NCBI GenBank assembly: GCA_017462345.1
Contig: JAFTRI010000008.1
Coordinates: 58,810 to 122,809 of the forward strand
DNA: 64,000 bases
Direction of reading: 5' to 3'
Source: Muribaculaceae bacterium
Lineage (GTDB): Bacteria > Bacteroidota > Bacteroidia > Bacteroidales > Muribaculaceae
A program made the translations under genes and the position numbers. This document shows positions 1 to 64,000 of this stretch, one piece after another. The notes under the pieces were generated by a model. The model did not search any database. It was not told where the DNA came from and saw nothing but the letters and a program-made list of their open reading frames with translations. Numbering within the stretch: the stretch's first letter is position 1; each line of letters opens with the position of its first letter.

Positions 1-459
1 GTCGGTGGCCATAGGTATAGCCGCTCCACCCACGTAATCAGTCCCTTTTCCAAGAGTATAGAATATGGCAACCGGAACCACCATACCACCAACCGCCGCA
101 ACAATAGGCAAGAATGCCTGCCGGAATGACGACAGTTCCCCCACAAGTACCTCCCGCTTTATTTCCAGTCCAATGGAAAAGAAAAATACAGCCATCAATG
201 CGTCATTTATGAACTCAAGGACAGTCATAGGGTGTCCGCCATGACTGAATATGTTGAACTCCCCTATCTGCAAGCGCACCGGCTGGGTCCAAAAGTCGAA
301 GTAAAGTCCGTTTACCCCCGGGATGTTCGCAAAAATAAACGCCAACACCGTTGCAGCAATCAGCACATTTCCACCGGTGGCATGTCTGCGGACAGCCTGC
401 CTTGCCGCATAAAACACATATTGAGGGAAGTTCCCTCTTTCGGTTACAGATCCTGACAT
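1..459 (-). CDS. nhaA: Na+/H+ antiporter NhaA (partial, N-terminal part)
   Basis: This is the first 153 codons of an inner-membrane Na+/H+ antiporter; the rest lies beyond the left edge. The reading frame is open from the ATG at 459 to base 1. The translation follows the NhaA family closely: a short cytoplasmic start with ATGG before the first membrane helix, then INDALMAVFFFSIGLEIKRE, then a GGMVVP helix. It stops at AIPMATD, so the last visible residue aligns with the family's essential Asp of the ATD motif. It lies on the same strand as lepA, 82 bases downstream of it, with a near-consensus -7 box (TATCTTTC, 524-531), so it may have its own promoter. Function in sodium and pH homeostasis is family knowledge. 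Confidence 0.93.
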   Translation of the reverse strand, partial: MSGSVTERGNFPQYVFYAARQAVRRHATGGNVLIAATVLAFIFANIPGVNGLYFDFWTQPVRLQIGEFNIFSHGGHPMTVLEFINDALMAVFFFSIGLEIKREVLVGELSSFRQAFLPIVAAVGGMVVPVAIFYTLGKGTDYVGGAAIPMATD

Positions 460-541
460 ATATACTTGATTTTATTATCTACCTGAGTTTCGGCTCTACA
501 GCGCAACAAGGCAATAGCCTCCTGAAAGATACAAGACGAGC

Positions 542-2329
542 CTAATCGAGTTTCAGCACAGCAAGGAACGCTTTCTGCGGAACCTCGACCGATCCTATCT
601 GCTTCATGCGTTTCTTCCCTTTTTTCTGTTTCTCAAGAAGTTTGCGTTTACGCGATATGTCACCGCCATAACACTTGGCTGTCACATCCTTCCGTACTGC
701 CTTGATCGTCTCCCGGGCAATAATTTTAGCTCCGATAGCCGCCTGTATCGCGATATCAAACTGCTGGCGAGGAATAAGCTCTTTCAATTTCTCGCACATT
801 TTCCGCCCGAATGAAACAGAATTGTCAACATGAGTCAGCGTGCTTAGAGCGTCGACACTCTCCCCATTCAGCAGGATATCAAGCTTGACCAACTTAGATT
901 CACGGAAATCATGAATGTGGTAGTCAAACGAGGCGTACCCCTTTGATATACTCTTCAGCTTGTCATAGAAATCTATCACAATTTCGCCAAGAGGCATATC
1001 AAATGTCAGTTCCATGCGGTTGCCCGATATATATTCCTGCTTGATTAGTTCCCCTCGCTTACCAAGGCACAGAGTCATGATAGGACCGATATAATCGGCC
1101 GCCGTGATTATAGTCGAGCGGATATAGGGTTCTTCGATATGATCGATGAGCGTAGGCTCGGGAAGTCCTGAAGGATTGTGTACCTCAGAAACATCGCCTT
1201 TCTTGTCATAGACCTTATAGGAAACATTAGGAACGGTTGTAATGACATCCATGTCAAACTCGCGCCCGAGCCGTTCCTGAACAATCTCCATGTGGAGCAG
1301 TCCAAGGAATCCGCAACGGAATCCGAATCCGAGTGCAGCCGATGACTCCGGCTGGAATGTAAGAGACGCATCATTAAGCTGCAATTTTTCCAGTGAAGCA
1401 CGCAGGTTCTCGAAGTCTTCGGTCTCAATGGGATAGACTCCTGCAAACACCATGGGCTTCACCTCCTCAAACCCGTCGATAGCAGCATCACAAGGCGCTG
1501 ACACGTGGGTTATAGTGTCTCCAACCTTAACCTCCCGGGACGTCTTGATTCCGGAGATTATATACCCCACGTTTCCCGCCGATAATTCTTCACGCGGAGA
1601 CATGTCAAGCTTCAATACCCCTATTTCATCGGCATGATATTCCTTACCGGTTGCGACAAATTTCACGAAATCATTCTTACGGATAGTGCCGTTCTCAATC
1701 TTAAAATAAGCGATAATACCACGGAACGGGTTAAACACCGAGTCAAAGATAAGAGCCTGCAACGGTGCATCAGGATCTCCTTCCGGTGCCGGAATGCGAT
1801 TGACTATCGCCTCAAGTATCTCGGGAATCCCGATTCCAGTCTTACCACTTGCCCGTATAATGTCATCAGGCTCACACCCGAGCAAGTCGACGATCTGATC
1901 CTCTACCTCGTCGGGTTTCGCGCTATCAAGATCCACCTTGTTTATAACCGGTATTATCTCGAGATCATTGTCGATAGCCATATACAGGTTAGAAATAGTC
2001 TGCGCCTGAATCCCCTGCGACGCATCAACAATGAGAAGCGCGCCTTCACATGCGGCAATAGAGCGAGACACTTCGTATGAGAAATCGACGTGCCCCGGAG
2101 TATCAATAAGGTTAAGGATGTATTTCTCCCCGCCAAGCGAATATTCCATCTGGATAGCGTGGCTCTTGATCGTGATACCGCGTTCCCGTTCAAGATCCAT
2201 ATCGTCAAGCACCTGAGCCTGAAGATCCTTTTGCTCAATGGTGTTGGTGTATTCAAGCAAGCGGTCGGCAAGCGTGCTTTTACCATGATCGATATGTGCG
2301 ATAATACAAAAGTTCCTTATATTTTTCAT
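542..2329 (-). CDS. lepA: Elongation factor 4 (LepA) GTPase
   Basis: A ribosome-associated translational GTPase of 595 residues, the usual LepA length. Visible motifs: G1 HIDHGKST (residues 12-19), G3 DTPGHVDF, G4 NKVD, and the LepA-specific basic C-terminal region ending near [16 protein letters not shown]. The open frame could extend upstream, but the ATG at 2329 gives the canonical [16 protein letters not shown] start. That ATG lies about 26 bases after a TAATTTTG promoter box, and the longer form would overlap the neighbouring repeat gene, so I reject the extension. EF4 is known to act on stalled or mistranslocated ribosomes and on ribosome assembly. Confidence 0.97.
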
Positions 2330-2358
2330 CTTGATACTCCGGAATATTAATTCTGGCA

Positions 2359-2366
2359 CAAAATTA
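2359..2366 (-). promoter_or_regulatory. -7 promoter box for lepA
   Basis: TAATTTTG read on the minus strand matches the Bacteroidetes TAnnTTTG element. It predicts a transcript start near 2355 and a leader of about 26 bases before the lepA ATG, which supports the shorter LepA start. Confidence 0.6.
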
Positions 2367-2409
2367 ATTAATTTAAGTTTTTCTCGCAACACACCAATTA
2401 AAGAGGCGG

Positions 2410-3468
2410 TCAGTAGTTCCACTGATTGGCAACCATGCGGAGGTTGGGACAAGCAATGGTGCGTAAATCGGTAATCATATTAAAACGGCAGTTGATATAG
2501 GTCAATGCCTGATCAAACGACACATCGAGAGTAGTCAGCTGGTTGTTCTCACATAACAGCCGCTGCAGGAACGCCTGATTGGACAAGTCGAGAGTAGTCA
2601 GGTCGTTATAGGAACAGTCAATGAACGTGACATTAGGGCATCCCGAGACGCCAAACTTAGTAAGGTTATTGTAGGAGCACACTATATCAAGCAGCGCGTT
2701 GCAATCACGCACAATAAGGGAAGTCATACCGTTACCGCTGCAAAGGAATGTACTTAATGACGGTAATCCAGATATAATCATTGTGGCAATGTGATTATTG
2801 TCGACATTAAGATTGGTAAGATTCTCCACGCCGAACAGATTCAATGATGTCAGCCGGTTGTATCCGCAGTAGAGTGTTTTCAATCCGGTGCAGCCGTCAA
2901 TGAGCAGATTCTCAAGGTGACATCCCTGACAGTTCAGAGTTTCAAGATAAGGAGCCCCGGCGACATTCAAGTCTACAAACAGATTACCTGCGCAATTCAA
3001 TGTCTTTATTCCCGGAGTATCCTCGATGGACAGATCAGTGAGCCGATTGCGGTACAGACTGACCTTTTCAAGCGATGCACATCCTGTAAAATCCACTGAT
3101 GACAGCACATTCCGCGACGCATTTATCGCGGACAACGATGTACATCCCGACAAATCCACAGATGTCAATCTGTTACGTGAGACATCGACTGTCACCAATG
3201 CCGTAAACCCCGACAGATCGAGTTCCCCAGCCAATCTCTTGCCATTCCACTTGATTGACGTAACATGTCCTCCGGAAACTGTCACCCCTTCCCATGTCGC
3301 AGGGGATTTCATGTCACTGATCTTTAGAGCCTGTGCATTCGAGAATCCGTCCACAGCCGTCTGGGACAGGAATGACTGCAACTGTTTAAGTTCCTTCTTG
3401 TCGACTTTCTGCGCGAAAACGCTCATGCATCCGAGCATGAGGGTAATCATCAATAATGTTTTTTTCAT
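2410..3468 (-). CDS. Secreted leucine-rich-repeat protein
   Basis: A 352-residue protein made almost entirely of short leucine-rich repeats with the pattern LTxLDLSGCxxLxxLxCxxN, repeated about ten times (for example [20 protein letters not shown]). The start at 3468 gives a signal peptide of Lys residues, a hydrophobic core and SVFAQ; the upstream in-frame extension would add a non-signal tail. I expect export to the periplasm or cell surface. Such LRR proteins in gut Bacteroidales are thought to mediate protein binding, but no ligand can be read from the sequence. No clear -7 box precedes it; instead its leader holds an 11-base inverted repeat. It is probably monocistronic between dnaB and lepA. 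Confidence 0.85.
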
Positions 3469-3475
3469 AAAAATA

Positions 3476-3524
3476 GTTAGGTTATGAGGGTTTTTAACTT
3501 TATACCTTAACAACATAACCTAAC
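3476..3524. repeat. 11-base inverted repeat upstream of the LRR gene
   Basis: GTTAGGTTATG at 3476-3486 is an exact inverted copy of CATAACCTAAC at 3514-3524, with 27 bases between. It lies 8 bases upstream of the LRR start codon, so it could be an operator or an mRNA hairpin that hides the ribosome-binding region. Confidence 0.5.
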
Positions 3525-3563
3525 CAAAAGTTCTTCCATCACTTCGGGCTACCCCGGAGAGTA

Positions 3564-5099
3564 TCAGAATGGCGGCGGTTCTTCTCCCGGCGAGGCAAGG
3601 AAGTCGGCATTACCGCCCGACAGGGAAACTCCTGATACTGTAGCCGCACCATCGGGCGCATTCAACTTGGAGCCCACCGTACCCTGCAAGAACTCGGTAT
3701 CCTCGTCCCAATTCTCAAAACGGGCAAACCGCGCCCGGAATCGCAATTTCACATCATCAACCGAACCACTGCGGTGTTTTGCCACAATAAACTCGGCAAG
3801 ACCGCGTATATCATTCCCGTTGGCATCCTGATCGGAACGCAGATAGTATTCCGGACGGTGAATGAAGCACACGATGTCGGCGTCCTGCTCTATCGCCCCG
3901 CTCTCACGCAAGTCAGAGAGCTGCGGACGCTTGCCGTCGGTACGCGACTCGACACTACGGTTCAACTGTGACAGAGCCACAATGGGAATATTAAGTTCCT
4001 TGGCAAGCTGTTTCAGCGAGCGCGATATCATACTCACTTCCTGTTCACGGCTTCCGAATTTCATACCTGAGGCGTTCATCAACTGCAAGTAGTCGATGAT
4101 TATGAATTTCACCTGATGCTCGCGGACAAGGCGGCGAGCCTTAGTGCGTAATTCAAATATGGATAGCGACGGGGTATCGTCGATATACAGCGGCGCACTA
4201 TACAGATGCTTGACACGGGACATCAACTGCCCCCACTCCAACTGGGAAAGTCGTCCGCTCTTTATTTTCTCGCCTTCAAGCTCACACGTATTACTGATAA
4301 GACGGTTGACGAGCTGTAGGTTGGACATTTCAAGCGAGAAGATGGCAACCGGTGTATTATAATTGATTGCCATGTTCTTGGCCATCGACAGAACAAATGC
4401 GGTTTTACCCATCGCCGGACGTGCGGCTATAATGATCAGGTCAGAGTTCTGCCATCCCGAAGTCAACTTGTCGAGATCATGGAATCCCGACTCAAGACCG
4501 CTCAACCCCGATGTACGGTTGGCCGCAGCCTGAATCTGCTCGATAGCCTGTCCGATAACAGGATCGATCTGTGTGACATCTTTCTTGACGTTGCGCTGTG
4601 ATATCTCAAACAGTTTACCCTCGGCCTCCTGCAACAGATCATCGACATCGTTACTTTCATCAAACGCCTTTGCCTCGATTGCCGAGGCAAACGATATCAG
4701 CTCTCTGGCGAGGTACTTCTGGGCAACGATACGTGCATGATACTCGACATGCGCTCCCGATGCCACACGCGAGGTCAGCTCGGAAATGAACACCGGTCCC
4801 CCGACCTCATCAAGCGTTCCGTTAAGGCGCAACTGTTCGGTGACTGTGAGCATATCTATGGGCTGCTGCGCTGCCCCGAGACTCTGTATAGCCTCATACA
4901 CCCGCTGGTTAGCAGGCTCATAGAAACTCTCGGGTTTCAATATATCACACACCGTAGTGTAAGCATCCTTTTCGAGCATAAGAGCACCGAGCACAGCCTC
5001 TTCAAGTTCTTTGTCTCGAGGTTGCATACGGCCGCCGGTGTCATACATCGGCTGGTGTTGCGGACGGTTCCGCCTGCTATAATTGGATGGTTCAGCCAT
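3564..5099 (-). CDS. dnaB: Replicative DNA helicase DnaB
   Basis: A 511-residue hexameric helicase of the replication fork. The N-terminal DnaB domain begins at ELEEAVLGALMLEK, followed by a RecA-like ATPase with Walker A (IIAARPAMGKTAF), Walker B (FIIIDYLQLM) and the QLNR/DLRESGAIEQDAD motifs. The C-terminus ends in a Gly/Pro-rich tail. The ATG at 5099 follows a TATCTTTG box by about 20 bases; the longer open frame starts inside the promoter and is rejected. Loading by a DnaC-like partner and interaction with primase are family knowledge. Confidence 0.97.
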   Translation of the reverse strand: MAEPSNYSRRNRPQHQPMYDTGGRMQPRDKELEEAVLGALMLEKDAYTTVCDILKPESFYEPANQRVYEAIQSLGAAQQPIDMLTVTEQLRLNGTLDEVGGPVFISELTSRVASGAHVEYHARIVAQKYLARELISFASAIEAKAFDESNDVDDLLQEAEGKLFEISQRNVKKDVTQIDPVIGQAIEQIQAAANRTSGLSGLESGFHDLDKLTSGWQNSDLIIIAARPAMGKTAFVLSMAKNMAINYNTPVAIFSLEMSNLQLVNRLISNTCELEGEKIKSGRLSQLEWGQLMSRVKHLYSAPLYIDDTPSLSIFELRTKARRLVREHQVKFIIIDYLQLMNASGMKFGSREQEVSMISRSLKQLAKELNIPIVALSQLNRSVESRTDGKRPQLSDLRESGAIEQDADIVCFIHRPEYYLRSDQDANGNDIRGLAEFIVAKHRSGSVDDVKLRFRARFARFENWDEDTEFLQGTVGSKLNAPDGAATVSGVSLSGGNADFLASPGEEPPPF

Positions 5100-5104
5100 A
5101 ATGA

Positions 5105-5730
5105 TTCCTGGATTATTTCTGCAAAGATAGCGAAATAAATGCACAAACTACCAACGCAGGACATAACCTCCGGCAAAACAAACATCAGGGAAGTAATCAC
5201 ATTCCATCGAAAATATCACACGAAGGACGATATTATGACGTCACCAATATTGGACATCAAGCATTCTATCAGCATACAAAGTTGAAGAATGTAGTTATTC
5301 CTACTTCCATAACACATATCGGAAGACGGGCTTTTATGAATTGCGAGAACCTGGAGAGTGTCGTTATCCCGAATTCCGTAACAGATATTGGAATTAAAGC
5401 ATTCTCCGGTTGTAAAAGATTAAAGAATATAATCATCCCATCATCAGTTAAACATATCGGATGGGGCGCTTTCTTGAGTTGTGAAAAATTAGAGAACATT
5501 GCATATCATGCGTCAGCGAAAACAATCCATAACGATACTTTTGCCGAATGTTCCTCTTAGCGGAATGTTACCTGATGATTGGATGTACTATTATGAACAT
5601 TGGTGTGATCCATTTGAAGGAGTTGAAAAAGACTCATGCACTCTTTATGTACCGAAAGATTCAATAGAAAAATATAGAGAGAAACAGTTTTGGAGCGACT
5701 TTAATTATAAACGGATAATTTATGCTACGA
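5105..5730 (+). pseudogene. BspA-like LRR_5 surface protein remnant (truncated, frameshifted)
   Basis: In one frame, from about 5105 to 5560, the translation contains three to four BspA-type repeats (VTNIGHQAF, SITHIGRRAFMNCENLESVVIP, SVTDIGIKAFSGCKRLKNIIIP, SVKHIGWGAF) and stops after AECSS. A different frame then carries the expected family C-terminus: LPDDW, and CTLYVPKDSIEKYREKQFW followed by the final KRIIYA near 5726. There is no ATG or signal peptide in frame at the 5' end, and the frame switches near 5545-5565. I therefore read it as a decayed fragment of a surface leucine-rich protein of the treponemal BspA type. The intact gene was probably longer. The locus borders the Fic-nuclease cassette, which fits local rearrangement. 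Confidence 0.75.
5122..5129 (-). promoter_or_regulatory. -7 promoter box for dnaB
   Basis: TATCTTTG on the minus strand, about 22 bases upstream of the dnaB ATG. TTGG lies 21 bases further upstream as a possible -33 element. The box decides the dnaB start. Confidence 0.6.
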
Positions 5731-5830
5731 AAGCCTTAAGGCACTCCCACCTAAATACCTTAAGTATCAACAAGTTGCACTCCACCAATAAGTCATACAG
5801 ACAATATACCCCAAATGACTTTATGGATAC

Positions 5831-6769
5831 CTACAAAGTATTACATTCTTTCAGGACACGAGCTATAGCATCTTTCATTTCAATGTCGGTTATCAGTTTG
5901 TCTATCCCCAATCGCTCGGACTTAATGAGCATCGTGGCATTTCCGTTAACTTTTACCGTAAATGATTCGATTGTCTTAAACATCGGTATACGATAGTGTA
6001 TTCCCCGTATTGCAAAGAGATTACCGTCATGTTTTATGTATGCCGATATGTCAAATACACCTTCAGCCACAGTTGCCTCAAACGGAATGTCACGCAACTG
6101 ACACCTTGAAATATTTTCAATTGTTTCGACAATCTCCCCATCCGAATTATAGAAATGACTGATTTGCATTTCAAGCTTAGCAATCCCTGACCGGCTTAAA
6201 TAATCCATGAACCTGCCATATTCCGCATCATCGACAAATACGATGCCGTAATCGGCGGCATCATAGTCAAACGAGGACATCTCAACACGAACCAGTATCT
6301 GCATGATACGTCCTTTTTCATCCTCAACGGTAGAGGGGCGAAGCGCGATCGGGACAATTTCTTTTTGATAAGGATTGGAAGAACTTGCATCGGCATATTT
6401 CTGTGCCGGTGCGGTATAGTCAGTAGCAGAGGTGAAGTACCCTTTTTCTATTTGAGGCAAATCGGTCAACGCCCCTTGCATTTTCTGCAAGTCATCCCGT
6501 CCCACCTTAACATTGCGCTTAGTATAGTCCTTAGCTTCGATCATCACGTTACCGTCCATGAGACCGTCGATCTGATCCCGGGTATCGCTTTCTCCGATCA
6601 AGAATCGATTATGGACAGCGTTTTTACGCTCTACAAGTCCCAAAATTGCCGTTGAGATTATTTCATAGGCTGCACCTTCCTTTGCAGGGAAAAATCCCAT
6701 CAGGCGGTAAAACAGATTGTCTATCGGGGATTTCCTATAACCGTCCATTGCCTTTACCATTTCAGGCAT
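5831..6769 (-). CDS. PD-(D/E)XK restriction-endonuclease-like protein
   Basis: A 312-residue protein with a nuclease core near residues 30-110. It contains QIDGLM with Asp68, then VMIEAKDY with Glu78 and Lys80, which fits the D...ExK active site of Mrr-like and other PD-(D/E)XK enzymes. A nearby DLQKMQGAL segment fits the following helix. Residues about 150-312 form a beta-rich C-terminal part that I do not recognise and that might sense target or state. It lies 12 bases downstream of a Fic gene on the same strand, so the two are probably co-transcribed. A defence or toxin role is inference from this pairing; the nuclease fold call rests on motif spacing only. Confidence 0.7.
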   Translation of the reverse strand: MPEMVKAMDGYRKSPIDNLFYRLMGFFPAKEGAAYEIISTAILGLVERKNAVHNRFLIGESDTRDQIDGLMDGNVMIEAKDYTKRNVKVGRDDLQKMQGALTDLPQIEKGYFTSATDYTAPAQKYADASSSNPYQKEIVPIALRPSTVEDEKGRIMQILVRVEMSSFDYDAADYGIVFVDDAEYGRFMDYLSRSGIAKLEMQISHFYNSDGEIVETIENISRCQLRDIPFEATVAEGVFDISAYIKHDGNLFAIRGIHYRIPMFKTIESFTVKVNGNATMLIKSERLGIDKLITDIEMKDAIARVLKECNTL

Positions 6770-6781
6770 ATCACATTTCTC

Positions 6782-7549
6782 TCAGTCAATACCAAGTATT
6801 GACAGATAACGTTTTAACGACTGGATTTCGGCTTCAGCCACATACTTTTGAAACACGTCCGGATGGTCATACACATGCGATGCCTCCAAAGCATTATAAT
6901 ATGCAATCTTCGCGTTATCAGAACCTTTTAAGTTCACCAAAGTGAATCCATTACGCAACAAATACAAGTTCATCAACAGCCGTGAGGTGCGCCCGTTCCC
7001 ATCAATAAACGGGTGAATTCTTACCAATTCATCATGCAAATATGCCGCCACTAAAACCGGGTGCGTGTTTTCGGACTGCATCTTTTGGAAACACGAAATA
7101 TAATCCTCCATCTGCTTGACAAGCAGGTAGGGTTGAGGCGGCAAATGCCTGCTTCCAGAAATCATGACCGGGACTGTGCGGTAACTACCGGCATTCTTTC
7201 TGTCTATCCCATGTAATATAATGGCATGAATTTCTTTTATTGTGCGTTCATTTATCTCCTCACTACTTTTGGCAAAATCCTTAATGAATCCGATTGCCTC
7301 TGAATGGTTAATGGCCTCCAAGTGTTCACGCATTGATTTTCCCGAAATTGTCACACCCTCATTCACAACGAGTTCCGTCTCCTGTAGTGTCAGCGTATTC
7401 CCCTCTATACGGTTACTTTCGTAGGTATATTCTATAGCAAAAGCATCCTCTATTTTTTTCAGAGCATCATCCGGCAAAGGACGATTCTCCGACAAGCGGG
7501 ATTTTAGAGTGTCACATTCTTGCAACAATACGGATAATTCTCCATTCAT
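6782..7549 (-). CDS. Fic-family AMPylase-type protein
   Basis: A Fic-domain protein, 255 residues from the chosen start. The catalytic motif HPFIDGNGRTSR (residues 179-190) is complete, with His, the phosphate-binding Gly-Asn-Gly and both Arg. Upstream, SNRIEGN (residues 45-51) matches the (S/T)xxxE(G/N) inhibitory helix, placed before the Fic core, which indicates an autoinhibited class II enzyme. Such proteins transfer AMP or another nucleotide to Ser, Thr or Tyr of a target. An upstream GTG/ATG at 7657/7654 is in frame, but a TATCTTTG box at 7657-7664 would start transcription on top of it, so I prefer the ATG at 7549. The first gene of a pair with the nuclease; the target is unknown. Confidence 0.9.
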   Translation of the reverse strand: MNGELSVLLQECDTLKSRLSENRPLPDDALKKIEDAFAIEYTYESNRIEGNTLTLQETELVVNEGVTISGKSMREHLEAINHSEAIGFIKDFAKSSEEINERTIKEIHAIILHGIDRKNAGSYRTVPVMISGSRHLPPQPYLLVKQMEDYISCFQKMQSENTHPVLVAAYLHDELVRIHPFIDGNGRTSRLLMNLYLLRNGFTLVNLKGSDNAKIAYYNALEASHVYDHPDVFQKYVAEAEIQSLKRYLSILGID

Positions 7550-7656
7550 CACTTTACTTTTTAATGTTATATCCAACCCTATAGACTGCAATCTTTCATC
7601 CAATCTATTAACTTTTAAGGTTACCGGCAACCGGTTAAAGGAATTTTGTAACATCA

Positions 7657-7664
7657 CAAAGATA
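7657..7664 (-). promoter_or_regulatory. -7 promoter box for the Fic-nuclease pair
   Basis: TATCTTTG on the minus strand. The predicted transcript start, near 7653, coincides with the first possible Fic ATG at 7654, so either the message is leaderless or translation begins at 7549 after a leader of about 100 bases. Confidence 0.55.
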
Positions 7665-7783
7665 CGTAAAATCCGTCAGCGTTCAACGATACTGCAAAAA
7701 ATTGCCAGCATTTTGCTCCTGAATCACATAACCATTCTTTGTTTGTAACTGCAATATAAGAATGAGCTTTTTCACATTTTCAT

Positions 7784-7826
7784 TAAAAAGAGCCATGCCA
7801 ATCTTTTTTTTCAATGACATGGCTCT
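7784..7826 (-). terminator. Rho-independent terminator of the 7.9-8.8 kb lipoprotein gene
   Basis: On the minus strand AGAGCCATG pairs with CATGGCTCT across a loop of about 20 bases and is followed by TTTTT. It lies 25 bases after the stop codon of the lipoprotein gene. Confidence 0.65.
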
Positions 7827-7850
7827 AATCCTCAATTATGAATTTCCCAG

Positions 7851-8765
7851 TTACTGAACAGTCCCAACGAAATGACCTATTGCATCATAAAATTCCCAAT
7901 CAAAAGACATCATATTTCCTACCGTCTTTATCTTCAATGTCCCATCTTCACGACCTTGACTAGAACCCCTCCAATTATACCATCCACCATATATCCAATA
8001 TCCACTCTTTGACTGAATATTATATGTTCCAGCTCTCCAATATTTATCTATACCTTCATAATAGGGTGTACAATAAACAAAAGTGGTACTTAAAGGAGTC
8101 AATTCTCCATTTGAGCCATAAAAGAACAAATATTTATAATTTGCACCTGTTCCTGTTGCATGAGAACATTTCATTTCAGCATAAGACAATTCATAAAAAT
8201 ATCCGTCAGATCTACGTAAATAGTTTACAAATGGAGGATTTTTATAATCCTCAGTTGTAGTACCAACACTTGATTGTCTTTTGTAAGTCTCATCTGTTCC
8301 AAATACCAGATTACCATCAGCATCAAATGACACGGAACACTGTCCTTCACTTGCATTATAAAATCCATCTTTCAACCACTCAAAATACAATGTGTTTTCT
8401 CTGATGTCCCACACAAATGCACGCCTGTAAATTCCGTCGTAATTATCGAACCGCTCAGTATATCCATTTCCGCCATCCAAGAAATAATAATAACGATTAG
8501 ATACGCTACGATACCATTTCCCTATAATATTTTCTTTTAAGATATCTTCTTCTGTTTTTTCGTCAACGTTCGAGCCATTCTGATCATTACCAGAATCGTC
8601 AGGATCTTCTCCATTATCTTCATCATCTGAGGAATCGTCTCCAAAATCATTCTTTTCTATCTCGTCAACGACTTTGGGTTCATCCGGCTCATCGTCACAA
8701 GACGAAAAGCTTACGCACGCAAACATTACGGCAAAAAACAATGCCAACAATTTAAATTTATTCAT
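7851..8765 (-). CDS. Putative lipoprotein with acidic linker, unknown function
   Basis: A 304-residue protein. The ATG at 8765 gives a lipoprotein signal (MNKFKLLALFFAVMFACVSF, then SSC with Cys23), followed by DDEPDEP, the acidic sorting context typical of Bacteroidetes surface lipoproteins. Residues about 24-75 form a very acidic, Gly/Asn-containing linker. A compact domain rich in Tyr, Trp and Gly follows, beginning near IIGKWYRSVSNRYYYF; the GKW start resembles lipocalin-like lipoprotein domains but is too weak to name. The frame stays open upstream (to 8858) through a structured leader, which I interpret as untranslated. Expression may be controlled by that leader. AT-rich codon use in the C-terminal half differs visibly from the neighbours. 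Confidence 0.75.
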   Translation of the reverse strand: MNKFKLLALFFAVMFACVSFSSCDDEPDEPKVVDEIEKNDFGDDSSDDEDNGEDPDDSGNDQNGSNVDEKTEEDILKENIIGKWYRSVSNRYYYFLDGGNGYTERFDNYDGIYRRAFVWDIRENTLYFEWLKDGFYNASEGQCSVSFDADGNLVFGTDETYKRQSSVGTTTEDYKNPPFVNYLRRSDGYFYELSYAEMKCSHATGTGANYKYLFFYGSNGELTPLSTTFVYCTPYYEGIDKYWRAGTYNIQSKSGYWIYGGWYNWRGSSQGREDGTLKIKTVGNMMSFDWEFYDAIGHFVGTVQ

Positions 8766-8819
8766 TTTACTATTACCTGTTTCCCAATCCCCAAGGAAAC
8801 GGTTAAATTGTTCAGACAT

Positions 8820-8907
8820 AAAAAAGGTGTGGAGATTGTATCTCTGTCTTATCCGCAATTCAGGTCTTGGCGTACCTCTAAGTTAGATAAGACGACAGCC
8901 CCACACC
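8820..8907 (-). terminator. Conditional intrinsic terminator in the leader
   Basis: The stem bases at 8899-8907 pair with 8826-8834, and an inner stem joins 8886-8893 with 8846-8853. Six A on the plus strand (8820-8825) give the U tract. It ends about 55 bases before the lipoprotein start codon. Confidence 0.6.
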
Positions 8908-9013
8908 GATAAAGCATATACTTGTCCCGTCTCGGGAATGGGTATAGCTACCGATGCAGGTGTCATCGTCTTTCATCTTCAACTTAGATTCTAACCGCCA
9001 AGTTTGAATTGCG
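8820..9013 (-). ncRNA. Structured leader RNA with competing terminator and anti-terminator folds
   Basis: On the minus strand, reading from 9013 down to 8820, there are three segments. Segment A (9013-8959) is complementary to segment B (8907-8854) in discontinuous blocks: TGAATTGCG/CGCAATTCA, CGCCAA/TTGGCG and AACTTAGA/TCTAAGTT. They enclose a perfect hairpin with stems TATAC/GTATA and TCCCG/CGGGA (8917-8946). Segment B can instead pair with segment C (8853-8826) through GGTGTGGGG/CTCCACACC (9 pairs, one G-U) and GTCTTATC/GATAAGAC. That fold is followed at once by six U. Fold B-C is thus a terminator and A-B an anti-terminator. This could be an attenuator or riboswitch for the lipoprotein gene, or a stand-alone small RNA of about 190 bases. 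No Rfam class was recognised. Confidence 0.55.
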
Positions 9014-9019
9014 AAGATA
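9012..9019 (-). promoter_or_regulatory. Possible -7 box for the structured leader
   Basis: TATCTTCG differs from TAnnTTTG at one base. If used, transcription would start near 9008 and remove a few bases of leader segment A, so the true start may lie a little upstream. Confidence 0.3.
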
Positions 9020-9041
9020 AAATTTCAATAACACCTTTTTC

Positions 9042-9057
9042 GGCGGAATATTCCGCC
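9042..9057. promoter_or_regulatory. Perfect 16-base palindrome, candidate operator
   Basis: GGCGGAATATTCCGCC is a perfect palindrome. It lies 22 bases upstream of the possible -7 box of the leader and about 110 bases upstream of the divergent ispE promoter. This is a suitable place for a dimeric regulator acting on the leader transcript; the regulator is unknown. Confidence 0.5.
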
Positions 9058-9168
9058 ATTCAACAAATTCTCGAAACCGTTGGGAGCTGACGATGCAGTC
9101 CCATTCCGGAATCGTTGACAAAATTAACCAATTTCGATGATATTGTATGCCGGTCAGCGGATTTTTCG

Positions 9169-9176
9169 TAATTTTG
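9169..9176 (+). promoter_or_regulatory. -7 promoter box for ispE
   Basis: TAATTTTG, 17 bases upstream of the ATG at 9194. It implies a leader of only about ten bases and excludes the longer open frame that begins at 9137. Confidence 0.6.
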
Positions 9177-9193
9177 AGAAATATTGTTTTTCT

Positions 9194-10015
9194 ATGGTTG
9201 TATTTCCCAATGCGAAGATAAACCTGGGGCTTAACATCGTCGGACGGCGTGCCGACGGATACCACAATATCGAGACAGTAATGTACCCGGTGGGATGGTG
9301 TGACGTGTTAGAGATAGTCCCGGCAAAAGGCGGCAACACAACGCTCACCGTCACGGGACGCGGTGTGGACTGTCCGCCTGAAAAGAATCTGGTAATGAAA
9401 GCCTACAGGTTGTTGAGGGAACAGGCCGATATCCCCGACGTGGATATATATCTGCGCAAGATTATTCCCGACGGGGCGGGATTAGGCGGAGGGTCGGCCG
9501 ATGCCTCATTCACGCTGATGTGCCTGAACGGCCTCTTTAATCTCAATCTCAGCACCTTGCAACTGACCGCTATGGCATCCCGCATAGGCGCCGACTGCCC
9601 GTTCTTCATCCATAACCGTCCGATGCTTGCAACCGGAATAGGCACCGATTTCACCCCGATAGACCTTGACATGTCAGGCTACACGATTGCTATAGTCAAG
9701 CCACAAGCGAGCGTTCCCACGGCAAAGGCCTACTCGGGCGTGATCCCACGGCCGTCAACCCTTGACCTCAGGGAATCGCTGATGCCCGAGCCCGCCCACT
9801 GGAACGGTATCGTGAAGAATGATTTTGAAACCACCGTATTTCCCGCCTATCCCGAGATAAGAGATGTCAAGGCCAAGCTACAACAGGCGGGAGCGGAATA
9901 CGTGTCCATGTCAGGTTCAGGTTCTGCAGTCTATGGGATATTCCGGGGTGACATTTTGTCAGAAAAGCTGAAACGGGATTTTCCGGGGCATGACATATTC
10001 ACAGGCAACATGTGA
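9194..10015 (+). CDS. ispE: 4-diphosphocytidyl-2-C-methyl-D-erythritol kinase
   Basis: A GHMP-family kinase of 273 residues in the non-mevalonate isoprenoid pathway; it phosphorylates CDP-methylerythritol with ATP. Visible are the N-terminal PNAKINLGL with Lys8, the glycine-rich ATP loop IPDGAGLGGGSADAS (residues 91-105), GADCPFF with the catalytic Asp134, and the C-terminal MSGSGSAVYG motif. The start at 9194 is set by the promoter box. It is probably monocistronic. dxs, the first enzyme of the same pathway, is at the far right of the window. Confidence 0.95.
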   Translation: MVVFPNAKINLGLNIVGRRADGYHNIETVMYPVGWCDVLEIVPAKGGNTTLTVTGRGVDCPPEKNLVMKAYRLLREQADIPDVDIYLRKIIPDGAGLGGGSADASFTLMCLNGLFNLNLSTLQLTAMASRIGADCPFFIHNRPMLATGIGTDFTPIDLDMSGYTIAIVKPQASVPTAKAYSGVIPRPSTLDLRESLMPEPAHWNGIVKNDFETTVFPAYPEIRDVKAKLQQAGAEYVSMSGSGSAVYGIFRGDILSEKLKRDFPGHDIFTGNM

Positions 10016-10139
10016 TAATTGAACGAAATTCACATCAGAGCGTTATCTTTTTAATCCAAAGCCGTTCCGTTGAATCACTTTGGCAACGTTTTTGTTATTA
10101 CATTGGCAATGACCGACAAGACAAAATAATTACAAATAT

Positions 10140-10712
10140 ATGAGCAAATCAAACGAAGATACCAAAAAGGAAAAAATCGAAGAACAGGAAACAGCCGAGG
10201 CAACCGACACCCGGGCCGCAAACGATGAAACGGCAGAAATGACCCCGGAGGAGGCTATGGTCAAGGAACTTGACGAGACCAAAGCCCAATTGGAAAAAGA
10301 AAAAAAAGAATACCTTTTCCTAATGGCCGAATTTGACAACTTCCGCAAACGCACCCTGAAAGAGAAGGCTGAAATAATACGCAACGCGACTGAAAACGCA
10401 ATGAAAGGGATACTCCCGATCGTAGACGACTTCGAGCGCGGCATCGATGCGTCAAAAAATGTATCGGACGCCGATGCGATAAGGGAGGGGATGGAGATAA
10501 TCTACAACAAGTTTATCAAATATCTCGAACAGAACGGAGTAAAGGCAATCGACAGCAACGGTGCCGACTTTGACACCGAACTGCATGAAGCCATCGCGAT
10601 GGTCCCCACCGAAGATGACGCCTGCAAAGGGAAAGTCATCGACACCGTTTCAAAAGGATATACAATCAACGACAAAGTGCTCCGCCACGCCAAAGTAGCA
10701 GTAGGACAATAA
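10140..10712 (+). CDS. grpE: Nucleotide exchange factor GrpE
   Basis: A 190-residue co-chaperone that releases ADP from DnaK. The N-terminal third is a charged Glu/Lys-rich coiled coil. The GrpE core follows: [13 protein letters not shown], then [13 protein letters not shown] and the C-terminal beta domain with [26 protein letters not shown]. It lies 25 bases upstream of dnaJ, so the two form an operon, as in many Bacteroidetes; dnaK is not in the window. Two TTGGCAA repeats sit in the upstream region (about 10080 and 10105), but I see no exact TAnnTTTG box. Confidence 0.96.
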
Positions 10713-10737
10713 CCCCCAACACGAGAAGCGACAACCA

Positions 10738-11904
10738 ATGGAAAAGAGAGATTACTACGAAGTGCTCGGTGTGAGCAAGACTGCATCGGCCGACGAGCTG
10801 AAGAAGGCTTACCGCAAGATGGCCATCAAGTACCATCCCGACAAAAATCCCGGAGACAAGGAAGCCGAAGAGAAGTTCAAGGAGGCAGCGGAAGCCTACG
10901 ATGTGTTGAGCAATCCCGACAAGCGGGCAAAATATGACCAATGGGGACATAACATGGGCCCGCAAGGATTCCCCGGTGGCGGCGGAGGCGGCTTCTACAG
11001 CAGCGGAGGAATGTCAATGGAAGACATTTTCGCCCAGTTTGGCGACCTGTTCGGCGGACGCTACGGAGGTTTCGGCGGATTTGGCGGAGCAGCCGGCGCG
11101 CGCACCCGGCGCACCCGTAAAGGCAGCGACCTGCGCATCAAGGTAAAACTCACGCTTGAAGAGATTTCCAAGGGTGTTTCCAAGACACTCAAGATTCCTG
11201 CCATGGTAAAATGCAGCCACTGCGACGGCACAGGAGCAAAGGACGGCAAAGCATTCAAGACATGTAACACCTGCCACGGAAGCGGATCGGTGGTACACAC
11301 CCAGAACACGATACTCGGCACAATGCAGTCGACCGTAACATGTCCCGAATGTAACGGAGAAGGGAAAGTCATTACCGAAAAATGCACTTTCTGCAACGGA
11401 GAGGGCGTGGAACGGAAAGAGAATGTAGTGACATTCAATATCCCTGCCGGAGTATCAGACGAGATGGTACTGACTGTCAAGGGTAAAGGAAATGCAGCGC
11501 GTCATGGCGGCGTCAACGGAGACCTGCTTGTCGTTATTGAAGAAGAAAAACATCCCGACCTGATACGTGACGGGAATGACGTAATCTACAATCTTATGCT
11601 CGACATTCCCACGGCAGCACTCGGTGGCTCGGTGGAGATTCCGACAATTTCAGGTCGTGCGCGTGTGAAGATAGAGCCGGGAACACAGCCCGGAAAAGTG
11701 TTGCGTCTGCGTGGCAAGGGGCTTCCGTCAACCGAAGGCTACGGCACGGGGGACGAGCTGATAAACATCATGGTATATGTCCCGGAAAAGCTCAGTGACA
11801 GTGAACGTGCTACGTTCGAGAACCTGCGCAGCTCGTCAAACATGCAACCGGACGAAAGCGCCAAGAAACGTGTATTCAGCAAATTAAGACACATCTTTGA
11901 CTGA
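10738..11904 (+). CDS. dnaJ: Chaperone protein DnaJ
   Basis: A type I DnaJ of 388 residues. The J domain carries HPD at residues 33-35 and stimulates DnaK ATPase. A long Gly/Phe linker follows ([15 protein letters not shown] and [12 protein letters not shown]). Then come four zinc-binding CxxCxGxG repeats ([32 protein letters not shown]) and the two substrate-binding C-terminal domains. It is downstream of grpE in one operon and is closed by a strong terminator. Confidence 0.97.
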
Positions 11905-11930
11905 TTAATCACTTACCGGCAGAAAACAAG

Positions 11931-11969
11931 ACCGGTGGCAGGAGTCGATTGACCCTGCCACCGGTTTTT
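11931..11969 (+). terminator. Rho-independent terminator after grpE-dnaJ
   Basis: ACCGGTGGCAGG (11931-11942) pairs perfectly with CCTGCCACCGGT (11954-11965), followed by a run of T. Confidence 0.85.
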
Positions 11970-12048
11970 GCATACAGCCTGTCACAGGCCGCATCGCATC
12001 CGACAAAATACGCACATTTATTACAAAACTAATTACTACTACACTGTA

Positions 12049-12705
12049 TCATATATAATATTCCACCATTTCAACCAATCCGGCTCTCAATGCATATTTT
12101 GTCGCCTCATGAACATTATTGACCTCCAGTTTACGGAAAATGTTCTTCTTATGGGTTATGACCGTGTGTACACTTGAATTTCTGGCTACCGCAATTTCCT
12201 TAGCCGACTTTCCGAGAGCTATCAGTTTCAGCACTTCGGTCTCTGCCGACGTAAGGGGAGTTTCCATCCCCGACCTTGCCCTGACCCCGGCCAACAACAG
12301 ATTGGCAACCCTATGGCACAAGAAACGTTCGCCATTCAGCGCACATTTCAACGCTGCCCTTATTTCCTCATCAGAAGAATCCTTCAACAACAGGCTGACC
12401 GACTGTTCCGCCGACAAGCGGCGTATAAAATCCTCGCTCAACTCATTGGAAAATATTATCCAACGGCTACGCGGGAAACGTTTCCCGATTACCAATAATT
12501 CCGCATCACTCCTGATGTCAGACAATACGTAGTCAAGAACCACAACCGCATCACCGTCACATTTCATCAACGCCGACAAAAGCCCCTTTTTATCACAAAC
12601 CTCACATATCGGAGCCCCGTGGGCCACTTGCTGGACATACCATCCCAACCCCACACGCGTTATATCCTGGTTGTCGGCGATGATGAACGTCACGGCTTCA
12701 CACAT
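12049..12705 (-). CDS. LuxR/NarL-type response regulator
   Basis: A 218-residue two-domain regulator. The receiver domain has Asp11 in FIIADNQD and the likely phosphoacceptor Asp58 in VVVLDYVLSD. A C-terminal LuxR helix-turn-helix begins at LTSAETEVLKLIALGKSAKEI and continues VHTVITHKKNIFRKL. No histidine kinase is adjacent, so it is an orphan here. It starts 11 bases after cysK on the same strand and is probably co-transcribed with it. A role in sulfur or redox control would be guesswork. Confidence 0.88.
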   Translation of the reverse strand: MCEAVTFIIADNQDITRVGLGWYVQQVAHGAPICEVCDKKGLLSALMKCDGDAVVVLDYVLSDIRSDAELLVIGKRFPRSRWIIFSNELSEDFIRRLSAEQSVSLLLKDSSDEEIRAALKCALNGERFLCHRVANLLLAGVRARSGMETPLTSAETEVLKLIALGKSAKEIAVARNSSVHTVITHKKNIFRKLEVNNVHEATKYALRAGLVEMVEYYI

Positions 12706-12716
12706 ATATATACAAC

Positions 12717-13664
12717 TTATAATGGATAGTCTTCAAAAGCATACAGAACGGTCGAGAGATAACGCTCTCCGGTATCGGAAAGAATCACCACAATCGTCTT
12801 TCCGGCATTCTCCTCCTCCTTGGCCAACTGTATGGCGGCATACAATGCCGCACCCGACGATATTCCCACAAGAAGCCCCTCTTTACGGGCAAGCAATCTC
12901 GATGCCCCTATCGCATCATTGTCCTTTACACGAATTATCCTGTCGGCAATCGCGGCATTAAAATTCTTCGGGACAAAACCCGCCCCGATGCCCTGTATCT
13001 TATGTGGTCCCGGCTGTCCGCCTGAAAGCACCGGCGAGCTGTCGGGCTCGACAGCTACAGCCTCCACATCAGGATTATGCTTTTTCAGCCCCTCGGCTGT
13101 TCCGCTTAACGTTCCTCCGGTCCCTACTCCGGCAACAAATATATCAACTTTCCCATCTGTGTCCCGCCATATCTCCTCTGCTGTAGTACGGCCATGCACC
13201 TCAGGATTGGCGGGATTCTCAAACTGCTGTAAGATAATGGAGCCGGGATGTTCATCTTTCAGTTCATTAGCCCTGCGTATCGCGCCCTTCATACCTTCGC
13301 TCCCGGGGGTAAGCACCAATGTCGCGCCCAAAGCCTTCAACAGATTCTGACGTTCAATGCTCATCGTCTCAGGCATGGTCAGGATGAGCCGGTACCCCTT
13401 GACCGAGGCAACCCATGCCAGACCTATTCCGGTATTGCCACTGGTGGGTTCTATTATAACCGCACCCGGAGCAAGCAATCCTTTCTTTTCAGCGTCCTCA
13501 ATCATCGCAAGCGCGATACGGTCCTTAACGCTGCCGCCCGGATTGAAATACTCCAGCTTTACTATAACCTTTGCCTTAAGATTTTCCGACTTTTCAATAT
13601 TGGAAACCTCCAACAACGGGGTCTTACCGACCAATTCAGTCAAATCACCATAAATTCGTGCCAT
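12717..13664 (-). CDS. cysK: Cysteine synthase A (O-acetylserine sulfhydrylase)
   Basis: A 315-residue PLP enzyme that makes cysteine from O-acetylserine and sulfide. The PLP lysine is Lys47 in NPGGSVKDR, the substrate loop is [10 protein letters not shown], and the phosphate-binding [16 protein letters not shown] and C-terminal [11 protein letters not shown] motifs are present. Length and motifs fit CysK rather than cystathionine beta-synthase. A TACATTTG promoter box lies 26 bases upstream. It is the first gene of a probable two-gene operon with the response regulator. Confidence 0.95.
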
Positions 13665-13689
13665 AATCGTGCTTATTAAAAGTTACATG

Positions 13690-13697
13690 CAAATGTA
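13690..13697 (-). promoter_or_regulatory. -7 promoter box for cysK
   Basis: TACATTTG on the minus strand, predicting a leader of about 22 bases. It is divergent from the porin promoter at 13808-13815. Confidence 0.55.
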
Positions 13698-13807
13698 GGA
13701 CGAATTCCACTACCCCGCAATACCACATCTGCGGTATATTTCGTGTAACTTGTCTATATTATATATGAGTCTGGCATAAGTTTTCACGTTATTTTAATTA
13801 TATTGGC

Positions 13808-13815
13808 TACCTTTG
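13808..13815 (+). promoter_or_regulatory. -7 promoter box for the FadL-type porin
   Basis: TACCTTTG, an exact match to TAnnTTTG, 30 bases upstream of the ATG at 13846. Confidence 0.6.
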
Positions 13816-13845
13816 TCCCAAATTTTGTGAAATTGAACAGTATTT

Positions 13846-15240
13846 ATGAAAAAATTGATTTTATCTGTAGCAGCGATTGCTACATCACTCACCATGACGG
13901 GTGAAGGCTATCAGGTTAACACACTGAGTACAAAACAGGAAGGCATGGGGCATGTCGGTACAGGCATGAAGCTGGGAGCTGAAAGCATGATTTTTAACCC
14001 CGCCGGAATGGCATTTATGGACAAGACCGTCGATTTGTCAGCCAATGTTTCCGGTATTATTTCCGAAGCTACCGCCACACTCCCTGACGGCAGCAAATAC
14101 GAGACCAGCAGCGACGTGAGTACCCCGTTTGCAATAAGCGGTGCATTTTCCATATACGACAACCTGAAAGCCGGTGTGACGATAAACACACCCTACGGCA
14201 GTGGAATAGACTGGACCGACAACTGGCCGGGAGCCATACTCAATCAGTCAGTAAAGCTTCAGGTATTCAATATACAGCCTACGGTAGCATACCGTATACT
14301 ACCGAACCTGTCGGTAGGTGCCGGACTGATGATCGCATGGGGGAATATCGACCTGAACAAAGGGCTGATAAATGCATCGGCAATAAACGCGGTCATCCCG
14401 GGTGCGGTAAGGCAACAGTTGGCTCAGCAGTCAGGCCTACCGGCAGAAGCGATTCCGGCCGATATGGTTGAACAGTATGCCGCCGGAATGTATCTGGACG
14501 AGGAGATCACCCCCGCATCGGTCAACCTCAACGGAACGGCTGAAATCGCTGTAGGTTTCAATGTCGGTGCAATGTGGGATATCAATGAGAAGATAACGGT
14601 CGGAGTAAGCTACCGTTCAAAGATGGACATGAAAGTAAAGGCCGGAGATGCCGCACTCACCTACAACATCCCCAACGAAACAGTAAGAAATATGGTCAAA
14701 GCCAAATTGAACGTTCTTGACAACACCAACTTTTCCGCACAACTTCCTGCGGTTTCCGTTCTCTCATTCGGTATCAGCTACAGACCGATAGACAAGCTCA
14801 CTCTCGCATTCGATGCACAGATGAGCGGCTGGAGTGACTATGAAGAACTCAACATAGACTTCGTCGGGCTGGAAGCTCCGTTTGATCAGCACCTGACCAA
14901 AAACTACAGCGACTCATGGGCATTCCGCCTCGGGGCACAATACGCGCTGACCGACCGGTTTGATGTCCGCACCGGATTTATCGTTGACACCACACCCGTC
15001 GATGAAAACTACTTCAACCCCGAAACCCCCGGCATGACCCGTCTTGAACCGTGTGCAGGATTCTCATTCCGCCCCACTCCACGGGTATCTATTGACCTCG
15101 CATTTACCTACGTCGCCGGTGTAGCCCGTGAAGGCTCAAATTCCTACCGGAATTTTCTCTCGGGACAGACAGAAACATTCAAGGCGAAATACGATGTCAA
15201 CGCATTCATCCCCGCAATCGGTCTAAGCTACTCATTCTGA
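13846..15240 (+). CDS. FadL/OmpP1/TodX-family outer-membrane transporter
   Basis: A 464-residue outer-membrane beta barrel. A short signal peptide (MKKLILSVAAIATSLTMTG) is followed by the FadL N-terminal hatch region with STKQEGMGHVGTG and the diagnostic FNPAGMAF (NPA) motif. Many alternating beta strands follow, and the protein ends in Phe (GLSYSF), the usual outer-membrane insertion signal. The family imports long-chain fatty acids or other hydrophobic compounds; the substrate here is unknown. It has its own promoter and terminator, so it is monocistronic. Confidence 0.9.
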   Translation: MKKLILSVAAIATSLTMTGEGYQVNTLSTKQEGMGHVGTGMKLGAESMIFNPAGMAFMDKTVDLSANVSGIISEATATLPDGSKYETSSDVSTPFAISGAFSIYDNLKAGVTINTPYGSGIDWTDNWPGAILNQSVKLQVFNIQPTVAYRILPNLSVGAGLMIAWGNIDLNKGLINASAINAVIPGAVRQQLAQQSGLPAEAIPADMVEQYAAGMYLDEEITPASVNLNGTAEIAVGFNVGAMWDINEKITVGVSYRSKMDMKVKAGDAALTYNIPNETVRNMVKAKLNVLDNTNFSAQLPAVSVLSFGISYRPIDKLTLAFDAQMSGWSDYEELNIDFVGLEAPFDQHLTKNYSDSWAFRLGAQYALTDRFDVRTGFIVDTTPVDENYFNPETPGMTRLEPCAGFSFRPTPRVSIDLAFTYVAGVAREGSNSYRNFLSGQTETFKAKYDVNAFIPAIGLSYSF

Positions 15241-15265
15241 CACTCATATCCGCCCTTAGTATCAC

Positions 15266-15303
15266 ACAAAGGCAAGCGCATCTCCCCGCTTGCCTTTGTT
15301 TTT
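15266..15303 (+). terminator. Terminator after the FadL-type gene
   Basis: ACAAAGGCAAGC (15266-15277) and GCTTGCCTTTGT (15288-15299) form a perfect 12-pair stem followed by T residues. Confidence 0.85.
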
Positions 15304-15411
15304 CACCCCACACTGCACTCCCCACTACCCGGCATAATCAGGCATAAAATATAGGCTGTTTCAGACTCACCTTTTCCCTCTTTTTGTCCTCCCTACCTGA
15401 TTTTTGGGTAT

Positions 15412-15454
15412 AAAAAAGGGTGTAAATCTCGTAACTACTTGATTTACACCCTTT
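15412..15454 (-). terminator. Terminator of tRNA-Ser
   Basis: On the minus strand AAAGGGTGTAAATC pairs with GATTTACACCCTTT and runs into further T residues. It starts 5 bases after the tRNA. Confidence 0.8.
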
Positions 15455-15458
15455 GCTG

Positions 15459-15543
15459 CGGAGAGAGAGGGATTCGAACCCCCGGAGGTGTTACCCTCAA
15501 CGGTTTTCAAGACCGCCGCAATCGACCACTCTGCCATCTCTCC
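15459..15543 (-). tRNA. tRNA-Ser (anticodon TGA)
   Basis: An 85-base class II tRNA. The acceptor arm GGAGAGA/TCTCTCC closes it, the anticodon loop is CTTGAAA with TGA, a long variable arm is present, and the T arm contains GGTTCGAATCC. The discriminator is G and CCA is not encoded. It has its own promoter box (TACCTTTG) and terminator. Confidence 0.97.
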
Positions 15544-15570
15544 AATGGTCGTCTTCCTGATTTCCGAGTG

Positions 15571-15578
15571 CAAAGGTA
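15571..15578 (-). promoter_or_regulatory. -7 promoter box for tRNA-Ser
   Basis: TACCTTTG on the minus strand, 27 bases before the mature tRNA 5' end. Confidence 0.55.
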
Positions 15579-15633
15579 ATCATTTTTTTTGTTCCATGCA
15601 ACAGTTAATCCGATTTTTTTTGAAAAGATTTAT

Positions 15634-16491
15634 TTACTTGTCATCAATTTTCTTTAGCACGAGCACGACATTGTCATCATTATCATACATCACGGCAGTA
15701 TCATCCTTACCCTTACGGCACACATCAACCTCCTCAAGCGCAATAAGGAACGATGTCTCACGCTTTGCATTGTCACAAGCCATACGCGTGGTCACTATCT
15801 GCTGGAACTGGATAGCATCCTCCTTGTCCGGATCTATATATAGCGTCCCATTCAGTATATTGCAGCCGGTATTTCCGTGAATACGCAATTCGGGAATATC
15901 AATCAACAGCTGCACACCCTCGTCATCGCAGCTTTTCCCCTTAATCGACATGACACGCCAAGCACCGTTAAGATAATCCATATTATGCTTCCGCAGAGTA
16001 AGTAACCCCTCATTACCGCTGTTATACAATAACAGATAATACTCGTTTCCTTTCCTTTCGATAGAGTAGGAATACACCTCACCCAACGCCTTGTTTATCT
16101 CCACATCATGTTCAGCCTCGGCACAATACCGTTGCGTAGAGATAACATTCCCGAGAGATATACGCCGCCCCTGTTCTACCGTAAAATCCCCGTTTACAAT
16201 GTTGCAGCCGTTAGAACCATAAAACCGGTTATCGGCCACACTGAAATTCAGGTATGGACGTTCATCCCCCTCCACTTTCTTACTTCCCACCTTATATATG
16301 ACCCACTCTCCGTTAAGCAACTTTTTCGACAGTTTTATCTGACTTTCCACAACCTCCGATTCCGTTGCTCCCGGAGTCACCGTTATTTCAGCCGGTTGCC
16401 CGGACGGTTTGTCCGACGCCTTGAATAACGCACACCCAGAAAAAGGCATCATGAATATCGCCACAATAACTACACCTATGTATCTTTTCAT
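15634..16491 (-). CDS. Lipoprotein with two META (HslJ-like) domains
   Basis: A 285-residue predicted lipoprotein with lipobox FSGC (Cys20). Two META domains follow in tandem. The first is near residues 60-165 ([10 protein letters not shown], then [12 protein letters not shown] and a TQRYCAE segment). The second is near 170-280 ([10 protein letters not shown], then [11 protein letters not shown] and TTRMACD). The repeated GCNxxNG and the paired Cys suggest a conserved fold with a disulfide. META domains occur in HslJ, linked to heat shock and novobiocin tolerance in E. coli, but their biochemical role is unclear. It has its own promoter. Confidence 0.87.
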
Positions 16492-16550
16492 ATCAAACGG
16501 ATTTTACGATTCAACAATGTAGGATAACCGAAGTTTTTCCTTACACATAA

Positions 16551-16558
16551 CAAAGATA
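16551..16558 (-). promoter_or_regulatory. -7 promoter box for the META lipoprotein
   Basis: TATCTTTG on the minus strand, giving a leader of about 56 bases. Confidence 0.55.
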
Positions 16559-16656
16559 CTGATTTTAATTATATTTCCACTGCCTTGCCATGACTCCGCT
16601 ACACTTTTAGCATTACAGTCAGCGGAATTAACATTGGTTGATTACCTATTTTTCCG

Positions 16657-16664
16657 TAATTTTG
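16657..16664 (+). promoter_or_regulatory. -7 promoter box for the chromate transporter-folC operon
   Basis: TAATTTTG, 24 bases upstream of the ATG at 16689. It rules out the longer open frame that begins at 16638. Confidence 0.6.
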
Positions 16665-16688
16665 TACCTAAATATTCACAGGTCACGG

Positions 16689-17285
16689 ATGGACAACATT
16701 TACCTGAAACTATTCCTCACATTCTTCAAGATAGGAGCATTCACTTTCGGTGGCGGATGGGCAATGATTTCAATCATCGAGAGAGAGATTGTCGACAAGC
16801 GCCATTGGCTTGACCGCGAAGAGTTCCTGAACCTGCTGGCAGTATCCCAATCCCTGCCCGGCATCCTTGCCGTAAACATCTCCGCAGCCGTAGGTGACCG
16901 TCTGCGTCACACACGAGGGAGCATCTGTGCCGCTCTGGGGACAATCCTCCCCTCATTCCTGATCATACTTGCCATAGCCATATTCCTGACACCGGATATA
17001 ATAAAGACCAACGAGACGATAGGCAAAATTTTCATGGGAATACGTCCGGCGGTCGTGGCACTCATAATCGCCCCTGTAATCACATCGGCACGGGCAGCAA
17101 GAATCGGCTGGAAAACCATCTCGATTCCCATTGCCGTAGCATTGCTGATATGGTCAAAAATCCCATATATATCCAACCCTATACTCTACATCATCCTTGG
17201 CGGTGCAGGAGGATATATCTGGTTCACAAGGCACCTGAAATCCATGCGGGCAGCCGGAACCGGACGAAAGGAGGCATCAGAATGA
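16689..17285 (+). CDS. Chromate transporter (CHR family), first half-subunit
   Basis: A 198-residue membrane protein that is one half of a split CHR transporter. It has the family signature TFGGGWAMISIIEREIV after the first helix, then a VSQSLPGILAVNIS segment and four to five further hydrophobic helices. Short-chain CHR proteins work as heteropairs; the partner is the next gene, which overlaps by 4 bases (ATGA). Chromate efflux is the named function of the family, but the physiological substrate in gut anaerobes is uncertain. Confidence 0.88.
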   Translation: MDNIYLKLFLTFFKIGAFTFGGGWAMISIIEREIVDKRHWLDREEFLNLLAVSQSLPGILAVNISAAVGDRLRHTRGSICAALGTILPSFLIILAIAIFLTPDIIKTNETIGKIFMGIRPAVVALIIAPVITSARAARIGWKTISIPIAVALLIWSKIPYISNPILYIILGGAGGYIWFTRHLKSMRAAGTGRKEASE

Positions 17286-17854
17286 CCGTATACCTGAAAC
17301 TCATCTGGGCCTATCTCAAAATAGGATTGTTCGGCTTCGGTGGCGGCTACGCGATGCTTGCTCTTATCGAACGTGAAATCGTCGGACAGGGATGGATTAC
17401 CCGTCAGGCATTCACCGACATCGTCGCAATCTCCCAAATGACACCGGGTCCCATCGGAATAAACTCCGCGACCTACATCGGCTATGTCGCTCCCGCAACA
17501 GCCAATCCGGCTCTCACCTCCCCTATGTGGGGCATCCTCGGCTCCATCATCTGCACACTCGTTGTGGTCATTCCGTCATTCACTCTGGTGATATACACAA
17601 GCCACCTGATTTCCCGACATAAGGACAGTGCCGTAATCAAAGGCATATTCTCCGGATTACGTCCCGTCACCGTCGGGCTTATTGCCTCAGCCGCCCTGCT
17701 TCTTATGAACGCCGAGAATTTCGGCACAACCGACTATAACATCACATGTAGCATAATTATATGCATAGTATCATTTGCGCTTGTATTTTTTGCGAAGATT
17801 CACCCCATCATCGTCATAATACTTGCCGGTCTATGCGGATTGATAATATACTAA
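17282..17854 (+). CDS. Chromate transporter (CHR family), second half-subunit
   Basis: A 190-residue partner of the preceding gene, also CHR: LFGFGGGYAMLALIEREIV near the start and ISQMTPGPIGINSATYIGY, the classic PGP motif, near residue 60. About five membrane helices follow. The start codon overlaps the stop of the first subunit (ATGA), which sets this start over the longer open frame from 17150. folC follows after 6 bases. Confidence 0.88.
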   Translation: MTVYLKLIWAYLKIGLFGFGGGYAMLALIEREIVGQGWITRQAFTDIVAISQMTPGPIGINSATYIGYVAPATANPALTSPMWGILGSIICTLVVVIPSFTLVIYTSHLISRHKDSAVIKGIFSGLRPVTVGLIASAALLLMNAENFGTTDYNITCSIIICIVSFALVFFAKIHPIIVIILAGLCGLIIY

Positions 17855-17860
17855 GACACC

Positions 17861-19147
17861 ATGACCGCCTACGATGACGCAATAGAGTTCCTGTACACCC
17901 GGCTGCCAATGTTCCAGCGTGAAGGAGCGCCCGCCTATAAGCCCGGTTTAGACAACGTCCGTCTGCTTGATGACATATTCGGCAGGCCACATACCAAATA
18001 TCCTACAATACACATCGCCGGGACAAACGGGAAAGGCTCCACCGCCCATACCATTGCAGCCATACTGCAATCAGCCGGCTACAGGACCGGACTGTACACA
18101 TCACCCCACCTGGTCGACTTCCGCGAGCGCATACGTGTAAACGGGCAAATGATACCGCACGGCTCTGTATGCGACTTTGTCCAACGATACAAGTCTATGC
18201 AACCGGAATGCCACCCCTCATTTTTCGAACTGACGATGATGATGGCATTTGAGCACTTCAATCGCGAAAAGGTGGACATCGCCGTAATCGAGACAGGTCT
18301 CGGAGGACGTCTTGACAGCACCAATATCATATCCCCCATATTGAGTATCATTACCAATATCTCCTTTGACCACACGGCATTTCTCGGCAATACTCTCACC
18401 GAAATAGCGACAGAAAAAGCAGGTATAATAAAACCCGGAATCCCGGTAATCATCGGTGAAGCCAAAGGTGAAGTAAAGGATGTATTCATCGCGAGAGCAT
18501 CTAAAGAGCATGCCCCGATATATTTTGCCGAGGAGAACGGCACATACTCATCAGCGGAGTACATCGGCGGAAAACTTCTATACAAGGGCACACGGTTCGG
18601 GGACATAACAGGAGAACTCACCGGAGAGTGCCAACCAAAAAACAGTGCCACAATACTCACCGCCATTGAGCGGCTCATAGCCGACGGCTGGGAGATTTCC
18701 GAAGAAGCGGTAAAAAAAGGGTTCATGAACGTGTGCGGACTCACCGGACTTGCCGGACGCTGGATGACTGTCAGCGACACACCGCTTGTGATATGCGACA
18801 CAGGACACAACACCGGAGGATGGGAATATATATCCCGACAACTGTCAGCCCTTCCAGGACGCAAGCACATGGTAATAGGCTTCGTTAACGACAAAGACAT
18901 ATCCCACATCCTCGACATGATGCCCAAGGACGCACAATACTATTTCACGCAGGCGTCTATTCCCCGGGCACTCCCTGCCGGGGAACTTGCATCAATCGCT
19001 TTGGCAAAAGGAATGAAAGGTGAAGCCTACGATACCGTTGCCCATGCCTATAGGAAAGCTCTCGGCAACACTACAGGAAGCGACACCGTATTCATCGGCG
19101 GAAGCACATTCATTGTCGCCGATTTTCTTACGGCATTACATGATTAA
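17861..19147 (+). CDS. folC: Bifunctional folylpolyglutamate/dihydrofolate synthase
   Basis: A 428-residue Mur-ligase-like enzyme that adds glutamate to dihydropteroate and folates. Visible are the ATP loop IAGTNGKGSTAHTIAAIL, the TSPHLVDFRERIRVNG motif, ETGLGGRLDSTN, and the Mur-ligase C-terminal CDTGHNTGGWEY. It is translationally linked to the chromate transporter genes by a short spacing, which is not functionally obvious. folK, another folate enzyme, is elsewhere in the window. The stop overlaps the convergent ridA gene by 4 bases. Confidence 0.95.
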   Translation: MTAYDDAIEFLYTRLPMFQREGAPAYKPGLDNVRLLDDIFGRPHTKYPTIHIAGTNGKGSTAHTIAAILQSAGYRTGLYTSPHLVDFRERIRVNGQMIPHGSVCDFVQRYKSMQPECHPSFFELTMMMAFEHFNREKVDIAVIETGLGGRLDSTNIISPILSIITNISFDHTAFLGNTLTEIATEKAGIIKPGIPVIIGEAKGEVKDVFIARASKEHAPIYFAEENGTYSSAEYIGGKLLYKGTRFGDITGELTGECQPKNSATILTAIERLIADGWEISEEAVKKGFMNVCGLTGLAGRWMTVSDTPLVICDTGHNTGGWEYISRQLSALPGRKHMVIGFVNDKDISHILDMMPKDAQYYFTQASIPRALPAGELASIALAKGMKGEAYDTVAHAYRKALGNTTGSDTVFIGGSTFIVADFLTALHD

Positions 19148-19518
19148 CGGGTAGCGATAACCTCTATTTCCACCAGAACCTGTTTGGGAAGTTCACGGAC
19201 AGCGACAGCCGACCGTGCAGGGAACGGCGCGGTAAACTCCTGGGCATACACCTCATTCATTTCCCCGAACAAAGCCATGTCGGCAAGAAATACCGTTGTC
19301 TTGACCACATTCTCAATCGAAAGACCGGCAGCCGCAAGTATTGCCTTAATGTTGGCAATCGACTGTGCCGTCTGGGCTTTTATCCCCTCAGGGATATTCC
19401 CGTTGGCCGGATTGACAGGAATCTGTCCGGAAATAAACACAAATGCACCGGCATCTATAGCCTGGCTGTAAGGGCCGATTGCTCCGGGAGCCTTATCGGT
19501 AGAAACAATATTCTTCAT
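19144..19518 (-). CDS. ridA: RidA family reactive intermediate deaminase
   Basis: A 124-residue member of the YjgF/YER057c/UK114 family, which hydrolyses reactive enamine/imine intermediates released by PLP enzymes. Motifs: GPYSQAI, FISGQIPVNP, and the C-terminal FPARSAVAVRELPKQVLVEIE with the conserved Arg that binds the substrate carboxylate. I chose the ATG at 19518; the open frame begins 6 bases earlier at a TTG. It converges on folC with a 4-base overlap. Confidence 0.92.
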   Translation of the reverse strand: MKNIVSTDKAPGAIGPYSQAIDAGAFVFISGQIPVNPANGNIPEGIKAQTAQSIANIKAILAAAGLSIENVVKTTVFLADMALFGEMNEVYAQEFTAPFPARSAVAVRELPKQVLVEIEVIATR

Positions 19519-19609
19519 TTTCAATATATTTTGGTTGTCTCAGAAGTTGTTTAAACTTTATTCCGGAATCTTTTAAAACCGTTTTTCAAGATAAAATTCA
19601 ATCAGTTTC

Positions 19610-20962
19610 TCATATTTCCTTTATCTTAATATCGGCAATCAGCACATTCCCTGCCGATCCCGCCCTCTGCACATCAGCATTGTCGACCACTCCCGACACC
19701 GGCTCAAAACGCTCGTCAAAATGCGGTATAAACCGCGTCGCGCCATAATTGTCAAGCGTATTAAGCAACTCTCCCACTGTCAGCCGGCTTACATCCTTGG
19801 CAGGCAGGACGGCAAGCTCGCCATCATCATCCTCATCTGCCACACGCGACAGTATCCGGGCATCGATAAGGTCACTTACTATTTCACCAACAAGACGCGT
19901 AGGCATATCGTAATCCTTAACAAAATCAGCGACACGCATAGCCCCACCTCCTTCAATAAAACGTCTTACAACAACAGCCATTACGGCAACCGTGACCTTA
20001 CGGCGATAATCCACCGAGATATTTTTTATCTCCGACGAGAAGCTGAAACGGAATATATTCTGCGATGAATAGCATATTACCGCACCTGACAGGCATATCA
20101 CCCACACAAACTGCATCCATATCAGAAACAGCGGCAGAAACGAGAAACTGCCATATATGGCGTTATACTTGGCAACATACATCTGCCCCGAGACAAAAAG
20201 CCACTGCAACACCTGAAACGCCGTTCCGGAAATAATCCCGGCAACAAACGCATTCCTGAACCTGACCTTGGTGTTGGGAACAAGCACATACATCCCGGCA
20301 AAGAAAAGCCACGTCAATATATAGGTAGCGACATCGAGCAGCACAGGGAATACAGGCGACAAGAAACGGAATGCAATCGCATCCTGCAACGTCGACGACA
20401 TGAATATCGACAAGCCGCTCGCACATATCATCAGCACCGGCAATATCAGGAATATCGCTGTATAATCCGTAACCTTACGCCATATCCCGCGACCCTTCTT
20501 CACTCCCCACACCACATTGAACGACTCTTCCACACTGCCGACAAGCGAAATCAGTGTCCACAACAGGAACACGATACCCACCCCGACAAAAACGCCCTCA
20601 GACGCCTGCGCGAGATAAGAATCCACAAATCCGAACGCCTGTTCGAGAGCCTTGCGCTGCGCCGGAAAATAGTTGAACAACTGGGTCTGCAACAAATTCT
20701 GGAAACCGAAACCGCGGCCTATAGCAAACACCAGAGCCAATGCCGGGACAATCGCCAGCATCGTACGGTAGGTCAATGCCGCGGCACGGGACTGCAAATC
20801 GGCATTCAGGAATGAGCTGACCGACAGGTTCAACGTCTTTATCAAGTCTATACGCCAATCATTACGGGTATCCGCCCACACCCCACGGCAACAGTACTCC
20901 CACACACGCATGAACCACGCCTTCAACGCCATCATTCCTTGTTTAGCTTTTCCCGATTCCAT
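19610..20962 (-). CDS. YihY/BrkB-family inner-membrane protein
   Basis: A 450-residue protein with the YihY core: RAAALTYRTMLAIVPALALVFAIG, then about six membrane helices including a segment LWTLISLVGSVEESFNVVWGV. A soluble C-terminal region of about 130 residues resembles a small winged-helix-like domain (ADFVKDYDMPTRLVGEIVSDLIDARIL), an extension seen in longer family members. Older annotations as RNase BN are wrong for this family. The function is not established. The ATG at 20962 follows a TATATTTG box. Confidence 0.85.
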   Translation of the reverse strand: MESGKAKQGMMALKAWFMRVWEYCCRGVWADTRNDWRIDLIKTLNLSVSSFLNADLQSRAAALTYRTMLAIVPALALVFAIGRGFGFQNLLQTQLFNYFPAQRKALEQAFGFVDSYLAQASEGVFVGVGIVFLLWTLISLVGSVEESFNVVWGVKKGRGIWRKVTDYTAIFLILPVLMICASGLSIFMSSTLQDAIAFRFLSPVFPVLLDVATYILTWLFFAGMYVLVPNTKVRFRNAFVAGIISGTAFQVLQWLFVSGQMYVAKYNAIYGSFSFLPLFLIWMQFVWVICLSGAVICYSSQNIFRFSFSSEIKNISVDYRRKVTVAVMAVVVRRFIEGGGAMRVADFVKDYDMPTRLVGEIVSDLIDARILSRVADEDDDGELAVLPAKDVSRLTVGELLNTLDNYGATRFIPHFDERFEPVSGVVDNADVQRAGSAGNVLIADIKIKEI

Positions 20963-20983
20963 CCTCAACGGTTATTTGGATTA

Positions 20984-20991
20984 CAAATATA
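20984..20991 (-). promoter_or_regulatory. -7 promoter box for yihY
   Basis: TATATTTG on the minus strand, 22 bases upstream of the chosen ATG. Confidence 0.5.
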
Positions 20992-21020
20992 ACACTTTAC
21001 CCACCCATGTCAAAAAAAAT

Positions 21021-21413
21021 AAGCAGCCGGGCTATAAGCCGGGTTATGTCATCGAAACCACTACCTACTGAGAGGGACGGTCCGATGATCCGTCATTTAT
21101 CTGAACGGCATGTTGCCATACCGCTTTAGCAGCCTACCCCCCGGCAATGGACGAGCAGCCCTTGAATGCCGGTATACTTGACCTTGCAACCCATAAGACG
21201 TGCGGCACACAATATCACTATTGCATCCGGTGGGCTCTTACCCCGCCTTTTCACCCTTGCCGAGCCACCACGTGGCTTGGCGGTTGTTCTCTGTCACGTT
21301 ACTCTACCATCACTGATAGCTTCCCGTTAGGAAATATGGTGCTCTGCGTTGCCCGGACTTTCCTCTCGCCCCCCGATACGTGAGCGAGCGACGGATCGCC
21401 CGACTGCATTTCT
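21021..21413 (-). ncRNA. rnpB: RNase P RNA (bacterial class A)
   Basis: The catalytic RNA that trims tRNA 5' ends. On the minus strand the conserved GAGGAAAGTCCGGGC lies near the 5' end and the partner ACATAACCCGGCTTA near the 3' end. The terminal P1 helix is visible: GCAGTCGGGC (21407-21398) pairs with GCCCGGCTGC (21032-21023) with one G-U. The size of about 390 bases fits class A. A TACTTTTG box with a TTTG element 19 bases upstream gives a start near 21414. The protein partner gene is not in the window. Confidence 0.95.
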
Positions 21414-21418
21414 CTTTG

Positions 21419-21449
21419 CAAAAGTAGCCCAAATCCATGTAACGGCAAA
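21419..21449 (-). promoter_or_regulatory. Promoter of rnpB (-33 TTTG and -7 TACTTTTG)
   Basis: The -7 box is at 21419-21426 and TTTG at 21446-21449, with a 19-base spacer: the textbook Bacteroidetes arrangement. Confidence 0.7.
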
Positions 21450-21486
21450 ATATCGTATTCGCTAAAATTCTCGGCATCTCGGCCGG

Positions 21487-22452
21487 TCAGGTCATCTTTA
21501 TATCCTGCAATTTCACCAGCTTGTTGACTATCGCATAAATCGTCAGACCGGCCGGAGTGTGTATCTGCAACTTTGTCGCGATATTCCGGCGATGGGTCGT
21601 AACCGTATGTATCGAGATGCACAGGCTGTCAGCAATCTCCTTGTTTGCCATACCCTTGGCCACACAACCTATTATCTCTTTCTCCCGCTGGCTCAGAGCC
21701 TCCAACTTCTCGCCACCCTCTTCATTCTCCACTTGGGCAGCTACGGATGCCGCCTTCCCCCGTTTCTTCAAGGACTTTTCAAGACGCTCCACCACAGGGA
21801 CAAACAGATTGTCCTCAACCTGACAATGATACCCGAGATCCTGCTCGCAATTTATTATGTCAAACAGCACGGCATTCAACAAGTCATTTTCTTTCTCCGG
21901 ATAATATCTTATGATTATATCCTTCAGTTCCTTCAGCTTAAGCTCTATATGATTATGCTTGTCGGCAAACATCGATATCTTATATCCTCCGTCACATTCA
22001 CCGCGCAACAGGCTGCCGACATACTCAAACACCGTATCATTCTCATACTCCATGTGACGCCTCACCTCCATGACATATTCATCAAAGAACCTCAGCACCA
22101 GGAATGCCACATCATCCGTCCCGGAACAGTCTATTGCCTCTATCAGCTTGCGTCTTATTGCCGGAAGGCTGAAATCCAGGAAATACACATGGGCACGTTT
22201 AAGGTAATCCGTCAGCGACGGCAAGGAAATCGTTTCTGCCTCATAGCCATGTTTCTTTTCGCTTATATAATTGGCCACAGCCAGAAAAGTACCCGCGTCA
22301 ACCCCCTGATCCTTGCATATTTCACCTACCGTCTTGTCCCCGAAACCGAGTGAAATCCCGAATCGGCTCATTACCATAAGCAACGAACTGTTATCATTTA
22401 TGAGATCACTCATCTTATCGGCCGCACGGTATTCCGACAACTTTTTCATCAT
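21487..22452 (-). CDS. Hemerythrin-like (RIC/ScdA-type) domain fused to LuxR DNA-binding domain
   Basis: A 321-residue fusion. Residues about 10-65 resemble the N-terminal domain of RIC/ScdA iron-cluster repair proteins (SDLINDNSSLLMVMSRFGI, then KTVGEICKDQGVD). Residues about 80-225 form a four-helix hemerythrin-like region with likely di-iron ligands His88, His133/Glu137, His168/Glu170 and His209/Glu213. Residues about 250-315 are a LuxR helix-turn-helix (LSQREKEIIGCVAKGMANKEIA, HTVTTHRRNIATKL). I infer a transcription factor whose DNA binding responds to O2, NO or iron through a di-iron site. It is the third gene of an operon divergent from the porin-imelysin operon and may regulate it. 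The ligand assignment is by eye. Confidence 0.82.
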   Translation of the reverse strand: MMKKLSEYRAADKMSDLINDNSSLLMVMSRFGISLGFGDKTVGEICKDQGVDAGTFLAVANYISEKKHGYEAETISLPSLTDYLKRAHVYFLDFSLPAIRRKLIEAIDCSGTDDVAFLVLRFFDEYVMEVRRHMEYENDTVFEYVGSLLRGECDGGYKISMFADKHNHIELKLKELKDIIIRYYPEKENDLLNAVLFDIINCEQDLGYHCQVEDNLFVPVVERLEKSLKKRGKAASVAAQVENEEGGEKLEALSQREKEIIGCVAKGMANKEIADSLCISIHTVTTHRRNIATKLQIHTPAGLTIYAIVNKLVKLQDIKMT

Positions 22453-22457
22453 TACCG

Positions 22458-22790
22458 TTATTTATTGTTTTCTTCGTTATCCCACGGATAAGTCCTTTTA
22501 GGGTTACGGGGAAACCATCCTTTTTTCACCCGCTGCTCCTGTTCAAACAGTTCAAGTATCGTCCATAATGATGAAAACGCGACTATTCCGGCAAGTACCG
22601 AAAGGAATATATCATCCAAAGCTATCGATGCCGCCACACCGGCAAGCCCCAGCAGAAGGAATATCCACCAGCACCGCGTCCCCCAATAATACTCACATTT
22701 GATTACTATAGGATGGAACACCCCTATAACAAGAAAAGTGCATATCCCGAGAGTTAGCCCCATAAGTCCATTTTCTTCAAGCCATTCCAT
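22458..22790 (-). CDS. DUF4491-type small membrane protein
   Basis: A 110-residue protein with three hydrophobic helices (GLMGLTLGICTFLVIGVFHP, CWWIFLLLGLAGVAASIAL, and FLSVLAGIVAFSSLWTI) and a basic tail ending WFPRNPKRTYPWDNEENN. The pattern and the HPIVIKCEYYWG segment match what I remember of DUF4491, a Bacteroidetes family of unknown function. The ATG at 22790 was chosen; the frame is open further but would overlap the upstream gene. It lies between the small membrane protein and the hemerythrin-LuxR gene with 4-5 base gaps, so all three are one transcript. Confidence 0.72.
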   Translation of the reverse strand: MEWLEENGLMGLTLGICTFLVIGVFHPIVIKCEYYWGTRCWWIFLLLGLAGVAASIALDDIFLSVLAGIVAFSSLWTILELFEQEQRVKKGWFPRNPKRTYPWDNEENNK

Positions 22791-22794
22791 AATT

Positions 22795-23046
22795 CTAACG
22801 TTTACTCCTGTATATCTGTAGTCCGCAATACATGGCAACAAGTATAGAGACCCAGAATATACTGATTAATAACAGATAATGATTGTAAAGATATTCATTT
22901 TCGCCGGATACTCCGTCATTCAGGCACAAAATACATCGGCATTCCGGATTATCGGCATCATGCGACATTACCGACCATGCTAAATAGACACTACTGCATA
23001 CCAGAATTGCGGTACTTACCCACATTATTTTCCTATATCTCTCCAT
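22795..23046 (-). CDS. Small membrane protein with extracytoplasmic Cys cluster
   Basis: An 83-residue protein with one helix near each end (residues about 7-27 and 58-76). Between them is a polar loop containing CRCILC (three Cys within six residues) after a DADNPE segment, and a Tyr/Asn-rich stretch. The Cys cluster could bind metal or form redox-active disulfides. I do not recognise the family. It is the first gene of the operon with DUF4491 and the hemerythrin-LuxR regulator and follows a TAATTTTG box, so it is likely real. Confidence 0.68.
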   Translation of the reverse strand: MERYRKIMWVSTAILVCSSVYLAWSVMSHDADNPECRCILCLNDGVSGENEYLYNHYLLLISIFWVSILVAMYCGLQIYRSKR

Positions 23047-23086
23047 CGGTGCATCGCGCTACCTGCTATAATTATTGATTTTTTTA

Positions 23087-23094
23087 CAAAATTA
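23087..23094 (-). promoter_or_regulatory. -7 promoter box for the hemerythrin-LuxR operon
   Basis: TAATTTTG on the minus strand, with a leader of about 37 bases to the ATG at 23046. Confidence 0.55.
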
Positions 23095-23113
23095 TACCCG
23101 TTCCAGATGCGAT

Positions 23114-23189
23114 GCAATACCCAAAAATGAGTACTTGAACTCACGTCACGGCTCTCCAAATACCTTAATATTGGGTATTGCTACTCATT
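23114..23189. promoter_or_regulatory. Nested inverted repeats between two divergent promoters
   Basis: GCAATACCCAA (23114-23124) recurs inverted as TTGGGTATTGC (23171-23181). AATGAGTA (23126-23133) recurs inverted as TACTCATT (23182-23189). In addition TGAGT (23128-23132) and ACTCA (23139-23143) form a dyad, and GGGTA-TTGC-TACTC is a near-dyad at the right copy. The right copy overlaps the -33 region of the porin promoter. This looks like paired operators for a dimeric regulator; the hemerythrin-LuxR protein encoded nearby is the natural candidate. Confidence 0.55.
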
Positions 23190-23208
23190 TATCACGAAAA
23201 TAACTTTG
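23178..23208 (+). promoter_or_regulatory. Promoter of the porin-imelysin operon
   Basis: The -7 box TAACTTTG is at 23201-23208, with TTG at 23178-23180 and a 20-base spacer. The predicted leader is about 57 bases. Confidence 0.6.
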
Positions 23209-23271
23209 CACCGGAAAAGTCATTTTCTATCGAATGTTAATTTCTGCTGAATTTCATAAACACCTCACAAC

Positions 23272-24600
23272 ATGAAAAAGTTTTTTTTGCTTCTATGTTT
23301 GATAACCATCTGTCTGGGAGCTTCGGCTCATCAGAGTGAAGAAAGTAAAAAGGAATGCTGTAGCGCCGGGGAGAAATGTCCGGAGGAAAAACCTGAGAAA
23401 AAATCCAGGCTGACTCTGGGCGGATACGGTGAAGCCGTTTTTACCCGCAATTTTTACAGTGACAACTACATGCGCTACACCGACTCCGAAACCTATAAGA
23501 ACGACGACAGTCACGGACGTTTCGACCTGCCTCACGTGGTTCTGTATCTTGGCTATGATTTCGGAAAAGGCTGGAGTCTCGGGACTGAGATAGAATTTGA
23601 GCACGGTGGGACTGAGAGTGCAGTGGAAATCGAAGAAGAGGAAGCCGGAGAATACGAGTCGGAAGTAGAACGTGGCGGGGAAGTTGCATTGGAACAATTC
23701 TGGATTCAGAAATCGTTCTCAAAGGCTCTGAATCTCAAGATGGGACACATCATTGTTCCGGTCGGCGCAACTAACCAGTACCACATGCCTACGGAATTCT
23801 TCACAAACTACCGTCCCGAAGGCGAGAACACAATCATGCCCTGTACATGGCACGAAACCGGTATCAGCCTGTGGGGACGCCTCAAGGACTGGAGATACGA
23901 AGTCCTCTTCCTCCCCGGACTGGATTCCGACCGTTTCGGGCGTCAGGGATGGGTTCACGACGGAGCAGGAAGCCCCTATGAATTCAAGATTGCCAACGCC
24001 TATGCCGGAGCGGTACGTATCGACAACTACTCGGTCAAGGGCTTGCGCATGTCCGTGAGCGGATATATCGGAAATTCTTTCAAGAACACTTTAAGCGAGA
24101 CTCAAAACAAGAAATACGAAGGTGTCACTGGAACTGTAATGATCGGGGCTTTCGATTTTCAATATAATGACCACAACCTCATCGTTCGAGGCAACTTCGA
24201 TTACGGGCATCTCAGCGACTCCGAACTCATCACCAAGTATAACATGTCGATGCGCAAGGACTCGCCCTCTCCCAAACAGGCAGTAGGTTCCGACGCCATC
24301 GCAGCAGGGATTGAAGCCGGCTATGACATATTCTCTTTTTGGGAAAGCCTGAAATCACGCAACCAGAAATTCTATGTCTTCGGCAGATACGAATACTATG
24401 ACTCGATGTACAAGACCGAAGGCTCCATACAGGATTACGCCTGGTGCGGACGCCAGCGCATCGCAGCCGGGGTGAACTGGTATCCGATGAAAGACATCGT
24501 TATTAAAGGCGAGTACAGCCTCGGGCTGATTGAAAAGCCCTACAACAACGAGCCGGCAGTCTCCATCGGTGTTGCCTACTCCGGTTTCTTCACTAAATGA
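23272..24600 (+). CDS. Outer-membrane porin of the imelysin/di-heme operon
   Basis: A 442-residue predicted beta barrel. A signal peptide (MKKFFLLLCLITICLGASAH) is followed by a short Cys- and Lys/Glu-rich segment (KECCSAGEKCPEEKPEKK), unusual for a porin and a possible metal-binding arm. The barrel begins LTLGGYGEAVFTRNF and resembles phosphate-selective porin-like proteins (FDLPHVVLYLGYDFGKGWSL, MGHIIVPVG). Aromatic-rich strands run to the end (SIGVAYSGFFTK). It heads an operon with imelysin and a di-heme lipoprotein, so it may pass iron, haem or a small complex across the outer membrane; the substrate is inference. Confidence 0.8.
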   Translation: MKKFFLLLCLITICLGASAHQSEESKKECCSAGEKCPEEKPEKKSRLTLGGYGEAVFTRNFYSDNYMRYTDSETYKNDDSHGRFDLPHVVLYLGYDFGKGWSLGTEIEFEHGGTESAVEIEEEEAGEYESEVERGGEVALEQFWIQKSFSKALNLKMGHIIVPVGATNQYHMPTEFFTNYRPEGENTIMPCTWHETGISLWGRLKDWRYEVLFLPGLDSDRFGRQGWVHDGAGSPYEFKIANAYAGAVRIDNYSVKGLRMSVSGYIGNSFKNTLSETQNKKYEGVTGTVMIGAFDFQYNDHNLIVRGNFDYGHLSDSELITKYNMSMRKDSPSPKQAVGSDAIAAGIEAGYDIFSFWESLKSRNQKFYVFGRYEYYDSMYKTEGSIQDYAWCGRQRIAAGVNWYPMKDIVIKGEYSLGLIEKPYNNEPAVSIGVAYSGFFTK

Positions 24601-24637
24601 TTTTTATTTGATTGTTAAACCCATAATTCTAAGAAAA

Positions 24638-25804
24638 ATGAAAAAATTTCTCAAATTCCCTCTATGCTTGATCGGTGGTGCGATGATGGTCGCAGGAATA
24701 GCGGCATGTAGCGACGACGAGCCTGTGGAAACAGCATCTACCGACAAGGAGACCATGTTTAAGAACGCAATGGCACCATACGTCAACAACACCGTCATAC
24801 CGGCCTACAAGGGAATGGCCGACAACGCGATACTCATGTCCGACGCATGCAACGACATCTTCAACGCATTCGTCAGCGGGACATTGACTACCGACATGGT
24901 AAGGACTGCCGGTGGTCATTGGAATCTGTGCCGCGACTACTGGGAAAAAAGCGAGGCATTCCTTTACGGTGCAGCTGCCGACTACAACATCGACCCGCAC
25001 ATCGACTCATGGCCTCTTGACAAGAATGCGATGGATGATCAGCTCGCTGAACTTCGTGCAGGGAAAAATTGGACCATCGACAACAACGCCGGATACGGCT
25101 TGCTCGGATTCCACGCTGTCGAGTACATGCTTTTTGAACTGAGTGCCGACGGAAATTCATCCCTTCCGCACAACATCAACTACACCCGCGAAGAACTGAT
25201 CTACCTCTGCACTGTCGCCGAGGATCTCCGCAATCAGTGTATACGCCTTGAAGCAGCATGGGCAGGCATCGACAACGTTTCCTCCCGCAAACAGCAGATT
25301 CTCGCCGATGCCGAACTCGAACCGAGCTTTAACTATGGTTGGAGCATGATTAATGCCGGACAACCAAGAAGCCTCTACACAACCTATCAGGAAGCGGCTG
25401 AAACATTGATCCAGGGCTGTATCGACATTGCCGATGAAGTGGGAAACACCAAGATCGGACGTCCCGCCAATGCAGCAACCGAGGATGACAAGAACTACAT
25501 CGAGTCACCTTATAGCCTCAACTCCATCGTTGACTTCGAGGGGAACATCATCAGCATCCGCAACTCCTATCAGGGAAGCAATGAAGGGGATGCATCCATA
25601 AGCGACTACATCAAGACCGTGGATCCGGCTCTCGACACAAGGGTAAAACAACAGATTCAAGCCTCTATTGATGCCATCAAAGCAATTCCTGAACCTTTTG
25701 CCAAGAGTGCCTCCGGAGCGGCTGCCGACAAGGCGGTTACAGTTGTCGGCACCGACCTCGTCAATGTCCTTGAAGAAGTTATGTCAGCATTGTCCAAATA
25801 TTAA
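24638..25804 (+). CDS. Imelysin-family lipoprotein (iron-regulated IrpA-like)
   Basis: A 388-residue protein with lipobox IAAC (Cys24) and SDDEP after it. The imelysin domain covers the rest, with the signature GxHxxE as GFHAVE (Gly157, His159, Glu162) and a second conserved segment, NYGWSMINAGQPRSLY. Imelysins include IrpA of cyanobacteria and are linked to iron uptake; the peptidase activity once proposed is doubtful. The start at 24638 is chosen because it gives a clean lipoprotein signal. The porin stop lies 37 bases upstream and the di-heme gene starts 15 bases downstream. Confidence 0.92.
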   Translation: MKKFLKFPLCLIGGAMMVAGIAACSDDEPVETASTDKETMFKNAMAPYVNNTVIPAYKGMADNAILMSDACNDIFNAFVSGTLTTDMVRTAGGHWNLCRDYWEKSEAFLYGAAADYNIDPHIDSWPLDKNAMDDQLAELRAGKNWTIDNNAGYGLLGFHAVEYMLFELSADGNSSLPHNINYTREELIYLCTVAEDLRNQCIRLEAAWAGIDNVSSRKQQILADAELEPSFNYGWSMINAGQPRSLYTTYQEAAETLIQGCIDIADEVGNTKIGRPANAATEDDKNYIESPYSLNSIVDFEGNIISIRNSYQGSNEGDASISDYIKTVDPALDTRVKQQIQASIDAIKAIPEPFAKSASGAAADKAVTVVGTDLVNVLEEVMSALSKY

Positions 25805-25819
25805 TCAGCACGATAAATC

Positions 25820-27469
25820 ATGAAAAAATCCTATCATTTGTTAGGGTTGGTATTCGCAAGTGTCATCGTCGGGTGTTCCGATGATGACATTGCCGATAAT
25901 ACAACCACTGCGGAAAGCAGTTCCGGGAACGACCTTCCCGAATGGTATTACACCGGCGGTCAGCTGGGTACTACCCATCTTGCAACCTACAACGCCTACG
26001 AACAGCCCACTCCTGCTGTCGAGAATGCAGGCATGTACCAATCATTCAAAAACGGGGAAGCCCTCTTTGAGAAACCGTTCATGAGCAATAATGACGGAGT
26101 CCGTATGGGGCTTGGACCCGTCTACATCCGCACATCCTGCCTGCACTGTCATCCCGGATACGGGCACGGTAAGCGCATCGAGGCCGGCTCTTTCAACACC
26201 AACGAAATAGGTAACGGATGCCTCCTCGTCGTATACACGCCCGATGATGACAAGTACGTCGGCTGGTTGGCAGGTATGCCGCAGAGTCATGCGATAGCCC
26301 CATTCAAGAATCCGCTTGACGAAAGCATGATTCAGGTTACATGGAAAAACTATACCGACGAGTGGAACAACACATTCCCCGATGGCGAGACCTACGAGTT
26401 GCAATACCCGGAAGTATCGATGCCTGAAGAGGCGGTGTACGTTGTACGCCAAGGATACCAGATCCCCAAGGAATACGTTGTGAAACTGGAATCTACAATA
26501 GGCATTTATGGCACAGGTCTGCTTGATGCCATCTCCGATGAAGACCTCACAGCCGAATATGTCAAGCAGGAAAACGACGGATTCCTGCCCAACGGGATAA
26601 ATCCGGCATTCTTCAAGAACGGACAATGGGTAAGCCAGTACAGCAACAGCCTGCAAGGCGACGGCACACCCTACCCGCGTCGTTACACCTACGCCCTAAG
26701 CCGCGGACCGCTACAGGATGCTGCCGGGGCAAATGCGATATGGAACATCACCAACGTTACCCGAAGCGACCGTCGTTACCACTACCTCGATGCAGCTGGC
26801 ACCTACGCCAAGTATTCTGCCAAAGATCCTGAAGTTCAGGCCGGATTCGATGCTTATATAGCTAAAATCGACCCAAATAAGGAACATGCGTCCTGGTGGG
26901 AAGGATCTGTTGAAGACCGCATCCTGGCCTATCTCAACGCCAAGGATCTTCCTGTCGAGATGAGCGATGAAGACTACACCGACCTGATGGTATGGCATCG
27001 TGGACTGGCTGTTCCCGCTGCGCGCAACGTGAATGACCCCGATGTGCTGAAAGGGAAAGAACTTTTCGAGCAGGTTGGATGCGCCTACTGCCACCGTCCG
27101 TCATGGACAACCGGCGACGACGAGATACGTGACCCGGCCAAGTTCTTTACAAGCAATAACCAGCTACCCCGCTATCCCAATCAGAAGATATGGCCATACT
27201 CCGACATGATTCAGCACAAGCTGTTCATGGAAAACGACATCCGCACCGGATGGTGCCGTACCACTCCTTTATGGGGACGTGGACTGCATCAGAAGTGTAC
27301 CGGCTCGGCTACAGCCGACCGCATGCACGACTGTCGCGCACGTAACGTCATTGAAGCTATCATGTGGCACGGTAATGCCCAAAGCGACGCACGGTACAGC
27401 GTAGAAAAGTTCCGCCAGCTCTCCAAGGCTGAGCGCGATGCCGTTGTAAAATTCATCGATTCGATCTGA
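25820..27469 (+). CDS. Di-heme c-type oxidoreductase lipoprotein (DHOR family)
   Basis: A 549-residue lipoprotein with VIVGC (Cys19). It has two c-type haem sites, CLHCH (residues 107-111) and CAYCH (421-425), in the arrangement of the DUF1111/di-heme oxidoreductase family. Family-like segments include RMGLGPVYIRTSC, HAIAPFKNP and TTPLWGRGL near the C-terminus. Family members are often annotated as thiol oxidoreductases and are found beside imelysin genes in several phyla. I infer an extracytoplasmic electron carrier, perhaps changing the redox state of iron handled by the imelysin. Its haem would be attached by the CcsBA-type protein encoded next. Confidence 0.9.
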   Translation: MKKSYHLLGLVFASVIVGCSDDDIADNTTTAESSSGNDLPEWYYTGGQLGTTHLATYNAYEQPTPAVENAGMYQSFKNGEALFEKPFMSNNDGVRMGLGPVYIRTSCLHCHPGYGHGKRIEAGSFNTNEIGNGCLLVVYTPDDDKYVGWLAGMPQSHAIAPFKNPLDESMIQVTWKNYTDEWNNTFPDGETYELQYPEVSMPEEAVYVVRQGYQIPKEYVVKLESTIGIYGTGLLDAISDEDLTAEYVKQENDGFLPNGINPAFFKNGQWVSQYSNSLQGDGTPYPRRYTYALSRGPLQDAAGANAIWNITNVTRSDRRYHYLDAAGTYAKYSAKDPEVQAGFDAYIAKIDPNKEHASWWEGSVEDRILAYLNAKDLPVEMSDEDYTDLMVWHRGLAVPAARNVNDPDVLKGKELFEQVGCAYCHRPSWTTGDDEIRDPAKFFTSNNQLPRYPNQKIWPYSDMIQHKLFMENDIRTGWCRTTPLWGRGLHQKCTGSATADRMHDCRARNVIEAIMWHGNAQSDARYSVEKFRQLSKAERDAVVKFIDSI

Positions 27470-27494
27470 TTCTGATTCCTCTATTTCGCATGTG

Positions 27495-27536
27495 ACCCAT
27501 ACCCCTATACTCCACGCAGAGTGTAGGGGTATGGGT
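27495..27536. repeat. Long perfect hairpin between the di-heme and ccsBA genes
   Basis: The arms at 27495-27512 and 27519-27536 pair over 18 positions (one G-U on the plus strand) around a loop of six. No T tract follows, so it may be an mRNA processing or stability element rather than a simple terminator. Confidence 0.6.
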
Positions 27537-27586
27537 TACCGGGCGATTCCACTATCCCGACTTAAACCGATACACAATCCCTCATA

Positions 27587-29800
27587 ATGCGACAACAATA
27601 CCTCCGGTTTCTGAAATACACCTCATTCGGCAGCACATGCTTGATAATCGTGGTACTCATTGCGGCCACTATCCTTGAAAAGAACTACGGTCACGACCAT
27701 GTCTACACTCTCATCTACGGCTCGCCGTTAACGGTTGCTCTTTGGAGCGTCATGGCCTTATCATCACTGCTTTATCTTATCGGGAGAAAGACATTTACAA
27801 GACTTCCCGTGATATGCCTGCACCTTTCATTCTCCCTGATTCTTGCCGGAGCTTTGGTCACCCACATCCTCGGGAAACAAGGGTCGCTGCACCTGCGGCA
27901 GGACTCCTCTCCGGTCACGTCATTCAGGCTCGCCGACGGCACTTATGCCCCGTTACCGTTCACTGTTTCGCTGGAAAGCTTCAGGCTTGAATACTATACC
28001 GGGACTATTGCCCCCATGGACTACGTAAGCCGCATCATCATTCACGACGGGTCATCAGCCATACATGGAAACATCTCGATGAACAAGATACTCTCCCATC
28101 GCAATTACCGCTTTTATCAGTCAGGCTATGACAAGGACGGCAAAGGGACACTTCTGGCCATATCCTACGACCCTTACGGGATAGCAATTACCTATTCGGG
28201 ATACATCCTTCTGCTCCTGTCCATGGTCGGATACTTCTTTTATGGGAAAAGCGCATTCCGCTCCCTGCTTGCACACCCCTCGCTTCGACGCACAGCCATG
28301 ACCCTGTTTCTTGTCGGATGCTCCGCAGCGGCAATCCGGGCAGGTGCACAGCCACAGTCACTACCCCAACCGGTAGCTGAAAAATTTTGTGACATGTACG
28401 TCAGCTACAACGACCGCATCTGTCCGTTACACACTCTTGCCAAGGATTTCACGGTCAAGATATATGGCAGGGACTCCTATCGCGGTCTCTCTGCCGAACA
28501 GGTACTCACCGGATGGTTCTTTTTTTACGACGACTGGAAACATGAACCGGTAATAAAGATTAAAGGCAACCGCGTTCGGGAGCTACTGGGGATAACCGGG
28601 GACTATGCTGCACTGTCCGATTTCACCGGCATCAACGGCTACAAGCTCGACAATGCCCTGCATGACCGCGGAACCGGCACGCGGGACATCGGCAATGCCA
28701 ATGAGAAATTCAACATCATCAGCATGTTATGCACCGGAAGCCTGCTGAAAATATATCCCTGCCGTAACCCGGCCGACAGTACTTTGGCATGGTACTCGCT
28801 GGCCGACAGGCTTCCTGCCGACATCCCCGACGGGAAATGGGCTTTTATAAGGAACAGCATGGACTGCGTTGCCGAAAAAATAGCCATGCACAACGACAGT
28901 GAGACAGTATCGCTGCTTGACGGGATTCGTAGATACCAGATAAAGGAAGGAGGCGACGCGATTCCTTCCGAGACGCGGTTCTTTGCCGAAAAATTATATA
29001 ATGACATCAGCTATAACCGCACATTTGCAATGTTGTGCCTCACAATCGGCATTATCGCATTCATTATTTATTGTCGCAGGAAACAGCCTCGCTGGCTGCA
29101 CTCCCTGCTCGTCATCCTATCCTGCATCACATTCATTTATCTAACCGCCAACATCGCCCTGCGGTGGTACATCAGCAACCACATCCCGCTTTCCAACGGA
29201 TTCGAGACAATGCAGTTTATGGCATGGTGCAGCCTGATGTTGTCATTCCCGTTCCGCAACAGGTTCTACCTGTCACTGCCGTTCGGTTTCCTGATCTGCG
29301 GTCTTTCCCTGCTTGTTGCGATGATAGGAGAGTCCAATCCGCAAGTCACCCCGCTGATACCGGTATTGAAATCACCCTTATTGAGCATTCACGTTGTGGC
29401 AATCATGACAGCCTATTCATTACTCGCATTTACCATGCTCAACGGTTTGACGGCAATTATCCTGCACTATTCCGGCAAGCGGCATCAGGAAGAGATCTCG
29501 CACCTGTGCCTCATCAGCCGCATAATCCTTTACCCTGCGGTTTTTCTTCTCGTTGCAGGCATATTTGTCGGAGCGGTATGGGCCAACGTATCATGGGGAC
29601 GCTACTGGGGATGGGATCCCAAAGAAGTATGGGCACTGGTAACAATGCTCATATATGCATTCCCGTTACACCGGTCATCGCTGGGACGCTTCGACCGCCC
29701 GATATTTTTTCATTGGTTTTGCATTCTGGCATTTCTGTCGGTACTGGTCACCTACTTCGGTGTAAACTTTTTCCTCGGAGGAATGCACAGCTACGCATGA
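27587..29800 (+). CDS. ccsBA: Fused cytochrome c biogenesis protein CcsBA (ResB-CcsA)
   Basis: A 737-residue system II haem transporter and lyase. The N-terminal half is ResB-like: membrane helices, then a large periplasmic region (about residues 90-200 and 250-470). The C-terminal half is CcsA-like with about eight helices and the tryptophan-rich haem motif WANVSWGRYWGWDPKEVWAL, plus a flanking LH in the next helix. System II exports haem and attaches it to CxxCH proteins outside the membrane. Its position directly after the di-heme gene suggests a dedicated or co-regulated lyase. The 117-base gap holds a long hairpin, so expression may be uncoupled. Confidence 0.92.
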   Translation: MRQQYLRFLKYTSFGSTCLIIVVLIAATILEKNYGHDHVYTLIYGSPLTVALWSVMALSSLLYLIGRKTFTRLPVICLHLSFSLILAGALVTHILGKQGSLHLRQDSSPVTSFRLADGTYAPLPFTVSLESFRLEYYTGTIAPMDYVSRIIIHDGSSAIHGNISMNKILSHRNYRFYQSGYDKDGKGTLLAISYDPYGIAITYSGYILLLLSMVGYFFYGKSAFRSLLAHPSLRRTAMTLFLVGCSAAAIRAGAQPQSLPQPVAEKFCDMYVSYNDRICPLHTLAKDFTVKIYGRDSYRGLSAEQVLTGWFFFYDDWKHEPVIKIKGNRVRELLGITGDYAALSDFTGINGYKLDNALHDRGTGTRDIGNANEKFNIISMLCTGSLLKIYPCRNPADSTLAWYSLADRLPADIPDGKWAFIRNSMDCVAEKIAMHNDSETVSLLDGIRRYQIKEGGDAIPSETRFFAEKLYNDISYNRTFAMLCLTIGIIAFIIYCRRKQPRWLHSLLVILSCITFIYLTANIALRWYISNHIPLSNGFETMQFMAWCSLMLSFPFRNRFYLSLPFGFLICGLSLLVAMIGESNPQVTPLIPVLKSPLLSIHVVAIMTAYSLLAFTMLNGLTAIILHYSGKRHQEEISHLCLISRIILYPAVFLLVAGIFVGAVWANVSWGRYWGWDPKEVWALVTMLIYAFPLHRSSLGRFDRPIFFHWFCILAFLSVLVTYFGVNFFLGGMHSYA

Positions 29801-29868
29801 CAATCCCCGACATGGCATCATAAAAGCGAAAAATCACAACTTTTTGCCAATAATTTGCAATGATTTCA

Positions 29869-29876
29869 TATTTTTG
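29869..29876 (+). promoter_or_regulatory. -7 promoter box for aroE-yeiH-comEC
   Basis: TATTTTTG, 31 bases upstream of the aroE ATG. TTTTTG at 29841-29846 may serve as the upstream element. Confidence 0.5.
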
Positions 29877-29906
29877 CAAAAAGAATCAGAATATTGTTGA
29901 ATAAAT

Positions 29907-30665
29907 ATGGAATTTCATCCCGACAGATTATACGGACTTATCGGTTATCCGCTCATACACTCTTTCTCCCAAAACTATTTCAATCAGAAATTTAAGGCTG
30001 AGAACATCAACGCCCGCTACGTCAATTTTGAAATTCCCGACATCGGTGACCTGATGGAAGTCATAAGCGAGAACCAGAATCTCTGCGGGCTGAATGTCAC
30101 CATCCCTTATAAGGAACAGGTCATTCCTTACCTTGATGAAATTGACGAGGATGCCGCTAAAATCGGCGCCGTTAATGTCATCAAGTTCATCCGTAACAAG
30201 AACTCGCTAAAGTTTAAGGGATATAATTCCGACATCATCGGTTTCTGCGATTCGATAAAACCGCTATTGAACCCGGAACGCAATAAGGCACTCGTCCTCG
30301 GAACCGGAGGAGCGGCCAAAGCCGTTACACGTGGGCTGGAAAACCTTAACATCACGCCTACATACGTCTCACGCACAAAGCAACACGGCATGTTGACCTA
30401 CGCCGAACTTACTCCCGATGTCATAGCCGAACATAAAGTGATAGTGAACACGACACCTCTCGGCATGTATCCCCACACCGACCAGTGTCCCGACATCCCG
30501 TATGGGGAACTGACATCCGGGCATCTGTGCTATGACCTGCTTTATAATCCTGATGTGACCCTCTTCATGAAACGGGCTGAAGAACACGGTGCCGAGGTGA
30601 AGAACGGGCTCGAAATGCTCCTTTTACAAGCTTTTGCTGCCTGGAACATTTGGAATTCCAAATAA
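29907..30665 (+). CDS. aroE: Shikimate dehydrogenase
   Basis: A 252-residue NADP-dependent enzyme converting 3-dehydroshikimate to shikimate in aromatic amino acid synthesis. Visible: the substrate site LYGLIGYPLIHSFS near the start, NVTIPYKEQV with the catalytic Lys, GAVNVIK, the Rossmann loop VLGTGGAAKAV, and the C-terminal GLEMLLLQA motif. yeiH follows after 12 bases and comEC after a further 18, so an operon is likely. Confidence 0.95.
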   Translation: MEFHPDRLYGLIGYPLIHSFSQNYFNQKFKAENINARYVNFEIPDIGDLMEVISENQNLCGLNVTIPYKEQVIPYLDEIDEDAAKIGAVNVIKFIRNKNSLKFKGYNSDIIGFCDSIKPLLNPERNKALVLGTGGAAKAVTRGLENLNITPTYVSRTKQHGMLTYAELTPDVIAEHKVIVNTTPLGMYPHTDQCPDIPYGELTSGHLCYDLLYNPDVTLFMKRAEEHGAEVKNGLEMLLLQAFAAWNIWNSK

Positions 30666-30677
30666 CATTGTCTATTC

Positions 30678-31625
30678 ATGTCAAACGTTGGGAAACTGAT
30701 TTACATCATACTGGTCATTACGGTTCTATTCCCTTTTGACCTGATAGGGATAACCGGTTTTATTACACCGGCAATAGCCCTGTTCATAGGACTTGTCTTT
30801 GCGTTCATTTTCAAATGCCCGTTTCCTGGATTCAACAAAAAGGTATCCAAATATCTGCTTCAGGCATCAGTCGTCGGGCTCGGATTCGGCATGAATGTCA
30901 ATGAGTCGTTAAAGTCCGGCAGCGAAGGCATGATGTTCACGGTCATTTCGGTAACCGGAGTTATGGTTATGGGCATAATGTTAGGATATTGGATGCACTT
31001 GAACCGAAAGACATCCTATCTTATTGCTTCCGGGACTGCAATATGCGGTGGCAGTGCCATCGCTGCTGTAGGTCCGGTTATTAAAGCCGATGGAAAGGAA
31101 ATGGCGGTATCACTTGGAGTGATATTTATTCTTAATGCTATCGCCTTGTTCATATTCCCGCCAATCGGCAGGGCATTAGACTTGACCGATGCACAATTCG
31201 GGACATGGGCTGCAATTGCCATACATGACACATCTTCAGTCGTTGGAGCAGGAGAAGCATATAGCCCGCAGGCATTACAGGTCGCAACCCTCATCAAGCT
31301 GACTCGTGCGCTATGGATCATACCCCTCGCATTGGTAACGATGCTCATATTCCGGGACAAGACAAGACATATATCGATACCCTGGTTTATATTCCTGTTT
31401 ATTGGAGCTATGATCATAAACACCTACTGCAACCTCCCGCAAGTTTTGTCCGAATACATGGTGTGGACTGCAAAAAAAGGACTTGTTTTGACGCTATTCC
31501 TTATTGGTGCAGGACTTTCGATCTCTACAATTAGGGAAGTTGGAGTCAGACCACTCGTTCTTGCAACCCTGCTTTGGATTATCATCGGAATATGCAGTCT
31601 GCTTGTTGTGATGAACACCATCTGA
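30678..31625 (+). CDS. YeiH-family (UPF0324) putative exporter
   Basis: A 315-residue membrane protein with about ten hydrophobic segments. Family features: FGMNVNESLKSG after the third helix, SGTAICGGSAIAAVGPVI in the middle and AIAIHDTSSVVGAGEAYS, all characteristic of the UPF0324/YeiH group. These are often annotated as sulfate exporters (taurine or sulfoacetate metabolism), but substrate evidence is thin and nothing here points to sulfonate use. It lies between aroE and comEC. Confidence 0.88.
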   Translation: MSNVGKLIYIILVITVLFPFDLIGITGFITPAIALFIGLVFAFIFKCPFPGFNKKVSKYLLQASVVGLGFGMNVNESLKSGSEGMMFTVISVTGVMVMGIMLGYWMHLNRKTSYLIASGTAICGGSAIAAVGPVIKADGKEMAVSLGVIFILNAIALFIFPPIGRALDLTDAQFGTWAAIAIHDTSSVVGAGEAYSPQALQVATLIKLTRALWIIPLALVTMLIFRDKTRHISIPWFIFLFIGAMIINTYCNLPQVLSEYMVWTAKKGLVLTLFLIGAGLSISTIREVGVRPLVLATLLWIIIGICSLLVVMNTI

Positions 31626-31643
31626 TTACAATAAATCTTCCAC

Positions 31644-33617
31644 GTGCTACCGCCTCTATCTTTCGTCCCGCTATTACCGGTGCTTTTGGCTTTTATTGCC
31701 GGTAATATTATTGCAACATCCTCCATACCGCTTTATTGGTCGATTTTGCCGGTAGCTGTCGCAACTGTCACCATATTTCGGAAACACTCATCCATGACCA
31801 TTATCCTTGCCTCCCTGTCATTAGGCTGGATAAACGCAGGGCTCAGGATGCCTCAACCGCTTGACAGCTCCATTACCGGTGTAGAAAAAAGTTTTACCGC
31901 GACCGTCCTGTCGATAAATGAAAGCGAGACATCACGGCACCTCACGGTTGAAATTGATCGGCTGGGCAAATGCCGGCTCTCACTCCCTACAATGTTTCCG
32001 GTAATCAATCTGGGTGATATTGTAACATTCTCCGCGGAACTGGAAACGCCACAGAACCGTCATGATCTGCCCGACGAGTGGGATATGGAGGGCTTTATGC
32101 ATGACCGGGGAATTATTGCGACAGCCTATCTGGAACCGGAAAAAATCTCTGTAACAGGAAGGGACTCCGGAATATTCTGGTCCATTCGGCGCATGCAGTC
32201 TCACATCACGGCACTTTTGGGACAAAGTTCCCTGTCCGATCCTGCAACGGCATTCCTCATAGCGGCAATAACAGGCGACGACTCCCTGTTAAGTCCGGAG
32301 ACCCGGCAGGAATATACCACTTCAGGACTTGCCCATATTCTGGCTCTGAGCGGGCTTCATGTTGGAATTGTCGCATTATTGATAACAATCATTCTTTTCC
32401 CTTTGCACATCTCCGGTTACCGGCGGGGACGGCTGGTTTTAACAATTGCTTTACTCTGGGTATATGCCATCATGACAGGATTGTCGCCATCTGTCACTCG
32501 TGCAGTAATCATGACGACACTTTTCCTCACCGGCATGATACTGCAACGTCGGCACAGCTCATTGAATGCCTTATGCTTCGCGGCATTGGTAATTCTGCTG
32601 GCTTCACCGCTGTCACTCTATTCGATAGGTTTCCAGCTTTCTTTTGTGGCGGTTGCGTCTCTGCTGCTGTTTACCCGCCGTCTCAATCCGGTTTCGCCAA
32701 AACATCGCATCGCCTGGTATCTGATGTCTATGGTATCCGTATCGGTTTCTGCCATGATAGGGACAGGATTCGTCGCAGCCTACTATTTTCACAACTTCCC
32801 TGTGTATTTTCTCATCGGGAACATCCTTGTGACCTTGTTATTGCCTCTACTGATTGGAGGAGGGGTACTACTGGTCATTTTCGAGGCATTTGGCTATGAG
32901 CCCCACTGGCTTTGCCTGTGCCTTGATTTTTTTCACCACATCATTACCGCAATAGTCCGTTTTTCCAATTCCCTCCCCATTGCAGGAATCACCGGCATAT
33001 ATTTTCAGGCATGGTTGCTTATCCCCTATTTTGCAACCGTCTCAGCTCTTCTTGCATCACTCGTGTTTCGCCGCGCCGCATGGTATATCGCCACACTCTT
33101 GCTTGCCGCCTCGACTGTCGGGCTTTTCATTCTGTCACGCCAACCGTTTCCCCGACAGGAGTACTTCATTCCCCGCGACACCTACTATACCAACATTCTG
33201 GCACGCGACTCCACCGCAATGTACCTGTTCACCACAGCCCATCCCGGTGAACACGCCACAGTTTTGGAGCAGGCCGGGACACGCTATCGGGACTATATGG
33301 GTCGTCGCAACGTTGACTCCATTACGCTCGTCACCGACACGTTTGACTCCCCCTACGTGACACGTCGGGGACGCAACCTCACAATAGGCAAACGCCGCTT
33401 CACCGTCCTCGACGACGATACCGACACTCTCCCGACGGGTATTCACACCCATTATGCTCTTGTGTGCCGGGGATTCAGAGGAGACATAATCTCCGTCAGC
33501 CGTACTATTTCACCCGATACTATACTCATCAGCAACGACATGCACCCTGCACGTTGCCGGAGCTACTGCCTCCAATGCTCCATATCCGGCATTCCGTATC
33601 GTTCCCTACGCAAGTAA
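31644..33617 (+). CDS. ComEC/Rec2-family DNA uptake channel protein
   Basis: A 657-residue protein starting at GTG. The N-terminal region (residues about 1-200, DUF4131-like) has helices and a beta-rich domain (CRLSLPTMFPVINLGDIVTF). The competence core follows with HILALSGLHVGIVALL, the hallmark LSGLHV motif, and about eight helices. The C-terminal 150 residues are beta-rich and lack any HxHxDH metallo-hydrolase motif, so the MBL domain of the Bacillus protein is missing. This is family-typical for shorter forms. It would conduct single-stranded DNA across the inner membrane; other competence genes are not in view. Confidence 0.88.
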   Translation: MLPPLSFVPLLPVLLAFIAGNIIATSSIPLYWSILPVAVATVTIFRKHSSMTIILASLSLGWINAGLRMPQPLDSSITGVEKSFTATVLSINESETSRHLTVEIDRLGKCRLSLPTMFPVINLGDIVTFSAELETPQNRHDLPDEWDMEGFMHDRGIIATAYLEPEKISVTGRDSGIFWSIRRMQSHITALLGQSSLSDPATAFLIAAITGDDSLLSPETRQEYTTSGLAHILALSGLHVGIVALLITIILFPLHISGYRRGRLVLTIALLWVYAIMTGLSPSVTRAVIMTTLFLTGMILQRRHSSLNALCFAALVILLASPLSLYSIGFQLSFVAVASLLLFTRRLNPVSPKHRIAWYLMSMVSVSVSAMIGTGFVAAYYFHNFPVYFLIGNILVTLLLPLLIGGGVLLVIFEAFGYEPHWLCLCLDFFHHIITAIVRFSNSLPIAGITGIYFQAWLLIPYFATVSALLASLVFRRAAWYIATLLLAASTVGLFILSRQPFPRQEYFIPRDTYYTNILARDSTAMYLFTTAHPGEHATVLEQAGTRYRDYMGRRNVDSITLVTDTFDSPYVTRRGRNLTIGKRRFTVLDDDTDTLPTGIHTHYALVCRGFRGDIISVSRTISPDTILISNDMHPARCRSYCLQCSISGIPYRSLRK

Positions 33618-33659
33618 ACGGCTGGCATCATCCATCATGTCAATGTTCTCTTGTACATG

Positions 33660-33667
33660 CAAAGGTA
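33660..33667 (-). promoter_or_regulatory. Orphan TACCTTTG box pointing into the comEC 3' end
   Basis: An exact TAnnTTTG match on the minus strand with no annotated gene downstream in that direction. It points antisense to comEC. It might be a chance match. Confidence 0.25.
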
Positions 33668-33730
33668 CTTCCTGACACCACATGATGATATGCGATCCTG
33701 TCACATCCCCTGAAATTTACTGGCAGTCTA

Positions 33731-34114
33731 TTATTTCACCATAGCCGACAGGAGCCGGGCGATTCCTGTCGACACATAATTGCGGGAATAATCCACCGGA
33801 CGCACCACCTCGTCATTCCACACGACAATATCCAGGTCGATCGGGATCACCCCCTGCTGCTTGGATGCGGGAGTACGTCCGCACAACGTTTCCCACTGCT
33901 TTAACGCCACAGTGACATCCTCCATATTCATCGTTGTGGACGCTACCATCACCGCATTGAGATAAGGGGCATCGACACCATTGTGGGCAGGTACCTCATA
34001 AATCTCCGATACGACTGTTTTCTTGAACAGCTGTTTCATTCGCTTGACAGCCTGAGCCATCTGCCACTCCCGATCCGGGCTGTTTGCCCCGATACTCAAT
34101 ATCAGATTATTCAT
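33731..34114 (-). CDS. folK: HPPK-like dihydropteridine pyrophosphokinase
   Basis: A 127-residue protein related to 6-hydroxymethyl-7,8-dihydropterin pyrophosphokinase. Visible are LSIGANSPDREWQMAQAV at the start, a YLNAVMVAST segment and GRTPASKQQGVIPIDLDIVVWND, which corresponds to the family GR-x-GPRxxDLDIL motif. It is shorter than the usual 150-170 residues, and the Arg-Trp part of the ATP loop is less canonical, so activity is not certain. Its start overlaps the stop of tex by 4 bases, so it is translationally coupled to tex. Confidence 0.78.
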   Translation of the reverse strand: MNNLILSIGANSPDREWQMAQAVKRMKQLFKKTVVSEIYEVPAHNGVDAPYLNAVMVASTTMNMEDVTVALKQWETLCGRTPASKQQGVIPIDLDIVVWNDEVVRPVDYSRNYVSTGIARLLSAMVK

Positions 34115-36252
34115 TGTTTCACTCCTTTCATTGACAAGTTGATACGGCCTCGGTCATAATCCACATCCAACACCTTCACTTTCACATGCTGATGCAGTTT
34201 CACCACCTCAGCCGGCGACGATACATAACGGTCGCTGATTTGTGAGATATGGACAAGACCGTTTTCCTTGATTCCGACATCCACAAAAGCACCGAATGCC
34301 GTAATATTATTTATTATTCCGTTAAGTTCCATTCCGGGTTGCAGATCCTTTATCCCGCTTATGCGTTCGTCAAACTCCATTACCTCGACCGTTGTCCGCG
34401 GGTCTCTTCCCGGTTTTTCAAGTTCGCGCACAATATCGGTCAGAGTAGGCAGCCCCACATCATCCGTCACATACCGGCTCAAGTCTATACTATGCAGCAG
34501 GCTTTTATCATTTACAAGACACTCTACCGTTGTCCCGGCATCCGACGACATCCTCTTGATCAATGCATATCTCTCGGGATGCACCGCCGTGTTATCAAGC
34601 ACATTTACGGCATCGGGAATACGCAGGAATCCTGCACACTGTTGGAATGCCTTATCTCCCATGCGTGGCACTTTCTTTATTGACTCCCGGTCAGGAAAAT
34701 CGCCATGTTCCGCACGATACTCCACAATATTCCCGGCAAGAGCTGCACCTATGCCCGAAACGTATGACAACAACTCCTTCGATGCCGTATTGACATTCAC
34801 GCCCACCGAGTTGACACAACTTTCAACCGTATAGTCAAGAGCGTTTTTCAACCGGTTCTGGTCGACATCGTGCTGATATTGCCCTACACCTATTGACCGG
34901 GGTTCTATTTTTACCAGTTCGGCAAGAGGATCGATTAGCCGCCGACCTATCGACACCGCCCCCCTCACGGTTACATCCTTGTCAGGGAACTCATCCCGGG
35001 CGACTTTTGACGCCGAATAGACCGATGCCCCATTTTCGCTGACCGCATAAATATTTATCTTGCGCGGATACCGCAACGATGACAGGAATTTTTCGGTTTC
35101 GCGTCCCGCCGTGCCGTTCCCCACCGCGATAGCCTCTATCCTGTAGGCCTCGACAAGATAACTTATCTTGCGGGCGGCACCCTTATAGTCATTATTCGGG
35201 GCACAGGGATACATGACATCATTGTGCAACAGATTCCCCTGACCGTCAAGACACACGATTTTACATCCGGTACGATAACCGGGATCGATACCCATAACAC
35301 GCCTGTTGCCCAACGGTGGAGCAAGAAGTAACTGCCTCACATTATCGGCAAACATGCCTATTGCGACCTTATCAGCCTTTTCCTTGGTTATTGCTGCGAC
35401 CTCAGTCTCTATCGACGGGCGCATCAGTCGCTTGTATCCATCCTTTACGGCCTTGCCTATCAGCAGAGAGACATCCTTATGTGCCGACGGGCGCAGGAAG
35501 AACCTCGTCAGACGGTCCAACATCTCATCATCGTCAATATCGACCGATACCCGCAACACTCCTTCACTTTCACCACGTCTCAATGCAAGATAACGATGGG
35601 AGGAACAACGTTTCAACGGCTCGGAAAAATCATGGTAGTTGAGATAATTCTTCCCCTCCTCCTCTTTTCCCTTTACCACACGCGAGGAGATGACAGCTGT
35701 ACGCATAAACTGCGACCGGACCATTGAGCGGGCCTTTTCATTCTCACTGACCCACTCGGCAACAATATCGAGTGCCCCGGCAATCGCATCATCAGCCGTC
35801 TCCACCACGTCATTGGTCATTCTTTGAGCCTGACGCATTATATCTGCCGAGGTTTGAGCCATTATTATTTTCGCCAAAGGCTCAAGCCCCTTCTCTCGGG
35901 CAATAGACGCACGCGTACGGCGTTTAGGCTTGAAAGGAAGATAGATGTCCTCAAGTACAGCACTGTCAAATGTCTCGTCTATCCGTTTACGTAATTCTTC
36001 TGTCAAAGCCCCCTGCTCTTCGATTATTCCCGATATATATTCCTTTCGTTTGAGCAACTCGGTAAGCGACTCATACCGTAACTGGATGTCCCGTATCCTT
36101 ACCTCGTCGAGTGAGCCGGTAGCCTCCTTGCGGTAACGGCTTATAAACGGTATTGTTGCGCCATCGTCAAGCAGACGCAGTGTTGCGGAAACATTCTTGT
36201 ACGGCACATTAAGTTCCCGTCCTATTATTTCCGATAAATCAGGTTTTGCCAT
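34111..36252 (-). CDS. tex: Tex-family transcription accessory/RNA-binding protein
   Basis: A 713-residue cytoplasmic protein. It begins with the Tex N-terminal helices (VSATLRLLDDGATIPFISRYRKEATGSLDEV), continues with a YqgF-like nuclease-fold domain (VMGIDPGYRTGCKI), a helix-hairpin-helix region (VNTASKELLSYVSGIGAALA) and ends in an S1 RNA-binding domain (GMELNGIINNITAFGAFVDVG). Tex binds nucleic acid and affects transcription and stress responses. Gene order on the minus strand is acyltransferase, phosphoesterase, tex, folK with small gaps, so one long operon is likely. Confidence 0.95.
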   Translation of the reverse strand: MAKPDLSEIIGRELNVPYKNVSATLRLLDDGATIPFISRYRKEATGSLDEVRIRDIQLRYESLTELLKRKEYISGIIEEQGALTEELRKRIDETFDSAVLEDIYLPFKPKRRTRASIAREKGLEPLAKIIMAQTSADIMRQAQRMTNDVVETADDAIAGALDIVAEWVSENEKARSMVRSQFMRTAVISSRVVKGKEEEGKNYLNYHDFSEPLKRCSSHRYLALRRGESEGVLRVSVDIDDDEMLDRLTRFFLRPSAHKDVSLLIGKAVKDGYKRLMRPSIETEVAAITKEKADKVAIGMFADNVRQLLLAPPLGNRRVMGIDPGYRTGCKIVCLDGQGNLLHNDVMYPCAPNNDYKGAARKISYLVEAYRIEAIAVGNGTAGRETEKFLSSLRYPRKINIYAVSENGASVYSASKVARDEFPDKDVTVRGAVSIGRRLIDPLAELVKIEPRSIGVGQYQHDVDQNRLKNALDYTVESCVNSVGVNVNTASKELLSYVSGIGAALAGNIVEYRAEHGDFPDRESIKKVPRMGDKAFQQCAGFLRIPDAVNVLDNTAVHPERYALIKRMSSDAGTTVECLVNDKSLLHSIDLSRYVTDDVGLPTLTDIVRELEKPGRDPRTTVEVMEFDERISGIKDLQPGMELNGIINNITAFGAFVDVGIKENGLVHISQISDRYVSSPAEVVKLHQHVKVKVLDVDYDRGRINLSMKGVKQ

Positions 36253-36268
36253 AATTTAATCACGCTCG

Positions 36269-37459
36269 TTATTTTGACCGCTTCAGTGTTATAACAGTTA
36301 TTTCGGGAGTCGCGCCGAGACGCATCGGGACGCCCACTGTACCTATACCGATATTGACATACAGTACACATCGCCCTGACTTGCTCTCATAACACCCGCC
36401 CCATGTAGGATAACGCCACGCAGCAGGGGATAGCCCGCACATCGACACCTGCATTGCATGTGTATGACCCGATAGAGTGAGAGCGATATTCACTTTCTCA
36501 TCATCCTTAACCTCACTCACCCAATGTGCCGGATTGTGTGTCAACAGCACCTTGACGACGCTGTCCGACATCGATGGATACGCCTTTGACAATGAGCCGT
36601 AAGTAGGAAATGGAGGATCTCCCCAATTTTCCACACCGACCAATGCTATCGAATCGTTCCCTCGATACAGCATCTCATGCTCATTACGCAAAAGCCGCCA
36701 CCCCATCTCATATTGTAAACGGTACATCAGTTCCATATTTTCACGTTTGCTTTCCTCTGAGCCCCAGTCTATATAGTCCCCGTAATCATGGTTTCCGAGT
36801 ATCGAGTAAACACCATCATTTGCACGAAGGCGGGACAAAGGCTTGACAAACGGCAACAGTTCATCGGTTCGTCTGTTGACAGCATCACCGGTAAACAGGA
36901 CGGCATCGGCATTCTGGGCATTTATCCGGTCGACAATCGCCGAGACAAACGCCGTATCATTCCCGTACGTGCCGACATGAAGATCCGAAATCTGTACCAT
37001 CCTGTAACCGTCAAATGCCGGCGGCAGGTCAGGCACGTTAACCTCGACATTCTCTACATTTAGGGCAAAACGGTTAACCAGCGCACCCCACCACATCGCA
37101 ACGCATACTGTCACCGCCAGCATAGCTCCGCTCACCGACACAGCCCGCCAACGTCTGCCACCCCACAGTGACGGGATGCAGGAAACTGCATCTGAAAAGA
37201 CACACAGCACTTTTGGCAAATACACTGTCACATAGCCGAACAGAGACCACATTATCACCGTAAGCGAGTCACCCGTTTCGGAACGGCGTGGCACACACAC
37301 CACCGAGACCAGGAATATGATAAGAATTATCGAACTGTAAAGATACGTCCTGCTCCAACATTTTTTCCGGCATCTGCTGGCTATTATCCGGTAAAGATAA
37401 GTGTCAACAGCGATACTGAGCAGAAACACTACCGACATCAGCAACACAGGAAGTCTCAT
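36269..37459 (-). CDS. Membrane-anchored metallophosphoesterase
   Basis: A 396-residue protein with about four N-terminal membrane helices (residues 1-125), then a calcineurin-like phosphoesterase domain. Metal motifs in order: ISDLHVGT, FTGDAVN, LGNHDYGDY, LLTHNP and LSGHTHAMQ. The domain arrangement matches YkuE/LpxH-like membrane phosphoesterases whose substrate is usually unknown; an envelope lipid phosphate is plausible. It follows an acyltransferase gene by 24 bases, which fits a lipid role but does not prove it. Confidence 0.88.
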   Translation of the reverse strand: MRLPVLLMSVVFLLSIAVDTYLYRIIASRCRKKCWSRTYLYSSIILIIFLVSVVCVPRRSETGDSLTVIMWSLFGYVTVYLPKVLCVFSDAVSCIPSLWGGRRWRAVSVSGAMLAVTVCVAMWWGALVNRFALNVENVEVNVPDLPPAFDGYRMVQISDLHVGTYGNDTAFVSAIVDRINAQNADAVLFTGDAVNRRTDELLPFVKPLSRLRANDGVYSILGNHDYGDYIDWGSEESKRENMELMYRLQYEMGWRLLRNEHEMLYRGNDSIALVGVENWGDPPFPTYGSLSKAYPSMSDSVVKVLLTHNPAHWVSEVKDDEKVNIALTLSGHTHAMQVSMCGLSPAAWRYPTWGGCYESKSGRCVLYVNIGIGTVGVPMRLGATPEITVITLKRSK

Positions 37460-37483
37460 AAGCCCTTACCTCCGACCGGGATT

Positions 37484-38641
37484 TTACTTTTGAGCGTTAA
37501 GTTTGTTATGCAACGGATTGGCATACATTGTCAGCATCATCCGTCTCATGTATGCGGTATCGTCATCTGTCAAGTCAGGCAAATCGACCTTGGACAGCTG
37601 CCCGTCCATATAGACATTAAAGTCTGCCGCTTCTTGCGGCGTGTAATTTCCGGCATACTCATTTGTCCCGTTCAACTCATCGTATGCGATATAATTGATA
37701 GGATAGATACGGTAACCCGAATGTATCGAATGGTCGATAAGATTACACACACGATTCAACACCTCATTCTTATCCTCACACTCCCCGACTTCCTCAAGTC
37801 CGGCATTAATACATTTACCGATAGAGAAATGTACCCGACCCTTATACTGCAACAAGCCGGTCTCCATACTGAACAGGTCATCCCGCTGCGACTTCTTGAA
37901 CTCAGGATTATTTCGTTTCAGCAGAAACTCGCGCGCTTTCAGATAGTCATTCGGGTCATACTCGTATGAAATAGATACCGGCAACAGATTTATTGCCTTG
38001 AGATTCTCCTGGAGAGTGCCCCCTCCTGATAAGCCCATCATCTTCACAAGGCTCTCCTGAGTCCAGTCGCTCGAATCCTTTGCCCGACCCTCACGTTGCG
38101 CTATCCACACCGACTTATGCTTCTCATTCACTGCATAGTGAATATACCCCGACAACTGTTTGGCCGCGCACAACGCCTGTTTCGTAGGCAGGTTACGTTT
38201 CACGATAAAACTGCCATTGAGTTTTACCAGATCACGGATCCAGTCATATATCAACAGGTTACTGCCTATAGCCACTTCCGTTGTTTCCACCTTATTACGT
38301 ATCAGACACAGATTCAAGAACGAGGCATCGAGCACAATATCCCGATGGTTGGTTATATAGGTATAATTCCTGCCTGCCTCCCGGTTTTCCAAGCCACTGA
38401 TACTTATTCCCGATGTAGTCTTTCGGGCAAGCATTTCAAGGAATGGAGCCATTACGTCCAGTTGAAAAGAATTCATGGTTTTGATTGCCAACAATCCCTT
38501 TACAAATTCAGGATAATCGACATCGGGCATGACATAACGCACAGCATGTTCAAATCCCGGCTCTTCCACAAGACGGGACATCTTTTCCTGAAAGTTACTG
38601 TCATCGTATGGCGCAATATCATCAAATTCCTCTTTTCTCAT
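37484..38641 (-). CDS. Glycerolipid acyltransferase-like protein
   Basis: A 385-residue protein of the PlsC-like acyltransferase superfamily. The block TYITNHRDIVLDASFLN contains the His/Asp active-site region (NHRD...D) in a divergent spacing, and IAQREGRAKDSSDW corresponds to the EG(R) phosphate-binding motif. An N-terminal helical part precedes the domain, and the C-terminal third is charged and unassigned. In Bacteroidetes such genes are annotated as 1-acylglycerol-3-phosphate acyltransferase. It leads a probable operon with the phosphoesterase, tex and folK. A TAACTTTG box precedes it. Confidence 0.8.
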   Translation of the reverse strand: MRKEEFDDIAPYDDSNFQEKMSRLVEEPGFEHAVRYVMPDVDYPEFVKGLLAIKTMNSFQLDVMAPFLEMLARKTTSGISISGLENREAGRNYTYITNHRDIVLDASFLNLCLIRNKVETTEVAIGSNLLIYDWIRDLVKLNGSFIVKRNLPTKQALCAAKQLSGYIHYAVNEKHKSVWIAQREGRAKDSSDWTQESLVKMMGLSGGGTLQENLKAINLLPVSISYEYDPNDYLKAREFLLKRNNPEFKKSQRDDLFSMETGLLQYKGRVHFSIGKCINAGLEEVGECEDKNEVLNRVCNLIDHSIHSGYRIYPINYIAYDELNGTNEYAGNYTPQEAADFNVYMDGQLSKVDLPDLTDDDTAYMRRMMLTMYANPLHNKLNAQK

Positions 38642-38681
38642 AACTTGGTATATCTCAGCATGGATATTTCAATCGATTTTT

Positions 38682-38689
38682 CAAAGTTA
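38682..38689 (-). promoter_or_regulatory. -7 promoter box for the acyltransferase-tex operon
   Basis: TAACTTTG on the minus strand, giving a leader of about 37 bases. Confidence 0.55.
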
Positions 38690-38749
38690 ATATAAATTCA
38701 GCAGATAAAGCCATTTTAACGTATTTCTTATAAAATTTTAAGACGTTGT

Positions 38750-39820
38750 TTAAATGTCTTTACCATCTGTGTACGCTCGCCATCGGGCAATCATCGAAGT
38801 CATATCTTCCGGAATTTCCGATGTGAAAAACATCTCCTCACCCGTCTCGGGATGAACAAACCCCAAAGTACGTGCATGCAATGCCTGACGCGGACAGATA
38901 CTGAAACAGTTGGAGACAAATTGCCGGTACTTCGCAGTCGTATTACCTCTCAATATCTGGTCTCCACCATAGCGTGCATCATTCAGCAACGGATGACCTA
39001 TATGTTTCAGATGCACACGTATCTGATGCGTGCGCCCTGTTTCGAGACGGCATTTTACCACCGACACATATCCCAGTGCCTCCATTACCTCATAATGCGT
39101 CACGGCATGCTTCCCGTAATCACCGTCAGGAAAAACTGCCATCTGCAAGCGGTCTTTAAGACTACGTCCTATATTTCCCTCAACCCGTCCCTTCTCCGGA
39201 GACGGTATGCCCCATACGACAGCGACATATTCACGCTTGGTCGTCTTCTCGAAAAACTGCCGTCCGAGTGCAGTCTTGGCATCAGGAGTCTTTGCCACGA
39301 CAAGCAGTCCCGATGTGTCCTTGTCAATACGATGGACAAGACCGAGACGGGGGTCATTCACATCATAATCGGGATTATCCCTGAAGTGATAGGCAAGCGC
39401 ATTGACAAGCGTTCCATGATAATTCCCGTGTCCGGGATGCACAACAAGTCCGGGAGGCTTGTTTACCACAAGCAGGAACTTATCCTCATACACTATATCA
39501 AGCGGAATATCCTCGGCAATAATTTCAAGCTCATAGCGGGGCCGGTCCATGACTATCGACACCACATCAAACGGCTTGACCCGATAATTGGACTTTACGG
39601 CTTTACCGTTGACAAGAATACAACCGGCTTCGGCAGCCTGCTGTATACGGTTGCGGGACGATTTCTCCATACGTGCGACAAGAAACTTGTCGACACGCAG
39701 AAGCGTCTGACCCTTATCGGCTTCAAATCGGAAATGCTCATACATCCCGTTTGAATCATCCTCCTGATCCGGCATCTCCACATCTTCCGGTGCAAATTCC
39801 TCATCTTCCTCTCGCATCAT
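38750..39820 (-). CDS. RluA/RluD-family 23S rRNA pseudouridine synthase
   Basis: About 356 residues from the ATG at 39820. An acidic N-terminus is followed by an S4 RNA-binding domain (RVDKFLVARMEKSSRNRIQ) and the RluA catalytic domain, with the catalytic Asp in LVHRIDKDTSGLLVVAKT and the GRTHQIRVHLKHIGHPLLND motif. The organisation matches RluD, which modifies helix 69 of 23S rRNA; the exact site is inference. It follows the PASTA gene by 16 bases. The longer frame would overlap that gene and is rejected. Confidence 0.92.
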   Translation of the reverse strand: MMREEDEEFAPEDVEMPDQEDDSNGMYEHFRFEADKGQTLLRVDKFLVARMEKSSRNRIQQAAEAGCILVNGKAVKSNYRVKPFDVVSIVMDRPRYELEIIAEDIPLDIVYEDKFLLVVNKPPGLVVHPGHGNYHGTLVNALAYHFRDNPDYDVNDPRLGLVHRIDKDTSGLLVVAKTPDAKTALGRQFFEKTTKREYVAVVWGIPSPEKGRVEGNIGRSLKDRLQMAVFPDGDYGKHAVTHYEVMEALGYVSVVKCRLETGRTHQIRVHLKHIGHPLLNDARYGGDQILRGNTTAKYRQFVSNCFSICPRQALHARTLGFVHPETGEEMFFTSEIPEDMTSMIARWRAYTDGKDI

Positions 39821-39836
39821 GGCTAATGTCGGATAA

Positions 39837-40472
39837 TTAAAACATGTCAAAATCATCGGCAAGAGGCTCGACAGCCGGCACTATGCTGTCGACCGACAGA
39901 CTGTCTCCGGCAACCACACCCTCCCCTACCTCGAGAGTAACAGTAGCAGTCACCGGAATACGGGTACCGGCAGCCAACGGAAGCCCATTGAATTTCACCC
40001 CTATGACAAGATCCTTATACTCCGATGGGACCTTAACTACATTGACGCCCGTTATACCCAAGCCTTCCAATATCGACTGCGCCTGGCGCAACGACACATC
40101 AGTAAGATTAGGCACTGAAACATTTTTAGGAGAGAATGCGGTTATAGTAAGATAAACCTTTCGGTTGGGCTTGACTTTTGAATTAATCTTAGGCACCTGA
40201 TCCAATACCGTTCCCGGTGCCGATGTATCATCATAGAGCGAGTCTGACAACTCAGCAATCATATCATTCTCTTCAAGTATTTCTACCGCACGCGAATACG
40301 GCAGGCCTTTGACATCCGGCACTACCCTGTACTCGCCATGTCCGGTCCAGGAATCCACCCACATGAGACAGCCCCACAACAGGGCAAACCCGACAACGAC
40401 AATCAGCACCATATTTACAATTATAGGATGCCTGACTATAAATCGTTTACTTTTCAACAGTTTATCACTCAC
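39837..40472 (-). CDS. PASTA-domain membrane protein
   Basis: A 211-residue protein starting at GTG. A short cytoplasmic end and one membrane helix (IIVNMVLIVVVGFALLWGCL) are followed by two to three PASTA domains outside the membrane: VPDVKGLPYSRAVEILEEN, then VPNLTDVSLRQAQSILEGLGI, and a third partial one near the end. PASTA domains bind muropeptides or beta-lactams in Ser/Thr kinases and PBPs. Here there is no kinase or transpeptidase domain, so it may be a cell-wall sensor or adaptor. Co-transcribed with rluD from a TAAGTTTG promoter. Confidence 0.88.
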   Translation of the reverse strand: MSDKLLKSKRFIVRHPIIVNMVLIVVVGFALLWGCLMWVDSWTGHGEYRVVPDVKGLPYSRAVEILEENDMIAELSDSLYDDTSAPGTVLDQVPKINSKVKPNRKVYLTITAFSPKNVSVPNLTDVSLRQAQSILEGLGITGVNVVKVPSEYKDLVIGVKFNGLPLAAGTRIPVTATVTLEVGEGVVAGDSLSVDSIVPAVEPLADDFDMF

Positions 40473-40522
40473 TGCTCCAATACTTTAGTTATCATAACGG
40501 TAACACTACCGCAATTTCACTG

Positions 40523-40530
40523 CAAACTTA
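40523..40530 (-). promoter_or_regulatory. -7 promoter box for the PASTA protein-rluD operon
   Basis: TAAGTTTG on the minus strand, about 50 bases before the GTG start. Confidence 0.5.
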
Positions 40531-40560
40531 CTAATTATTACGGACATTTCTCCCTTTTCA

Positions 40561-41409
40561 TCAAACATATATCATCTTACGCGTCATTCCCCCATCTATG
40601 ACTATATTCTCCCCATTGACAAAATCACTGTCAGGAGACGCAAGAAAAATACACATCCGGGCTATATCATCAGGCCTGCCCACTCTACCCGACGGATGCT
40701 GCCGATGATCAGCATCGGTCAGCCTGTCATAATCCCCGGTTTCAATCCATCCGGGCGATATGGCATTGACCGTGACATGCAACGGAGCAAGCGATGCCGC
40801 CAACGCGTGCGTAAGGGAAAATACACCGCCTTTCGACGCCGAATAAGCCTCCGTTCCCGCCTCACTCATACAGTAGCGTGTCGAGCAGATATTTATTATT
40901 CTTCCGTAATCAGGACACTCTGCCATGGATTGCCGGTGGATGGCCAGCTTACGGGCAGTCACAAACACAGGGCGCAAATTAGTGGCTATCACCCGGTCGA
41001 AATCCTCGACCGCTGTTTCTGCAAGCGGAGTGAAACTTCCGACACCCACATTATTCACAATCACATCTATATCTCCCCAATCACCGATAATATGTTCCAT
41101 ACAGTCCTCAAGTGCATGACTGTCGGTCACATCCACAGGATAAAACCTCGCCCCGGTTGCCTGTGCAGTGCCATTCCCGTTTCTCATATCATTATCACAG
41201 AATGCCACACGGCAATCGGCTCGCCGGAACGCCTCGACTATTGCCCGGCCTATCCCCGAAGCACCTCCGGTGACAAACACACGGCGTGCGGGAAATTTCA
41301 CGCTTATCGTCCCGGGCTTCACTCCGGCAGAACTCTTATAGACAATCCTCCTGCCCCCCTTTCCCGAACGGTACTCCTCCATTTTTCTTTCCAGATAATT
41401 ATCCGCCAT
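40561..41409 (-). CDS. Short-chain dehydrogenase/reductase
   Basis: A 282-residue SDR-family oxidoreductase. After about 50 N-terminal residues with a basic stretch (YRSGKGGRR) comes the NAD(P) loop VTGGASGIGRA, then NNVGVGS (NNAG-like), the catalytic region ending YSASKGG with Tyr and Lys, and the PGWIETGDYD segment. The substrate is unknown. The start at 41409 is supported by a TACCTTTG box; a TTG 33 bases upstream is too close to the predicted transcript start. Genes on both sides run on the same strand. Confidence 0.87.
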   Translation of the reverse strand: MADNYLERKMEEYRSGKGGRRIVYKSSAGVKPGTISVKFPARRVFVTGGASGIGRAIVEAFRRADCRVAFCDNDMRNGNGTAQATGARFYPVDVTDSHALEDCMEHIIGDWGDIDVIVNNVGVGSFTPLAETAVEDFDRVIATNLRPVFVTARKLAIHRQSMAECPDYGRIINICSTRYCMSEAGTEAYSASKGGVFSLTHALAASLAPLHVTVNAISPGWIETGDYDRLTDADHRQHPSGRVGRPDDIARMCIFLASPDSDFVNGENIVIDGGMTRKMIYV

Positions 41410-41443
41410 ATTCCTGAACTGCTCTATCTCTATATTCCACAAT

Positions 41444-41451
41444 CAAAGGTA
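41444..41451 (-). promoter_or_regulatory. -7 promoter box for the SDR
   Basis: TACCTTTG on the minus strand. It decides the ATG start at 41409. Confidence 0.55.
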
Positions 41452-41465
41452 CAAATTTTCCCGAG

Positions 41466-41870
41466 TCATTCCTGCTCTGCCATATCAATTATTTGGCTGA
41501 CACTTATCGACAGCCCTCCTGACATCGTGATAGTCCCGTCATCCTCGTTTACCCTGTCGATAGTTCCGGTTGCCACACGTCGAACACCTCCTCGCTTACG
41601 GCTATCCTGACAGAAATACGTGACAGAAACCTTCGGGCTGTTTCCATGTTGCATAATACGCGACAGGGTTCTGTTCAACACCTCGCACTCGTCACTATCG
41701 AGTTCCGGGAGCTCCTCGGTCAGGCGTGCAGTTTCCTTTATTGCCGCACCATGCCCGGTAAGTGCTGAAAATGAGGCAAACTGGGCTGCCCGGTTTATCA
41801 TCGGCATCGGATGATGGTTAGCCGATACATGATGCGGCATATCGATTATGTCATCATATTCACCGCTCAT
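41466..41870 (-). CDS. YolD-like protein
   Basis: A 134-residue protein with the YolD-like signature YDDIIDMPHHVSANHHPMP followed by RAAQFASFSALTGHGAAIKETARLT, as seen in Firmicutes and their mobile elements next to Y-family polymerases. The C-terminus contains a small beta domain (TGTIDRVNEDDGTITMSG), similar in character to the YolD fold. It overlaps the polymerase stop by 4 bases, so the two are translationally coupled. The partner role in lesion bypass is inferred from the conserved pairing. Confidence 0.85.
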   Translation of the reverse strand: MSGEYDDIIDMPHHVSANHHPMPMINRAAQFASFSALTGHGAAIKETARLTEELPELDSDECEVLNRTLSRIMQHGNSPKVSVTYFCQDSRKRGGVRRVATGTIDRVNEDDGTITMSGGLSISVSQIIDMAEQE

Positions 41871-43369
41871 GCTTTATGACCTCCTATCCTTGAATTACGG
41901 TCCACGGCCGTTGCCCCGTCGGCAAAGTCAAAGCCCTTCAATATCGCATTCTTGCCATAAGTCTTTTTTATATGCAGCATCGCTTCCTGCATACGTCTTT
42001 CCTTAGCTGACTTGCAGGCAATCTTTTCCCGTTCTTCCATTTCCGCCTCGTAGTCGGCAAAGAGGTCAAGCTGCATCGTTTCCCCTTTTATCCTGTTTAC
42101 CACATCCTCCTCCTTCTCTACACGGTTGGCGGCAAGATTAAGTCTGCGCACAAGCAAGTCGCGGCTCACAATCCGGTCAAACAATGACACCACGGCTTCA
42201 ATAATCCCTCCTGACGACGACGTCGGGGACTCGACATTCACCGTTCCGTGAGCAGGTTTCGGGATACGTCTGCCATAATAGTCGGTCACCACCTCCCTTG
42301 AATCCTCACCAATGGCATTCCCTGCATCATAACCCACCGTAAGGACAAATTGCGCACACACCATCCTTTTGTCCAACAGCTCCATTGCCATAGCCTCAGC
42401 CATCTCCATCACCACGATTCTCGCCTTGTCAAATGTATACGGGCACTGTAACACCTGACCGCTGCTCAACGAATTGGATTCCGGCTTATAAGCCTTTATC
42501 ATCCCCATTGTACACGGTTCCCAGCCCCATGCATGATCAATGAGCAATTCGGCATTTACCCCGAAAAGATGATAGAACAGCTCTTCATTCCTCACCGACA
42601 GCCGGGCAATATCTCCCATCGTGTAGATACCGTACATCTCCAATTTCCGTGCCGTACCCCTGCCAACACGCCAGAAACTTGTCAGAGGACGATGTGACCA
42701 TAACAACCGGCGATAACTCATCTCATCCAGTTCCGCGATTCGCACACCGTCCTCATCAGCAGGAATATGCTTAGCCACAATATCCATCGCCACCTTACAC
42801 AGGTATAGATTCGAGCCGATACCGGCCGTGGCAGTTATCCCCGTAGTCGCAAGCACATCACGTATTATCGTCATAGCAAGTTCATGGGCAGTCATCCCGT
42901 ACATTTTAAGATAGGATGTGACATCCATAAACACCTCGTCAATCGAATACACGTGCATATCCTCAGGAGCTATATATTTAAGATACACAGCATAGATACG
43001 GGTACTGTAGTCAATGTAATGGGCCATTCTCGGCATCGCCGTGATATAGTCTACCTCCATATCCGGATGCGCCTTCAACTCGTCATCGGAAACTGATTTC
43101 CCCACAAGCCTACGGCCGGGGCTTCTCAGGCGGCGTTCATTGTTCACCATCTTCACCCGCTGCACCACCTCAAATAAACGCGCACGTCCAGGAATCCCAT
43201 ACGCCTTCAACGAAGGCGATACCGCAAGACATATCGTCTTCTCGGTACGGCCGGCATCGGCCACAACAAGATTAGTCGTAAGCGGATTAAGCCCACGCTC
43301 CACACACTCCACCGAAGCGAAATACGACTTCAGATCAATGGCAATATATGTCCGTCGCCCCTCATTCAT
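41867..43369 (-). CDS. Y-family translesion DNA polymerase
   Basis: A 500-residue UmuC/DinB-like polymerase. The catalytic start YIAIDLKSYFASVECVERGL holds the first Asp and a probable Phe steric gate. KTICLAVSPSLKAYGIPGRARLFEV is a finger motif, and VYSIDEVFMD holds the other acidic residues. A helix-hairpin-helix thumb and a little-finger domain follow. The sequence is unusually close to Firmicutes-type polymerases found with YolD rather than to Bacteroidetes DinB. I chose the ATG at 43369; a promoter box at 43380-43387 leaves a very short leader. No UmuD-like gene is nearby. Confidence 0.93.
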   Translation of the reverse strand: MNEGRRTYIAIDLKSYFASVECVERGLNPLTTNLVVADAGRTEKTICLAVSPSLKAYGIPGRARLFEVVQRVKMVNNERRLRSPGRRLVGKSVSDDELKAHPDMEVDYITAMPRMAHYIDYSTRIYAVYLKYIAPEDMHVYSIDEVFMDVTSYLKMYGMTAHELAMTIIRDVLATTGITATAGIGSNLYLCKVAMDIVAKHIPADEDGVRIAELDEMSYRRLLWSHRPLTSFWRVGRGTARKLEMYGIYTMGDIARLSVRNEELFYHLFGVNAELLIDHAWGWEPCTMGMIKAYKPESNSLSSGQVLQCPYTFDKARIVVMEMAEAMAMELLDKRMVCAQFVLTVGYDAGNAIGEDSREVVTDYYGRRIPKPAHGTVNVESPTSSSGGIIEAVVSLFDRIVSRDLLVRRLNLAANRVEKEEDVVNRIKGETMQLDLFADYEAEMEEREKIACKSAKERRMQEAMLHIKKTYGKNAILKGFDFADGATAVDRNSRIGGHKA

Positions 43370-43379
43370 CACATTATGG

Positions 43380-43387
43380 CAAAGATA
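43380..43387 (-). promoter_or_regulatory. -7 promoter box for the polymerase-YolD pair
   Basis: TATCTTTG on the minus strand, 11 bases before the start codon; the leader is extremely short. I see no obvious SOS operator overlapping it. Confidence 0.5.
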
Positions 43388-43481
43388 TTACACCGCAGGA
43401 TGCCATCCAAAGTTTTCACACCAATTATCTTTTTTAAATAAAATATTTCAGGCAAGACTAAAATCTATCGGTAATTATTCC

Positions 43482-43489
43482 TAACTTTG
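43482..43489 (+). promoter_or_regulatory. -7 promoter box for bamD
   Basis: TAACTTTG, 27 bases upstream of the ATG at 43516. Confidence 0.6.
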
Positions 43490-43515
43490 CAACTTAATTA
43501 TTTATATTGGATTAT

Positions 43516-44316
43516 ATGCGTAGATATATCATCTTTTCACTGCTTATAATATTGCTGTCATCGTGCAGCGAATATCAGCGTGTACAGAAAAGCACCGACT
43601 ACGACTATAAGTTCGAATATGCCAAGCGGGCTTTTGAACAGAAAAAATATGTCCAGGCAACAACTATCCTAACCGACATCATTACGGTATTCAAGGGAAC
43701 AACCAAAGCCGAAGAATCGCTCTATCTTCTGGCTCTAAGCCACTATGAGAACAAGGACTACTTGAGTTCCGGGGCATACTTCCACACCTACTACACCCGC
43801 TACCCCAAAGGCAAATACACTGAACTGGCTCGTTTTTACGCCGGATACGGATACTATCTTGATTCTCCCGAGCCGCAGCTTGACCAGTCAGGGACAATCA
43901 AGGCCATTGAGGAATTACAGGCATTCCTTGAGTTCTTCCCGCGCAGCGACAAAGTATCGATAGCGCAGAATGCCATATTCGAGCTCCAGGACAAGCTGAC
44001 ATTTAAAGAACTGCAGAATGCCCAACTATACTACAACTTGGGCAACTATATGGGCAATAACTATGAATCGGCAGTAATCGTGGCCAAGAACGCGATAAAG
44101 AGCTATCCTTATTCCAAGTACAAGGAAGAACTTGAACTGCTCATCCTGAAATCACGCTATCAGGAAGCAAGCCAAAGTGTCGACGAAAAGAAAGCCGACC
44201 GTTTTCGCGACGTAATCGATGAGTATTACTCATTCATCAACAACTATCCCGATAGCCCAAACGCCAAAGAAGCCGAGAACATATACAAAATTGCATCCAA
44301 ATACATTTCGGAATAA
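43516..44316 (+). CDS. bamD: Outer-membrane assembly lipoprotein BamD
   Basis: A 266-residue lipoprotein with lipobox LSSC (Cys17). It has five TPR-like helical pairs, beginning DYKFEYAKRAFEQKKYVQATTIL and ending with FINNYPDSPNAKEAENIYK. BamD works with BamA to fold beta barrels into the outer membrane. The ATG at 43516 gives a clean signal peptide; the TTG nine bases upstream was rejected. rpoZ follows after 28 bases, a conserved Bacteroidetes order. Confidence 0.93.
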   Translation: MRRYIIFSLLIILLSSCSEYQRVQKSTDYDYKFEYAKRAFEQKKYVQATTILTDIITVFKGTTKAEESLYLLALSHYENKDYLSSGAYFHTYYTRYPKGKYTELARFYAGYGYYLDSPEPQLDQSGTIKAIEELQAFLEFFPRSDKVSIAQNAIFELQDKLTFKELQNAQLYYNLGNYMGNNYESAVIVAKNAIKSYPYSKYKEELELLILKSRYQEASQSVDEKKADRFRDVIDEYYSFINNYPDSPNAKEAENIYKIASKYISE

Positions 44317-44344
44317 TCAACAAAACATCACTATATAACAAATT

Positions 44345-44680
44345 ATGGACTACAAAAAGACAAACGCCCCACTCAACACAGTCACTCGCGACATGATTGA
44401 CCTGTCTAAAGACACCGGCAACGTCTATGAAACCGTGTGCATCATTGCCAAACGAGCCAATCAGATTGCAGGCGAGATGAAACACGACCTGGAAAAGAAA
44501 CTTCAGGAATTTGCAACCCTCAATGACAACCTGGAGGAAATTTCCGAGAACCGTGAGCAGATTGAAATATCACGATATTACGAAAAACTCCCGAAACCCA
44601 CTCTGATTGCGGCACAGGAATACGTCGAAGGGAAGATACACTTCCGCAATCCGGCAAAAGACAAACCCAATCTTGACTAA
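44345..44680 (+). CDS. rpoZ: RNA polymerase omega-like subunit
   Basis: A 111-residue protein of the Bacteroidetes-type omega subunit: VTRDMIDLSKDTGNVYETVCIIAKRANQI aligns with the omega core and its NRFELV-like helix, followed by a charged coiled segment and a short C-terminal extension. Omega helps assemble and stabilise core RNA polymerase. It lies downstream of bamD in one operon. Confidence 0.85.
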   Translation: MDYKKTNAPLNTVTRDMIDLSKDTGNVYETVCIIAKRANQIAGEMKHDLEKKLQEFATLNDNLEEISENREQIEISRYYEKLPKPTLIAAQEYVEGKIHFRNPAKDKPNLD

Positions 44681-44706
44681 AAATCCTACAGGACACGCAC
44701 ACAGCG

Positions 44707-44738
44707 TTTGGTTATATTAAATATAATTACTACCTTTG
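44707..44738 (+). promoter_or_regulatory. Promoter of rpsO (-33 TTTG, -7 TACCTTTG)
   Basis: TTTG at 44707-44710 and TACCTTTG at 44731-44738 are separated by 20 bases. It is the clearest complete Bacteroidetes promoter in the window. Confidence 0.8.
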
Positions 44739-44778
44739 TGCGCTCAATTTTATTATTAACACTTAAATACTCGAAAGA

Positions 44779-45054
44779 ATGCATTTGAATTCTGAAGAAA
44801 AAGTAGCGATCTTCGAGAAATACGGTAAGGGCAAGACTGATACTGGCTCACCTGAAGCGCAGATAGCATTATTCTCAGTCCGTATTGCTCATTTGACTGA
44901 ACACCTCAAGTCAAATCACAAGGATCATACAACAGCGCGAGCTCTTAAGATGCTTGTTGGTAAGCGTCGTCGTCTTCTTGATTACCTCATCAAGAAAGAC
45001 ATCAACCGCTACCGTGCCATCATCGCACAGAAAGAACTCGGTATCAGAAAGTAA
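44779..45054 (+). CDS. rpsO: 30S ribosomal protein S15
   Basis: A 91-residue primary rRNA-binding protein of the small subunit. Motifs: TGSPEAQIALFSVRIAHLTEHLK, DHTTARALKMLVGKRRRLLDYL. The length is close to the E. coli 89 residues. It is monocistronic with its own strong promoter and terminator; autoregulation by S15 is known in other bacteria but no structure was identified in this short leader. Confidence 0.97.
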   Translation: MHLNSEEKVAIFEKYGKGKTDTGSPEAQIALFSVRIAHLTEHLKSNHKDHTTARALKMLVGKRRRLLDYLIKKDINRYRAIIAQKELGIRK

Positions 45055-45081
45055 GCTCCGCGCTCTACTTGAAGATTACAC

Positions 45082-45119
45082 AATAGCGGCCGTCCCGATG
45101 AGACGGCCGCTATTCTTTT
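45082..45119 (+). terminator. Terminator after rpsO
   Basis: AATAGCGGCCGTC (45082-45094) and GACGGCCGCTATT (45102-45114) form a perfect 13-pair stem followed by CTTTT. Confidence 0.85.
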
Positions 45120-45174
45120 AGTACGGTTTTAACCTTGAATCAACTGATACCCGATGCTGACATTGGCATCCTCA

Positions 45175-47529
45175 TCAATAGTTGACATTGACTCCGGTAT
45201 CAATAGCTCCCGACTTGAGCGACTTACTCGATTTTTTGAACGACTTGCCGAAATTTGTACGATAAGTGACCCCAAGCACCACCATATTGGCATTGTCCTT
45301 GATATAGTTATCCGACAGTTCGGGATGCACGTCCGACACAGTAAGCGATTCGGTTTTAAAGCCCCGCTTGGTAAACGGGTTCGCCACATAACACTTGAAG
45401 AACCACTTATCCCACTTATACTGAACGCCTACCGAATTGAACCTTGGCGACTCGCTCAATGTATTTCCCGACATGTTGTATTGCGGAGCGATATCAAAAT
45501 CGGCAAATATTGTCCAATTCCCCCAATAGGCATTTGCCGACACATTGGCATACATCCTGTCTCGCCTTTCGTCATAGCCGTTACCGACAAACCTGTAATC
45601 ATCCCAGCCGATAATTCCATACAGTGAGAAATGGTTGAGTATATTCTGCCACCCGAGATTGAGTTGAAGATTCACCCTATTGTCGTAACGGCCATTCTCA
45701 GTACGGCGCAGAAACATGTTGCAATAAGGGCTTGAAGAATCAGACACATACCGCCACACCGACACTATCGGGTCATTGGTACGGCTGAAACTTCCCCATG
45801 CCGTTGCAGTAAACTTCTTGCCATTATATCTCACGAACAGACGGTTACGATGCCACACACTTGGCCGCACATCCACATTCCCCATCTGCAACGAAATATC
45901 GTCAATAGTCTGGACCTCCTCCGATAAGGAAGAAAGTGAGGCAACCGACGGGTCATATATGAACACATAGTTCAAGCTCCATTCATTACTGAGGCGATAA
46001 TTCATCGTAACCGTCGATTTCATCTTGAAATCATCATTACCACGGTATTCATCCTTGGACTTGAAATACTTTCCTCCTATACCCACCGAATAGCCCAGTC
46101 TCTTCCACTTTCCCGCAATATCCCCATACAGGTACAGATTATCCCTGTCAAGAGAAGTAATGCTGTTGTCCTCATCATTCTCCACATATTCATTTTTCAC
46201 ATGATTATGACTGTAATTGGCACCGTAGCGGACCGTAAGATTCTTATATTGTCTCGTATAAAGCACTTCTCCACTTCCACTCCAGCTGCTGTTGTGCGTC
46301 CTGTTAACCTGACTGTACCGTTCTCCGTCAACAAAATCATATACCATCCCGCGGTTATAGTCCCCGGTCGAGGTCGTCCCGTTGACATTCACCTCCACCG
46401 ACTGGTTTTTATACGATTTTCGGAAATACAGCTCCGCCGACGGAGATGTTGAACGGGAATCATTATCATTGACCCGGCTGTATTTGTCTATCCTATCTCC
46501 GGTGATTTCAGTAACTTCATTTTTACGGCAATTTTCGGAATCGGCGAGCGACACCCCGACAGAAGCTGAAAACATCGTATTAATGTCATGCATATAGGTA
46601 TATCCCAATGAGATTTCATTGTCAAAATATGACATGGCCGACGGCAATGCCTTGGCATCCCGTGTTATGGCTTCATCGCGTCCGATGTATTCACTTCTAT
46701 TGCTTATATACTGCTTGTCATAATCACGCCAACTGTTGGCATAGGTCAATGACCACTCCGACTTCTTGTGGTAATAAGTCCCGGATATTCTCGAATTGAT
46801 GAAACCGGTCATCGGTGAGGCATTCACATCCGCGAGAACGCTGCCTCCCTCCTGTTTGGGTTTCATCACGAAATTGATTATTCCGGCAGCACCTTTATCA
46901 GCATAACGTATATCCGGATTATTACGGTATTCGATCCTGAGTATATTGTTATGGTTAAGAGCCAGCACCTTGGTCAAGGACTCCTCTTTTCCGTTAATCT
47001 GATAAACGGGCCTGCGTCCGTCAATAGTAGCCGACTGCAACAGCTGATTAACCCTGAGTCCCGGCATTTTAATCGACAACTGGCTCAATAGGTTCATCGT
47101 CTCGGAGGAACGACCAAGCTCTTCTGCCGATGGCAAAATAAGATACCTGTCAGGTTTCTCTATGATTCCCGACCCATATACCGTGACTTCCGACAACTCT
47201 GTTGACGCAGGATCAAGAGCGATAACACTCATGTCAATGTCCTCACCGTTTCCCGACACAATAGTACCCGACGGTGTATAGCCGATATATGACACTTGTA
47301 CAATCAGATTCCTTGGCTCGATATTACGGAAAAAGAACCGTCCTTTTTCATCAGCCGTAGCCTGCATCAACACAGTCACAGTGTCACGCATCACCGTTAC
47401 CGTAGCACCCGGAAGGCTACTGTTATCCGAGCGGTCTATAACCGTCCCGTAAATACTGTAAGCGTATGACTGCACGACGCTTCCTATACACACCATTATA
47501 GCGATAAGATTGGATTTCAATAGTTTCAT
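45175..47529 (-). CDS. TonB-dependent-receptor-like outer-membrane protein
   Basis: A 784-residue outer-membrane barrel. A signal peptide (MKLLKSNLIAIMVCIGSVVQSYAY) is followed by a CarboxypepD_reg-like domain (YSIYGTVIDRSDNSSLPGATVTVM), then a plug-like domain (LPSAEELGRSSETMNLLSQL, RRPVYQINGKEES, ADKGAAGIINFVMKP) and a long barrel. It ends DTGVNVNY, with an aromatic terminus. No SusD partner is adjacent, so a polysaccharide locus is not indicated. The family is often annotated as outer-membrane beta-barrel protein. An inverted repeat ACTGGTTT/AAACCAGT lies in the leader. Confidence 0.85.
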   Translation of the reverse strand: MKLLKSNLIAIMVCIGSVVQSYAYSIYGTVIDRSDNSSLPGATVTVMRDTVTVLMQATADEKGRFFFRNIEPRNLIVQVSYIGYTPSGTIVSGNGEDIDMSVIALDPASTELSEVTVYGSGIIEKPDRYLILPSAEELGRSSETMNLLSQLSIKMPGLRVNQLLQSATIDGRRPVYQINGKEESLTKVLALNHNNILRIEYRNNPDIRYADKGAAGIINFVMKPKQEGGSVLADVNASPMTGFINSRISGTYYHKKSEWSLTYANSWRDYDKQYISNRSEYIGRDEAITRDAKALPSAMSYFDNEISLGYTYMHDINTMFSASVGVSLADSENCRKNEVTEITGDRIDKYSRVNDNDSRSTSPSAELYFRKSYKNQSVEVNVNGTTSTGDYNRGMVYDFVDGERYSQVNRTHNSSWSGSGEVLYTRQYKNLTVRYGANYSHNHVKNEYVENDEDNSITSLDRDNLYLYGDIAGKWKRLGYSVGIGGKYFKSKDEYRGNDDFKMKSTVTMNYRLSNEWSLNYVFIYDPSVASLSSLSEEVQTIDDISLQMGNVDVRPSVWHRNRLFVRYNGKKFTATAWGSFSRTNDPIVSVWRYVSDSSSPYCNMFLRRTENGRYDNRVNLQLNLGWQNILNHFSLYGIIGWDDYRFVGNGYDERRDRMYANVSANAYWGNWTIFADFDIAPQYNMSGNTLSESPRFNSVGVQYKWDKWFFKCYVANPFTKRGFKTESLTVSDVHPELSDNYIKDNANMVVLGVTYRTNFGKSFKKSSKSLKSGAIDTGVNVNY

Positions 47530-47542
47530 GTCGTAATGTTTA

Positions 47543-47586
47543 ACTGGTTTATTTTTGGACGTCCTAACCTAAAGACGGAAACCAGT
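47543..47586. repeat. Inverted repeat in the leader of the outer-membrane receptor
   Basis: ACTGGTTT (47543-47550) and AAACCAGT (47579-47586) are exact inverted copies enclosing 28 bases that include a GGACGTCC palindrome. It could be an operator or leader hairpin. Confidence 0.4.
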
Positions 47587-47643
47587 CAGACATCATTACC
47601 CCATTTCAGCCATTCGTGCACTCACGACACTGCGGGGTGGACA

Positions 47644-49449
47644 TCAATCTTCTGAATAGTGGCGAAGGACTCGCCGATAGGAATTAAAAATCTTGGACTT
47701 GGACACAAACCCCACATACTTCCCGTTTTCCACAACCGGCAAGTTCCATGCTCCTGTCTTGTCAAATATTTTCATGACATTCTCCATATTGTCCCCCACC
47801 TCTACCCTTGCCGGCGGCATACTCATGAACTTCCTGACATACATGCGCTTATACAAGTCAGGACGGAACATTATATTACGTATATCATCAAGCAGGACAA
47901 CACCCAGGAGCATATTGTCGTCATTTACGACCGGAAACAGGTTTCTGTTGGATCTGGATATTACATCCACCATCTCCTTCAGATTCATTTCAGGACGCAC
48001 CGACATGAAATCAGTCTCAATCACACTGTTCATTTTCAACAATGTCAGCACAGCCTTGTCCTTATGATGAGTAAGCAACTCTCCTCGCTGGGCAAGACGC
48101 ATGGAATAGATACTGTAAGGCTCAAACAATTTTATTGTCCCATAAGAAATCGCAGAAACGATCAACAGCGGCAGGAACAGGTCATATCCGCCTGTGAGTT
48201 CCGCAGTCAAGAATATAGCCATAAGCGGTGCATGCATGACTGCCGACATCACTCCGGCCATACCCATCAGAGCGAAATTCTTTATTGACAGGTCAAGACC
48301 GAATCCCAGATTATTCAACAGATAGGCAAAGAAAAAACCGGCCATACAACCGACATACAATGACGGGGCAAATGTTCCTCCGACTCCGCCACCTCCGTTA
48401 GTTGCCGATGTGGCAAAAACCTTTGCCAATATAATTGCGCCAATGAACAGGATCACGAACCACACCTGCTCCCTGTCCCCATAAAATATACTTCCATTGA
48501 CTATCGATGAGGGGTCTCCGCCAAGCAGATCGGTAATTGCCGAATACCCTTCACCGTATAACGGCGGGAAAAAGAATATAAGTGTTGCAAGAATCAGACC
48601 TCCTACCGCAGTCTTTTTCATAGGGCTTCCAAGGCGTTTGAAGAAGTTTTCCATCATGTTCATCACCCTGGTGAAATAAAGCGATACCAACCCGCAGAAA
48701 AGCCCCAACAGTATCACAAACGGAATACGGGTAGTCACAAACGGCTCGCTTTGCACAAAGAAGAACTCGACATCATATCCGGTAAACACGTATGCCATTG
48801 TCGCGCTCGTCACCGAAGCGATAAGCAACGGCATGACTGAAACCGTGGTAAGGTCAAGCATAAGTACCTCCAAGGCAAACAGCATACCGGCAATCGGAGC
48901 CTTGAATATACCGGCAATACCGGCTGCCGCGCCACAGCCCACCATTATCATCAATACTCGCGGAGACATACGGAACGCCGAACCCAGATTTGAACCGATA
49001 GCGGCTCCGGTGTACACGATAGGGCCTTCCGCCCCAACAGAGCCACCGAAACCGATAGTTATCGAACTCGCCACTATCGACGAGTATATGTTGTGCCGTT
49101 TCAACCGGCTTTTATTCTGCGAAATCGAGTACAGTACGCGCGTGACACCGTGAGATATATTGTCTTTCACCACCTTACGCACATATATCCCCGTAATCAA
49201 TATACCCACTACAGGATAAAGCAGATACAGATAGTTCCCGCCACTGATCTCCATGTGGGCGGTAAGCAGGTCGGATATATAGTGAATCAGCATTTTCAGC
49301 AACAGCGCGGCGCATCCGCAGAATATACCGACAAGAAAAGCCAATACAATAATAAAATTCTTCTCCTTTACGTGAGATTCACGCCACATCACAAACTTGA
49401 AGAACAAGTCATAGACACGCGTACCGATATTTCGCACAAGACCTACCAT
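47644..49449 (-). CDS. ClC-family chloride channel/antiporter with CBS domains
   Basis: A 601-residue membrane protein. ClC selectivity motifs are visible: GFGGSVGAEGPIVYTG (GxxGxE/GREGP-like), GGGGVGGTFAPSLYVG (GxFxP) and a C-terminal helix with conserved Tyr (LFEPYSIYS). The gating Glu of GAEGP is present. Two CBS domains follow in the last 150 residues, likely binding nucleotide. It abuts the sugar-transferase stop codon by one base, so the two are co-transcribed. The role in acid tolerance or chloride balance is family knowledge. Confidence 0.92.
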   Translation of the reverse strand: MVGLVRNIGTRVYDLFFKFVMWRESHVKEKNFIIVLAFLVGIFCGCAALLLKMLIHYISDLLTAHMEISGGNYLYLLYPVVGILITGIYVRKVVKDNISHGVTRVLYSISQNKSRLKRHNIYSSIVASSITIGFGGSVGAEGPIVYTGAAIGSNLGSAFRMSPRVLMIMVGCGAAAGIAGIFKAPIAGMLFALEVLMLDLTTVSVMPLLIASVTSATMAYVFTGYDVEFFFVQSEPFVTTRIPFVILLGLFCGLVSLYFTRVMNMMENFFKRLGSPMKKTAVGGLILATLIFFFPPLYGEGYSAITDLLGGDPSSIVNGSIFYGDREQVWFVILFIGAIILAKVFATSATNGGGGVGGTFAPSLYVGCMAGFFFAYLLNNLGFGLDLSIKNFALMGMAGVMSAVMHAPLMAIFLTAELTGGYDLFLPLLIVSAISYGTIKLFEPYSIYSMRLAQRGELLTHHKDKAVLTLLKMNSVIETDFMSVRPEMNLKEMVDVISRSNRNLFPVVNDDNMLLGVVLLDDIRNIMFRPDLYKRMYVRKFMSMPPARVEVGDNMENVMKIFDKTGAWNLPVVENGKYVGFVSKSKIFNSYRRVLRHYSED

Positions 49450-50868
49450 CTACACTCCTTTTCCGGTAAATACGGTATGTACCGTATAGAACAATATTTT
49501 CAGATCGACCAGCAATGACACATTCTCGATATACAGCAGGTCATAACGCAACCGCGCAATCATTCCGTCCACATCAGAGGCATACCCGTATTTCACCATA
49601 CCCCAAGACGTAATACCCGGACGCACCTGATGGATAAGTGAATAGTAAGGGGCTCGTGCCACTATCTGTTTTATATAATATTCACGTTCCGGGCGAGGAC
49701 CCACAAGCGACATGTCGCCACGCAACACATTCCAGAATTGCGGCAGCTCGTCAAGCCGGTATTTTCGCATGAACCGTCCTATCCGGGTTATTCGCGGATC
49801 ATTCACCGACGACAATGTCGGTCCGGTAGCCTCGGCATCGACCTTCATCGACCGGAATTTATAGATATCAAACGGTTTCTTATGATAGCCGATGCGCCGT
49901 TGTTTATATATGACCGGTCCTCCCGAATCCTTCTTTATCGCTATTGCGAGGACTATAAAGAGCGGGATAAGGGAAATCAGAGCGAAAAACGACACCACAA
50001 TATCGCTCATACGCTTGATATTCAACGTGCTTTGGCTCACCTCGGCACAGGAGATATCCACAAGCGGCTCACCCACGATGTTAGACAGCCTTGCACGGGA
50101 TGTGAGCAGATGATACAGGTCGGGAGACATGTATATCGGCTTATCAAGCGGAAACAGGCTGTTCACCAACGATATAGTCGCCTTTATTCCGTGCCGGTGA
50201 GGTATCAGGATAAGGTGCTTGACATCATATTCAGCACACACCTTCTTTAGATTGTCAAGCTGAAAGACCGGAAGATTAAGTGTCCTTGGGCTTGCAGTCT
50301 CACAAGTCTCAACATACCCTACGACATTGAAGCCCATCGACTTTTCCATCGAGCGCAAACGCTTTTCGAGCTCCACAGCCGAGTTGGAAGCCCCGACTAT
50401 CAATGTATTGAACGACCACACCCGGCGATGTATATTATGGGATGCGACTTGAGTTATGCCAAACCGCACACAATAGACACACAGAAAAAACAGCACGAAC
50501 AGGAAAAGCACCAGCTCATAAGTAAACATGCGCTCTGCAACCGTATCATTTACCAATACGATAAAGAATATTATTATTGAGCCGATGAATGCCGACGCCA
50601 CTGTGGTGACCAGCTCCTGTAGACGGGACTTCAGGAACACCCTGTTATAATATCCCGAAAGATAATATAATCCCAGCATTAGCACCGGAAACAGCACCTG
50701 TCCGGCAACGACCATCCGTGACCCAAGATAATCAGCCAGCGTGTCAAACTGCACAGAAACCTCCTCTATGCTATGGAACCGGACTATATTAAAAAGAAAC
50801 CATGCAACATTAGTCGACAAGAAATCGCCGACTATATAATTGATCCTCTGCCTTGTTCCGCTTATCAA
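49450..50868 (-). CDS. Undecaprenyl-phosphate sugar phosphotransferase (WcaJ/polyprenol type)
   Basis: A 472-residue membrane initiator of surface-polysaccharide synthesis. Four to five N-terminal helices are followed by a CoA-binding-like domain (NTLIVGASNSAVELEKRL) and the catalytic bacterial sugar transferase domain: GGPVIYKQRRIGYHKKPFDIYKFRSM and RKYRLDELPQFWNVLRGDMSLVGPRPE. It transfers a sugar phosphate to undecaprenyl phosphate. The start codon is TTG in a TTGA overlap with the sua5 stop; the next ATG is about 50 codons in, so TTG is likely used. No other glycan genes are adjacent. Confidence 0.92.
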   Translation of the reverse strand: MISGTRQRINYIVGDFLSTNVAWFLFNIVRFHSIEEVSVQFDTLADYLGSRMVVAGQVLFPVLMLGLYYLSGYYNRVFLKSRLQELVTTVASAFIGSIIIFFIVLVNDTVAERMFTYELVLFLFVLFFLCVYCVRFGITQVASHNIHRRVWSFNTLIVGASNSAVELEKRLRSMEKSMGFNVVGYVETCETASPRTLNLPVFQLDNLKKVCAEYDVKHLILIPHRHGIKATISLVNSLFPLDKPIYMSPDLYHLLTSRARLSNIVGEPLVDISCAEVSQSTLNIKRMSDIVVSFFALISLIPLFIVLAIAIKKDSGGPVIYKQRRIGYHKKPFDIYKFRSMKVDAEATGPTLSSVNDPRITRIGRFMRKYRLDELPQFWNVLRGDMSLVGPRPEREYYIKQIVARAPYYSLIHQVRPGITSWGMVKYGYASDVDGMIARLRYDLLYIENVSLLVDLKILFYTVHTVFTGKGV

Positions 50869-51428
50869 CTCCTTAACACTTTAACTGTTCCGTCACTCCC
50901 GAGACGTATCACCCCCGACGGGGCATGAGGAGTCCTGTCTTCACGACGTGTCACAGCGATATAATCCATCTGCGATTTTATCTCATCGGAAATTTCGTCA
51001 TATATTGCCGGCGCCGGAGTGCCACTGAGGTTGGCCGATGTCGAGATGATAGGACGCCGGAAAGCATCACACAGCCGGCGGGAAAATTCCTCCCTCGTCA
51101 CCCTTATCCCTACACTGCCATCCTCTCCCAACAGCTCGGGAGCAAGATTGCGCCCTTTATCATAAACAACCGTCAACGGTTTGTCACTCAACGCCACCAG
51201 ATCGTATGCAATTTCTGGAACAGTATCGACATAGCGTTCAAGTTGGTTTTCACTGCCAAGCAACACGATCATTGCCTTATGGTCAGACCTGTGCTTTATC
51301 TCAAAAACCCGCTTTACTGCATCCCTGTTCGTTGCGTCACACCCTATTCCCCACACCGTATCGGTGGGATAAAGGATTATTCCTCCTCGACGCAACGTTT
51401 CGCATGCAAGCCTTATATCCTCATCCAT
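50865..51428 (-). CDS. Sua5/YciO/YrdC-type threonylcarbamoyl-AMP synthase
   Basis: A 187-residue enzyme of the tRNA t6A pathway, using Thr, bicarbonate and ATP. Motifs: GGIILYPTDTVWGIGCDATN, the KHRSDHKAMIVLL segment, and ISTSANLSGTPAP near the end. The open frame starts at 51467 with an ATG at 51452, but a TATCTTTG box at 51454-51461 puts the transcript start past that codon, so the ATG at 51428 is used. It leads an operon with the sugar transferase and ClC genes. Confidence 0.92.
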   Translation of the reverse strand: MDEDIRLACETLRRGGIILYPTDTVWGIGCDATNRDAVKRVFEIKHRSDHKAMIVLLGSENQLERYVDTVPEIAYDLVALSDKPLTVVYDKGRNLAPELLGEDGSVGIRVTREEFSRRLCDAFRRPIISTSANLSGTPAPAIYDEISDEIKSQMDYIAVTRREDRTPHAPSGVIRLGSDGTVKVLRS

Positions 51429-51453
51429 TATGATAACGATTACTTTATCCATG

Positions 51454-51461
51454 CAAAGATA
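51454..51461 (-). promoter_or_regulatory. -7 promoter box for sua5
   Basis: TATCTTTG on the minus strand. The transcript start near 51450 excludes the upstream ATG. Confidence 0.6.
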
Positions 51462-51647
51462 ACACAAGCCTCGGGATAAAAAAACTTGCTCAACGAAAAT
51501 TTCCGTTATTTACCGCCTGCCCGAATCCCAATATCCTAAAGAATGTTAATAATTTAATCCGTTTTAAACCTTTATGTCATTCCATTGTCAGAATTGCATG
51601 TTGTAAAAATCAGGAATGTCAATATAGAAGCGCATTAGCAAACAGAA

Positions 51648-51687
51648 CTGCCCTTTTGCTCGGGAAGAGTAAAAGGGCAGATTTTTT
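51648..51687 (+). terminator. Orphan terminator-like hairpin facing right
   Basis: CTGCCCTTTT (51648-51657) and AAAAGGGCAG (51671-51680) form a perfect 10-pair stem, followed on the plus strand by ATTTTTTA. No plus-strand gene lies upstream. On the minus strand it follows the NDH-2 stop but has a poorer T tract. It may end NDH-2 transcripts, or end an unannotated small RNA starting within about 150 bases to the left. Confidence 0.5.
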
Positions 51688-51697
51688 ATAACACAAG

Positions 51698-52981
51698 CTA
51701 TTTCTCTCCCCAACGGGAACGGAGAGGGTACTTGGTCGGGTGCAGCAACAGCCTCAACGATGTAGTATAAGTACAGTATGCCCATATCCAGTTGATAAGC
51801 ACCGTCAATTTATTACGCATTCCCAATATCGAAATCAAGTGGACAAACATCCATGTAATCCATGCCGGACGCCCATAGAGATGTATATGTTTCAAATCTG
51901 CAACAGCCCTGTTTCGTCCCACGGTAGCCATTGAACCCTTATCCTTATAACGGAAAGGCTCAATGAATCCTCCCGCGTTAAGATGACGCGCAAGCAATCG
52001 GGCCTGCTGTATGGCAACCTGCGCCATCTGGGGATGCCCATGCTGATAAACATCATCGGTCATATAGGCTATATCCCCGACGGCATACACCCCGTCAAGT
52101 CCCTTTACGCGGTTATATACATCGGTAACAAAACGGTTTCCCGGGCCACGCGTAACATCCGCCCCCACGATAGAGAACGGCTCTCCTGTAACACCGGCTG
52201 TCCATATCACCATTTCGGAATACAGTTCTTCCCCGTCGGAAAATGTCACGATATTATTCTCATATGATTTCATCAGCTTCTGCAACTTCACATCAACCAT
52301 CAGATGCCCGAGATATTCCTCCGCCTCACGAGAAGCATTCTCACTCATGGTCCGTAACAACCGGTCAGTCCCTTCCACAATTGTGATAGTCAAGTCTTCC
52401 TTGGGTATATCAGGATACTCCCGTTGCAATATGTAACGTTTCATTTCCCCAATCGCCCCGGCAACCTCAACGCCTGTAGGCCCACCCCCGACAACGACAA
52501 AGCTCAATAATCTGCGACGCTGCTCCGTTTCCCGGCATACACTCGCACGCTCAAGACGGTCAAGAATCTCATTACGGCAACGTATTGCTTCCGATGTGCT
52601 TTTCAATGTAAACACTCGTTTGTAGAGCTCCGTCATACCGAAAAAATTATTGGTTGTCCCGGCAGCAATTACCAGACGGTCAAACGGCACAGTCTCATAC
52701 TGCGTCATGACCGTGCGGTTCACGACATCCACCGATGACACCTCACCCATCCTGAAACGCGCACCCTTGACTTTCCCCTTTCGCATTTCCCTGCGGAACG
52801 GGAATGAGATACTGCCCGGATCAAGCCCCGACGAGGCAATCTGATAAAACAGTGGAGGAAAACTATGAAAATTATTACGGTCAACCAACGTCACGTCAAA
52901 CCGGCGTTTATCCAACCGTTTTACGAGTTCCAGCCCGGCAAACCCACCTCCCACAACAACAATTCTTTCTCTTTCACTCAT
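51698..52981 (-). CDS. Type II NADH dehydrogenase (NDH-2)-like flavoprotein
   Basis: A 427-residue membrane-associated FAD enzyme that oxidises NADH and reduces quinone without pumping ions. The FAD loop VVVGGGFAGLELVKRL is at the N-terminus, the NADH loop VVVGGGPTGVEVAGAI in the middle, the FAD-binding GVYAVGDIAYM follows, and AQVAIQQARLLARHLNAG fits the quinone-side region. The last about 80 residues hold an amphipathic or membrane helix (ITWMFVHLISILGMRN). Family membership is clear; the physiological electron acceptor is inferred. Confidence 0.9.
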   Translation of the reverse strand: MSERERIVVVGGGFAGLELVKRLDKRRFDVTLVDRNNFHSFPPLFYQIASSGLDPGSISFPFRREMRKGKVKGARFRMGEVSSVDVVNRTVMTQYETVPFDRLVIAAGTTNNFFGMTELYKRVFTLKSTSEAIRCRNEILDRLERASVCRETEQRRRLLSFVVVGGGPTGVEVAGAIGEMKRYILQREYPDIPKEDLTITIVEGTDRLLRTMSENASREAEEYLGHLMVDVKLQKLMKSYENNIVTFSDGEELYSEMVIWTAGVTGEPFSIVGADVTRGPGNRFVTDVYNRVKGLDGVYAVGDIAYMTDDVYQHGHPQMAQVAIQQARLLARHLNAGGFIEPFRYKDKGSMATVGRNRAVADLKHIHLYGRPAWITWMFVHLISILGMRNKLTVLINWIWAYCTYTTSLRLLLHPTKYPLRSRWGEK

Positions 52982-53048
52982 AGTATCATATACTTTAAAA
53001 TCCGGTCATTATCACAACAAGCCTGCACTCCCGCTTGTTCTCCGTTCG

Positions 53049-53056
53049 CAAAGATA
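53049..53056 (-). promoter_or_regulatory. -7 promoter box for NDH-2
   Basis: TATCTTTG on the minus strand, with a leader of about 64 bases. It is divergent from the TPR gene. Confidence 0.5.
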
Positions 53057-53160
53057 ATACAATTCAGGAATATAACTACAGTTAACAGATTTCAATTCTT
53101 TTAAGGCTGGGATGTGCGATAATAAGCGGAGAATTTCGAGGCAGTTTGAGTTTTATAAGC

Positions 53161-53168
53161 TATTTTTG
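53161..53168 (+). promoter_or_regulatory. -7 promoter box for the TPR protein
   Basis: TATTTTTG, 33 bases upstream of the ATG at 53202. It excludes the longer open frame from 53112. Confidence 0.55.
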
Positions 53169-53201
53169 CCAATAATTTATATCTTAACGCGACCACACCC
53201 T

Positions 53202-55235
53202 ATGGACATTATAAAGAAAACCGTTATATTCATCCTCCTGCTGGTGACCGGAACCGTACCCCAACATGCGCAGATTAACGCCGACCAGGTAATGCGCATA
53301 GGTCAGAACGCACTATATTTCGAGGATTATATGCTCTCGATACAATATTTCAATCAGGCGATACAGGCAAAGCCCTATCTTGCCCAGCCTTATTTCTTCC
53401 GGGCAATAGCCAAACTTAATCTTGATGACTATCGCGGTGCGGAGGACGACGCGTCGATTGCCATAGAACACAATCCGTTTATTACCGATGCCTACGAAGT
53501 GCGTGGTGTTGCCCGGCAGAATCTCGGCAAGCTGAAAGAAGCAATCGCCGACTATGAGCAGGCATTATCCATGCTGCCGGAAAACCGCAGCATACTCTTC
53601 AATAAAGCCCTTGCCGAAGAGGAAGTAAAGGACTATGAAAGTGCACGACAGAGTTTTTCCCGGCTGCTAAAAGCCCATCCCAACTATGACAACGGCTATA
53701 TAGGACGTGCCCGACTGGAACTGTCAATGGGCGACACAATAAGTGCACTCACCGACCTGAACAAAGCATTGGAAATAAACAAGAACGCGACAAATGCCTA
53801 CGTTATGCGCGCGGACATCGCCATCCACTCCAACAAGGACTTTGCCGGAGCTCTTGACGACATGAACGAGGCCATAAAGCTACAGCCAAAATACGCCGGG
53901 TTCTTTATCAACCGGGCTTTCCTCCGATACAATCTTGATGACTATTTCGGGGCAATGGCCGACTACGATTATGCCCTGCAACTTGAACCGCTCAACAGCG
54001 TAGCCCTGTTCAACCGTGGTCTCTTACGTGCTGAAGTTCACGATAACAACAAGGCCATTGAGGACTTTTCCAAAGTATTGTCACTTGACAACAATGACTA
54101 TAAGGCTCTGTATAACCGTGCATTGCTATACAAAGACATACGTGACTACAAGAACGCGCTTGCCGACCTGAACCGTGTGATAGAAGCATTCCCGTCATTT
54201 GCCGGAGCTTATTTCCTGCGTTTTGAGATATATCGCCAGAGCGGAGACAAGAAACGCGCTGAACGCGACTACAACAAATCCATGGCCCTTGCAAAGAAAC
54301 CGGCAGAAACGGTCGGAAAAGAGCCGGACAATCAGGATAACGGGAATCAGGAAGATACCGAGCCACAGGAAGTCGTCGCCAACCGTTTCACGTCATTGCT
54401 GACTATCGACAACAACGCCGAAGTCGAGGAGGACTACAACAACAAAAGTATCCGTGGACGGATACAGGATCGCAACGTGAGCATCGAAATAGAGCCGCTG
54501 TTCACCCTTTCCTACTATTCCGCTCCGTCACAACTCAAGGAAAACACCTATTTCATCAAGGAAGTAGACGAATTGAATGACACCCGCATGTTACGTTTTC
54601 TGCTGATGGTCACCAACCATGAACCTCAGCTCAACGATGAAGCCGACATAAAACGGCATTTCGAGTCGATCGAATATTACAACTCACTTCTGGCAAACAA
54701 TACTCCACGGGCTATCGACTATTTCGGCCGGGCAATGGATTTCATGACTCTCCACAACTACAAATCAGCCATTACCGACCTTGACCGGGCAATAGAACTG
54801 ACCCCCGATTTCACAATGGCCTATTTCCTGCGAGCCATTGCACAATACAAAGAGACCAAAGTTGCCGATATGACTGAAGAACCGGCAACATCGGGCAACA
54901 GTCCGATGGCCGCACAACTTGCCAGTCAAAAAGCAAAAATGTCCATATCCAAAATTCTTGCCGACATGGATCACGTCATAAAATTGTCGCCCCGCATGGC
55001 TCAAGCCTACTATAACAAAGGCATCATATACTCCGAGATGCAAGACTATACCTCGGCACTCAGTGCCTACAGCAAAGCTATCGAATTGAAAACCGACCTT
55101 GGAGAAGCCTACTACAACCGTGGATATGTCTACCTGAAACTCGGGAACAAAGATGCAGGAATTGCCGACTTGAGCAAAGCCGGAGAACTGGGAATAATCC
55201 CGTCATATAATCTGCTCAAACGCATGTCCCACTAA
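53202..55235 (+). CDS. Secreted TPR-repeat protein
   Basis: A 677-residue protein with a signal peptide (MDIIKKTVIFILLLVTGTVPQHAQ) and about ten tetratricopeptide repeats in two blocks (residues about 30-370 and 530-675). The repeats have the NRAxxxxxLxDYxxAxxDYxxAL pattern. Between them lies a charged, Glu/Asn-rich linker (about 370-410) and a region with FTLSYYSAPSQLKENTYFIKEVD of unknown fold. It probably scaffolds protein contacts in the periplasm. It is monocistronic as far as I can see. Confidence 0.88.
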   Translation: MDIIKKTVIFILLLVTGTVPQHAQINADQVMRIGQNALYFEDYMLSIQYFNQAIQAKPYLAQPYFFRAIAKLNLDDYRGAEDDASIAIEHNPFITDAYEVRGVARQNLGKLKEAIADYEQALSMLPENRSILFNKALAEEEVKDYESARQSFSRLLKAHPNYDNGYIGRARLELSMGDTISALTDLNKALEINKNATNAYVMRADIAIHSNKDFAGALDDMNEAIKLQPKYAGFFINRAFLRYNLDDYFGAMADYDYALQLEPLNSVALFNRGLLRAEVHDNNKAIEDFSKVLSLDNNDYKALYNRALLYKDIRDYKNALADLNRVIEAFPSFAGAYFLRFEIYRQSGDKKRAERDYNKSMALAKKPAETVGKEPDNQDNGNQEDTEPQEVVANRFTSLLTIDNNAEVEEDYNNKSIRGRIQDRNVSIEIEPLFTLSYYSAPSQLKENTYFIKEVDELNDTRMLRFLLMVTNHEPQLNDEADIKRHFESIEYYNSLLANNTPRAIDYFGRAMDFMTLHNYKSAITDLDRAIELTPDFTMAYFLRAIAQYKETKVADMTEEPATSGNSPMAAQLASQKAKMSISKILADMDHVIKLSPRMAQAYYNKGIIYSEMQDYTSALSAYSKAIELKTDLGEAYYNRGYVYLKLGNKDAGIADLSKAGELGIIPSYNLLKRMSH

Positions 55236-55275
55236 GTTTTATGGATTTTGTAATAATTATTCGGGAATTTTTTGT

Positions 55276-55283
55276 TAGTTTTG
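55276..55283 (+). promoter_or_regulatory. -7 promoter box for DUF4301-GNAT
   Basis: TAGTTTTG, 29 bases upstream of the ATG at 55313. Confidence 0.55.
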
Positions 55284-55312
55284 GGGTATAATAACTCTAA
55301 CCCTAATACCCT

Positions 55313-56839
55313 ATGTTAACAGATAATGACATCAGAACTCTTCAGGAAAAAGGAATAACCCAAGAAGAACTCCAATCTCAGATTGACCGTTTCATAACAG
55401 GCTTCCCCTACCTTAAGCTATCAGACTCGGCAACCGTCGGGAAAGGAATAATACGCCTGACTCCGGAAGAACAGGACAAGGCCATCGAACGTTGGCACAA
55501 ATACCTTGACGAAGGCGGAGAGGTGTGCAAATTCGTTCCGGCATCGGGTGCGGCATCCCGCATGTTCAAGGCATTGTTCTCTTTCGTCGACGGAAACGAT
55601 GACATTCCCGCCGAGGGCTCTGCTGTAGCCGAGCTGATAGAGAATATCCACGACATCGCATTTTTCCACGAACTTGATGACCTGTGCCGGGAGCTATATA
55701 ACAAGAGCGTCGACAATCTCATCGAGGAAGGGCGCTACAAGGATGTCATATCAACAATCATCAATGAAAAGGGGATGAATTACGGCAACCTTCCCAAAGG
55801 GCTGCTGACATTCCACGAATACAACGGCTTCACACGCACTCCGGTCGAAGAACAACTCATTGAAGGGGCTCAGACCGCAGCACGGAAAAACGGCGAAGTA
55901 AATCTCCATTTCACAGTTTCAACCAATCACAAAAAACTTTTTGAAAAGAAACTTGCCGAAGCGGTTCCAGGATGCGAAAAGGAGTTGGGGGTAAAATTCA
56001 ATATCTCATACTCCGAGCAGAAACCTTCAACCGATACCGTTGCCGTGAATCCCGATAACACATTGTTCCGTGAAAACGGCAACCTTATATTCCGTCCCGG
56101 AGGTCACGGTGCCCTCATAGAGAACCTTAACGACATCGACTCCGCTGTCGTATTCATTAAGAATATCGACAATGTAGTGCCCGACTCCCGACGTGAAGCG
56201 ACAATACGCTACAAACAGGTAATTGCCGGATACATGATTATAGTTCACGACATGATCGAGAAATATCTACGGGATATTGAGGCAGGGAATTATGACATTG
56301 AAAAAATACGCGACATGATCGCCCTGCTGCATCAGCATCTTAACGTGCGTGACGAGAAGATGAAACATCTCGAAGATGCCGACCTTGTGCTATACATCAA
56401 GGAAAAGCTGAACCGCCCGTTACGTGTATGCGGAATGGTGAAGAATGAAGGCGAACCGGGAGGCGGTCCCTACATAGCCTACAACCGTGACGGTTCATCG
56501 TCCCCACAGATTCTCGAAAGCCATCAGATCGACCCGGCCAACGATGACTACAAAACGATGGTAGCATCAGCGACACACTTCAATCCGGTTGACCTCGTAT
56601 GCTACATAAAAGACAGTCACGGAAACAAATTCAATCTGCCCGAATATGTCGACCCCGACACCGGATTCATTTCATCAAAATCCCTCCACGGAAAAGAATT
56701 GCGGGCACTGGAACTTCCCGGACTGTGGAACGGAGCTATGAGCGACTGGAACACCCTGTTTGTTGAAGTTCCCATCGAGACATTCAATCCGGTCAAGACC
56801 GTAAACGACCTGCTTCGTCCGGCTCACCAGAATCGTTGA
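55313..56839 (+). CDS. DUF4301 family protein
   Basis: A 508-residue cytoplasmic protein matching my memory of DUF4301, a Bacteroidetes family. It contains FVPASGAASRMFKALFSF near residue 75, then PKGLLTFHEY, NLIFRPGGHGALIENLND and a C-terminal FVEVPIETFNPVKTVNDLLRP. The PGGHGAL block and the early GAASRMFK resemble nucleotidyltransferase-like (UTP-sugar type) sequence patterns, so a sugar-nucleotide role is possible, but this is a hint only. A GNAT gene starts 41 bases downstream and is probably co-transcribed. Confidence 0.85.
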   Translation: MLTDNDIRTLQEKGITQEELQSQIDRFITGFPYLKLSDSATVGKGIIRLTPEEQDKAIERWHKYLDEGGEVCKFVPASGAASRMFKALFSFVDGNDDIPAEGSAVAELIENIHDIAFFHELDDLCRELYNKSVDNLIEEGRYKDVISTIINEKGMNYGNLPKGLLTFHEYNGFTRTPVEEQLIEGAQTAARKNGEVNLHFTVSTNHKKLFEKKLAEAVPGCEKELGVKFNISYSEQKPSTDTVAVNPDNTLFRENGNLIFRPGGHGALIENLNDIDSAVVFIKNIDNVVPDSRREATIRYKQVIAGYMIIVHDMIEKYLRDIEAGNYDIEKIRDMIALLHQHLNVRDEKMKHLEDADLVLYIKEKLNRPLRVCGMVKNEGEPGGGPYIAYNRDGSSSPQILESHQIDPANDDYKTMVASATHFNPVDLVCYIKDSHGNKFNLPEYVDPDTGFISSKSLHGKELRALELPGLWNGAMSDWNTLFVEVPIETFNPVKTVNDLLRPAHQNR

Positions 56840-56880
56840 CCGGAGTAAACATTGTAACACTCCTCCGTGTTATTCTATCG

Positions 56881-57945
56881 ATGGACAAAAAATCGAAAAT
56901 ACAGGAACTCTGGCAGGAATGTTTCAATGACACACCTGAATTTGTGGAAATGTACTTCAACCGGATGTACAGCGACGATAATGCGTTATTGCTCGAAAAG
57001 AACGGGGCACCGGCAAGTGCAATGCTATTGCAACGTTACGCCATGAATTTTCATGGCGACGTTGCTGATATGGGCTATATATGCGGAACAGCTACATCAG
57101 CAAATGCCCGTTGCAACGGATATATGCAGGAACTTCTGTCCTACGCAATATCACTATCGTTCCGACGAGGAGATTTGTTGTGCGCACTCATTCCTGCATC
57201 CGAAAGGTTGTACGAATACTACAGCCGTTTCGGATTTGCCCCTGTTTTCCACTTCAGAGAGGAACACTATACATCACTCCACACATTCCAAGTACATGAC
57301 CGCTATTGCCGTGACGAGAATCAGAATGCTCCTGACATATACACAGCGTTTTCCGGCATGATGCGTCAACGAATGAACTGCGTACTCCACAATGAGGACG
57401 ATTTCCTATGTATACTCGAAGACAACCGGCTTGACAATGGCAGTTTCATCATAATGAGAAACGGTTCGGGAGAAATAGCATCCATGGCATGGAGTGTAGA
57501 GCGAAACGGTCAGATTATCGTATATGATATTCTTTCACGCGACTGTGACGCACGGAATGCAGCATTGGACGAAATACGCCGACACGCGACCGGTAAACCG
57601 ATTACCGTATGGGGCTATCCCGAAGAAAGCAACGGAGGACAGTTAAAAGTTCACGGAATGGCACGTGTCATAAACGCAGGACAACTTCTGGACCGACTGG
57701 CAGCAAAATATCCCCGGTACAACACGTCGATAAGGCTCTCCGACCCCATAATTCCGGAGAACAACCACACCTTTATACTCAATAGCGGACACTGTTCAAT
57801 CGATGACACCATTCATGGTCCGGCAATAGATTTCGACCTATATATAGATACATTCACTTCAATCGTATTCAGTTCCGAAAAGACAGGTTATCTGCTTGGG
57901 TTTCCTACACATCCCCCATTCATGAGCCTCATGATGGACCAGTAA
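56881..57945 (+). CDS. GNAT-type N-acetyltransferase (Eis-like)
   Basis: A 354-residue protein with an N-terminal GNAT domain: YICGTATSANARCNGYMQELLSYAI fits the acetyl-CoA pyrophosphate loop, and ALIPASERLYEYYSRFGFAPVF the following strand. A second acetyltransferase-like region and a C-terminal beta-rich sterol-carrier-like part follow, the layout of Eis-type enzymes. The substrate is unknown. The ATG at 56881 is preferred to the TTG at 56836, which overlaps the DUF4301 stop. Confidence 0.82.
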   Translation: MDKKSKIQELWQECFNDTPEFVEMYFNRMYSDDNALLLEKNGAPASAMLLQRYAMNFHGDVADMGYICGTATSANARCNGYMQELLSYAISLSFRRGDLLCALIPASERLYEYYSRFGFAPVFHFREEHYTSLHTFQVHDRYCRDENQNAPDIYTAFSGMMRQRMNCVLHNEDDFLCILEDNRLDNGSFIIMRNGSGEIASMAWSVERNGQIIVYDILSRDCDARNAALDEIRRHATGKPITVWGYPEESNGGQLKVHGMARVINAGQLLDRLAAKYPRYNTSIRLSDPIIPENNHTFILNSGHCSIDDTIHGPAIDFDLYIDTFTSIVFSSEKTGYLLGFPTHPPFMSLMMDQ

Positions 57946-57965
57946 CACCACACATCATTACAATA

Positions 57966-57999
57966 AACCCCGGGATGATAACGAACGCATCCCGGGGTT
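57966..57999. terminator. Bidirectional terminator between convergent genes
   Basis: AACCCCGGGATG (57966-57977) and CATCCCGGGGTT (57988-57999) form a 12-pair stem between the GNAT gene and the convergent Spy-like gene. T tracts are short on both sides. Confidence 0.6.
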
Positions 58000-58029
58000 A
58001 TATTGTCAATGCCTATAATAATATCAGGC

Positions 58030-58491
58030 TTACTTTTCCGCTTTAGGGCTGGCATGACATCCTTTTCCTTTGGAATGACGGGGACCATGTCCCATACGCG
58101 GGTCTCGCTGGGGTTGGCTTACAAACACGTTTTCAAGGAACTGCACATACTGGTCGGCAGTCAATACCGACTTTACCCCTTTCAGATAGTCAAGACGACC
58201 GGCACGGGCTATCGAATCTCTGGTCTCACGCTGCTTCTGCTTAATTGCTTTCTTGCCACAAGGAGCCATATCCTTCAGTTTTGCCTGTTGTTCCTGAGTC
58301 AGATTCAGACCTTCGAACGGATTGGGGCACGGTCTTTTTCCCTCTTTTCCGCACTTTGCGTCTTTATCGCAGCATTCTTTTTTGTCACAGAACTTCTTGT
58401 CGCATGATTTTCCATTATTATCCCGTGCCATTGCCCCAAAAGTAAAGAATGAGACGGCAACCACTGCCATACTTAAAATACTCTTCTTCAT
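58030..58491 (-). CDS. Cys-rich periplasmic Spy/CpxP-like protein
   Basis: A 153-residue exported protein. A signal peptide (MKKSILSMAVVAVSFFTFGAMA) is followed by a Lys/Cys-rich stretch with seven Cys (KSCDKKFCDKKECCDKDAKC and a later RPCP). Then come two LTxxQ-type helical hairpins: LNLTQEQQAKLKDMAPCGK and VLTADQYVQFLENVF. The tail is rich in His and Lys. The LTxxQ hairpins resemble Spy/CpxP envelope-stress chaperones; the Cys cluster suggests metal or redox binding. No -7 box was found in its leader, so its regulation is unclear. Confidence 0.78.
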   Translation of the reverse strand: MKKSILSMAVVAVSFFTFGAMARDNNGKSCDKKFCDKKECCDKDAKCGKEGKRPCPNPFEGLNLTQEQQAKLKDMAPCGKKAIKQKQRETRDSIARAGRLDYLKGVKSVLTADQYVQFLENVFVSQPQRDPRMGHGPRHSKGKGCHASPKAEK

Positions 58492-58629
58492 GTTTCAATT
58501 AATTTAATCAAGTTAGAAAAATGTTGTCTTATATCGTTGTTTGCAATTAAGACACCTTTTTATTTCCATGGTTTAGTCCCACTCTACATAATCCACAAAG
58601 TTTAACATCGCTGGTACAACCTTTCACGT

Positions 58630-60102
58630 CTATTTACACCAGAATCCACGGGTAAACAGAATCAACACGGTAAACAGCTCCAGACGACCGATAAGCATAA
58701 GCATCGACAATACCCACTTACCCACATCAGGGATAATCTCATACGAGCCTCCATACCCTGTAACTCCCGCTCCAAGACCGGTATTGCTGATACACGAGAA
58801 TGCCGAAAAGAAAGCATCGACGAGCGGAATCCCGAATGCCGTCAATATTATTCCCCCAACCATGATGATTATGACATACAGGCACAGGAAAGCCATCACT
58901 TTCGATACTATGTCAGGTGCTATCACTTTACCGTTCACCCTCACCGATAATATCGCATTCGGATGAATGCACCGGTAGAGTTCATTCCTGATATTTTTGA
59001 CCAGATATATCATCCTGTCTATTTTTGCACCTCCACTTGTCGAACCGGCACAAGCCCCGAAAAACATCAGCATAAACACCAATGCGAGTACAAATGCTCC
59101 CCAATTCTCGAAATCGGCCACACTATATCCCGTCGATGTGACAGTCGAGACAATCTGGAACAACGGATTTATTGTCACATCCATCCATGACGAGACATGC
59201 CCCCCTACTGATATTGCAATGACAAACAGCACGTATGTCACGAATATCAGTTTTACATACATCCTGAACGTGTCATTTCGCCATACCCCCCTGACATCTC
59301 CCGTACATGCCTTGAATAGCAATGCAAAATTGACTCCTCCAAGGAACATGAACACCGTTATGACAATCTTTACATACAACGAATCCCATCCGGCAATACT
59401 GTCATTCCGTGTCGAGAAACCACCTGTCGACATCGAGCTCAATGCATGGCATATGCTGTCAAACACATCCATCGGACCTGTCCATAACAGCAAGAACAAC
59501 ACCACCGACAGGATAATATATACAAGCCACAAGCCCTTGGCAGTCTGGCTTATGCGTGGACGTATCTTGTCATGAGTAATTCCGGTGACCTCGGCGTTGA
59601 ACATCTGCATACCACCGGAGTGGTTCAACATGGGGATAACCGCAAGAGTAAACAGGATAATCCCCATACCGCCAAGCCATTGCATGAGGCATCGCCACAG
59701 ATGCAATCCATGAGACAGCCCCTCCACCGAAGTCAATACGGTTGCCCCGGTCGTTGTAAACCCCGACATTGCCTCAAAAAAAGCATCACTGACCGACAAC
59801 GGTGTTTCCGACAAAATAAACGGCAGCATACCGAATAATGAAAACACCACCCACACAAGAGCAGTCAACAAGAATCCCTCCCTCTTGGCCATATCATTGC
59901 GTTCAGGTCTTATGAGAAACGTCATCGATGCTCCAACGGCAATTGTAACAGCAGCCGATATGCCGAATGCCTGATAATCCCGCTCACCGTATACTATACA
60001 CGCAATCAAAGGGAAAAGCATGAACACCCCTTCCATCATCATGAGCCACCCCATTACACGGAGAAGCATCGGAAAATTGACACATGAGCGTGAATTGAAC
60101 AT
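58630..60102 (-). CDS. trkH: TrkH-type potassium uptake channel subunit
   Basis: A 490-residue membrane protein with about ten helices and four selectivity-filter loops: FTTTGATVL, MSTGGFSTR, VTSTGYS and ISNTGLG. TrkH conducts K+ with regulation by the cytoplasmic TrkA ring. The ATG at 60102 is 14 bases after the trkA stop; the longer frame overlaps trkA and is rejected. It is the last gene of the dxs operon. Confidence 0.93.
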   Translation of the reverse strand: MFNSRSCVNFPMLLRVMGWLMMMEGVFMLFPLIACIVYGERDYQAFGISAAVTIAVGASMTFLIRPERNDMAKREGFLLTALVWVVFSLFGMLPFILSETPLSVSDAFFEAMSGFTTTGATVLTSVEGLSHGLHLWRCLMQWLGGMGIILFTLAVIPMLNHSGGMQMFNAEVTGITHDKIRPRISQTAKGLWLVYIILSVVLFLLLWTGPMDVFDSICHALSSMSTGGFSTRNDSIAGWDSLYVKIVITVFMFLGGVNFALLFKACTGDVRGVWRNDTFRMYVKLIFVTYVLFVIAISVGGHVSSWMDVTINPLFQIVSTVTSTGYSVADFENWGAFVLALVFMLMFFGACAGSTSGGAKIDRMIYLVKNIRNELYRCIHPNAILSVRVNGKVIAPDIVSKVMAFLCLYVIIIMVGGIILTAFGIPLVDAFFSAFSCISNTGLGAGVTGYGGSYEIIPDVGKWVLSMLMLIGRLELFTVLILFTRGFWCK

Positions 60103-60116
60103 ATCCGGCTGATAAT

Positions 60117-61448
60117 CTAATTGAATAATTTTTCGACCTTGTGTATCGCACCTGAAAGACAAAACACCACAACATGGTCTCCGGCCTGTATCAGCGTATT
60201 ACCGTTTACAAGCATCCCTTTCCCGTCTCTGATGAGACCGGCGATTGTCATGTCACGTGATAGATGCAAGTCTTTTACAAGAGCCTTGGTTATTTTGGAT
60301 TTCGGCTTGACCTCAATTTCAGCTACCTCAGCATCGGCAAGTGCATGACACTTGGATGTCGTGACATCGGCATCAAGCAACAGCTGGAATATTTTACTTG
60401 ATGCAAGCAATTTCTTGTTTATGATTGTACCGATATTCAACCCTTCGGCTTGCGAGATGAACTGTATATTTTCCACCTCGGCTATCGATTTCCCTACCCC
60501 GAACTCTTTTGCGGTCAGACATGCCAGGATATTGGTCTCAGAACTGTCAGACAGGGCTATGAATGCATCCATATCACTTATACCTTCCTCTTTCAGCACA
60601 TCAATATCACGGGCATCACCATATACGATTTCACAATTGGGACACTGCTCCGGCAAACTCCGGCACACTTCCATATTATTGTCAATAATCTTTATCTTAA
60701 GAGAATCCCCGGCAATGGCGGCAAGCCTTATGGCAATACGGCTACCGCCCAGAATCAGGACTTTCCTGATATTCTGATGCTTCTTGCCACAGATTTCAAG
60801 CAATTCGTCCACATTGTCCCTGGTAGTCGTAAAATACAGGATATCATTAACCTGTATCCGGTCATCGCCCCTCGGTATAATCGTTTCATGATTACGCTTT
60901 ATCGCCGAGATGTGGAATGGCAATGATGCCGCAAGTTCCTTTAGCTGCATGCCTATCAGGCGGGCATTATCCCGCAGCTTCACCCCGACAAGTATTATTT
61001 CCCCGTCATGAAGCTCAAACCAGTGCCTCACCCACGAACGTTTCAGCGCCGTTACTATCTCCTGCGCGGCAAGATACTCGGGATATATCAGGTAATCGAC
61101 ACCGAGACCTGTGAAAAATTCCCGGCTCTCGTCCTGCATAAACTCATAGTTGTCGATACGTGCCACGGTTTTCTGCGCCCCAAGCGACTTGGCCATTGCA
61201 CATGCCGTCACATTATTTGTCTCGAACGGGGTTACGGCAATAAACAGGTCACACTGCTCCACCCCGGCATCCCTTAATGAAGTGAACGACGTGGGACTGC
61301 CACACAATGTCATCAGGTTGTAATTGGCATCGATACCGGCCAATTTCTCGGCATCACTGTCGACCAGTATTATATCCTGCTCCTCCCTTGACAGCAACTT
61401 GGCAAGGTGAGAACCGACCTCTCCCGCTCCTACAATCACAATTTTCAT
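60117..61448 (-). CDS. trkA: Trk system potassium uptake protein TrkA
   Basis: A 443-residue regulatory subunit. Two RCK_N domains bind NAD(H) or nucleotide: [19 protein letters not shown] at the start and [15 protein letters not shown] near residue 228. Each is followed by a TrkA_C domain ([26 protein letters not shown]). The start overlaps the dxs stop by 4 bases. It assembles with TrkH, the next gene. Confidence 0.95.
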
Positions 61449-63400
61449 CTGCGTTCAATAGTTTTGGCTGAGACAATTGCCCCGTATATCGCATCTTCAT
61501 CCATTCCGCACATCCTGTACAGTTCAGGGATTGTTCCATGAGCCACGAACTCATCAGGGACTCCTATACGTGTCACATGCGGATGGTATCCGTTGTCATT
61601 CATCCATTCGATTACCGCACTGCCGAGGCCTCCGGTAACTACTCCGTCTTCGACCGTTATAATCGGACAATGCATGTCGGCGACTTCTCTAAGAATCCCG
61701 TCATCGACAGGCTTCAGGAATATCATGTCATAGTGGGCAACAGATATACCGTCACTGACGGCACGTGCAACCGCTCCCTGTGCCTCCTTGGCGATCGTGC
61801 CTATCGACAGCACCGCGACATCACGGCCTTGAGTAAGACACTCACCCTTTCCTACCGGCAACGTCTTGAATCCGGCACGCCACTGCGGATTTGCGCCATT
61901 CCCCCTGGGATATCGTATAGCCACAGGGCCAAGATCGGCACTCTGGGCAGTGTACATCAGCCAGCGGAGATGATGTTCATCCCTGGGTGAAGCGATAGTA
62001 ATATTGGGGATACTGCGAAGATAACTGAGATCAAACACTCCATGATGCGTGACACCGTCCTCCCCTACCAGACCGGCACGGTCGATACAGAATGTCACCG
62101 GCAGACGCTGTATGGCCACATCATGGATTATATGGTCATAGGCCCGTTGTAAAAATGACGAATATATCGCACAGAACGGTCGCATCCCGTCCTTTGCCAA
62201 TCCTCCCGAGAAGGTCACGGCATGCCCCTCGGATATTCCAACGTCGAATACCCGTTCAGGATACTCGCTCTGCAACACCGACATGGATGTCCCCGACGGC
62301 ATTGCGGCAGTGACACCCACTATCCGGTCATTGATCCTGGCCAACTCCACAAGTGTATGTCCGAACACATCCTGATATTTCACCGGTTTTCCATTCCCTG
62401 CCGGTATTGCTGTCCGGTGTCCAGTCTCAGGATCGAACTTACCGGGGGCATGCCACGACGCAGGATCTTTTTCTGCCGGCTCATACCCCTTACCCTTAAT
62501 AGTGCGCAGATGCAGTATCCGCGGACCTTCCATGTCCTTAATGTCTTTCAGGACACGCACCACACGATTGATATCATGACCGTCAATCGGGCCGAAATAC
62601 CTTATATTCAACCCCTCGAATATGTTCTGTTGATGAGATAACAACGCTTTAATACTATTATTGAATCTCAATATCGCTCCACGATGCCGTTCAGAGACGA
62701 GATGCAGTTTTTTAAGGTATTTATAAGTTTTATACCGTATGGAATTATAGCTCTTTGATGTCGTCAGATGCGCAAGGTAGGAATTTAGCGACCCCACATT
62801 ACGGTCAATCGACATATCATTGTCATTAAGGATTATCAACAGATTGTTCTTGGTATTGGCAGCATTGTTAAGCCCTTCAAATGCAAGACCTCCGCTTATT
62901 GATGCATCGCCTATCACAGCAATGACATTGCGCCTCGGCTCATCCTGCAGCATTTCTGACGCGACAGCCATTCCAAGAGCGGCAGAGATGGAATTGGAGG
63001 CATGACCGGCGGTAAACGTATCGTATGGGCTCTCATCAGGATTGGGAAACCCGCTAAGCCCGCCCAGCTTACGATTGGTATCAAACCGTTTCCGCCGTCC
63101 CGTCAACAGTTTGTGACCGTAAGCCTGATGTCCCACATCCCAGACAATGCGGTCATAAGGGGTATTGAATACATAGTGCAATGCAACCGTCAGTTCGACA
63201 GCCCCCATGCTCGATGCAAAATGCCCCGGATTCTTAGACAAGGCATTTATCAGAAATTGCCGTATTTCTGCGCAGACCTGCGGCAACTTATCCTGCGGCA
63301 ACCGTCTCAGGTCATCAGGAGTATCTATTGTATCCAACAACGCACATTCCGCAGCCGGTGACCCGATATATGTATTATTTCGAGCCCTTTCCTTTGCCAT
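61445..63400 (-). CDS. dxs: 1-deoxy-D-xylulose-5-phosphate synthase
   Basis: A 651-residue thiamine-diphosphate enzyme that condenses pyruvate and glyceraldehyde 3-phosphate, the first step of the non-mevalonate pathway. Motifs: [17 protein letters not shown], the ThDP loop [19 protein letters not shown] ending NDNDMSI, and the Tkt-like [24 protein letters not shown]. The ATG at 63400 is used; a TTG 30 bases upstream was rejected. It overlaps the small membrane protein by 26 bases upstream and trkA downstream. ispE of the same pathway is at 9.2 kb. Confidence 0.96.
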
Positions 63401-63563
63401 CACGCATGTATTTTTTATACAGAGGGACAAACACTATGATTCCCGATGCCACTATCCAAAACAGCACCCACAGTGTAAACGGCTGACGGCTCACCACCAA
63501 ATAACACAGCATAAGCCACAGCGCCACGATACAGATGAATCTGAATATTACAGCTCCTTTCAT
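63375..63563 (-). CDS. Small two-helix membrane protein upstream of dxs
   Basis: A 62-residue protein with two hydrophobic helices ([17 protein letters not shown] and [19 protein letters not shown]) and a basic tail ([13 protein letters not shown]). Its own ATG follows a TATATTTG box by about 19 bases and its 3' end overlaps dxs by 26 bases, which suggests translational coupling. I do not recognise the family. Coding potential is supported by the promoter and the sensible topology only. Confidence 0.62.
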
Positions 63564-63581
63564 TACATATCTTTAATTATG

Positions 63582-63589
63582 CAAATATA
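63582..63589 (-). promoter_or_regulatory. -7 promoter box for the dxs-trkA-trkH operon
   Basis: TATATTTG on the minus strand. The predicted start is near 63578, just before the 62-residue gene. Confidence 0.55.
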
Positions 63590-63719
63590 ATAAATGTTTT
63601 TCCTTTAATCTAAGATGCCTTTTCGATTTATTTCAACAATTGCGTACACGCAGCGCCACAACCGACCGTAGACGTACGCCCAAAGCATATAACCAAGCAC
63701 CTCGACCACATAACAACAC

Positions 63720-63749
63720 AAAGGGCTGTCGCCTGCACGACAGCCCTTT
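63720..63749 (-). terminator. Terminator-like hairpin after the tonB-like gene
   Basis: AAAGGGCTGTCG (63720-63731) and CGACAGCCCTTT (63738-63749) form a perfect 12-pair stem 25 bases after the stop codon. Confidence 0.7.
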
Positions 63750-63774
63750 ATATAGGATTTCAAGAATTTCAGGA

Positions 63775-64000
63775 TTACACGCCTTGCAACTTGAACGTAA
63801 TGGGAAGTGTGTACCACACATTCACTGCCTGACCGTTCATCTTACCGGGGATAAAGTTCGGTAGAGACTTGACTACGCGTACTGCTTCCTTGTCAAGATC
63901 AGGGTCTTTACTACGTATAACTTTAACTTCACCGATTGCACCGGTCTTGGTAACGACGAACTGCACCACTACACGACCCTGGATATTGTTTTCCATTGCC
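63775..64000 (-). CDS. TonB-family energy transducer (partial, C-terminal domain)
   Basis: The last 75 codons of a TonB C-terminal domain: NNIQGRVVVQFVVTKTGAIGEVKV, then DPDLDKEAVRVVKSLPNFIPGK and a final VWYTLPITFKL. The pattern AxxxxxGxVxxxFxVxxxGxxxxxxV is diagnostic. The N-terminal membrane anchor and Pro-rich linker lie beyond the right edge, so I cannot tell a true TonB from a BlaR/M56-type fusion. It would energise outer-membrane receptors. Confidence 0.88.
   Translation of the reverse strand, partial: AMENNIQGRVVVQFVVTKTGAIGEVKVIRSKDPDLDKEAVRVVKSLPNFIPGKMNGQAVNVWYTLPITFKLQGV

Follow-up and report, generated by a model that had tools for sequence, protein, structure and literature searches.

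A conserved, covarying two-state leader RNA, near certain in its structure and position, precedes a gene for a predicted lipoprotein on the minus strand of the window, the whole 64,000-nucleotide stretch of DNA analysed. Four segments, Z, A, B and C, are recognised at 9040-8820 (-) from the sequence and a reading of its folds, and these can be arranged in two ways: a two-hairpin fold in which Z pairs with A and B with C, the B-C helix being followed by six U, or a rod in which A pairs with B and Z with C, with the hypervariable helices P2 and P3 as bridges. The leader probably, at roughly 60%, serves the gene behind it as a transcription attenuator with the layout of the trp leader. If this is right, a gut-abundant bacterial order carries dispersed bistable leaders, unmodelled by Rfam, before surface and accessory genes.

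Layout of the leader

The leader RNA is likely about 350 bases long, and its features are collected in Table 1. P5 and the nested central rod helix are mutually exclusive.

Table 1. Features of the leader and of the gene behind it, in window coordinates
Feature	Position	Strand	Basis
-7 promoter box, Bacteroides-type (TAnnTTTG), TAATTTTG	9119..9126	-	consensus match
Leader 5' hairpin, GGGA..TCCC arms	9082..9102	-	sequence; box-to-Z folding in 101 loci
Second short hairpin GGCGGAATATTCCGCC, of the longer-leader type	9042..9057	-	stem changes compensatory by eye, same-genus loci
Segment Z (strand 1); partner A or C	9013..9036	-	covariation, permutation
P2 5' strand, hypervariable, complementary to 8855-8862	9005..9012	-	column coupling
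CTTGGC, 5' strand of central rod helix or loop-loop contact	8997..9002	-	covariation
P3 5' strand, hypervariable, complementary to 8879-8884	8981..8986	-	column coupling
Segment A (strand 2); partner Z or B	8958..8980	-	covariation, permutation
Variable tip hairpin between A and B, containing 8917-8946	8908..8957	-	fold, alignment
Segment B (strand 3); partner A (antiterminator) or C (terminator)	8885..8907	-	covariation
P3 3' strand	8879..8884	-	column coupling
P5, AGGT 8874-8877 with ACCT 8862-8865; loop contains GCCAAG 8866-8871	8862..8877	-	covariation
P2 3' strand	8855..8862	-	column coupling
Segment C (strand 4); partner B (terminator) or Z	8826..8854	-	covariation
U6 run directly 3' of C	8820..8825	-	sequence
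Start-proximal hairpin GTTTCC..GGAAAC, GGGGATT loop	8779..8800	-	sequence; stem count in spacers
Downstream gene, 304-aa predicted lipoprotein, ATG at 8765	7851..8765	-	lipobox by eye

An earlier note on this DNA had placed segments A, B and C correctly, with B pairing with A, as it does in the minimum-energy fold, or with C. It had also taken the A-B and B-C folds to exclude each other and proposed a look for covariation, which is found in both stems. The six U that it saw after B-C lie at 8825-8820, and 113 of 114 homologues have at least five T among the 8 nt that follow C. Conserved copies, which it suggested seeking, exist and stand at gene starts, and its impression that no class fits agrees with an Rfam search of the window, which gave no match. 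The extent that it gave the element holds for A, B and C and falls short of Z (9013-9036), of the -7 box at 9119-9126 and of the small hairpin (8779-8800) that precedes the ATG at 8765. The supposed perfect hairpin at 8917-8946 is interrupted and variable, and forms the tip of the A-B arm.

Energy and order of folding

The minimum-energy fold of the minus strand, at -77.8 kcal/mol, contains the A-B pairing (8959-9013 with 8854-8907), and 0 of 200 dinucleotide shuffles fold as low (z -7.2). The plus strand folds almost equally well (z -6.1) because the element is a near-palindrome; energy therefore does not settle the direction, which is taken from the promoter box, the T-run and the gene. In the window the rod of minimum energy (-87.9) is more stable than the enforced two-hairpin fold (-66.9) by about 21 kcal/mol, which makes a pure equilibrium switch unlikely. 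Over 114 sequences the enforced helix sets are nearly equal, with medians of -66.2 for the two hairpins and -66.1 for the rod and a free minimum of -85.2.

Prefixes of the window sequence were folded from Z onward, without the 5' hairpins. The Z-A hairpin is present in the best fold at 75-165 nt, the rod is dominant at 180-221 nt, after synthesis of the GCCAAG side, and the U-run follows at 216-221 nt. Given this order (Z-A, then the rod, then the U-run), the choice would be a race that turns on whether Z-A opens before C has been synthesised. A simple terminator scan flagged no terminator at 8820; its loop limit of 3-8 puts long loops outside its reach.

Covariation and conservation

Both folds are supported by changes on the two sides of their pairs. 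For the rod, 96.2% of cells are paired in 30 sequences found by blastn and 24 of 57 pairs show both-side change, amounting to 174 both-side cells against 47.8 in shuffles, which here and below ignore the relatedness of the sequences, and at most 42 in slid controls. In the same 30 sequences the two-hairpin fold shows both-side change in 12 of 39 pairs, with 35 both-side cells where shuffles give 10.1 and slid controls no more than 18, totals that include one 4-bp helix set at wrong columns (7.7% paired); the Z-A helices have 97.9% and 96.7% of cells paired. B-C together with P5, in 60 sequences, is 98.3% paired; both sides change in 13 of 22 pairs, and the 67 cells of this kind compare with a shuffle value of 17.6 and a slid-control maximum of 18. 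Taken separately in these 60, the two B-C helices have 98.7% and 98.0% of cells paired and both-side change in 11 of 18 pairs, and P5 has 98.3% of cells paired and both-side change in 2 of 4.

Methods that start from no assumed helix point the same way. RNAalifold, run on the 30 sequences aligned without structure, returned 60 pairs, 25 of them with both-side changes, and in an unfiltered G-test list for 30 sequences the top 11 column pairs are all in P2 or P3, couplings other than base pairs appearing lower down. The sample was then widened to 146 loci, the named and unnamed ones partly from the same contigs, from which 21 were dropped (short flank or end pattern missing) and the remaining 125 reduced to 114 unique sequences. 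When column pairs with 70% or more complementarity are considered, the strongest signals in these sequences come from P2, P3, the central helix, B-C and P5; column pair 41:174 of the central helix is GC in 73 and CG in 40 of the 114.

A single base before the central helix, C or T, covaries with two mutually exclusive partners. Of the 93 sequences with C, 91 have G as both the local and the distal (P2) partner; all 18 with T have A as the local partner, and 15 of these 18 have A as the distal (P2) partner (111 of the 114 sequences were parsed, and 13 of the 18 T variants are of one loop type). The local and P2 pairings of one base are impossible together. This triple covariation is the most telling test of the two folds, and it makes the leader well suited as a natural system in which to test cotranscriptional strand exchange sharply.

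The pairings were also scored in divergent copies, matched by a covariance model of the B-C part built from 60 sequences (R1), by comparing the complementarity of each locus's own segments with that of permuted ones. In 23 loci, taken from 30 (L164-L193) after exclusion of four cut by a contig end and three close copies and including three strong rather than weak R1 matches (L167, L168 and L171), the z values are 6.0 for Z-A, 6.0 for B-C, 2.8 for A-B and 7.0 for Z-C, against -0.9 to 1.5 for eight control pairings in the same loci. A-B is thus the weakest of the pairings tested, and in L183, L186 and L193 its best computed match differs from the expected one. Conservation in turn is highest in columns paired in both folds (0.942, against 0.892, 0.729 and 0.698).

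Promoter, U-run and gene start

A Bacteroides -7 consensus, TAnnTTTG, is given in PMC7366714, and a box of this form lies at most 200 nt upstream of Z in 105 of 111 loci. Its distance is narrowly set: 103 of the 119 boxes counted sit 51-100 nt upstream of Z, and 49 fall in one 10-nt bin, against a background of 0.0046 per window (1512 windows). The segment from box to Z is itself structured, folding more stably than mononucleotide shuffles in 101 loci with a median z of -2.85 and z < -1.5 in 87%. At the other end, a gene start falls within the 117 nt after the element in 80 of 110 loci, compared with 145 of 1795 random windows (8%) and 4 of 103 mirrored antisense windows; in 17 of 114 loci no ORF of at least 55 aa stands at the expected place. 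The consensus box and the position at gene starts together point to a leader downstream of a putative promoter.

The spacer between the T-run and the start contains a perfect 5-bp stem with a loop of 8-14 nt, often purine-rich, in 67 of 113 cases, and shuffled spacers contain one in a mean of 29.9 and a maximum of 42. By contrast, taken as a whole the 60-nt spacer folds no more stably than its shuffles (median z -0.09). No upstream ORF conserved in place or frame was seen by inspection of 101 loci; some ATG frame of at least eight codons is present in 75 of the 101, its start and frame varying among those printed.

As a separate observation, in 80 loci with a short leader the flank 5' of TAnnTTTG is complementary to the segment before Z (z 7.3), with z 2.8 for a control segment and z 1.2 for the longer-leader type. 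Since the control segment also exceeds permutation, the value of 7.3 must be due in part to relatedness, and since the promoter flank would lie outside the transcript, its complementarity is not explained by the RNA model.

Proposed mechanism

The start site, the termination, the choice of the ON state and the bias of that choice are what we infer from the layout and folds above. Transcription would start near 9112, and Z-A (1:2) would form first, so that B would stay free for C (3:4); B-C plus the U6 would then stop transcription near 8820, giving the OFF state. Alternatively, B may capture A (2:3), aided by a TTGGC/GCCAAG loop contact and by the gene-specific P2 and P3. This capture would refold the RNA into the long rod, in which Z sequesters C, and the polymerase would proceed into the gene, giving the ON state. 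Such a kinetic switch would be biased by whatever stabilises or opens the Z-A hairpin. As inspection shows no conserved reading frame and conserved unpaired sequence is scant, strand exchange or an RNA or protein partner is favoured over a classic aptamer.

A bolder version, tentative and in our estimate unlikely, dispenses with both ligand and leader peptide. The loop-loop contact and strand exchange would race the terminator in a self-contained kinetic switch, P2 and P3 would be tuning knobs for each gene, and a portable cartridge of promoter, switch and start hairpin would set a preset or noisy level of read-through gene by gene. If true, the cartridge would be an RNA counterpart to invertible promoters for surface and accessory genes.

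Relation to known systems

The trp attenuator consists of segments 1-2-3-4, in which 1:2 and 3:4 alternate with 2:3. The leader has the same logic, with 1:2 and 3:4 (the terminator, with its U-run) set against 2:3 (the antiterminator) and a promoter box of its own; the terminator and antiterminator helices exclude each other and the U-run follows the terminator helix, as in four-segment attenuators generally. Unlike the trp attenuator, it has no upstream ORF conserved in place or frame on inspection, has an extra 1:4 pairing and the hypervariable P2 and P3, and precedes many unrelated genes and not one pathway.

Rfam 15 gave no family at the gathering threshold for the window element and nothing credible at E up to 10. 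6S RNA (RF00013) was considered and rejected: its best score in the element's own genome is 12.4 bits, against a gathering score of 46.4, and lies at a different place. The element resembles 6S RNA in its long rod, its length of about 200 nt and its own promoter box, but it occurs in several diverged copies before genes. In 20 divergent loci Rfam returned two matches at gathering, one to a tRNA (L173) and the other to DUF805 (L183).

The DUF805b (RF02914) and DUF805 (RF03081) motifs, reportedly from a 2017 paper, share with the element that several are often found per genome and, in loci read by eye, that they stand directly before start codons of varied Bacteroidales genes. These RNAs, however, span 35-68 nt near the start codon and have neither the four-strand switch nor the U-run. 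Among Bacteroidales genomes, 160 of 392 carry DUF805 and 79 of 119 carry DUF805b; neither model matches the window element, and both have 0 matches in the window genome. That DUF805 is the same element was rejected, as an R1 match lies just upstream in 0 of 20 DUF805 and 1 of 30 DUF805b loci fetched.

In L183 a DUF805 match, together with DUF805b below cut-off, lies between element and gene. The four-strand element of L183, L224 and, by eye, L228 stands directly before a DUF805b hairpin that occupies the place of the start-proximal hairpin; DUF805b may be a separate, exchangeable start-proximal module able to replace the small hairpin. A repeated stretch upstream of DUF805 was also seen by eye in L201, L203, L204, L209, L211 and L212 (TTATGGGCAAGTTTAAAAAACGACACAG... 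and a GACAAGAGAGCCACC part), and several DUF805 copies are spaced a few hundred to a thousand bases apart. This spacing and the upstream repeats look like gene-cassette arrays.

In the literature searched, no title or abstract opening describes the element, and a term search of PMC11109978 gave 0 matches. Palindromic Bacteroidetes candidates of 80-132 nt appear in PMC8040213, where they are given without sequence, and therefore no comparison with the element is possible. The element could sit unnamed in some supplementary list. It is best described as a new family within a type of device already known, and stands out by its portability, by its hypervariable bridging helices and by the direct covariation evidence for both of its states.

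Alternative explanations

The closest competitor to an attenuator is a free small RNA, in which the U-run would end transcription nearly always, in either fold, the rod would be the mature product acting in trans or binding a protein, and the downstream gene would be expressed by rare read-through. Some free RNAs, 6S among them, form long rods. Here the rod is the window's minimum-energy fold and, like the two-hairpin form, ends in a stem adjoining the U-run (AAAAAGGTGT with ACACCTTTTTT), which is why a terminated product is conceivable, and the -7 box and strong T-run would imply a unit of about 290 nt. Against such a product stand the polarity towards gene starts (80 of 110 loci, 4 of 103 in antisense) and the short stem enriched between U-run and start, and the 6S model does not match; this explanation is judged unlikely.

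A riboswitch for a small molecule or second messenger, using the same terminator and antiterminator, is less probable again and would have to be called doubtful. Second-messenger riboswitches are dispersed multi-copy leaders before unrelated genes, as this leader is, and a bistable terminator layout would suit one. The earlier note had suggested the hairpin between A and B as a place where a ligand or protein could act. A ligand pocket there gains no support from the homologues: this tip is variable among them, and of the 72 columns with conservation of at least 95%, only 11 lack a partner in each of the two folds. The downstream genes, moreover, indicate no common metabolite.

That the hairpin matters as DNA, in a mobile element (foldback, MITE or gene-cassette recombination site), is very improbable: the near-palindrome on both strands, the inverted ends AAAAGGTGT and ACACCTTTT, the accessory placement (the unit is in 0 of 9 same-genus ispE loci) and the promoter flank complementary to the segment before Z would fit, but orientation and distance to gene starts are fixed, the two exclusive folds covary, the -7 box and T-run are present, 30 downstream flanks (at most about 1.5 kb, often ending inside the gene) are shared in two locus pairs only, and there was no blastn match in plasmids and phages and no exact-pattern match in viral contigs. 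A foldback or MITE would have no fixed orientation to genes, which the sense and antisense counts given above contradict; an integron attC site or MITE, prompted by the inverted ends and diverse cargo, was put aside mainly for this fixed polarity.

Copies, spread and downstream genes

The attenuator-like leader is not confined to one locus. Three more clear copies, 85, 82 and 73% identical, stand elsewhere in the window genome, each close before an ORF. Two more R1 matches in this genome, at G000:C17:15232-15324 (-) and G000:C7:2413-2497 (-), with E values of 6.3e-8 and 8.8e-7, are probably divergent copies.

A search of relatives gave 33 matches in 18 of 61 genomes, all within the same family (18 of 37 genomes, against 0 of 24 from other families). 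A degenerate exact pattern running from Z to the central helix, biased to close relatives, was found in at least 116 stretches in named genomes. Carriers among the matches listed are Muribaculaceae and Bacteroidaceae MAGs, Phocaeicola coprocola DSM 17136, Bacteroides clarus YIT 12056, Bacteroides muris, Barnesiella sp. WM24 and Palleniella intestinalis; through the copies in Bacteroides clarus YIT 12056 and Phocaeicola coprocola DSM 17136 the element is testable in named isolates. The covariance model R1, in genome scans with stricter filters that lose weak matches, found 62 of 392 sampled Bacteroidales genomes at E up to 1e-4, and in a phylum-wide sample of 392 it found two genomes at E up to 1e-5, both Bacteroidales. 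R1 matches were inspected at locus level in 30 loci. The 22 weaker ones (L172-L193) resemble divergent homologues by eye, with cores GCTCACGC in A, GCGTGGGC in B and CCCACGC followed by a T-run in C.

The genes behind the leader are diverse, including BspA-type LRR proteins, lipoproteins, TerB and others. Among 97 downstream proteins, scanned up to 600 aa or the end of the locus, LRR_5/BspA was found in 23, TerB in 7, DUF4595 in 3, LytTR in 2 and Abi_2 in 1; the lipoprotein of the window has no Pfam family at E up to 0.001. In ten genomes of the genus that carry ispE, the nine other than the window's are without the lipoprotein in the fetched locus, and the 330 nt before ispE in these nine contain no such leader. 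The unit of leader plus gene is accessory.

Three loci, L063 (JAMPAQ010000001.1) and L100 and L141 (both JAMPDC010000001.1), carry the element under Pseudoflavonifractor or Staphylococcus titles. As it is otherwise seen in Bacteroidales, these names are probably wrong. In the window itself, an ORF at 5282-5560 (+) consists by eye of BspA-type repeats and looks like a fragment of the surface-protein class often found behind the leader.
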